Source: Norana najaformis
Taxonomy: Eukaryota > Annelida > Clitellata > Crassiclitellata > Hormogastridae
Length of the DNA: 64,000 bases
Direction: 5' to 3'
Assembly (NCBI GenBank): GCA_964023275.1
Contig: OZ029922.1
Location: 2,541,034 to 2,605,033 of the forward strand
Program-made: the position numbers and the translations under genes
Shown here: positions 1 through 64,000 of the stretch, piece by piece
Layout: every line of letters starts with the position of its first letter
Numbering within the stretch: the first letter of the stretch is position 1
The notes under the pieces: generated by a model
Told to the model about the DNA's origin: nothing
Database searches by the model: none
Seen by the model: the letters and a program-made list of their open reading frames with translations, nothing else

Positions 1-764
1 AGATACTGTAACGCCCGCTGTTCATACCACGAATAAACGATGCTCATACACAATGACTGTTCACGCTACAAGTCAGATTACAGTTGTTACTTGAGTGGAA
101 AAAGAAATTCAAATTCCCAGATCCACGTTACCCCCCCCCCCCCTGTATTTTATTTATATTTATTTAATAAATCATGTATAATGTGCCCTATGTCAATATA
201 TGTCTCAATGTAACCTGTCGCTGGATATATTAACTTGATGAAAGAACTACATTTAAAAACTCGATAGGTGTGGCAGGACTCTGTCCTCTCTGATCGATCC
301 GTCAGACAGTTCTAGACTTACTAGTCACGACTTCGTACTTCTCAACAACTCCATCTGAGATTCACTCAGCGTCACGAGAATTCGTGCCAGAAGTTAAACA
401 TCTGACGCTTTTCCATGGCGTTTTAACAACAATATAATGTATGTATGTATGTGTATGTATATACGTGTGTATGTGTGCGTGTTTATATGTATGTACGTAT
501 GCATGCATATGTGTATGGGTATGCACCTGTGGTATGTATGCATATGTATGCATGTATGTATGCATGCACGTATGTACGTTTGAATGTACGTATGCACGTA
601 GGTGTATGTATGTGTTTGTATGTATTTACGCATGCACGTATGTGTATGTATGTAAATATGTGCATGTATGCGTATGTACGTATCAAGATACTTAATATAG
701 CGCCCTTTAAGTGCCTCTTTTGAAAACCCTCTGAAATGACTCGGCGTTTTTCTTATCGTTTTAG
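1..764. other. upstream flank, no gene recognised
   Basis: No coding exon is recognisable here. The left part is plain AT-rich DNA with a poly-C run near 130-143. The right part (438-735) is a degenerate ATGT/ACGT microsatellite joined to an antisense LINE 3'-end core. Candidate promoter sequence for the Ig/TSP1 gene must lie here or further left, but I see no convincing TATA box. Confidence 0.5.
438..735 (-). repeat. LINE 3'-end core with TACA-type tail (family E)
   Basis: Read on the minus strand, GGGCGCTATATTAAG is followed by a long imperfect run of TACATACA/CATACG. The same order (core, then TACA tail) recurs at 18000-18100, 29885-30020, 43410-43490, 55715-55760, 55800-55850 and 60940-61030. 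Short ORFs rich in H, T, Y and C in this stretch are microsatellite translations. Confidence 0.6.
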
Positions 765-808
765 GAATCAGTGATGAAAGATCATCGGACGACTGGATGA
801 CGAAGCTG

Positions 809-816
809 TGACGTCA
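809..816 (+). promoter_or_regulatory. perfect CRE palindrome in 5' leader
   Basis: TGACGTCA, the full cAMP-response element bound by CREB/ATF bZIP factors, lies 18 nt before the start codon. A half-similar CGACGTCA follows at 829-836. Its position near the start codon is suggestive only, because the transcription start is unknown and an upstream splice acceptor is possible at 764. Confidence 0.3.
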
Positions 817-834
817 TCGTCAACTGGCGACGTC

Positions 835-889
835 ATGTCTCCTCTTTATTTCTATTGGCTAGTCCTAGTGGCGGTACTAATTGATTCGG
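835..889 (+). CDS. Ig/TSP1 gene exon 1: signal peptide
   Basis: The ATG opens a hydrophobic stretch ([13 protein letters not shown]) and ends in phase 1 at a GTAATT donor. An in-frame TGA at 775 with no ATG in between fixes this start. The upstream sequence TTATCGTTTTAG (ending 764) could be the acceptor of a 5' UTR intron. Confidence 0.75.
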
Positions 890-2791
890 GTAATTTTATT
901 AATTATTTTATTCACTTATTAAGGGCTCAACGCCAGTACATCTGAATATGAGGCGCAAGACAAGTGTGCGCGAACGACTTGTCCAGGGTCGTTACACGGA
1001 GTCCGCTCTGCAGGCTCGAACTCGCAACCGTTAGAGCACAGACCAACCGTTCTACCGATAGACTATTAGTAGCGCTGTAGAAATTTCTGAGTTAACAATT
1101 ACGAGTGAGCCTTAGAAAACCAGATTCAGTCGCGAAACCCACAGAGGTCACTAAGGGCGAACCACGTCATCTGGATCTCTTGCTTGTTTCTACCTCCTCC
1201 TCCTCTTCCCAAACCTATGACGCAACTGACATTTATATAGCGCCAGTCGTCTCCAGTTTAGATATTGAATTGCAACTGCCAGCCGACAACTCGAGTGACG
1301 GTGAATTGTATTTCAATTACGAGGCCATAGATGGGCCCTGGCATCTCCCATCGATCATCGGTCGCCCACGACCGTCCGCTGCACCGTCGGCCCCGCTTCC
1401 CTGCTCTCCGTCCCTCTTCCTGTTCTGTGTCTTTTGTATGTGTCAAGGGGAAAACTGCACCGCACGGAAAGGGTTTCTGTGCACAGGTTAAGGTGGTGCT
1501 GGTGTCGTGCACATAGGGTCAATGGTCAAAGGTCAACGTACATGAACAGATACTGTACATATGGTTCATCCAGGGATAGGGATCAGAGAGCTCCACAAGC
1601 TCAATTCCTTCCCTTTCTCCCGAAGGGATCGATTAGATTCGATCAAAATTTTCCGTGTATGTGTGTCTGTCCATCTATACGTATGTATGTATTCATATAT
1701 ATATACGCATGAATGCATGAATACATACATATATGTACATGCATACATATACACATACAATATATGTACATGAACACATACATATATGCATAAATATCTA
1801 TATATACATACATACATACATGCATACACATACATACATACATACATACATACATGCATACACATACATACATACATACATACATACATACATACATACA
1901 TACATACATGCATGATCGACTGTTCTCACTCGCCGACCTTGCGCAACCCGTGTAATAACGGAACTGGTCTTACGAGGTCTCTCCGTCCTTAACCTCTCCA
2001 TCCTTAACCTCTCCATCCTTAACCTCTCCGTCCTTAACCTCTCCATCCTTAACCTCTCCGTCCTTAACCTCTCCATCCTTAACCTCTCCATCCTTAACCT
2101 CTCCATCCTTAACCTCTCCATCCTTAACCTCTCCGTCCTTAACCTCTCCATCCTTAACCTCTCCATCCTTAACCTCTCCGTCCTTAACCTCTCCGTCCTT
2201 AACCTCTCCATCCTTAACCTCTCCGTCCTTAACCTCTCCATCCTTAACCTCTCCGTCCTTAACCTCTCCGTCCTTAACCTCTCCGTCCTTAACCTCTCCA
2301 TCCTTAACCTCTCCGTCCTTAACCTCTCCGTCCTTAACCTCTCCGTCCTTAACCTCTCCATCCTTAACCTCTCCGTCCTTAACCTCTCCGTCCTTAACCT
2401 CTCCATCCTTAACCTCTCCGTCCTTAACCTCTCCGTCCTTAACCTCTCCGTCCTTAACCTCTCCGTCCTTAACCTCTCCGTCCTTAACCTCTCCATCCTT
2501 AACCTCTCCGTCCGACACTCACCCTCACTCACTTGAAAGTCGGAATATAAGTTTTTCGACATCCGGGCTTCGCACCTATCTCCAAATCGCAGTACCGCGA
2601 AGCCGTTAGTCACGTGACAACTGGATCTAAGCACATGGGTGTCAGTCATCCACCCGTCCAGTTACCTTGCCCAGCGTGGGATCTATAAGGCGAAATGGCC
2701 CGTAGCCCCCCTGTGAATAATGCAGTCCAATAGAATACTATGATGTAAGGCGAGATATAGATATAGATATTGATAGCTAGCTATCAAGTTT

Positions 2792-2849
<58 letters not shown>

Positions 2850-3076
2850 TAGATACATACATACATACATGCATACATACATGCATTCATACATACATAC
2901 ATACATACATAGACAGACAGACAAACAGATAGAGATCCCGCTTTTGCAAGAAACGCTCCCGATCTTCCCAGAATCCCCTGCAGCTGATCTCTGCGTTATT
3001 ACATTCGATCACACAGTCTTTTAGAGTACCTATTACTCGCCTGCAGCGCCAGCTACACACACCTACACACACACAC

Positions 3077-3111
<35 letters not shown>

Positions 3112-6100
3112 GCGCCACGTATACTCAAAACGGCGACATCTCGGCCTTGTTCTCAATAAAGAGGCCTCCGATTTTTAATTTCCGCCATCTTGTTTCGTAA
3201 CGGCCGCGGCGGACGAAAGCAACATTATTAACAAGATCGTATTTCGGAAAATACGCCATCTGCCGTCACTTCTCCTTTGTCAATAGCAACCGCGACTACC
3301 TTCCATCCCTCTAGCAGTCTGTCCTCGGGTGAAGAGGACAACAGCAACGATCGTGTTGCACTGGAATATGACAACCGCTGTTGACAACGGGGGATTGTTA
3401 ATTAAACGATATCGTGCTACAAGTAAATTGACGATTCAATAAGTTATGACGGACGAACTGAGCAACTGATGGTAGAGCGCTTTCGACAGGTCAAAGGTTG
3501 CTACTTAATTAATGCAAGAACAGGTACATACATACATACATACATACATACATACTACATACATTTATATATACATTCATGTATGTACGAATGAATGTAT
3601 CTACATACATGCATACATATACATGCTTGTGTGCGTGCGTACATACATGCATGATTACATACATACTGAATACATACATACATACATACCACATAAATGC
3701 ATACATACATACCACATAAATGCATACATACATTCATGCATGATTACATATACACCGAATACATGCATACCTACATACATACTACATACACACATGCATA
3801 CTACATACATGCATGCATGCATGTATGCATACATACATACATACTGTATACATAATTATATACATATACAACTTGAATACATCAGATGTTTAAACCCGAG
3901 GTAGAAATGAACCCTCTGGACACAAATTCCCCGGAGATCACATCGTAATCGTCTTCCTGCTGTTTACAGAGGAACTGTTTGTTTTACTGGTTCTCAGCCT
4001 GGCTGATGCACATGATCTCCAAAGGTCAGATGCTGATCGTTAAGGCCGGCGAAACGGTCCAACTGGAGTGCGAGTTCTTTTCCGAATCGTTCGGTCTCTT
4101 CGAGAATCCGACCGTCTGGCGAAAGGCGCAGAGACTCGAAGAGTCACAGATTAACATGATGGGCAACCTTCTTGAACCTTTCGCCTCCGCCAAGAGGTTT
4201 AGGGCGACCTTTCAACCCCACGCTCCAAGGTTCCTGTTTGGACTCACGATCACAGGTAAACCAGCTATTCTTTGCGAACATATATAAAACAATTCTCTTA
4301 GATGTTCGATTACGTATGCAGTCCCACAGTAGATCGTAATCGTAATCCCGAGATTTCTGCAGCGTCCAACGAAGGCCACGTCAGAGGACCAGCTTATTCA
4401 CAGACGCTCAGTCAAAACAAAATCGATAGGCAAAAGGATTCTGTTCCAGATCAAGGTCCAAAAATCAGGCAGAGAGAGTGTAGCAGCTACGGTGGGTGGT
4501 GTTTGAGACTGGAGCAGAGAGAAAGATAAGAGGAAGAAGGGGTATCAGGGATAGGATCTGTGAAAGAGGAAGGTTTTCAGTTTTGAGTGAAAGGCGAAAG
4601 CAGAAACTGCAAGTGCTGGAGCATGGATGAGTCTGTATGATGGGTCAGATAACTGTCGCACTTAAGGGAAGTTTATTTCAGTGGTGGGGCAGCTATGGCT
4701 ATGGAGCGATTACCAAATTTTAAGGATTAGGTGATGGAGGGAGGGGCGGAAAAGTGTTAGGGCAGAAGAGGAGCGAGTTGAGCGAAGTCGTTGGATTGTA
4801 AATAAGTATTTCTATCTCGGACTATCACGGCCGGCATCCGGGGATCGGAAACAACGTGTAATCCATTCAGACGGGCAGCGGTGGTGAAGGAAATGCCCCG
4901 ATAAATTCGCTGAGAAAAGGGAAAGGGTCAAGGTTATACGGACGTTACAGAAAAGTGTATACACAAATAAATGTGCATAATACGAGTCAAATTTAATAAA
5001 TGATTCATCGCAGGACCTGCCACGTTTTCTTAACTTCTTTCACGACTTCTCACGAGCCTGAATTCTGAGATGGCAAACAACGTCGCCGAAAACACAGAGT
5101 GGCATTAATTTCGCAGAAGTCGCCGACAAATTGCAAATGGCAAAAGTTCTGTTGCATGTTTTATTATTGACATCTTTTCTGATATCGTGAACATCTCGCC
5201 CTGTAGCGGCGCTGCATTTGAATAAGTGGACAGGACCGACTGTGACGTCCGAGCCTCAACTGGTCATTTCGCTGTCACGACAGCTGTGGCGTGATTAAAG
5301 TGGACTCATAGCCGGTGTATGAATGCTGTCCGCCGCTCGCATTCCGTCCGCCTGTCCCAGGAGGACCCCTGAAATGAAAGTCGTGTTGACGCATCTCTTC
5401 TCGTTACAAGCAAATCTATCACTCCAGTCATCAGGTGGCAAGGTGTATGGCGGGAAACACGTCGCCTTTGCGTCCGGTGTTGATACTGATACTAAAAGTG
5501 AATGTCGATTCGCTGATAAGACTAAGGGGTCGTCCAGTAATGATGTCCGGGAAGAGGGAGAGGGAGGGACCACCAAAATGCGGACAAATGAGGAAAACAG
5601 GACGGGTTATGTCCAAAGCGGCCGGCCGTATCTTGATGTGGTACATAGTAAAAGTAAAGTATCCCATATAACACAAGTGACACGTACATGTAGGGGAGGC
5701 TCTGATCTCCTTTTCTGCAGGTCCTTGAGCTGGCAATGGACGAATTGTTTGGAATTGGATAGGGTAATCTAGGCCTAAGGATTCCGCTGGAATGCGGGCG
5801 TCCGCAAAACAGGGAGGAGACAAAAGTAGGTCACCTTTTCGGACGTCCTTTGTGCACGACCTCTGTTTATCGGGCGAGAAATTATTCTGTTCTTCAACTG
5901 TTTTTGTCTCCAATGGATCACGACGGCTTCTTCAACGGACTACGGTTCTTGACTTAAGCTTACCTGAAGCAACTACCTGTCGAACATTTATATCGCGCCT
6001 TTAAAGAACCTTACACACACTCAAAGACGGCCAACCAATATGTCTATCTAAAAATGTGCGACTCAGAATAAGCCGAGAATCTGTCTCGAGCTTTTCTCAG

Positions 6101-9064
6101 GCGGAAGAGTTCGGATTTTTAGGAAGGATGCTCCAATATAACAACTTATGAAACTCGCAGCGATCTTAATTCTTGCAATTTAATCACCGAAGCCATTAAT
6201 AAATTAGCGATTTCGTTAGCTATAGACGAAGGCAACGGAGGCTTAAAGGAATTTTCGGCACAGGAAAAGAAGCCGTAGCATATTGCCTGTGTCAGCTAGC
6301 GGTACATCATTTAGTCACGCTTGCTTGATAGCAGAGGAGACCGGGGCAAACATGATGAGACAAGAGGTGAACTGGGGTGATGCAAGATGGATGGGGAACG
6401 GAAAGCAATAAAGAAGAAACCGAACTGAAAAAGGGAAACGAGTGCAGAATGGAAGGGTGAAAAATGTAAAGTAATGTAAATCTCCGAAATATATCAGCAG
6501 CACACGTAAGCCGTGTCAGAGAGACAGGCTTAAACACCGGAGCTATATCAATTCAAGTTCACAAGAGCCAGGATGTTTGATCGGTTTCGGTGCCAGGTCG
6601 GAATATGTGGGTCGGGTCGGAGGAGAGGAGGGACAGGACTAGCCATCCGACCTCATGAACTGAGGCTAAGAAAATGAAGTCGCTAACACTTCGTACCCAT
6701 AGATGCCTCTCAGCGTCAGCTTAATAGACTGTTCTTCTTCTTGCAGAAATCTAGATGTTCCAATAGTTTTGCTATAACTAATGTATGTAGGCCTACAACT
6801 TCAGAGTCGAAGAAAGTAGTTTTCAAATAAGTAATCCATGTATGACTAGCAGGTAGCATATAACATAGCTAATTCTGAAACTATACTTTAACTCGCGGCT
6901 ACGCTTTAAATGGCGTGGCACCCATTTAAACTGGCAGCGGTGGGAAGGACCCCACCCGAATAATTAATTGAAATTAAGCAGGGTCGATGCAATACGGTCA
7001 CTGTATAAAAACGTATCCATTTACATTTATTTACGCCACTACCAAGCTCAGACAATCTGCAGCCTGCTAATGCTTCTCTGTATTCTTTGGTTAACTTTTC
7101 ACATTTTCATAAGGCAGCATACTTTAATGGGCCAAGGCTACTCTTTAAACCACATTTCCACTTGCTCAGCAAACTTCCTGCCCGTTAATTATGACTGCAG
7201 CCGCGACTGATCAGTAAATGAGAATACTTAATCTGGACGCTAAGCTCAGGGTCACTGAACTCTCTGTCCTTTGTTACTTGGCTGATATGGTTGTGATGTG
7301 TTTTTTCCTGGACAGATGTGTCACTGGAGGACAACGGAAACTACACGTGTCACATAAACGGGCCACATAACACGATTCTTTCATCAGTTACTCATTATAT
7401 CTTCGTGACAGGTCTGTACGATTCAATGTTGCCGCAAATGAATCCCGCAAAATTGTACAGGCAAAGGTAGCAAACTTGTTATTCGTCTCTGCATAGAATC
7501 TTTTAAGAAAATGGTTCGGGGGTTAGAAATATATTTATTGAAATGTCATTGAAATGCATAGTTAGTTGGACTTGGTTCTTGACATGACATCTCTGGACAA
7601 CCCCTCTGACTTGACGCAGCACTCGTGAATAAGTTTACGATTACAATAAGTTACCTAGTTAGTAGCCAGCTAGATACTTAATGAAGTACATTTCAAGTAC
7701 TCACAAGAACATACTTGAAGTACATAAATGCGACACAGCATGTACTTACTTGTTTTTTACTTACTCGATTTATTACGCGCGCAAGATCAATAAATATGAA
7801 TCCGATGTGTGAGACAAGCATGCTCGAACAACTTGTCCATGGTCGTTACATGGAGTCCGCTCAGCAGGTTCGAATCCGCAATCGTTGGATTACAAACCCG
7901 GCGCATTGCCGAATAGATCAGAAACATGTGTGTATATATTGCCCGCAAATTAAGGCCGAAAAGGTAAAAGTACTGGTAACAGACTCTCCATTGTAAGAAC
8001 TTATCTCAGACAATCGATTAGTCGCGGCGCAGTTTGAATGAAATCTTGAAACCAGTCGCGTCTCATCAGTTACACGTACAAGTTCGTGACAGATTTGCAC
8101 GCATCGTCTTATTCAAATATCACCCAAAGCTTCAATTATAAATTGTTCCTGAGAAAATCGTGACTAAGTTGCACCAAACACCGGCCGCGTGCTACCAATC
8201 GACTATCACACGACTCCGAATCGTGCGGTATTTCAAGCCATTGCATATTCAGAAACACAGATGGCAGTCCACTATATCCCAGTCGCCAGAGACGAAAATT
8301 TTGTTCTTACACAAGGTCTACCATTTTTCATACATTCTCGATATTTACACGCAGTCAAACTCACTATGAAGCTACTCCATCGCTGCCTGGTACTGGCATA
8401 GGGAGGTTCAGACATATCAAGCCGGGTTAGTTATTTAAGTGACTGACCGTGCGTGGAATACCACGCCATCTGGCGCCCGTTCAGGCCTCCATCTTTTTTT
8501 GGTCGATAATGATTCCGAACACAATAACATAACATAACCATAACATTAACATAGAACATAAGCATAACATAACATAAACATAACAAAAACATAACATAAA
8601 CATAACATAACAACTAATAACATTCGTTGGTTGTGTATCGCTTAGCTCCGGTTGACCGCGTGGTCATCACAGACGACAACTCGACCCAGCTGGACCTCGG
8701 TCGTCGCCTGAACCTCATCTACACCGAGAACCAATTCGGTCTACTACGCTGCATCGCTCTCGGGGGCTCCCCACCACCGGACATCCACGTCTATCTCGAC
8801 CAAGACGACATCACGGCTCAGTTCACCCTGACGAGGACCCCGACGATGAGCAGACGAAAGGGACTTCGACTCGTCTACTACACGACCGAAAGGTCAACCA
8901 ACCTGTTCCGGGTTCAACCGAGAGACGATGGCAAGATGGTCAAGTGCGTCGTCTCGGTTCCCGGATCTCCGTCCAACTACTCGCTCGCACGGATAACGGT
9001 ACACTGTGAGTCTGCCTATTTTATTAATTAACTAACTAAAATTATTTATTTGTTTATCTATCTC

Positions 9065-9096
<32 letters not shown>

Positions 9097-12000
9097 ATCT
9101 ATCTATCTATTCATCCATCCATCCATCCATCCACCCACCCATCCATTCATCCATTCATCCATTCATCCATCCATCCACCCACCCATCCAATCATCCATCC
9201 ATCCATCCACCCACCTATCCATTCATCCATCCACCCACCCATCCATTCATCCATCCATTCATCCATCCACCCACCCATCCATTCATCCATCCATCCATCC
9301 ATCCATCCATCTACCTTCTCTCTGCCAGAGCCGGATTAGACGTAGCCGTTCCAGATGCTCATTATTGTCTCCACCTACCTCGGGTATTTTTATTTATCTA
9401 TTTAACTTTTAATTCTCGCCTATTTATCCTTCTCCTTTTCCCCCTCATCGTCTTCTCCACTCCTCTTTCCGTTACTTCTTCCTTTTCCTCATCTTCCAGC
9501 TCCTCTTTCTCTCCTCGCTCTTTTTCCTGCTCTTTTACTGCTCCTCATCCCGGATCGCCAACTACTCGCTCGCACGGATAACGGTACACTGTGAGTTTGC
9601 CTAATTAATTAACTAACTAATTAATTAATTGAGTTTTTAATCATCCTGCTCCTACTCCTGATCATTCATTCGTCCTCATCTTTCTCATTCTCAACCTCGT
9701 CCTCTTCATTCTCCTCTCCTATTTCTCCTTCTCCTCTTCTCTTTACTCTCCTGTTTCTCTCTTCGCTCCTTTCCTGCTCCTTTTCGTGCTCCTCATCTTA
9801 GTACTGATCTCTGTCCTCTTTCCGTGATTGTTCCTCTCTTCCTCCGTCTTCTCCTCATCTTTCCGCTCCTCTATCTCTCCTCGTTCCTCTTCCAACTGCT
9901 CATCTTCCTACACCTTCCCTTCTCCTTCTCTGCTTTATCTCCAACTCATTCTCTACCTGCTCCTGTTTTTAAATTCCTCCTCTTCGTAAGCATATATATA
10001 TACATATATGTATGCACGGGTATCTGTTGTTTATCGCCTCCACGGCCTGTCTGCCCCTGAATAGACGCGGCCGTCTTTGCCTGTGACGAGACGGAGGCCT
10101 TCGTCGGAGAACGCAACGCCTTCCTTCGCTGCGAGATTCGCGCCAAACCGAAGCCAGATGCCATCTTCTGGATCATCAACGGCAACGGAACGACCGTCTC
10201 CGAGGGTGAAATCGTCGACGGATATTGGACCCTAGTCATGGTAGGACACCGACGACATAACGTACGGTAGAACACGTCCGTCTCTTAGGAGCTTCACTTG
10301 AAGCGGCGCTACACAATTTCGTGATCGCACAGAGTGTGGTAGGCTGTGTCGGTCATAGTAGTCCACCAATCTGAGCGATTCTAATGACTTCTATAATGCC
10401 ATTATCATATTGCACATGACATCAATCAGTGGAAGATGGGTGGGTGGGTGGGTGGATGGGTGGATGGTTGGGTGGGTGGGTTGGTGGTTGAATGGATGGA
10501 TGGTTGGATAGATGGATGGATGGATGGATGGATGGATATCAGCCTCCGTTGAAGCCACATTGCACTCGATACACACCATTTTTATGGCGGTCTGTCGGTC
10601 GATATATAATATCGCGCACAGTCATCGATGCATAGACGCACAGACGTAGACGTACACACAGATCCAGCAAAACACTAACTCGTAGACACACACACGGACA
10701 CGCACAGAACCAAAAACTCATACACAGACATACACGAGGGCGAGCTAGGCAAAAGACTAAAAGAAAATGACTGACTCTGCACACTGACTAGCGCAACATG
10801 ACTTATACCCGGATGCAAAATGACCTCATGGCCCAAAAATCGATCAATACGAGGAGAAACACACATAGCTTTCGATACATAAATAGGTATACGGTGTTCC
10901 GAAAAAAAGAACTACAAGCTCAGTTACAATAGCTGAAGTATATTATTTAAAATAGTTAATGCATTTGAAACCATCAGAGACATATCTTAGTTTCCGACGC
11001 CTCAGCGACAGCCATCTTAATAGACCGACTTTCCGGCATTGACCTGACTATGGCTTGGTTCTGGTGGCCCATCTGCTGATGTGTAATTAGCATTAGACAC
11101 AGGCGCTATAGAAGTTGACAATAAATAATTATTCGTGTAACGCGAAGAGAGTTAACGGAATAACAAGGCAGATTATCTCCTTGGAACAACCTTCCACCCA
11201 TGACGTGACATGTTCAGCTTACCTGAAGTGACCACCTCATCTCTTTAGACAGATCTGCTACAGTAGATACTGTGCTTCAACGCCTTTCAGAGCCTTTAAA
11301 AGCCGCTGTGCACCTACATAATACAACATAACGACACATAATACAACACAATATAACATAATACAACATAATACAACATAAACCATCATAATACAACATC
11401 ATACGACATAATACGACATGAGACAATATAATATAAAATAATATAACATAGTGCAACATAATACAACACAATACATCATAATACAACATCATACAACATG
11501 ATACATCATAATACAACATCATACAACATGATACATCATAATACAACACAATATAACATAATAGAAGATGTCACAAAACACAATATGCTATGCGTGTCTG
11601 CTGGAGCCAACCAGTGGTCAGTGTCCACTTACTGATTAACTCTTTGTTCTTACTGCCTTTAACATTATTTAGGCCAGCGTTTTTGTGAAATACTTATAAA
11701 GCGCTATATTAAGAGTCTACACATACATCTGATTGGACACATAAATTTTACAGCAAAAGTAAGAAGATGAAAGGGACATTACGACAATATTCAGCATTTT
11801 ACACTCATAGTCCATTCGGTAGCGCGCTGGGTCTGCCAACAATTGCGTGATCGAGCCTGCTGCGTGGACTCCGTGTAACGACCTTGGACAAATTGATCGC
11901 GACACAATAAGTGATCTTCCGCTCTTAATATATGCACTAATAAAAATATACTGAACTGCAGCGTCGCATGGGGTTAAGTATCGTTGTGGAAACAGTTAGA

Positions 12001-12805
12001 AGAACCGGGCTGGGGTATTTGGCGACAACAGGGTGTGATATACTAAGAATCAAGGGCTTCATTAACACCTAATAAACCCCTGCTATGCAGGAACCCATCC
12101 GACCATACACAGTTACACACCATCCTGTCAAACCAGAGCTACGAGGCTCACTTCCCAGCTCTATGACCCAATGTCTTAATGAACACGACGTGCTTTCCCC
12201 GCCTTTTCGTACACTTACGAAAATATATGCACTAATAAATGCATTAATAAATGTATCATCTTTATGGTCCTCGTGTATGTACATGTATGCATGTTATCTC
12301 CATGGCGTATATATTCACACATGAGCACTGATGGTCCAACGCACCTCTGTATACATGTTTGCATGTATGGATAAGCTCCATGTATACATTATTAACTGGC
12401 TGAGAGCTTGGCATTAGATTGCTCAATAAACCATTACAGAGAAATATTAGGTAATTATGTTGTAACCCGTCGAAGCCCAGGCTGGCTTTATGCATTTTGT
12501 AACAGGCAAGATTTGCATATCAACATCCATCCACATAGCAAAAACATTCTCTTTTTTTCTCACCCAGGCTCTGTGAAGAGAAGATTTTCTCCCATTTCGT
12601 GTTCAGGAAATTAATTGCGGCTTTGATTTCGAGGAAAAAGCCTCGTTTAGTTTGGTCCATTTGTGCATCTCCGGCTGCCCGTTTGTATGTCTGTGTGTCT
12701 CTGCCTGCCTGTCTGTCTGTCGATTAGTCACGAATGCTACAATATCAGCCAATGGGCATATTTAAAAATGCCACCGAGCGAAGAGTCCATTTACGATAAC
12801 GTTCT

Positions 12806-12890
<85 letters not shown>

Positions 12891-15800
12891 TTTCTTCACC
12901 AAGTCAGTGAGGAAGATAAGAAAAGGTAAAGGTAAAGGATTGTTTACACGACCACAGCAATCAAACGATTGGATAGCAGGTATGCGTTGCATTATAGGAC
13001 AGAACAGACGAGGTCCTCGAAACTCAGCTCTTCATTAAGCAGACAACGTTGGCCAGTTTTCGAAGGTACACCCTGGTGGCCGAAAACAGCGTCACCGTCC
13101 GAACGAGGGACGTTGACCTTCGCCAGAGTTAGTCCTCGATCATCTAATCTATTCTGATCTGAAATATGACCTGATCTAATCTCGTCTCATCTCGTCGGGT
13201 CTTTAAGTTCAATGTAATCTACCGTAATGTTACCTAATCTAATCTAATCCTCCCCCTTCGCTCTCTGAAGCAACCGGACTTCGTTCTTGACAAGGCATCT
13301 TTGGACAATCCCGCTGACTTGACGCAGCGCTCGTGAATAATTTGGTGCCCTGCGCTTAGCTTTTAAGTACAGCTTTAGAGATTTCGAGATTACGATTACG
13401 ATTATGAAACTCCTATAGCGTCTTTATCATAATGCCCAAGGCATCAATCGATGGTCGCTTCGAGTGAAATCGTAATAAAATGATAATCCATTGGAGAAGC
13501 CGGGTCAAGTTCCTAAAGGTCAGAGAAACCAGAAGTTAGGCTACGGTGGGTAAGCAAGTTGGAATAGGCGAGTCTTAAGTTTAGACCTGAATGACATCAC
13601 AGAACTGACTGAACGAATGGCGCAGCGAATTCCAGAGCCGTAGACCAGCAAAACAGAGGCCGCTCTAGAACACAAACTGTTCTGTTTTAACAGGATTTCA
13701 CACGACACAAAAGACGGACTTTGCAAAGCAGAGAGGAAGTCATCAAAGCAAGCAGGAATCGCAGCCGAGGGGTTTGGTTTCGAAACTGAACGGCGCGACA
13801 CAGCTCGATGACGTGTCCACCTGTGTACAGTTAAAAAGCTTCTTCGTTGCTACGATTCTCAGCAGACTCGTGTTTGTCCTTAGGTGATTCAGGCCACGGA
13901 GTTTGAGAAATCTTACTACTGTGTGTGTGTGCGTGTGTGTTTATGTGGTGAAGTACCCTGGCATTTGGTACTTGTGAAATATCTTGGTATGTGTGAAATA
14001 CCTTGCCATTTGGTAAGTGTGAAGCTTACAGTATCTGGACAACGATTATATGAGAAATATCTTTACAATTCTAATAGTAAACTCGAGATTTCTGCAGCGC
14101 CCAACGGAAGCTATGTCGCGGGAACCAGCTTATTCACAGGCGCTCAGTCAATACAAAATCGACGGGAAAGAAGGGTTCCGTTCCAGGCCAAGGTCCAAGA
14201 GTCAGGCAGGCAAGCAGCCGCTAGACAGTGATGAAGAGGAGTTCTTTACTACGTGTATGTAAAATATCTGGTTGAGGAAAATGTGTGAAATACCCTGAGA
14301 GTTTGTTTGCCTATGAACTATCTTGGCAAGGAGTAAATGTAAAGTATCTTTACCTTTGTTATCTTTATCTTGGTCTGTCTGTATCGTGATGTTATGTTTT
14401 CAGGTCGGAAGCGCCTCTGATGAGCTTCCCTTCAACAGGCGCTATATAATTCTGGGATTACCATTACAATTAGAGTCTTATCAAATGGTATGTGTTAAAT
14501 ATTTTGAAAGTAGGTGTGAACTGTCTGTAGATTAATTAATATATGCGTGAATTGTTTGAAGTTAAGTCGCGTTGATGTGGACATTTTGAATCATTTAGAC
14601 TGAACTTGTATCAGTTGTAAATACTGTCTGGTATAATTTGTTTCCATGGTAACGTGTGCCATTTCTAAAGGAATAGAGACACAGAAAGGCAGATACAGAA
14701 AGAGAGACAGAGACAGCGAGAGAGAGGAAGAGAAATAGAGCAAAAGAGAATAGAAGCATATCTCACCAAACGACTGTTTTGCTGTCATATTTCTATCAAA
14801 TTCAGTTTTCATTCTTATCATTGGCCAAACCTGGAATTAATAATCTGCAAAATTTTGATCGAAAATGCGCCAGTTAACAAAAGAAAGATTGTCCCCGAGT
14901 TTTCTAATTTAGCATTTAATTTACAGAGGGAATTCGCTGTGTTAAATGCCGAGAGGGACACATGGACACAAATACACATGTAGACACACAGACAGGCACA
15001 AAGACGGATTGACTGAATGACTGACCGACAATCCAATTCAATCCCAATTCCATCTCATCCAATCCAATCTATTCTAATATAATCTAACCCAATCCAATCC
15101 AATCACATCAACTCAACCCACAATTCCAACTCCATTCTAATCTAATATGGAGATTTCAATGCCTCGAATATTCCAACACAAGGCATCAACTGATGGCCCT
15201 TGCCAAGTGACATATGATTAATTACACTAATTAGATTAATTGTTGATAATTACCATTACAAAGCGCGGAAAATATGACGCCACATATCACAAATCTATGT
15301 ATTTCCAAATGCTTATTCTACGTCACTTTTCCGTTGCTATGGCTGCCGTTTAAAGATCGTTTGGTTTTTGTCCCTGAAACTCGAAATTTAGTCAAATATT
15401 TCGACGAATTTGACGAAAACGGTCGGATAATTAATTCTGCAACTTATTAAAGATATAAAGAAATCTTTTCTTTTCAATCGCGAGATCAGCGGAAGAAAGG
15501 AAAAAGGAAATGATGTCGGGACAACAATGCTTCCCGTTTCTCTCTCCACTTCATTTTATTACGATTATTTTACTCTTCTCCCACTTAACGCTGTCTGGTA
15601 AGAAACGATTTTTAAAAATAGCAAATAGAAATTTCTATTGCGCCTGTGGGTACTGCACAGAGTATCAACCGATGCCGCACCAAAATCAACTGGAAAATCA
15701 GATCTAGTTTCAAAGGCCAGTCCGCAGAGATGGTTGAAGCGCTGATGGTGGTCGTGATGATGATAATGACGGGCCCAGTTAATAGCTGCGGCGCCTCTTC

Positions 15801-18800
15801 GAGGTGCCGAATAAGCGCTGATGATGAGGTGGTGGTGTTGGTCATTAGGATACTGCTGCTGATGATGATGATGATGACAACGACGACGATGAGTTGGGGT
15901 CATCTAACTGGATCAGCTGCGTGGCCCCTCAGAGGCGCCTGATGATGACGATTACGATGATGATGACGCCGGCAACGATGATGGTTGTAGTCTAGTTGGT
16001 GTAGTGGTGATGATGCTGACGACGATGAAAACGACGACAGTCACTAATCACAGTTTCTCTGACCTAAAGGAATTCGACCTGACTTCTCCACTCGATTATG
16101 ATTTTGATTACGATTTCGACTGATGCCTTGGGCATTATGATAACGGCGCCATAGAAGTCAACAGATTAGATTAGATAGGTAAACACAACCCACCCTAACG
16201 GCTCCTCTCCCGTTCTCTCTCTCTCTCTCTCTCTCTCTGGTCTTCTGGCAACCGGACTTGGTTCTTGACACGACATCTTTGCACAACCCCACTGACTTGA
16301 CGCAGCTCTCGTGAATAAACCGGTGCCCTGCGCTCAGCGTACAGTGATCTATCGATAAAGCGTTTGGTCAATGATCATGGGGTTGAAGGTTCGACTCCGT
16401 GTAACGACCCTGTGCGAGTTGTCTGGCAACACCGTGCTTCTGTCACCCAGCAGTAGAATCTGGTACTAGGTAAAAGGTGAAAGGTAAACAAGAAGTCCTG
16501 CGATGCACTGGCCCCATGTCCAGGACCCTGGTATTCATCCATTGCCGGCTCAGAGGCCCAAGAAAAGGAAATGAGCGCCTCCCCTACGTCTCACTTGTGG
16601 GGTACGGGATACTTTACGTTACTGTGCTTAGCCTTTAAGTAGCGCTATATAAATTTCGAGTTTACCATTACGATAACGATTAAGACAAGTTATGTACGAA
16701 TGTTTTGCCAGGGGCCGTTGAGCCACACAGACCGCCTGCCATGAAACCTCCGAAAGCGCCTTTGAACTCCCCGTCCAACACCCACACTCCACCCGCACAT
16801 CACCCTCCAGCGGACGACATAGAAAACCAGCTGCCCTACTTCTTCATCCTCCAACTGCCCAACATGCTCTCCGACGAGCCGACCTGGTCCGAGTGGTCAG
16901 CGTGGTCAGCCTGCGGGGTCAGCTGCGGTGCCACGTCAAGGCAGGTCAGACGTCGCCACTGCCAGCAGGGGCTCGAAGGCGCTTGCCCAGGGGACTCGAC
17001 GCAGTGGAGGACGTGTAAGACGGCCCCGTGCCCCAAGGAGAACCCGCTACACCAGGTGGGGCAAGCGGGAACGCCGCGGGGAGCGACTGGGCATATGCCT
17101 AAGGGGGACGGGAAGTTTCCAGTGCAGGAGGTCGCCAAGGAGTTTGGAAAACTGGACCGTGGGAAGATGGGGTTGAATGGCTTGGTGGAACATCACAAGG
17201 AAGATGCACAGCGGAAAGGAGTGGTGGACGAAAATAAACCGGAAGTAGAGGGAGAAGAGGAACAACAACGTACGTATCTATATAATTATCTGACCCATCG
17301 CACGAACTCACCAACACCTAACCTTTTGCAATTTCTTTGCAGGTCTTCCACTCAAAACTGAAAACACTCCTCTTCCACAAATCCTATCCTGATTTTCCTC
17401 TTCCTCTTATCTCACTTTCCGGTTCAATTCCAAACACCATCCACCGTAGCCGTCTGACTGCCTGCCTGACTCTTGGATCTTGACCTGGAACCAAACCCTT
17501 CTTGCCTATCGATTTTGTTTTGACTGAGAGCCTGTCAGTAAGCTGGTTCCGGCGACATAGCTTTTGTTGGGCGCTGTATAAATCTCAAGTTTATGCTTAC
17601 GATTACAACAATAGCCCTTGAATTCTGGTTCGTGGTCAGTGCAGTACATTTCGAATAGACGCCGACCCTATCTCGCGACTAATATGAAAAAAATTATAGC
17701 TAATAGAGAGAAAGAAGGGATTTTCCCCAGAAGGGATAACAATCTGCCAAAAACTAGAGCTCAGTTGTACTGCATTGGACAGAAAAGTGTTATTTAAAAG
17801 GCAACATACAAGTTACTAATTACAGTAGAACATAACTTCAGAATATTATCATAGTTTGTTACTTATGTTGCTCTGTGGAATGTCTGTGTGCATGAATGCA
17901 TGTGCGCGTATGTATGGATGTATATGTACGTATGTATGTAAGCAAGTGTGCATGTATGTGCGTATGTCTGTATGACTGTATGTACGCATATGTGTATACA
18001 TGTATACATGTATGTATGCATGTGTACGTACGTACGCAGTCTTGTAAAGATTCATATAGCACCTTTTAAGAAGACTGGGTCAAAGGGTTTGCAGACACCC
18101 ACCCTATCTGGTATCATAATCATCTATCCATCAATTTATCAATCCACCATTCCATTCATTCATTAATTCATATATCAATCCATCTATTCACTATTCATCA
18201 GTCCATCAATCTATCCATCATCCATCCATTCATTCATCCATCCAGCCACGCATCCATCATCCATCCTCTATACCTAAATGTAAATGTGCACGGTTTTTTA
18301 TAGCGACTGTATAGCCTCGACCCTGCCCATTTTTTAATGAATTTATCAACCCATCCACCCACTCATCATCCATCCACCCATCCATCCATCCATAAACCTA
18401 TCCATCCTTCCGCACACAACAATCCATCCATCCATCCATCCACCAGTCGCTCAAACAACATCTCACAACACAGCAGCCCAAAACCTCACCTTTGCTTATT
18501 ATTTCCAAGGCCATCGCTATATTCTGTAGCATCCTCCGGATCAGTCACGGACCGTCTGGAATGGCACGAGTGCCTCAGCCCGTGTCCCTACAAGATCCAG
18601 CTGAGACGCCGGTGGTGCTACCTCGGCCAGTACTGCGTCGGAGCTACCAGGGAAATCCGAGTCTGTGCCTGTGGTCAAGGAGATCTCGTTTCCTGCGGAA
18701 CAGTTAACACGACCGACATTCTGGAATTCAGTAAGTGCTGGTGAAGGTGTTTGTGGTCGTTGTGGTGAAAACACTGGTGGTAGTGGTGGTGATAATGATG

Positions 18801-20265
18801 ATTATGACGATTATGATCTAAGCGATCATCGATTGATGCCTTAGAGATTGACTGATGCCTCGTTATAGAAGTCATTAGATTAGATTAGATGACGACTATG
18901 ATGAAGACGACTTTGACGATGACGATGATAATGACGACGAGCAGGACAACGATGATGACGATGACGATGATGATAATGACTAGACGGTCGCGTGTTCGCA
19001 GAATCAAGTTTTCTCACATAACAAGTTCATTAAACAAACAAATTCCGATGACGACGATAATCAATATTGTTGCTACGGTGATGACCTCTGATCCCTTTGA
19101 ACTGGACAGGTGACACGAATAACCATTCGACGCCATGGACGGACACCCACATCGGTTGGTCCCTGTGGACCCCGTGGGCGTCGTGCTCGTCCGAATGTAA
19201 CTTCCACGTCGAGGTGGTCAACCGGTCAAGGCTTTGCCTGGACGCTTGTGGACAGGAGATCTTGACCATCTGTCACAGTCAGAACGACCGGGTCAGGGTC
19301 TGCCGCGAAGATCCCGAGGCCTCACTTACGTCGCCTCCGGTCTGCGGTCAGGTGGAGCACTGGAAACTGGGTAAGATATTCAGGTGGCAAATGCCCTCCT
19401 CATATTTCGTAATATAATGACCCTTACCCATCTTAACTGTTTTGTTTAACCAGACTCCCCCCATCGTCTTAGACTGCCTTGTCTCACCTTATTTTACTTC
19501 ATGTATACCCTACCTTGCAATGCCTTACTTTACCTTACCTCAGCTTCTCTTAATATTTTAATTACTTTACCTTTCCTATCCTAGTTAACTTAACTAACCT
19601 TACCTTACCTTACTTATCTTGACTTATCTTACCTTACTTACCTTAACTTACCTAACTTACTTACCTTACCTTACTCTTATTGTCGTACCTAAAATTGTCC
19701 TACTGACCTTACTTAATAGTCTAACCTTACTCTACCTTACCTACCTTACACTGATTGACTTAACTAGCCTTCTCTTTCCTTGATTGTCTTGCCTTCATTT
19801 ACCTGACCTTACTTACCTTAACTTACCTTACCTAAGTTTCCTTACCTTACACTTACTGTCGTATCTTACTTGCCCTACTGGCCTTACTTAACTGTCTAAC
19901 CTTAACTTGCATGACATACCTTGCCGAATCCTAAATGTCTTACCTTGACTCACCTGCCTTTCATTTATCTCGTTCCAGACGAAGACGCAGCAGCAAAGCG
20001 ACGGTCGTTCTTCCCATCGAGCAGTCGTCTGATTCATGCGATCGTCATCTTCGTCCTCTTCGCTCCGCCGATCATCCTCCTCTTCTACTGGCTCCTGTCG
20101 AGGGCACACAAGCCCCGCTACGAGTCCCTCCCGTCGGCCTCGTCGGCCGGGGAGTCGGCCGTGGATGCCAACGGCCAGCCTTCGATCTCGGCCGACGTGA
20201 CGTCCGCCCTTGGACCGAACCATGTGACGGTTGAAACGAATCCCAATGCGTGGAAGACCGTCTAA
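835..20265 (+). CDS. Ig/thrombospondin-1 single-pass receptor (10-exon gene model)
   Basis: Joining 835-889, 3998-4255, 7316-7411, 8646-9005, 10065-10240, 13013-13127, 16712-17269, 18530-18730, 19110-19370 and 19979-20265 gives 2367 nt, or 788 codons plus stop. All introns are GT-AG and phase 1, except the one after exon 5, which is phase 0. Domain order: signal peptide (1-18), Ig1 (about 30-135), Ig2 (137-256), Ig3 (257-353), a proline-rich linker, a canonical TSP1 with a WSEWSAWS start (about 411-461), a charged linker, two TSP1-like Cys modules (exons 8 and 9), a membrane helix (about 712-733) and a 55-residue tail. Uniform phase-1 introns are typical of extracellular modular proteins. The Ig-then-TSP1 order recalls UNC5 netrin receptors, but no ZU5 or death domain is present, so I do not assign it to UNC5. 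The function is unknown; adhesion or guidance is an inference. An AATAAA signal follows at 20639. Confidence 0.85.
960..1075 (-). repeat. tRNA-derived SINE copy
   Basis: The minus strand reads CGGTAGAACGGTTGGT (box-A-like), then GCGAGTTCGAGCCTGC (box-B-like), then a conserved tail GACTCCGTGTAACGACCCTGG. Related copies with the same tail lie at 7810-7935, 11810-11935, 16350-16475 and 50272-50385, which makes a dispersed SINE family more likely than a tRNA gene. No cloverleaf acceptor stem is visible. Confidence 0.65.
1448..1486 (+). CDS. possible cassette micro-exon in the Ig/TSP1 gene
   Basis: A pyrimidine-rich tract ending TCAAG is followed by 39 nt and a GTTAAG donor. The segment is open in phase 1-1, so inclusion would add 13 residues with two cysteines just after the signal peptide without shifting frame. 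The joined model works without it, so it is optional at best. Confidence 0.25.
1680..1912. repeat. CATA microsatellite
   Basis: Imperfect (CATA)n, becoming near-perfect from about 1806 to 1912. It accounts for the H/T/Y-only ORFs on the plus strand and the C/M/Y/V ORFs on the minus strand. Confidence 0.9.
1981..2520. repeat. 15-bp minisatellite, 36 units
   Basis: The unit is CTCCRTCCTTAACCT. Reading R by eye gives 21 G-type and 15 A-type units, with no other change in the body of the array. Between 2221 and 2400 the order G-A-G-G repeats three times, a 60-bp higher-order unit. Because 15 is a multiple of three, frames stay open and yield artificial repetitive ORFs (ERLRT or KDGEV on the minus strand). 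Confidence 0.95.
2793..2850. repeat. CAGA microsatellite
   Basis: About 14 tandem CAGA units, followed by CATA units to about 2911. Confidence 0.9.
3057..3108. repeat. CA dinucleotide repeat
   Basis: (CA)n with two early interruptions (ACCTACAC). Confidence 0.9.
3525..3865. repeat. long imperfect CATA tract
   Basis: Degenerate CATA/TACA repeat with internal copies of a longer phrase (ACCACATAAATGCATACAT at about 3689 and 3711). It ends shortly before exon 2. Confidence 0.85.
3998..4255 (+). CDS. Ig/TSP1 gene exon 2: first Ig domain, N-terminal part
   Basis: The acceptor is TTACTGGTTCTCAG and the donor GTAAAC, phase 1 at both ends. It encodes [13 protein letters not shown], the A'-B strands with the first Ig cysteine, and ends just before the E-F turn. 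The ORF is open upstream, but an earlier start (3970) would be out of phase with exon 1, which decides the 3998 boundary. Confidence 0.8.
4330..4640 (-). repeat. LINE 3'-end copy (family A)
   Basis: This copy carries the markers of family A in the antisense sense: TAATCG tail, GAGATTTCTGCAGCG core, ACCAGCTTATTCACAG and CAAAATCGATAGGCAAAAGG. In the other orientation the distal part reads like the end of a LINE ORF ([13 protein letters not shown] in better copies such as 17340-17612). Confidence 0.75.
4830..4990 (+). repeat. repeat family C fragment
   Basis: GGGCAGCGGTGGTGAAGG, AGGGTCAAGG and a GGACGTTACAGAAAAGTGTA core match copies at 6900-7030, 31905-31985 and 34770-34915. In those copies a tail of ATTTAC/ACATTT units follows the core. 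Confidence 0.6.
5200..6000. other. overlapping ORFs of unknown meaning in intron 2
   Basis: Overlapping open frames of up to about 160 codons occur on both strands, with somewhat higher GC than the surroundings. I see no domain, signal peptide or repeat match in any frame. They are probably chance ORFs within intron 2. Confidence 0.3.
6900..7030 (+). repeat. repeat family C copy
   Basis: ATGGCGTGGCACCCATTTAAA, GGCAGCGGTGGGAAGG, AGCAGGGTCGATGC, then a degenerate core (GTCACTGTATAAAAACG) and an ATTTAC-type tail. Antisense copies lie at 18280-18345, 36660-36785, 39275-39395, 39995-40120 and 50915-51050. Confidence 0.65.
7316..7411 (+). CDS. Ig/TSP1 gene exon 3: first Ig domain, C-terminal part
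   Basis: It encodes [16 protein letters not shown], the classical D-x-G-x-Y-x-C signature of Ig strand F, and completes Ig1. Acceptor CCTGGACAG and donor GTCTGT, phase 1 to 1. Confidence 0.85.
7560..7640 (+). repeat. LINE 3'-end copy (family F)
   Basis: TCTGGACAACCCCTCTGACTT, GACGCAGCACTCGTGAATAA and a GTTTACGATTACAATAA tail. Family F shares its tail type with family A. Other copies: 13265-13400, 16245-16680 (split), 48965-49075, and antisense 32395-32610, 40820-40985 and 43010-43150. Confidence 0.65.
7810..7935 (-). repeat. tRNA-derived SINE copy
   Basis: The minus strand shows ATTGCGGATTCGAACCTGC (box-B-like) and the family tail GACTCCATGTAACGACCATGG, as in the copy at 960-1075. Confidence 0.65.
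8425..8500 (+). repeat. 5S rRNA-derived repeat fragment
   Basis: AGCCGGGTTAGTTATTTAAGTG, then TGACCG and GGAATACCACGCC, matches the 3' half of metazoan 5S rRNA (GGTTAGTACTTGG, GGGTGACCG, GGGAATACC). It is followed by the same non-5S tail (GGCGC..TCAGGCCTCCATC) found in the array at 20868-21467, so both come from one 5S-derived retroelement family. Confidence 0.65.
8520..8617. repeat. ATAACAT microsatellite
   Basis: Degenerate tandem (ATAACATAAC)n between the 5S-like fragment and exon 4. Confidence 0.85.
8646..9005 (+). CDS. Ig/TSP1 gene exon 4: second Ig domain
   Basis: The exon carries a whole Ig domain with paired cysteines ([10 protein letters not shown] ... [10 protein letters not shown]), phase 1 to 1. 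Acceptor TATCGCTTAG, donor GTGAGT. Its last ~45 nt and the donor are copied again in the following intron (9549-9625). Confidence 0.85.
9057..9312. repeat. ATCT then ATCC microsatellite
   Basis: (ATCT)n gives way to (ATCC)n with CACC and ATTC variants, just downstream of exon 4. Confidence 0.9.
9420..9990. repeat. CT-rich polypyrimidine tract
   Basis: Degenerate TCTCCTCTT/CCTGCTCC repeats flank the duplicated exon end. The tract explains the F/L/S-rich ORF at 9824-10060. Confidence 0.7.
9549..9625 (+). pseudogene. duplicated end of exon 4 with its splice donor
   Basis: CAACTACTCGCTCGCACGGA and the rest of the exon 4 end, with the GTGAG donor and the following TAATTAACTAACTAA, recur here about 590 bp downstream. 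There is a 4-nt deletion near the left end and no acceptor in front, so it should not be spliced as an exon. Confidence 0.85.
10065..10240 (+). CDS. Ig/TSP1 gene exon 5: third Ig domain, N-terminal part
   Basis: [20 protein letters not shown] followed by IFWIINGNG gives strand B cysteine and strand C tryptophan of an I-set-like domain. It enters in phase 1 and leaves in phase 0 (GTC ATG then GTAGGA), the only phase change in the gene. Confidence 0.8.
10330..10430 (-). repeat. LINE 3'-end copy (family B)
   Basis: CTAATGACTTCTATAATGCC followed by CACATGACATCAATCAGTGG is the antisense family-B end. It abuts a GGTG/GGAT microsatellite (10434-10540). Confidence 0.55.
10434..10540. repeat. GGTG/GGAT microsatellite
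   Basis: Imperfect (GGTG)n passing into (GGAT)n. Confidence 0.9.
11040..11120 (+). repeat. LINE 3'-end copy (family D)
   Basis: CATTAGACACAGGCGCTATAGAAG then an AATAAATAATT tail. A longer sense copy is at 30660-30845; antisense copies lie at 33390-33540, 35590-35860, 37000-37080, 57185-57372 and 59375-59630. Confidence 0.6.
11315..11580. repeat. ATAATACAACAT satellite-like tract
   Basis: Degenerate repeats of ATAATACAACA with CATCATA variants. The C/Y/M/L-rich ORF on the minus strand is a product of this repeat. Confidence 0.85.
11810..11935 (+). repeat. tRNA-derived SINE copy
   Basis: CGGTAGCGCGCTGGGTCTG (box-A region), GATCGAGCCTGC (box-B-like) and the tail GACTCCGTGTAACGACCTTGG. Confidence 0.65.
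12811..12884. repeat. CT dinucleotide repeat
   Basis: About 37 CT units with one TTT interruption, about 130 bp before exon 6. Confidence 0.95.
13013..13127 (+). CDS. Ig/TSP1 gene exon 6: third Ig domain, C-terminal part
   Basis: [11 protein letters not shown], then [11 protein letters not shown], reads as strands E to G of an Ig domain. The usual strand-F cysteine is replaced by leucine (YTL instead of YTC). Phase 0 in at CAGACGAG, phase 1 out at GTTAGT, matching its neighbours. Confidence 0.7.
13265..13400 (+). repeat. LINE 3'-end copy (family F)
   Basis: TTTGGACAATCCCGCTGACTT, GACGCAGCGCTCGTGAATAA, then CGAGATTACGATTACGATTA tail. Confidence 0.7.
13400..13830 (-). repeat. long LINE 3'-end copy (family B) with RT C-terminus
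   Basis: The minus strand ends in GGCGC-type core sequence plus CATTATGATAAAG. Further upstream it translates, across one frame slip, as a degraded LWNSL motif followed by [17 protein letters not shown], the typical end of a non-LTR reverse transcriptase ORF. This shows that family B is a set of 5'-truncated LINE copies. Confidence 0.75.
14078..14235 (-). repeat. LINE 3'-end copy (family A)
   Basis: CTCGAGATTTCTGCAGCGCCC, GGGAACCAGCTTATTCACAGG and AGTCAGGCAGGC identify the family. Confidence 0.75.
15730..16040. repeat. GATGAT-rich degenerate repeat
   Basis: Imperfect (GAT/GAC)n in intron 6. Similar tracts occur at 18775-18990 (intron 8), 38065-38112, 57030-57150 and 61640-62030. Confidence 0.8.
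16245..16680 (+). repeat. family F LINE 3' end split by a nested SINE
   Basis: Family F runs to TGCGCTCAGCG (about 16331-16341) and resumes at TGTGCTTAGCC (about 16625), ending CGCTATATAAATTTCGAG with TTACGA tail. The roughly 280 bp between them include a tRNA-like SINE (16350-16475). The near-repeat TGCGCTCAGC / TGTGCTTAGC at the two edges looks like an aged target-site duplication. Confidence 0.6.
16712..17269 (+). CDS. Ig/TSP1 gene exon 7: linker and canonical TSP1 repeat
   Basis: A proline-rich segment leads to [16 protein letters not shown]...RRRHC...WRTC...CP, a textbook thrombospondin type-1 repeat with the W-x2-W-x2-W start and six cysteines. A long charged, probably disordered, linker follows. 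Acceptor TTTTGCCAG, donor GTACGTA, phase 1 to 1. Confidence 0.9.
17340..17612 (+). repeat. family A LINE 3' end with ORF remnant
   Basis: In the LINE sense this copy begins with frames reading [14 protein letters not shown], the usual end of a CR1/L2-type RT ORF. It then runs through TATCGATTTTGTTTTGACTG to GGGCGCTGTATAAATCTCAAG and a TTACGATT tail. Confidence 0.75.
17875..18100 (-). repeat. ATGT microsatellite with family E core
   Basis: ATGT/ACGT repeats join ATATAGCACCTTTTAAGAAG, the antisense family E core. Confidence 0.6.
18115..18460. repeat. ATCC-rich microsatellite interrupted by family C
   Basis: CCATCCATC-type repeats, interrupted at 18280-18345 by an antisense family C core (TTTTTTATAGCGACTGTATAG). 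Confidence 0.75.
18530..18730 (+). CDS. Ig/TSP1 gene exon 8: TSP1-like cysteine module
   Basis: [11 protein letters not shown], then [11 protein letters not shown] and VCACGQG, gives eight cysteines with TSP1-like spacing but only one of the usual N-terminal tryptophans. Donor GTAAGT, phase 1 to 1. Confidence 0.8.
19110..19370 (+). CDS. Ig/TSP1 gene exon 9: second TSP1-like module
   Basis: [15 protein letters not shown] is a clear TSP1 start; RSRLC, CGQEIL and RVRVC continue the cysteine pattern. Acceptor CTGGACAG, donor GTAAGA, phase 1 to 1. Confidence 0.85.
19470..19970. repeat. CTTAC pentanucleotide-like tract
   Basis: Degenerate CTTACCTTAC repeats fill the last intron. The same low-complexity family appears at 46060-46310 (same strand) and as its complement at 41470-41590 and 42800-43000. 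Confidence 0.85.
19979..20265 (+). CDS. Ig/TSP1 gene exon 10: membrane helix and tail
   Basis: A basic KRR precedes a hydrophobic run [19 protein letters not shown], then SRAHKPR as a stop-transfer signal. A 55-residue Ser/Ala/acidic tail without a recognised domain ends WKTV before TAA. The final residues do not fit a class I PDZ ligand. Confidence 0.85.
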
Positions 20266-20638
20266 GTCGGTCCGCTTGGCTGGCTGGCTGGCGAAGGAAG
20301 AACGATTTCCTGGAAAAATTGCCTGTGGAAAAATCGAACATTCCTTCTTGAGTGGACTATTTTCTGTTTCGAGTGTTATAAAGGAAATCAGTTTGTAAAG
20401 TAAACAACGTTTCCTGAATTCATAATATTATTCTTGTTTACACCTAGAAGGGAACTAAACGCAAATTAGGCCTCTTACATCAGAAATGACTGAATCTTTA
20501 AAGTTACTGATAAAAATTCGCGTTATACATGGCTCTACTTTTTAAACTTGCTCTGGCTTTTACTACACTGAAATCTTGTGAATCTTCAATCGCTGTATAC
20601 AGACTTCCTCCCTCGGTTTAAACTATATGTAACCTGCT

Positions 20639-20644
20639 AATAAA
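20639..20644 (+). promoter_or_regulatory. poly(A) signal of the Ig/TSP1 gene
   Basis: AATAAA about 375 nt after the stop codon. The intervening stretch is AT-rich without repeats, as expected for a 3' UTR. Confidence 0.6.
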
Positions 20645-20761
20645 TTCGTCGATTAAAATGAATTTCCGTACAACATTTCGTGTAACCATGGTTGTTGCTT
20701 AAAACGTCAGCTTTTAAATCCAGTTTTGCAATCGTTATTAGATATAAAACAATTTACAGGT

Positions 20762-20798
20762 TAGATTAGATTAGATTAGATTAGATTAGATTAGATTT
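20762..20798 (+). repeat. TTAGA-type tandem tract
   Basis: (TTAGA)n immediately before the 5S array. This is the family B tail motif, but no family B core precedes it. Confidence 0.7.
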
Positions 20799-20867
20799 GA
20801 TTGCTAGTGGCCGCTGGGGTTTGTTGATACGACACATTGAGTCGCAGTTCAGACAGATCCAGCGAGG

Positions 20868-21467
20868 TAATACTTGTGTGGGTGACCGTCCTTGGAATAC
20901 CACGCTACAAGGCGCTTACTCAGCCCTCCACCCTTTCAGAGATAATACTTGTGTAGGTGACCGTCCTTGGAATACCACGCTAACAGGCGCTCACTCAGAC
21001 CTCCATCCTTTCAGAGGTAATACTTGTGTGGGTGACCGTCCTTGGAATACCACGCTACAAGGCGCTTACTCAGCCCTCCATCCTTTCAGAGATAATACTT
21101 GTGTAGGTGACCGTCCTTGGAATACCACGCTAACAGGCGCTCACTCAGACCTCCATCCTTTCAGAGGTAATACTTGTGTGGGTGACCGTCCTTGGAATAC
21201 CACGCTACAAGGCGCTTACTCAGCCCTCCACCCTTTCAGAGATAATACTTGTGTAGGTGACCGTCCTTGGAATACCACGCTAACAGGCGCTCACTCAGAC
21301 CTCCATCCTTTCAGAGGTAATACTTGTGTGGGTGACCGTCCTTGGAATACCACGCTACAAGGCGCTTACTCAGCCCTCCATCCTTTCAGAGATAATACTT
21401 GTGTAGGTGACCGTCCTTGGAATACCACGCTACCAGGCGCTCACTCAGCCCTCCATCCTTACAGACA
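20868..21467 (+). repeat. 5S rRNA-derived tandem array, 8 x 75 bp
   Basis: Eight 75-bp units start at 20868, 20943, 21018, 21093, 21168, 21243, 21318 and 21393. Each begins TAATACTTGTGTRGGTGACC and continues to GGAATACCACGCTA, matching the 3' part of 5S rRNA, including the box C segment bound by TFIIIA. A shared non-5S tail follows (GGCGCTNACTCAG.CCTCC). Two unit types alternate (150-bp dimer), and a C/T difference in the tail alternates at 300 bp. The 5' half of 5S, with box A and the intermediate element, is absent, so these are not 5S genes. The open frame across the array (226 codons) exists only because 75 is a multiple of three. Confidence 0.85.
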
Positions 21468-21774
21468 GGATGCATGAGCATTGAGGCAAGTTGGAATGTT
21501 GGAAAGATGTCCTGTTTTTGGATTGCTGTGGTGTGTTATCTCGATGGTTTTACCTTACCTTTCCTCGAAAGGTAAAGATAAGACAATTTGCCCCACATAG
21601 CTCGACTTTGGCCCCTTTAGAGCCTACCTGCCCGGATTAGTCTATAGGTTTCCGTTGGCTATTCATGGCGATGTTAAGTGTGTATCAATTAACAGCTTAA
21701 CAAACTTTGACCTTTAAAGTTCTACAACTCTTTAAAAAATGGGAGTTATCTTTGCAGACAGTTAAGCAGAGTAG

Positions 21775-21995
21775 TATCAGTACCCTTCTTCCTCTTATCT
21801 CTCTCTCTCTCCGCTCCAATCCAAAACATCACCCACCATAGCTGCCACGATCTCTGCCTGACTGTTGGATCTTCACCTGGAACCAACCCTTTTTGCCTAT
21901 CGATTTTGTATTGACTGAGCGCTTTTGAATAAGCTGGTCCCCGTGACGTGGCTTTCGTTGGGCGCTGTAGAAATCTCGGGATTACGATTACCCTG
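21775..21995 (+). repeat. LINE 3'-end copy (family A)
   Basis: CCTATCGATTTTGTATTGACTG, GGGCGCTGTAGAAATCTCGGG and a TTACGATTA tail. Confidence 0.75.
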
Positions 21996-22149
21996 TGTTT
22001 CAAGACATTTTACGTCTGCCAAGGGCTTTGAAGTCGACCTCACATTAAAACCTTACGGAACGACTGAATGACAGAATGCAGGAGTCCTCTGCATAGGCCT
22101 ATTTATACAGTATTCCCTCACCTATCGGAATTCGACATGATTTTTTCAA

Positions 22150-22250
22150 CGAATAACGGTATTTGACGGCGATTTCACTTGAAGCGACCATTGATTGAAG
22201 ACGTATGCATTATATAAACGGCGCTGTCGAAGTCATCAGATAGAGATTAC
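22150..22250 (+). repeat. LINE 3'-end copy (family B)
   Basis: TTCACTTGAAGCGACCATTGA, then ACGGCGCTGTCGAAGTCATCAGA. Confidence 0.55.
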
Positions 22251-23380
22251 CAAAAATGCAAAAAATACATTATACCGAACTTACAATGATGGACAGGTGT
22301 CAAAAGTTGGTTCAAACATAACAACACTGTTCCGCGTTCGCAAAGATGCAAATACGATTGATCGTCATAGAATGACTTGAAGATAACTTTGCATATAGGC
22401 CTATACTCACTTTAGAAGAAGCCTATATACATGTATATCATACGACTCTTACGAAGTTTGTATATGTATACAGAGATGTGTATGTATAAGTTTATATCAT
22501 GTATGTATAAGTTTACAATGATATAAATCCGAGAACATCTAGATAGGATGGACATCCTCTTGCACAAAATATGTTCGATGCGCTTAATGTAATACTTAAA
22601 GTGTAGACCCATGGGTGATTGAGTGCCAAGTGTGTACAACAGTTCATGCATGCATCAAAACGGGTGCGATTACCTTACTACCGCCGTGTCTGTGCTAGAG
22701 AGGATTAGTGCGGAGGTTGCTTCCGACTCAGCCGTTTCTTCAAAGCCTTATGCGGTTCTCCGCGGAGTCTTTTAAGATGGACTGGTAAGTGACCGCGTCA
22801 AGTAGATTACAGGCAACGACAACCAAGTCTGTATCTGGAACTTAATGTAGCGCTTTAAAGAACTTCTCGAAGGCGTCTGAATGATGCAACGGTCCAGTAA
22901 GAAAGAAATGTTCACCCGCATGCGATGAAGCACGAAAAGCAGGAAAGACCTCCACCGGTAGGCTCTCGTAGACACGTATAACCAAACCAACGCTGCGTGT
23001 GAAGCCGATAGAAAGGTTCGTTTTGTGCGCTTCAGAATTGAGAGTTTACCGTAAGGCACTTCTTACCTTAGTAGTCATAACGATTGGCTTGGTTAATACT
23101 ATTTCATTAGACATATTACGACAGAGGTCTTCACCGACACTGTAGGTCAATAACGCTAATGTTGCACGTGTTGTATTGCATGAAGTGTTATGTTTACACG
23201 CATTGCTTTGTGTTTGTCGCAGCTGCAGTTTCAGTTTAGAAATCAGTTACAGTAATTTCAGTGTCAGTTTTCAGGGACAGAATCGTTCATGGCAATTTTA
23301 GTGGCAATGAAGTTAGATATTGCAAAAGGTAATTAAGTTGTTCATTCCGCGTCAACTTTCTGGGAATAACATCTTCTTCC

Positions 23381-23719
23381 ATGCTTGGCCACGTCATTAA
23401 CATTACGGTGGAAACGCGGGATGTAGAGCAGTTAGCTTTTCCCATCATTCGCGAGGAAACGGTTCTTGAGCTGAAAACTTCGATCCAGGTGAGGAAGCAT
23501 ATCACCATCTAAGACCAACAACTGATGTAGGCCTACAATGAAATCGAACTGGATAACATGGATCTCCTGCTCAATTACAACATCATGAACGGATTGACAT
23601 TTCAGTCGATTGTGGTCGGTCAACCTGACCAGGACGTCGATGGCTGTCTTCCGACTAAAGAAAAGGAAATAGGTTTCCTGGAGTCGCAAGGGTCTTCGGA
23701 AATTCTGGTTAGACACTAA
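23381..23719 (+). pseudogene. ubiquitin-like domain ORF with two in-frame stops
   Basis: One frame from ATG to TAA (113 codons) translates as INITVETRDVEQLAFPIIRE, ETVLELKTSIQ, VRKHITI, stop, DQQLM, stop, then AYNEIELDNMDLLLNYNI and GLTFQSIVV. This follows the ubiquitin fold's landmarks: a beta hairpin, the TV-x-ELK helix, DQQ, the DxxLLxYNI turn and a final strand. The stops are TAA at 23510 and TAG at 23528. Both lie in a 42-nt stretch (23489-23530) that starts GTGAGG and ends AG, so a very short in-frame intron is an alternative to pseudogene decay. Since that stretch itself encodes the ubiquitin-like DQQ, loss of function is more likely. No neighbouring exons were found. Confidence 0.6.
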
Positions 23720-25914
23720 GATTATCAAATAATGACCCTGTAACTCTGAAAGAAGATTGTAATTTCCAATAATGATTTCGTAATGCTGAATGGACATTGA
23801 AATTACTCACCAACGATTTCTGACTGGACAATGGACACTAAAATTACCAATAGTTTATAGACGAATCCTACGTTACCAACTTTCTTGTGTCAATGTTACA
23901 TATAATTGAGGTAGATTCATTTTCCGGTGATTTTACAATATTTCCAGCAATTAAACGATATTGCTTTCTCAAGTTTTTCTCTCGATTTGACTAAGTATTC
24001 GTTACGTACTGTTACTTTTGAACTGCAGCAATTAAATTTGCTTTCAGAATTAATAATCCTCATATTTTGTTCTCTTTCACCTTTTTGACATTAACAGGGA
24101 ACGAATATAGAACTAATTTCAAAATTTCTATCAAAATGATGAATTTTTACCTACATAAGACGCTTGCACGAAATATAAATTTAGCAGTTTGAAACTATCT
24201 GGGATACGATATGTGGAGACACGAATGATCCATGGTTTAGTAAATGCTGCCACAAAAGTCGGATATTTCAAGAATTCATATTGATATTGGGTTCAGCATT
24301 AAAGTAAAAGGACGATCAGTGCACTGACGGAAGAATTTTTCCTATCAGTATATAGTTCAGTGCAAAGTAAGTGCAAAACAAACGAAATGCAACACAGTTT
24401 AGTAAATCAATACAGTGCAGACTCTGAGCTTTTGCGTCTTTCAAAGAGACGGAATTGCATCCGTCGTCTTCTGTCTCTGACAGCTTCTTCTTCTTCTTCT
24501 TCTGGTTCTCTGCCCTCTAGGCAGGTTCATACGTCTCTGTGACAGCATAGTTGGATTATACAGATTCACATGTTAAAGTAACATACAGCTGTCTTGCCTG
24601 AATTTATTAGTTCAACTTTCCTTTAAAATATCACAGAAGTTAGTTCAATTACATGCAAACAAGTAACGTATTAATACAGAAATGTTATAAATCAAGAACG
24701 AGAGACCACAACAAACTTTATAACATCAACAGTTCTGGCAATTTCAGAAAATGAAAAATCATAGCAGAATCAATCTAAAAATTGCCTAGCAGAGAAACTA
24801 GAAGGTGATAACAAACTATATATTACCTGCAATACTGGCAACTGGAGTCTATAACAAACCACACGTTGCTAAAATCGTGGCAAAATAGAAAAGACTAAAA
24901 AAAAGCCCATTAAATAGCCCAACCAAGGCAATTGGCCTAAATAATCACATACAGGCAGCTCACTGAAAGTTATTTTGAAGATTTCAAAGTGGGATTTGAG
25001 AAGCAGTATAGAAGTCAACAGCCAAGACAGAATTTAATCACGAAACTTAATAAGGTTATTGCTGGTAATTAGGTCAGGTTAAAAAAGCTGAAGCAGAATC
25101 TATTTAGCAGTTAATGTGACATCACTAAACTACGGATACTAAAATGTAATGTAAAAATGCATTTCACTGTATAATAATTGTATTTTTCATTGTATATAAT
25201 TGTATAATAATTACAGTATAATGTAATTACTAACTTACTTACATAGAGGGCTTTATATAGCTTCTTTGTTCCTTGCTCAAGTGATACACATATGGCTGTT
25301 TAACAAATACATTACTTATTTACTTACTTAAACAAAAACATAAGTAGTCCATGCAGTTATAAACAGTTTTAGTTTTCACTCATCTCTTCCTAGTTTTTCA
25401 CATAAAACACTGAAAATTAGAAATAAAACTAAATAAAATTAGTTTCACATCACACTCCAGGATTCGACCCTTCGACACTTGTAATATTAGCTAAAAACAA
25501 TGCTTTCTTGAATAGACCGACTCATTTGGTGACGCTGCATTGCACGATCAAATAGCAATTCAAGTTGTGGCAACAGTTTGGTTACAATACCCTGATTCTA
25601 TGAGTCCCTACTTGGTTACGGATTGCACTATGAAAAATAACTCAACAGACTGTGAAAATAACTAAGTTAAAATAGTACACTTGGCATTAACAGAAGCACA
25701 ATTTATTGGAATTAACATAAGCACAACTTACGTGAAAATAAATGTCTGCAATGAGATATTTCTTCAGAACAAATGAGTGTGTAGTTCACGTCGAAGACTT
25801 TGTCCAGGATAATACATGTAGAAACTAGGAGATGCTTGGTCTCCTTCACCTGAAATGTACACAACACATCATCACATAATTAAAAGATGCTCAATAGTTT
25901 AAGTGTACAAAGTC

Positions 25915-26170
25915 CAGCTGAAAACGCTCCTCTTCCACAAATCCTATCCTGATTCTTCCTCTTTCCCTTTCTCACTTCCCAGTTCAATTCCAAACACCAT
26001 CCACCATAGTCATCTGACTGTCTGCCTGACTGACTCTTGGATCCTGACCTACTACCGAACCCTTCCTGCCTACTGATTTAGTTTTGACTGAGTGCCTGTG
26101 AATAAGCTGGTTATTCTCAGATTTCATTGGGCGCTGTAGAAACCTCGAGCTTACAATTATGATTCTAACA
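25915..26170 (+). repeat. LINE 3'-end copy (family A)
   Basis: CACAAATCCTATCCTGATTC, GACTGAGTGCCTGTGAATAAG and GGGCGCTGTAGAAACCTCGAG with a degenerate tail. Confidence 0.75.
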
Positions 26171-26221
26171 AAGAAGAAAACATTTTGAAGTTCTAGTTCT
26201 TGAACTTTAAAATCATGTTTT

Positions 26222-26322
26222 GCTATGCAATGCTATGCTATGTTAAGTTATGCTATGTTAAGTTATGCTATGTTAAGTTATGCTATGTTAAGTTATGCTA
26301 TGTTACGTTATGCTATGTTAAG
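26222..26322. repeat. 15-bp tandem repeat TATGCTATGTTAAGT
   Basis: About six copies with one C variant (GTTACG). The ORF with repeated KLCYV across it is an artefact. Confidence 0.9.
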
Positions 26323-26559
26323 TTATGCTGCCATGTCTCAAAAGAGGCTCGAATCAACATGCACTGCGTAATCATGAGAACGTTTAGCATGATGGCTGTT
26401 GTGCAGCACTAATGTTTCTGAAAACTTTCTGCCCAGTTCTGTGCTGTCTGTGAGTTATTAATGTCAGGTCTGAGCTTAAGACTCGTCCAGTTCAACCTGC
26501 TTCCACCGTAAGGAGGTAGCCGCACTCCTGGTCTTCTGGTTTCCTGGATCCACCGGATT

Positions 26560-26645
26560 TCTACTGGGATTTTTCACTACGGTTTCACTTCAAAAGACCA
26601 TCGATTGGCGCCTAGATTAGCTTAGATTGGATATGATTTAAATAT
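26560..26645 (+). repeat. LINE 3'-end fragment (family B)
   Basis: CACTTCAAAAGACCATCGATT, then GGCGCCTAGATTAGCTTAGATT. Confidence 0.5.
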
Positions 26646-27415
26646 ATATTATATAAGATTAAAACTGACCTATATTTACCCAATGGGAGCCACTTTTGGA
26701 CTGAAAAAAACAGGACATTCTTTGCATTTAGATACATCTTTAGACGATTGCCATACGAATGATTTGATTTTAAACAGATTTGCAGCTTTATTTGCGTTAA
26801 ATTAAACGCAGCAAATTTTAGAGTGATAATTAAAAAATACCAAAAGGTTTGAAAACATTTATAGTGCCTTAATTGCTGATGTACAAACAATAGCTGTATT
26901 TACTCAGAGAACTAATAATAACCAATGACATACCTTACAAATACTGGGATAGTTTTTCCCGTAGCAGGTCTGCAATAAAACAGAAGAGTCTAGAACATTA
27001 TCTTTGAAAAAACGTTTGTAAATGATGTCTACCTAATGTTCTGCTTCTGTTGAAACAGAAAATTAGGTAAAGGCAGCTATATTCTGAGGCAGCTATAATG
27101 CTATATTCTCACCAAATTCCTTGTATTTGTAGAAATGTATCTACAGACAAGTTAAAGAATTAATAAAAGAATTTGCTGTCAACATCTGAAATACTTTAAT
27201 ACAAACTATCTGCAGTATAACAATATTTTCAAAAGTATATTTCAACAGAAAAGGTGAATATTACATTACCGGTAAGTAATCAATTTTGCTTTACACTGTA
27301 AAGAGGCAACTTACGTTGCTGTCTTGGCTAACTGGTCAGGCACTACGGGTCTGCAACCAAGCACACAAATTTATCAGTTTATCATCTGTACTGGTCTAAC
27401 TACTATTTATTTAAA

Positions 27416-27421
27416 AATTAT
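27416..27421 (-). promoter_or_regulatory. candidate poly(A) signal of prominin
   Basis: AATAAA on the minus strand about 430 nt past the prominin stop. The stretch between (27480-27700) is a degenerate repeat of GATTGCAGGAAG-like units on the minus strand, which makes a spurious coiled-coil-like ORF. Confidence 0.4.
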
Positions 27422-27848
27422 GAAACGAATAGAAAAGCAAGGCAGTCAAACATTTAATCAGCCTCTTCAATTAAATTAGTCCATAGTAATAATGTGCCCT
27501 AAGGAATGCAGTCCTTCAACAATCTTTTCCAAATCTTTCCACAATCCTGTTGCAATCCATCCATAATCTGTCAGCAGTTCTTTCGATTTCCTGCAATCCA
27601 CCCGTAATCCTTCCACATTTTTTTTCACAATCGTTTCGCAATCCTCCTGCAATCTTTTCAGATTCCTTCCAAAATAATTCTCTTGCAATCTTTCAGCACA
27701 TTTGCCACTGATAGATCAACATATCGCAACCTTACCATAAGCGTTTCATTTGACTCCAGTCATAGAAGCAACCTAAAGATTGGACAACCAATTAAAGTAA
27801 AGTAACAACTGAAGTAAAGTAAAGTAAGAATCTGATATCGAAGTGCAA

Positions 27849-48450
<20,602 letters not shown>

Positions 48451-48514
48451 TGGTTCATCTCATCTTGGTAACGTCTAAAACATAGCATAGGAGTCTCCAG
48501 TCCGATACATCATC

Positions 48515-48690
48515 TGGCGTAGCCGTCCGACTGTATACCTGCCTGACTCTTGGATCTTGACCTGGAATCGAACCCTTCCTGCCTATCGATTTTGTTTAAA
48601 CTGAGCGTATGTGAATAAGCTGGTTCCCGCGACTTAGCTTTAGTTGGGCGCTGTAGAAATCTCTAGTTTACGATTACGATTACGATTCTT
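48515..48690 (+). repeat. LINE 3'-end copy (family A)
   Basis: GACTCTTGGATCTTGACCTGG, GCCTATCGATTTTGTTTAAAC and GGGCGCTGTAGAAATCTCTAG with (TTACGA)4 tail. Confidence 0.8.
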
Positions 48691-48873
48691 GGTGACAGAG
48701 AGCAACACGGCGTTCGCTCAGTGGTAGGTAGGCAAGTTGAAACATATGTTTTAAGATCTTTTGGTGAGTGGCTTCGACAGGTACCTAGCATCAAGAAATT
48801 ACATTACTGAGCTAAAAGTTGTACTCAGAACGATACAAATTGTCTCCTCAGTCTGTCTTGTCTGTCTGTCTGT

Positions 48874-48907
<34 letters not shown>

Positions 48908-49082
48908 TGTATGTCTGTCTGCCTTGTCTTGTCTTGTCTGTTTGTCTGTCTGTCTCTGTCTCGCTTCTGCACTTGCTACGCTATCTCTGGACAACCCATC
49001 TGATTTGACTCAACGGTCGTGAAGAAGCCGGTCCCTTTTCAAGCAGCGATTTCAGAATTTCCGAGTTGACGATTTCTATAGT

Positions 49083-49215
49083 TCCGGCTCCAGGATTGCT
49101 TGCGTGGGGGCAATAGCATTTCCAGAGGGCAGCCACATTCTGGCAGTCCACCATGCACGGGCCTGGTCTGAGGGGCGCCGGCATATAACCAATAGGGGCG
49201 CGGGGAGAACCTTTA
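49083..49215 (-). mobile_element. MITE copy related to 63055-63218
   Basis: CTCCAGGATTGCTTGCGTGGG, TTTCCAGAGGGCAGCCACATT and GGGGCGCCGGCATATAACCAA correspond in reverse to the inside of the MITE at 63055-63218. Both ends are degraded. Confidence 0.65.
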
Positions 49216-50069
49216 TTCTAGGCCTACCCTAATATCGAATCTGCCCCAAGTCTAGCCATACTTCGGTGTCTGAAACCGATGTGCTTCCCATTAATCATTT
49301 TTCATTTCATTTTCATTTATTGCTCCACAAACAAATCCAGTCCAATCCTTTCATCCTATCCTAAGACTCAGACTAAACCTTGGGGCTTCAATCGTATCCT
49401 TTCACCCCAAGGAGCCCATCCTTTCGAGGCATTAAACCAACCCGGCCTAAGAATTAGTCCCAGGCCTATGCCGGCCTTGGAGGCCAGCCTTCATGCCTCA
49501 GCTTCATGCCAGCGATTAATCGACGCAGTTTGTAGATGCCTTTATGTGTACATGTGTGGCCTTCAGCGGTCAATAAGGCATAGTCCATTAATATTAGCAG
49601 CCGAGGCATAAGGCATTAGTGGATGTTTACACGTGTCCATGACAACCGATGTACAACGAATACATGTACCAATAATGGGAAAGGGACAGGTCAATGTCTC
49701 TAATAACTGCTGTCCCATGCACTCTGCTTATACCACGTATATTAATACAACGGAGCTTCCTTATAAGACGCTTAGGTTTAATATGAATTCTGGTATAACG
49801 CGGTCGTGGACAGTATTCCAGTTCAGTTGTAACACGACCTTGTTAAACGATTGTTCATGATGTGGAGCCCAAGGATAGCGTCATAATCTACTCTGCTCTA
49901 ATCTGGCACCCATACAATCCAATTCAATCTAATACAATCCAATTCAATCTAATACAATCCAATTCAATCTAATCCAATCCAATTCAATCTAATCCAATCC
50001 AATTCAATATAATACAGTCCAATTCAATCTAATCCAATCAGATCCAATCCAATCAAATATAATCTAATG

Positions 50070-50150
50070 ATTTCTATAGCGCCGTTATCATAATCCACAA
50101 GGCATCCACTGATGGTCTTTTAGTAAAATAATTGTAATACACTGGTCGAA
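50070..50150 (-). repeat. LINE 3'-end copy (family B)
   Basis: GATTTCTATAGCGCCGTTATC, CACAAGGCATCCACTGATGG; preceded by the AATCCAATTC tract. Confidence 0.65.
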
Positions 50151-50271
50151 AGGTGTGCATTTCGGATGTCTAAATTTCAGGTACCGTATTCGATATAATC
50201 TAATCGCATCCAATCTAATCCCGTCTGATTTAAGAACTTTTATAACGCCACTATCATGCGAGACACGGTGA

Positions 50272-50385
50272 TTTAATCCTTAGCGCGCTTGGTCTGTGAG
50301 TTCTACTATGTGGACTCCGTGCAACGACCCTGGACAAGTTGTTTGCGCGTACTTGTCTCTGTCACCAAGTAGCAGAATTTGGTAC
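50272..50385 (+). repeat. tRNA-derived SINE copy
   Basis: TTAGCGCGCTTGGTCTGTGAG, then the tail GACTCCGTGCAACGACCCTGG and AGCAGAATTTGGTACCAG, which is shared with the copy at 16350-16475. Confidence 0.65.
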
Positions 50386-51126
50386 CAGTATGATGATGAC
50401 GACGACGATGATGCTGATGTGATAAGTGTCGCCGTCATCATCATTATCATCATCTTCTTCTTCTTCCTTCTCATCGTCATCACTTCTTCGTCTTACGGTT
50501 GCTCTGTGGAAACCAGCCATGCACTATACGAAGAACCAGCACTGCCTCAGCCTCAATTAGGCCTACAGATGCAACTGGGCGTGGCTGTAGTTGGTGGCCA
50601 AACAGTTTGTAAAGATCGAGTGGCAGTGGGGAGGGGATAGAAAGGGGGAACAGGTTCCGATTCCCATCGAATGATGGGAATCGAATCCTGTCGTCAGGGA
50701 GATATGGATTCGATGAGGCTCAGTGTAAACTCAACTGGTGCTCGCAGAGAGATTGATTCTGTCTGTCCGTCTGTCTGTCTCTCTCTTTTTCTATCTGTCT
50801 GTCTGTTCTGTCTGTCTGTCTGTCTCTCAGCCTGTCTTCTTCCCCTTTCTCATCTACATACATGCACGGGAGCTTTACTTTACTGCAACTGGACTTCGCA
50901 GTGCACAGACGATAAATGTTAATGCACATGATATTCTGCAGCGACCCTAGGGCCTCGACTCTGCTCATTTTCAGTGAATTTATAGGGTGAGATCCTTCAC
51001 CACGGCTGCCCTTGAGAATGGGTGCCACGCCATTTAAGGTCCCGTTTAAGATCGAGTGCACCCCGAGAAATTGTGCCTCGACGCTTGCAGGTAATTCATC
51101 ACCATCGATGCTCACAGCGCACTTAC

Positions 51127-51235
51127 CTGAACTGAGGGATCTGGGTTGATAGATACAATATCTTGTCGACGCAGTTGTCGATTCTGAGGTAAACGGTATC
51201 AAACGCCTGTCCGTGTACTTGAGATTTCGCTGGAA
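51127..51235 (-). other. candidate exon of unknown gene, or prominin 5' UTR exon
   Basis: A 109-nt segment is bounded by TTTTTACAG and a perfect GTAAGT donor. In one frame it reads FDTVYLRIDNCVDKILYLST with no stop. I do not recognise a domain. It lies 2.7 kb upstream of prominin on the same strand, so a non-coding first exon of prominin is equally possible. Confidence 0.3.
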
Positions 51236-53030
51236 CTGTAAAAATCTTTCGCTTGGTTCTTTGTCCAACTGTCCGGCGGTGTGTGTGGGCTTACGTGCGC
51301 ATGCATGTATGTTAATTGCTCAAGCGTAGCCAATCTAAATTATTCATGGTCGACGTTCCGCTAGCTGGTGGTGCGTGTGTCCAGGCATGTGCAGACTAAG
51401 AAATATGAGGATCGGAAAACGAAAGCTCGTTTACGCTGCCTGCGGAGATAGAATTACTTTACGATCAGGCAATTGTTAAGATAATGCAATGGTCAAGATA
51501 CGATGACAAGAAGATGGGGAAAAGATAAGAAAGCAGGAAGAAGACATAAAGAAAGAAATAGATAGATAGAGACAGACAGACAGCCAGACAAAGGAAGAAA
51601 GAAAAGAAAAAGGAAGGATGACAGATAGACAGACAGGAAAATGGATGAAAAAGGCAGGGCGGCAGGGATGGAGGCATAGGAGTGAGGGTAGGCAAGCATC
51701 CAGACAGCAAAGGAGGGTGGGAGGCAGACAAGAATGGAAAGGGAGACACAAGAGGGGAACAGGGGCAGAGATGGACGGACAAGCGGACGGAGGGAGGGAG
51801 GGAGTTGTCTGATGTTTCTTTTGGATGGTCTTTAGATTTTGGTCTCCTATCTTACGGTGGTGTTCATTTAACTACCCCAAAGGCATGAAGGAATGAGTGT
51901 GCACCAGGCTAAAAGTCTCTTTCAGAGCTGTTGCATGAACAAGACCACAACAATCCAGAGACAGTACACCGACTGCCACGATATTCATTCACTAACCCAA
52001 CAGGATGGACTGAGAAATTGTCCCAAGTGGGTGGTATTCATCGATGGTAACCCATCCAAACAACGTACTAACCGGGCTTGATGTTGCTTAACTGCACCTT
52101 GCACTAGCGACATATACAGAGCAACAAGATGTTGCCTTACTATCAAAGATGTTACTTTACACGAGATTATACTCAATATTTAAGACAATTACAGGGCATC
52201 AGACAGGATATGACTAAAAGAAAGATAGGACTTCTTTCGCTTTCTGTAGTGTTTTGTAGTGTAGTTTTGTAGTGTTCTATAAGTATCTTACTGTTGTTCA
52301 GTTTTTTGTAGCGTTCTCTAGTTTTTGTGCTTTCTGTAGTCTCCATACTGATATTGTGCTTTTCAATAGAATTCCAGTTTTCTGGTGTTCTATAAATTAC
52401 TGTACTCTTGCAGTGTTATGCAGTATTTTGACTGTAGCTGTTGTACTTGTCTGGTTTTCCTGTAGTGTAATGTAGTTTTCCTGTAGCGTAATGTAGTTTT
52501 TCTGAAGTGTTCTCTAACTTTTTCGTCATGTACTCTAGCTTTGTGGTTAATGACAAATACACACATCAATTCCTGATAAGAAAGATATTGGTATCATTTA
52601 CAGTACATGTAATTCCTGAGAAAATTAAAATTTTAATAATATGTTTGCAGTAGCTCTAGATTAACTAAATTTCCAGTGCCAGTATCATTACTGTTCCAAC
52701 CGATTTTAGTAAAAGCATAATTGCTATTTAAATTATTGGCAAAACTTCAGAACAATACAAGGCTGGTGTAATCACATTGACACACTATTAATTTTGATCA
52801 AAACTAAAATGTTCATAAAAATTAACTGAATCTTAAGGTATTTCATACCATTTAAACAAAAATTTTAATAATTTGTTATATGCCTTAAGCCTAATGAAGC
52901 TATAAACCATCTTTTAGCCTAGCAAGATTAGCTAAATGTGATTAGATAAATAATTTGGCTAAAGCACACAATCCAACCCCAAAATACAACTTAGGTTAGT
53001 AGCATTCAAATATTTCTTCATTAAGAAAAG

Positions 53031-55313
53031 TCAGTTCTTCACTGGTCTGTAGAAGCAAAGCCTCAGACCTCTTATCATGTGTTGAACAAGCTCTGGCAAA
53101 GAACTAAATGAAGCACATGACGCCGCTCTAAAATCCTCAAGACATTTGCTCACTTCCTGACATCGTCGGACTTCTGGGATAAACACGCCGCGTCTGTCAG
53201 AAACTATTCTTTTTGCCATCCCATCGTAGAAAAGCCATGGAGCATTGACTGCTGATCCAGACACGACAAAGGAAACGTAATGTCCCTTAACGAGCGAAAC
53301 CATTGCAAACAGTTCCATCTTGATGCGCTTGTTAGCGGAAAAGTCTGCACAGAGGCTAGACTGCAGCATGATTGGTTTGTGAGCTTTACGGTCTGTCCGT
53401 AGGTGGAACTTTCCGTAGCATCCGATGCAAAAGGAAACATCACTCAGATGGGGCATGTCTCTCTGTGTTGTTCTGCTCTCTGTTGCGAAGCAGTCTGCGC
53501 ATTCCAGGTCTGCATACATTCCACAGATCTTACAGTGGCGTGGAAACCCTTCCAAAAGATCCGATATGTCAATCACTGGACTTGGAAGGATGACTCCTGT
53601 TGGTAAGGTGTAGCCGAGCTGTCTCACCTCTACGATAAGCACTGGCGAGGGAACTTCGGTGATCCAGTACTCTGATGATAAATGAACTCGTTCAATGGCA
53701 TGCTGCATGCTCTCCATCAGCAATGTACAATCGAACTCCTCGATTCGACAGACGAAATCCTCACGTCCGCCTGAAGCGGATATCAGCGAACTGATGCTTA
53801 ACAAATCAGAAAGGATGAATCTAAGAGCATCCGTTGGGTCGTCGCGTGCTTCAGCAGATGACTCCGGCCCATCTGTGCAAACATCCGGTCTTTCTATCAT
53901 AGAGATGAGCTCGTTGTAACGAGAAATCCTGTCTGCGCTCACGTAATTCATTGCCCTAAGAGGATTCACTATCTGCTCGACAAGTACTTTCTTTATGGTT
54001 GCTCTGAGGCTTTCGTACCCAGGCTCAGTATATAGCTCGTTGTCAAAACAAGACGAAAATGCAAACAGTGCGAATACGACCGATTCGAGTCCACACGAAC
54101 CCGAGTGGCCTTGCAAGCCCTTTTCACGGCCACAAAGTGAGTCCACGGCATCTGCAGCAATGCTAGGGGGCATGACACGACCTCGAATCGGGGCCTGGCG
54201 AACCTTAAGATCTAGCTTCTGTACTTCCTGGGCAACAGTTTCAACATTCCTCTGTTCACCATCTAAACAGATATCCGTCCTTGGCCGAGGATAGGCCACG
54301 CCCACAAGCATCGACGTTTGCATCATCTGCGATTCATTTCTGCATGGTGCGCTCAGACCCTGACTTTGGAACCGGGCACTGCTTGCATCGTATGACAATT
54401 CACCAGCATTTGGTAGGTAGTCAGATAATTTCATCAATCCCATTATGGGGACGAGGGAAGCATGGTTTCGTTTTGCAGTGAACAACCGCTGAGCCTTGTA
54501 TCGACCAGTTCCACTTCCGATGGGGTTGTCAAACTCTATTCCGACCGTTGTTTCGCTAGTCCGTGCATCTGGTAAACGTCCAAACCATCTGACCGTGCCA
54601 AATTCTGGACCATCATCACTCATCCAGACGATTCTTTCAGCGATGCGCAGTGGACAGTCAGCATACTGCATGGCCATTTTTACACTGGTTCCGGGCTCCT
54701 CATAACCGAATTCCTGAGGAACCTGAACTTGTTCTGTTGGTGGTCTATTTTCTTCATGCAGTCGAATTCGATAAATGTTCACAAACAGTGCACAGTCTTC
54801 TTTACAGCTGAAGAACTTTCTTCTTTTGAATGTTCCATCACTAGAGCCTTTTCCATGAAATGGAGGATCAAGCTCTACACCAAACAGCCTTCCTATTGTA
54901 ATAACACCACAAAATCGAACAACTCCAGTCATTGGGGAATCTTGCGCATTGCTACCTCCAGTAATCAAAACCTTTGAATTAATCTGAATAGCTACACCTT
55001 CTTGCAGCCATGTCGGATCATGATATACTTCCATACGTTTTGCAGGTTCTCTGACTGCTATTAGAAGTTCGTATATTTCTTGTCTGATTTCAGCGAATTT
55101 GCACCGTTCTAAAACATCCATGATACCGGAACCTGTGCTTTCACTGGAATCGCACAATGTAAGCAAAACTGAAGATTCAAATTGCACCTCATCTTCAAAA
55201 TCAGAATACCAGATGTTTCCAGCGGAGTAAGGACTCCCCTGAATCATGTGCCTGTCTAACTGCAGAAAGTAGTTCTTCACCGAGTCTGACATTGCTCCAG
55301 ATGTCCAGTTCAT
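53031..55313 (-). CDS. CYLD: CYLD-type deubiquitinase, uninterrupted by introns
   Basis: 760 codons from ATG to TGA. CYLD is a USP-family enzyme that cuts Lys63- and Met1-linked ubiquitin chains and damps NF-kB signalling. Two CAP-Gly domains are visible (about 105-190, with GKGSSDGTF; about 225-295, with VGIEFDNPIGSGTGRY). The USP core starts near 395 with GLQGHSGSCGLESVVFALFA, catalytic Cys407; His678 lies in KGHYVSFV and Asp697 in WLFYDGMA. The CYLD-specific zinc module inserted in the USP fold is intact (CKICG at 594, CADC at 605, FCIGC at 629, then His residues). Vertebrate CYLD has about 950 residues, three CAP-Gly domains and many coding exons. This copy lacks the third CAP-Gly and has no coding intron, so it may be an old retrocopy or a lineage-specific paralogue. 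A splice-acceptor-like CATTACAG directly upstream suggests a 5' UTR intron. Confidence 0.95.
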   Translation of the reverse strand: MNWTSGAMSDSVKNYFLQLDRHMIQGSPYSAGNIWYSDFEDEVQFESSVLLTLCDSSESTGSGIMDVLERCKFAEIRQEIYELLIAVREPAKRMEVYHDPTWLQEGVAIQINSKVLITGGSNAQDSPMTGVVRFCGVITIGRLFGVELDPPFHGKGSSDGTFKRRKFFSCKEDCALFVNIYRIRLHEENRPPTEQVQVPQEFGYEEPGTSVKMAMQYADCPLRIAERIVWMSDDGPEFGTVRWFGRLPDARTSETTVGIEFDNPIGSGTGRYKAQRLFTAKRNHASLVPIMGLMKLSDYLPNAGELSYDASSARFQSQGLSAPCRNESQMMQTSMLVGVAYPRPRTDICLDGEQRNVETVAQEVQKLDLKVRQAPIRGRVMPPSIAADAVDSLCGREKGLQGHSGSCGLESVVFALFAFSSCFDNELYTEPGYESLRATIKKVLVEQIVNPLRAMNYVSADRISRYNELISMIERPDVCTDGPESSAEARDDPTDALRFILSDLLSISSLISASGGREDFVCRIEEFDCTLLMESMQHAIERVHLSSEYWITEVPSPVLIVEVRQLGYTLPTGVILPSPVIDISDLLEGFPRHCKICGMYADLECADCFATESRTTQRDMPHLSDVSFCIGCYGKFHLRTDRKAHKPIMLQSSLCADFSANKRIKMELFAMVSLVKGHYVSFVVSGSAVNAPWLFYDGMAKRIVSDRRGVFIPEVRRCQEVSKCLEDFRAASCASFSSLPELVQHMIRGLRLCFYRPVKN

Positions 55314-57184
55314 TGGCTATTTCTGTAATGCAGACTGACTGAAACAAGCAAAAACCCAGATCAATTGTTAAATATCATGTAACAAGCAGGGTAATAATCA
55401 TAATTATTTACATGCAGAATATAGCAGGCTTTCGGAGGCAAATTCATCATCCAACAGCCTTCAGGTCTCAGATAAAAACTTGTCTATTCCTGGACTCGTT
55501 TCCTGCATAGGGTGTTTCCCAGTCTTCTTGGATTTCCCTTCTTGGTTTCAATTGGACTTAACAAGGAATTAGAAATGCTCCCTGGATTTTCCTCTAGGCT
55601 TCCGACCAGACTTGCTAACTGCACACCAACTTTGCTTTGCAGCAACCACAGACTGATGAATTCAGCACTATTACTTTGGTTCTATAGAAGTTCTCTTATC
55701 GTTATTTCATTAGTATGCAGCAAATCATTTATATAGCACCTGTTAAAGATACCTGCAGCTCTTCCATGTTCATGCCAGTCCCTGTTTGCATTATTGTGAG
55801 AGGCAATCAAAGGTGCTATATAAATGTCCACACATACATACAGATCTTCACCAATACCATCTGCTGTGACGCTGCATATAAACCTACAATTTTACAGAAA
55901 GTCCAGTTGGCATAGGCTTGTAGTATGTACATGGCAAAATTGCATTTGAGATCTGCTCATTCCACATACATGTAAATAATATGGCCACCCCATATTGCAA
56001 GAAAATAGTGTTGCAAGCCTACTGGAAGTGAAGTAAGCGAATAACACAAGAGTTTTTTTAAATACTGTTATTTCTTACAAATAACTGATTGGTGTGAATT
56101 GTGACATCCGTGAAAACACAATTTATGAAAAAGTTTTTGTAACAAAATGCACTGTGTCATACAAACTCCTTCAGATACATAGGAAACAAGTCGCAACTTG
56201 TGCCACATTGTCTTTCAGTGTGAGTTTGGTATACATCCACATCTCCACAATTTGTTTGTGCACCTCCGTGTTGTTGCGATCTACGAAATTAAGTTCATGC
56301 ACAACAGAAAGCATAAGAAGTACGTTTTCTAAATGTTTTTAACAAAAGAAAAGCAAAATCGGGTTAAAAGTTGTCTATATGGCGATATGCACTTCATTGG
56401 AAGCAATCACTTATTACTGTCTTACTTATTTATTATTTGATAACTTCTTGTAGGCCTGCGGTGCTCTATATCCTCTCGCAATCTAAGGTGGCCACAGTGT
56501 TTATACGTATGCGCAATTAACTGAACTCACACGAGATTTAACCCACTTCGTTATAGACCAGTCACGCCACATTAATATCAACTAAGATTTCTGTGGTTTA
56601 TTTCCAGAATCGTCATTACTTTTCTTTAAAAACGAGACTACAGAAGGCTAATATCAAGAACAAAAGTGCAACCAGACTACCAACCAATTAACCCTCTAAC
56701 ATGAGTTAACACGTTAAAAACAATCCTACCGCGAACGTACTTTAACTACAATCGTCTTCAGTCGCTACACTGCGATTCGATGCTACGCATTATCAATCAT
56801 TTATGCATCTGTGCTTAAAATATGAATTAATTCTTACGAAATCATTTCGAAATTCCTTACTATGGGTTTATTAGCAAGCTTTTAGTCACTTACCGACAAA
56901 TTTAAAACATACGCATGCGCACCACCGAAATTGAGAAAATGGGAATTTCCCAGCTCTGGGGATAGTCCACAGTCGAAGCGGAACGATCAAAACTATTAAT
57001 ATTCATTATATATACGAGCGGCACTGTAAATCATATTCATCATCATCAAATTCATCATCATTGTAAATCATCATCGTCGCCGTCGTCGTTGCCATCATCA
57101 TCATCGTCGTCGTCGTCGTCATCATCATCGTCAAGCTTCTCGTCATCATCAATATCATCAATTAATGAAATAGTTAATCTAATT

Positions 57185-57372
57185 AATTAACTTATATCGC
57201 GTTGGTGTCTAATGCACAAGGCAGCAATCGATGGTGCACCAGAAGGTCAGTTCATTCAGACAGAAAGACAACCTATGGTGGATAACCAATTCGAAACGTA
57301 GATGTTAAGTTGAGAACTGAAAATGACTCAAGAACGACCAGCACAGAACGAACAGATACAGAGTTCCAAAAT
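57185..57372 (-). repeat. LINE 3'-end copy (family D)
   Basis: AATTAATTAACTTATATCGCG, TGTCTAATGCACAAGGCAGC and GAGTTCCAAAAT, the last encoding the FWNS of the RT end on the minus strand. Confidence 0.75.
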
Positions 57373-57407
57373 TATCGTAACAAATACTGTACATTTAAAA
57401 TTTAGTT

Positions 57408-57547
57408 TGCATTCGGGAGAGGGCACCACCGTTTCTGAAGGCAACAACCTAGCCTTGTTTTGCGATGTAACAGGCGGATCATATGATCCGAAGGCGTCGT
57501 TAAGTCAGCATTATATGAAATCAGTGGATGTGCTGTTCGCAAAATAA
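57408..57547 (+). pseudogene. Ig-domain-like ORF fragment
   Basis: SGEGTTVSEGNNLALFCDVT reads like the A'-B strands of an Ig domain with its first cysteine. The frame stops after about 25 more residues, with no strand C Trp or F-strand motif. It could be a remnant exon or chance. A perfect palindrome GGATCATATGATCC lies inside (57478-57491). Confidence 0.35.
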
Positions 57548-57680
57548 CGTATAGGCCTCTATCCATTGATCGATTCATTGACTGATTGATTTATTTTCTG
57601 TATGTATGTATGTATGCGTGTATTTATTTATTTATTTGGACAACCTTAATTTTATTAATATTGAGCTGTATGCTTATTCA

Positions 57681-57970
57681 GACGGACGGACGGACGGACG
57701 GACGGACGGACGGACGGACGGACGGACGGACGGACGGACGGACGGACGGACGGACGGACGGACGGACGGACGGACGGACGGACGGACGGACGGACGGACG
57801 GACGGACGGACGGACGGACGGACGGACGGACGGACGGACGGACGGACGGACGGACGGACGGACGGACGGACGGACGGACGGACGGACGGACGGACGGACG
57901 GACGGACGGACGGACGGACGGACGGACGGACGGACGGACGGACGGACGGACGGACGGACGGACGGACGGA
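57681..57970. repeat. uninterrupted GACG tetranucleotide array, about 72 units
   Basis: 290 bp of GACG without an interruption. It produces RTDG ORFs on the plus strand and SVRP ORFs on the minus strand, none of them genes. A CpG in every unit would make the block heavily methylatable. Confidence 0.98.
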
Positions 57971-58049
57971 AGCAGGCTTTCCTGAAGACTGTAGGGAGCC
58001 CGTAGCCCCGAAGTGACCCATTTACCATTTACCTAAGATGAAGCGGTAG

Positions 58050-58475
58050 TCGTCTGAAACCGAATTGAGGAGGAGGAGTTCAAGGAGGAGAAAGAAAGAG
58101 GAGGAGGAAGAGCAGCAGGAGCATTGGAACAAGGAACTGGACGAGAAGGAGGAGGACATGGTGGCGCGCGAAGAAGAGGATAAGCTGGAGGAGGGAGCCG
58201 AAGAAGAGTAGGAGGAGGACGAGAAGAAGCAAAAGAAGGAGGAAGAAAAGCAGTAAGACGAAGAAGTTGAGAAAGAGGAGGACGAGGAGGTGGAAGAAGA
58301 AGAAGAAGAAGAAGGTGAAGAGAAGTGGAAGACGATGAAGAGGAGGAAGAGGAGGAAAAGGAGGAAGAGGAAGAGGAGGGCAAGAGAAGGATTAGGAGGA
58401 GGAGGAGGAAGAAGAAGAGGAGGGGCAAGAGAAGGAGGAGGAGGAGGAAGAGGAGAAAGAGGAAGAGGAGGCAGG
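58050..58475. repeat. GAGGA purine-rich tract
   Basis: Degenerate (GGA/GAA)n, source of Glu/Lys/Arg ORFs on the plus strand and Ser/Leu/Pro ORFs on the minus strand. Confidence 0.9.
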
Positions 58476-58764
58476 CGAATAACCCGGTCTTAGCAAATGC
58501 CCTTCTGGTTAATCCCTGATGCTAGTTCAGTCATCTTCTCCTGCCGACTCTGCCTGTATCTAATTTAACGCATCTCTCCAAGTGGCCGCATCTACAGAAC
58601 CAGCAGCAGCAACATCAGCAGCAGCAGCAGCCAACATCGGCATCCAGCTAGACGCCAGCTATCGTAAATGCGTAGACCTAATGCCGCAATCCATCGAGGC
58701 GTTCGACTCGTATTTACAGGTTGGCGATTTTAGTCTCGTGGTACTGATAGCTTGGGTTTAGGCT

Positions 58765-59250
58765 AGCGTGATTGTAATCGTAATTTGTAATCGTAATCGT
58801 AATCTCGAGATTTCTACATCGTGAAGAGAAGATTAAGTCGTGGGAACCAGCTTATAGACAGGTGGTCAGTCAAAACAACAGTCAAAACAATCGTAATAGT
58901 AAGCTCGAGATTTCTATAGCGCCCAACAAAAGCTAAGTCGCTCGAACCAGCTTATTCACAGGCGCTCTGTCAAAACAAAATCGATAGGCAGGAAGGGTTC
59001 GGTTCCAGGTCAAGGTCCAAGAGTGATGCAGGCAGTTAAATCAGACGGCTGTGGTGGATGGTGTTTGGAATTGAACTGGAATCGAGATAAGAGGAAGAGG
59101 AAGAATCAGGATAGAATTATGTGAAAGAGGATAGGCAGGGAAGGGAAGGTCGGTTTCAGGTCACGATCCAAGGTAGGTAGGCAGTAAAACGGCTACTGTA
59201 GATGGCGTCTAGAATTGGAGCAGCGAAAGTAGTAAGAAGAAAAAGAAGAA
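58765..59250 (-). repeat. family A LINE 3' ends, two or three adjoining copies
   Basis: A first partial copy (58770-58880, GTAATCTCGAGATTTCTACAT) is interrupted by a second, nearly full copy from 58885 (GAGATTTCTATAGCGCCCAAC, AAAATCGATAGGCAGGAAGGG). A third, degraded copy begins near 59130. Confidence 0.75.
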
Positions 59251-59374
59251 TCGGGATAGAATTTTTGGGATAAGGCGCTAAAAACGTATGCTTACTTACA
59301 TACATTCATACAAACATTCAATCGATCGATCAATCGATCGATCGATCGATCAGTCAGTCAATCAATCAATCAAC

Positions 59375-59630
59375 TTGTATGGAGCCGTTGTCTAATGCAC
59401 AAGGAAGCAACCAAAGGCGCGCCAAGATCAAGCCGCAGCCAGTTGAGTATCCAGAAAGTCAGTCTGCTGAAGGAGAAGGCAACCTATGCGGGATAAGTCG
59501 ACTAAAGAAAGTAAGCCTAAGTAAGCCTTAAGTTGAGACTGAAATGTCACAAGAGGCTTAACAGACCGAATAGATGCAGGAAGACGGTCCCAAAATTTTG
59601 GTCCATCAGCCGAAAAACCGGACATAATAC
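59375..59630 (-). repeat. LINE 3'-end copy (family D) with RT C-terminus
   Basis: The minus strand encodes SADGPKFWDRLPASIRS, then PLVTFQSQLKAYL, an RT ORF end, followed by the family D 3' UTR. Confidence 0.85.
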
Positions 59631-59922
59631 ACACAATATATGATACATAATAAATACATACATACATACATATATACATACAGACAGACAGACATACATA
59701 CATACATATGCACATGTGTCCATACCTACCTGCCTGCCTGCCTGCCTAAGTACCTACCTACATACCTACCTAACTATCTATCTACCTACCTACATACATA
59801 CATATATGAATATTAAATTGAAGTAAATCGACTTTACAAATGAAAATTTCTTTTAAAACAATTCAAATTACTCGAGTATAACGAACTGATTTTGAAACCG
59901 ACGTTCACCGATCACGTATTTA

Positions 59923-60220
59923 GGTGACTGCGGTTACGGTAACTAAAGAAGACAGCGTGAAAGGAATACGACATCAGCTCCGAGCAATGAGTAGGGACTG
60001 CACAATTGCACAAGCCGACGAAGTTACGGTCCGAATGCCGGTTCTGCGAGGGCCTGGCTACGGGTCGGGAACATCTTGCAGCTTTTATCATTACGATCTG
60101 TTTGCCTTCCAGCCCCCACGATGCACAGCAGATCCGGAATTGCATGGAAGTATGTTGAGACGGTTGGTGGAACATCACGGAATAGTCTTGCAGTATACGT
60201 TTGTAGTGACCACTTCGTGA
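59923..60220 (+). CDS. unassigned ORF, possible terminal exon
   Basis: An acceptor-like GTATTTAG is followed by 99 codons to TGA, reading GIRHQLRAMSRDCTIAQADE, VTVRMPVLRGPGYGSG and CSFYHYDLFAFQPP. GC content is higher than around it and composition looks protein-like, but I recognise no family. The opposite strand is also open for 129 codons. It may be a last exon, part of the I-BAR promoter region, or chance. Confidence 0.3.
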
Positions 60221-60446
60221 CTTCGGCGGTCTAAGAGCTTTTTCGAATCCCCAAGGTCCTCCCTGGCTCCCACTTCTGAGACTTTTGCCTATGTAGGTCA
60301 AGTGGGATATCCAGCACGATCAAGCTGAGTTTTGTTTCCACGCCACGTTCGATAGAGAGGAAGTGACTGGGTTTGGATAAGCCGGATTGTTTTGGCTTGC
60401 GGGATGCTGCAAGCTGTACAAAAAGACTGCTCTTGGTATTGTTACT

Positions 60447-60482
60447 ACTGCTGCTGCTACTGCTGCTGCTGCTGCTGCTGCG
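60447..60482. repeat. CTG trinucleotide run before the I-BAR start codon
   Basis: CTG units with a few CTA variants end 20 nt before the ATG, in frame with it as poly-Leu. No upstream in-frame ATG was found, so the run is probably in the 5' UTR. Confidence 0.85.
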
Positions 60483-60501
60483 CTTGGAGCATCTGTTGAG
60501 A

Positions 60502-60573
60502 ATGGATCTTGGGGAGAAGGATGACATGTGCGACTACGAGAAGATTCACCGTATGATCGAAAGTACTTACAAG
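60502..60573 (+). CDS. BAIAP2: I-BAR gene exon 1
   Basis: 24 codons starting MDLGEKDDMCDYEKIHRMIE, donor AAG|GTATGT, phase 0. Confidence 0.85.
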
Positions 60574-61782
60574 GTATGTTGATCAAAAGATCGAAAAGAC
60601 TTACTAGGTACATTAGTGAAAAAGTCAAAGTACTTATGAGGCACGTTGCTGTAATGATCGAAAAGTATTTATAAGGTACGTTGATGGAATGATCGAAAAG
60701 TACTTATAAAATATGTTTATAGAATGATAGAAAGGCACTTATAAGGTACGCTAATGTACTTAATGTACGAAGAGTACTTATAAGGTACTTTGATGGAGTG
60801 ATCGAAGGTGCTTAAAGGGTTCGTTAATCAGCCGATTATTACACTAATAAACAATAGGTCATCATCGCATTTATGATTCAATGTTTACAATCATCATTCT
60901 CAGTCGAATTTGTTAAGAACTGGTATCAGCCTGCTGTATGTCTGTATGTCTGTATGCATGTAGGTAGCCTATGCATGTTGGACGATATGCAGGATTTTGT
61001 ATAGCGCCTTTTAGGAATTTTCGAAGGCAATTTACATATATGTTATGTAAATCTAAGTCGAATTTTGTTTAAAACATTTTAGAACATTTTGAAGAATTTC
61101 AATCCAGGTGTGAAGCAACTGATTGTAGTCGGCAAGGCTCTTCAAAAGACAATACAAAGTGCGTCCAATCATTAATAGTTAATAGGCAACCAGCTTGCTT
61201 TTGAATTCTGCAAACGTCGAGGCACGCCTAATCTAATCTAATCCGATCTAATCCAATCTAATGCTAATCTAATCTATATAGCATCGATATCATAATGCAC
61301 GAGGCATCAATTAATGGTCACTTCAAATTAGACCGTAGTAGATTCATTGTGCCTTCAAGACTCAGCTATCTGGACCTCCCTAAGGAGACTTTTGAACCCG
61401 TCTATACCCGGCGCTATAAAAATTCTCGTGCGAAACAGATAACAACCGGGTGGTTGCGAACTAACAGCTTCAGCAAGTGATCACTCCTAGAGCACCATCT
61501 GCAGTCGATAGCAGGAAACTAAGTGGGTGGATGGAGGCGCTGATAAGACCTTTTCATCAGCGAAACCCGGCTGACCAGAACCTACTCGGGTTCCGATTAG
61601 ACCTTCTTTGGCTGAAGGGTCTACAAATATTGCGTTCTCTAATGATAATGATGATGGAGATGACAATGGTGGTGGTGGTGGTGACAATGAAGACAGTGGT
61701 GGTGATAGTGGTGGTGGAGACGACTATGGTGGTGATGATGGGGGTTGTAATGCTGCTGCTGCTGATGATACTGATGATAATA

Positions 61783-61839
<57 letters not shown>

Positions 61840-61981
61840 CAACTGATGATGATGATGACGATGATGATGCAACTGATGATGATGCTGATGCTACTGATGA
61901 TGATGATGCAACTGATGATGATGATGATGATGATGATGCAACTGATGATGATGCTGATGCTACTGATGATGATGATGCAAC

Positions 61982-62019
<38 letters not shown>

Positions 62020-63583
62020 CGTCGTATTAATGTTCAGATACGGAATCGTGGCATTTGGCACCGTTCGTCTGTTACTGTTTAGATGTTGGAACGTCGTTCA
62101 AGGCTTACAACGAATGTCTACGCGAACTAGCTCGATCGGCGGAATCATGCAAGGGATCAACCAATGAATTAGGTATGATCATCATCTGCGTAATCTTCGT
62201 CATCATCCGTCGATCAATCCAACATCCACCCATCCATCCATTCATCCGAATCCACTCATCCATACATCCATTCCTTCTTACCTACCTTAATCCTTCCACT
62301 CATCAACCCATCCATACATCCCTCCCTCCCTCCCTCCCTCCCTCCATCCATCCATCCATCCATACATACATACATACATACATTCGCCCACTCATCTATC
62401 AACCTATCCAGTCCACCATTCTTCTAGCCATACCTTCCTCCATCCATCCACCAATCCACACACCCATCCACACACCCATCCACACACCCATCCACACACC
62501 CATCCATCCATCCACCCAATTCAACCCACAAATCCATACATTCATCTTCTATGCATCCACCCATCCACGATCAAAGCGTTCACATACATCAGAAGACAGA
62601 CTACGCAGGATATACTTCTATCCCTGTAGCTAAACAACACTAGATCAACTGCCGTCTTGATCCATCACACGCTTTCTAAACTGTAGCAGAAAATCGTTAT
62701 ACGTTGGATAAGTCCAGCCGAAAATCAAGCAACCAGAGGGAGGTTTTCTGCGCACTTTAGCGGAAGGATCCTTCAGTTGTTAGGACCACACCCCCTGACG
62801 ATAGCTGCGTTGATAGAGGAGTGCGAAAAATAACTATTTACCTTACCTTACCATATGTGTGCACTTCAAAGCGTAGGCATGCGCTGCATGTAGGCGCATG
62901 TCTGTGTTTTTAATGCCGTCTGCATGTTTTCAGGTCTTCGGCCTAGTTATGTCGACGACTTGCTAATCAGTTGCATATGTAGACAAGGATGCCGAAACCT
63001 CTAGAACCTTCCCTCATGGTACTGTGTGCATGATGCATAGGCAACGTATGTAAGCAGTGGCGGAGTTAGCTGTAGGCGTGGGGCGGGTTTTGCCCCCCCC
63101 CCCCTTGGTTATATTCCGGCGCCTCTCAGACCAGACCCGTGTTTAGTGAGCTGCCAGAACGGATGCCCCTCTGGAAATCATCCCCTTCCCCACGCAAGCA
63201 ACCCTGGATCCGCCACTGTGTGTATCTACATATGAGCTGCAACATATGGTTCATGTAGGCTATGCATTCATTCATTCATTCATCGGTGCATTTAAGTAGC
63301 GCCTCTTCCAGGTCTGTTTATATCTGATATTCAGAAGCTCGAGCCCCGGCAAGAGAGAGCAAATCCAATGCGTTGATAGAAGATGCCCGGGTGCTGTTAC
63401 ATCGCTAGGCCTCTTTTGTTATTTTCTTTTTTCTTTTGCTAAGGCTTTGTTTAAATGCTTTGTTATTTCGTTGTTATTTCCTTGTGATTTATTTCTTTAG
63501 GTATTGGCCTCCTGCAACTAACAGATTCGCAAATCGAAATTAATCAACAACTGTCCGACAGCGTGAGAAGATTTGATACAATG
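60502..63583 (+). CDS. BAIAP2: I-BAR (IMD) domain protein, IRSp53/BAIAP2-like, partial (first four coding exons)
   Basis: Exons 60502-60573, 61083-61158, 62083-62172 and 63501 to 63562 or 63583 join in phase. They give EKIHRMIESTYK, NILKNFNPGVKQLIVVGKAL, TSFKAYNECLRELARS, GSTNELG and LQLTDSQIEINQQLSD. Laid against the N-terminus of human BAIAP2/BAIAP2L1 (MHRLTENVYK, EQFNPSLRNFIAMGKNYEK, GSKELGDVLFQM), the segment aligns with almost no gaps. I-BAR domains form antiparallel helical dimers that bind PIP2 membranes and drive outward protrusion (filopodia), linking Rac/Cdc42 to actin. The rest of the domain and any SH3 domain lie beyond the window. The match is clearly closer to BAIAP2/BAIAP2L1 than to MTSS1. 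Confidence 0.85.
61083..61158 (+). CDS. BAIAP2: I-BAR gene exon 2
   Basis: NILKNFNPGVKQLIVVGKAL, then QKTIQ, phase 0 in (ATTTTAG), phase 1 out. The donor is AAA|GTGCGT; this choice gives a gap-free fit to the family. Confidence 0.85.
61230..61330 (-). repeat. LINE 3'-end copy (family B)
   Basis: AATCTAATCTAATCCGATCT tract, then ATAGCATCGATATCATAATGC and ACGAGGCATCAATTAATGG. Confidence 0.65.
61640..62030. repeat. GAT trinucleotide array in I-BAR intron 2
   Basis: GATGAT with GGT and GCA variants; a 75-bp block (ACTGATGATGATGC..) is duplicated near 61851-61980. It makes poly-Asp, poly-Met and poly-His ORFs. Confidence 0.95.
62083..62172 (+). CDS. BAIAP2: I-BAR gene exon 3
   Basis: VGTSFKAYNECLRELARSAE, then SCKGSTNEL, phase 1 at both ends, donor GTATGA. 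Confidence 0.85.
62215..62575. repeat. CATC/CACC microsatellite
   Basis: Degenerate ATCC, CATA and ACACCC repeats in I-BAR intron 3. Confidence 0.85.
63055..63218. mobile_element. MITE with CAGTGGCGGA terminal inverted repeats
   Basis: 164 bp bounded by CAGTGGCGGAGTTAGC and, inverted, CAGTGGCGGATCCAGG. The ends resemble hAT-type non-autonomous elements. A poly-C run and GGCGCCTCTCAGACC lie inside. A clear 8-bp target-site duplication is not visible. Confidence 0.75.
63501..63583 (+). CDS. BAIAP2: I-BAR gene exon 4 (3' boundary uncertain)
   Basis: GLLQLTDSQIEINQQLSDSV, then RRFDTM. The GTGAGA at 63563 is the better donor; GTCGCA at 63584 would keep RRFDTM, which resembles the human KSFHNEL. 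Both are phase 0. Confidence 0.7.
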
Positions 63584-63639
63584 GTCGCAATCATCTCGAT
63601 TTGTCATCGTTACTTCAATCTCATCACATTCATGATTCA

Positions 63640-63830
63640 TCTTACGTCATCGTCATCATCACCACCATCCTCCTCTTCCTCTTTCTTCTCTTCTTCTTTC
63701 TCCTCCTCTCCTCCTTATAATTATGATCGTCATGATCATGATCATCAGGATTATCAGCATCATCATCATCATCATAGTCATCATCATCATTATCATCACT
63801 ACCACCACCACCATCATCATCATCGTTGAT
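63640..63830. repeat. TCATCA/TCC low-complexity tract
   Basis: TCC, TTC and CATCAT repeats in I-BAR intron 4, source of a His/Ser ORF. Confidence 0.85.

Positions 63831-64000: not shown

Follow-up and report, generated by a model that had tools for sequence, protein, structure and literature searches.

An eight-unit tandem array inside one copy of a putative 5S-type SINE: a candidate satellite seed in Norana najaformis

What is the run of eight 75-bp units, resembling 5S rRNA, that lies about 2.56 Mb into a 31.5-Mb contig of Norana najaformis, from what did it grow, and does it do anything? We addressed these questions in a 64,000-nucleotide stretch of DNA (the window, C10:2541034-2605033) and by searching the window's own 608-Mb assembly of 17 contigs. 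TRF placed the array at 20864-21465, with a period of 75 bp × 8.0 (91% matches) and also of 150 bp × 4.0 (98%). The array is real, and the first-pass annotation described its layout correctly: both TRF and a comparison of the units recovered eight 75-bp units of two alternating types, with a C/T site in the tail that changes from dimer to dimer. Units 1, 3, 5 and 7 are type A and units 2, 4 and 6 type B, unit 8 being B-like; A and B differ at six unit sites (4, 17, 45, 46, 54 and 61). At site 68, units 1 and 5 carry C, whereas T is found in units 3 and 7 as well as in every B unit and unit 8. The two 300-bp halves of the array are identical at 297/300 positions, and the three differences, all within the last 31 bp, reflect three departures of unit 8 from type B (sites 45, 61 and 73). 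The array, its surroundings and its relatives in the window are as follows.

16684-20262, + strand: pieces of an upstream animal gene with thrombospondin type 1 domains, from the open reading frame (ORF) list.
20639-20644, + strand: AATAAA, the only one on the + strand within 17238-25422, with the array about 0.2 kb beyond.
20761-20802, no strand assigned: TTAGA pentamer repeat just 5' of the host SINE-like copy (TRF period 5 × 8.4).
20807-20863, + strand: 5' head of the SINE-like copy that hosts the array, aligned from consensus position 2 (GTGGCCGCT...) into unit 1.
20864-21463, + strand: the eight 75-bp units, in the order Ac B At B Ac B At U8, forming seven adjacent pairs.
21389-21463, + strand: unit 8, B-like; at 45 and 61 it has C, the dispersed-copy majority state (A in type B), and it is off the majority at 17 and 73.
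21464-21537, + strand: 3' body of the host copy, directly after unit 8.
8393-8524, + strand: copy B of the SINE-like repeat, with a single unit (HMM E 9.1e-26) and a T7 run at 8494-8500.
51838-52102, - strand: copy C, with body and tail, the window's strongest match to 5S.
30430-30473, - strand: fragment D, a weakly supported short piece of the body (HMM E 0.00096).

The array lies inside a single copy of a dispersed repeat. The host head aligns to the repeat consensus apart from one 6-nt gap and a few gaps of one base, and unit 8 together with the DNA downstream aligns to consensus positions 69-214 (HMM match 21390-21534, E 5e-35). Because the head precedes unit 1 and the body follows unit 8, the array grew inside one SINE-like copy. 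Across the consensus built from 39 other loci, the unit and both of its flanks align in order, and the 75-nt unit is an internal part of this ~305-bp consensus, shorter than the whole repeat. As the SINE sequence flanking the unit survives on both sides, we consider it very likely that the array is an internal expansion of one SINE copy and a candidate satellite seed, most likely without function. A box A-like stretch lies in the host head at 20846-20857 (box A pattern, 4/12 mismatches at 20846). At the three window copies, no direct repeats (target-site duplications) of at least 9 bp were found. In the upstream gene, TSP_1 was found in 16684-17358 and 19085-19414 (Pfam E 1.8e-7 and 0.0091, the latter below the cut-off). 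The last ORF, 19915-20262, has a hydrophobic stretch by eye and matched no Pfam family; the array starts about 0.6 kb past its end. The AATAAA may be the poly(A) signal of this gene.

The match at 8425-8500 noted in the first-pass annotation is real, its alignment covering 8406-8497 with 72.8% identity over 92 columns. This is copy B, which is followed by an ATAAC-type repeat (TRF 8524-8612). RNA of 8406-8497 folds better than shuffled sequence (z -2.87, 1/200 as good) and runs into the T7 stretch, a run that the array units lack. Copy C, read from 52102 to 51838, is a third copy, absent from the first-pass annotation, and matches the HMM at 52102-51918 (E 4.2e-21) and 51908-51838 (E 1e-8). 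The tail shared by the array element and copy C is not significant by itself (109/500 shuffles as good) and is settled only by the consensus model. Fragment D reached E 0.035 with the first model, the best of ten shuffles being 0.059.

Searching the genome with the first 300 bp of the array gave at least 41 matches: two fell at the locus itself and 39 lay elsewhere. These counts are lower bounds, with 40 of the 82 candidates scored. Each of the 39 other loci, selected in this way by similarity to the array, matched once and only in part (51-77 bases, 79-89% identity), and each carries exactly one copy of the unit within the ~860 bases fetched. Together the 39 loci define the ~305-bp dispersed repeat, and many of them, not all, reach both consensus ends. 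A shared 3' tail unit of ~57 nt (CTTCTGAGGAGTTTCTATAGAGG...TTACCTTTACCTT) is present in 26/39 loci. It occurs once in 17 and is absent from 13; in the other nine (L018, L019, L027, L028, L030, L031, L036, L042 and L045) it is found in two to four copies on the 3' side of the SINE, and 12 of 16 spacings between tail units are 48-64 nt. A SINE tail repeat as long as ~57 nt seems unusual.

The array itself has no second exact counterpart in the genome. Exact TGGAATACCACGC words spaced 51-81 bp apart form seven pairs, all of them in the array (reversed-pattern control, 0), and no pair was found at 82-112 bp. Of the 20 occurrences of a related single-unit pattern, the array accounts for 8; copy B is among the other 12. 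These array searches used exact words, which diverged arrays could escape. The description of the array as a young satellite therefore does not hold in a genome-wide sense, since exact paired units are found at this locus only, and 'satellite' overstates one locus of eight units.

How far does the repeat resemble 5S? Against a provisional mollusc-type 5S reference, unit 1 with the head scored z = 12.6, copy B z = 8.3 and copy C z = 20.3, with 0/1000 shuffles reaching the score in each case; the fragment at 30 kb was not significant (29/1000 shuffles). With a provisional human 5S as reference, the array and copy C remained clear and copy B was weak (7/1000 shuffles). The 5S match of the unit claimed in the first-pass annotation is thus far above shuffled sequence with these provisional references. 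A 5S primer segment published from a copepod, TACTTGGATGGGTGACCG (PMC4664967), occurs at up to three mismatches in exactly the eight array units (0.03 matches expected in the window) and nowhere else in the window, the other SINE-like copies included. The consensus of the dispersed repeat contains this 18-nt segment unchanged. The consensus matches the provisional 5S reference over nt 44-105 (score 41.5), and 38/39 dispersed copies outscore every reversed-5S control.

At one of 20 loci scanned with the Rfam 5S model, L014, the alignment runs over 1-120, at the place and on the strand of the SINE, with 24.2 bits against a gathering score of 38 (E 0.018 alone, 0.35 in the 20-locus scan); the other 19 gave no Rfam 5S match at E up to 1. 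Given the consensus match, the scores above controls and the L014 alignment, we read the head of the repeat as 5S-length with a diverged 5' half. Taken by themselves, the heads of the window's three copies resemble neither 5S nt 1-46 nor one another. Capture of the promoter alone, as in the Ajax element, with a shared start near 5S nt 47-49, was considered and dropped after the 39 copies and the full-length L014 alignment. A functional 5S rRNA gene at the array was likewise rejected: in the window, the full 5S model never exceeded its gathering score, and no RF00001 row appeared in permissive scans of the window and of two of its parts. The published 5' 5S primer pattern, shortened, had no match in the window at up to three mismatches. 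A provisional 36-nt 5S core had no exact match in the window's own genome, in viral contigs or in genome contigs, nor did an exact 23-nt unit core in viral contigs.

We read the dispersed repeat as a SINE of 5S type, a label that draws on its head, size and dispersal. The SINE3 class was reportedly described by Kapitonov and Jurka in 2003. Box A, IE and box C are found in the head of the repeat (consensus against the provisional 5S reference, and L014), and dispersed copies in one size class occur at no fewer than 39 loci outside the array. PxSE4 and PxSE5 of moths (PMC8010984) likewise carry box A, IE and box C in a head derived from 5S, are 294-389 bp long (~305 bp here) and have many dispersed copies; the repeat described here differs in the strong divergence of the 5' half of its 5S head and in the ~57-nt tail unit repeated in some copies. 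Ajax, a nemertean TRIM, also carries a partial 5S with box A, IE and box C and a diverged upstream part, but, as described in PMC10886601, it is 421-434 bp long with two LTRs, whereas no second hit to the 5S part was found in any of the 39 loci within ~860 fetched bases, a result with which solo LTRs are compatible. The earlier proposal of a 5S-derived SINE fragment amplified in tandem agrees with these results, as unit and tail lie within a dispersed SINE-like repeat whose head is of 5S type; the 5S match is significant and 5S-containing relatives exist.

The dispersed copies also give a reference for the order of events in the array, which is partly readable because the sequence flanking the unit on either side persists. 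Their majority states are C45 (33/41), C46 (33/41), C54 (27/40), C61 (27/40) and T68 (41/41), with G17 (30/39) and T73 (12/16). As none of 41 dispersed copies carries C68, the state of units 1 and 5 is derived. Unit 8 has the majority state at 45, 46, 54, 61 and 68 and departs from it at 17 and 73; over these seven sites, unit 8 departs twice, At twice (46 and 54), and Ac and B three times each. Without the B-marking changes at 45 and 61, unit 8 looks like an earlier B-type state. Judged by these sites, it is not simply the founder, being off the majority at 17 and 73, and At departs equally often.

The first-pass annotation proposed growth by successive doubling (75, 150, 300 and 600 bp). Our search modelled duplications and mutations and ignored deletions; no history with clean duplications and unique mutations only was found. 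Doubling is part of the cheapest history found, 1-2, 2-4 and 4-8 plus one conversion or parallel change (cost 4), against cost 5 for a history without the four-unit duplication. The dimer draws on six sites and the 300-bp step on one (68). Successive doubling thus appears favoured by one step, not proven, and an additional conversion or parallel change is needed. The search assumed G at site 4, where 21/26 dispersed copies have T and no unit does; as far as seen, the choice of G or T leaves the number of duplications unchanged.

We propose that a SINE-like repeat of ~305 bp with a 5S-derived head inserted downstream of a cell-surface-type gene. An internal 75-bp piece, comprising the 3' portion of the 5S head, IE and box C included, and about 30 bp of body, would then have been tandemly duplicated. 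A short CAG/GA likeness is found between the two ends at the array junction, and the first step may have been slippage at this microhomology. Tandem duplication would then have carried an A-B dimer to a tetramer and on to eight units, with one conversion-like event. These later steps may have occurred by unequal exchange, or alternatively by replication slippage. The locus may thus be one at which the step from SINE to satellite is caught, with the order of events partly legible in single bases.

Does the array do anything? The eight copies of box C could bind TFIIIA or TFIIIC and serve as a decoy, a boundary or a Pol III start, a reading that we consider very unlikely. The motif TACTTGxxTxGGTGACCG is kept in 8/8 units, and the unchanged TACTTGGATGGGTGACCG in the consensus could be counted on the same side, but all eight units share a GA-to-TG change within the 18-nt segment, and B units and unit 8 have one change more, so that type A differs from it at 2/18 positions and type B at 3/18. 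The T at the first of the GA-to-TG positions is also found in 7/37 dispersed copies. The units start after box A. With box A missing and box C altered, the eight TFIIIA-contact-like sites suggested in the first-pass annotation found no support.

Positions of the three boxes in 5S are given as 50-64, 67-72 and 80-97 in PMC6204057. The published two-box pattern in the window at up to four mismatches was found 2 times against 1.70 expected; at up to five it was found 20 times (13.85 expected, largest shuffle 20). The looser cut-offs favour the functional reading, with 152 against 84.70 expected at up to six (largest shuffle 103) and 627 against 403.05 at up to seven (largest shuffle 462); one possibility is that this excess comes from many simple repeats. 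Identity to 5S in the three window elements is 82/117 in the promoter boxes against 52/56 in the bases between them. In the 39 copies it is 979/1320 against 642/723, measured with a provisional 5S reference and with local-alignment ends that favour the latter figure. Box C columns are more uniform across the 39 loci (0.854) than upstream columns (0.756) and those of the later body (0.75-0.79), but this is not clean evidence of constraint because resemblance to that part was what selected the loci. The array contains no T4 terminator run, and RNA of the two unit types folds no better than shuffles (z -0.41 and 0.01); nor was RNA structure beyond shuffles found for unit 1 with its head or for copy C. 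Scanning the array for bacterial promoters and terminators returned nothing and is uninformative for animal DNA. Neutral local expansion is the most likely account of the array on this evidence.

The unit count could also be partly or wholly an assembly artefact, produced by expansion or collapse of a repeat whose near-identical 300-bp halves are hard to assemble. This we regard as highly improbable, as seven sites vary in an ordered pattern over units 1-7, unit 8 has a combination of its own, and 600 bp would be short for long reads.

Tandem units holding 5S sequence might instead descend directly from a 5S gene with its spacer, forming a 5S rDNA-derived satellite of the kind known from the fish Hoplias and the frog Physalaemus. 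This origin is extremely unlikely. The non-5S part of the unit and both flanks of the array are SINE sequence common to 39 single-unit copies, and the match to the provisional 5S reference ends at nt 101-108 in 39/39 copies, at nt 105 in most. The resemblance to the satellites of Hoplias, Physalaemus and Plantago is that 5S stands in tandem arrays; the titles of those reports, as cited in PMC12692304 and PMC5437419, name 5S rDNA as the source, whereas here the source is a SINE-like repeat and there is one short locus.

A coding minisatellite can be dismissed as practically negligible: the unit length of 75 is divisible by three, a single frame runs open across the array over ~230 codons (ORF 20785-21474) and the whole ORF scores 43.8 bits for DUF883_C against a 27-bit cut-off, but only 1/6 frames is open, as chance often produces in a 25-codon repeat, none of the three Pfam rows, DUF883_C included, has a stretch that passes alone, so that the score is summed over repeats, and the unit stems from a dispersed SINE-like repeat.

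Internal expansion of one SINE copy, our preferred reading, has its closest known counterpart in the SINE-derived satellites (sSat) of squamate reptiles (Vassetzky et al. 2023, PMC10702118), of which the array is probably a 5S-type and probably functionless member. There, as here, the tandem unit is an internal part of the SINE (67 nt in snakes, 75 here), made in snakes of the 3' head with box B and some body and here of the 3' head with box C and body. Subvariants often alternate in reptiles, as they do here; terminal units extend into the SINE in both; and the layout seen here, with both SINE ends present and the repeats between them, is an uncommon variant in reptiles (PMC10702118). The authors suggest elongation by dimers. 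The differences are that the reptile SINEs are tRNA-related, whereas this one has a 5S head, and that we found one locus where some reptile species have many: the same source reports thousands in most snake species, and few, variable numbers or none in some. As in the reptile satellites, the unit is part of a SINE (a label not fully proven here), there are at least four repeats (eight), and the terminal units continue into the SINE. Many loci were not found: the exact search gave seven pairs at one locus, and 0/39 fetched loci showed a second unit. Long reptile arrays tend to lie near telomeres; the array here is at about 2.56 Mb of its 31.5-Mb contig.

A 5S-bearing retroelement also forms head-to-tail arrays in tandem Cassandra, but there the unit is the LTR plus internal domain of a plant TRIM, as described in PMC7215508, and here it is 75 bp inside a SINE. 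Among open-licence titles on SINE- or 5S-derived tandem repeats, none concerned a 5S-type SINE satellite; one may be in print elsewhere. The restriction of sSat to squamates is called uncertain by the authors, and the array is a test case for it outside reptiles, with a 5S-type SINE (PMC10702118). By analogy, conversion to satellites might be general for SINEs with Pol III-type heads, beyond reptiles, with the duplicated piece taken from the 3' head and the downstream promoter box kept; we think this doubtful. If it were true, the piece itself would be prone to duplication or bound TFIIIC or TFIIIA would favour it, and the array would be its 5S-type example.

Other tandem repeats occur in the same window. 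Three of the nine arrays with a period of at least 40 bp lie inside repeats that recur in the window (this array, 38651-38790 and 58789-58978). From this and the repeated SINE tails, tandem expansion within dispersed repeats seems frequent in this genome, so that the array is less special. A second dispersed repeat (nine copies aligned, for example 4333-4652 and 17286-17613) has internal tandem duplications at 38651-38790 and 58789-58978, of 50 bp × 2.8 and 100 bp × 1.9, and a perfect (CTGC)39.5 at 42090-42247 lies in one of its copies, at its GGCAGGCAGGC stretch. A 43-bp unit at 31581-31755 (4.1 copies, 98%) is found nowhere else in the window, and a perfect (GACG) repeat fills 57681-57970 (290 bp, 72.5 copies, 100%). 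ARAGORN, in its bacterial-code setting, reported no tRNA in the window. On the - strand, a 473-codon frame at 44658-46076 matches reverse transcriptase (RVT_1, E 1.4e-40) and is LINE-like by eye, and a 761-codon frame at 53034-55316 matches CAP-Gly (E 7.8e-25) and is probably an exon of an animal gene.
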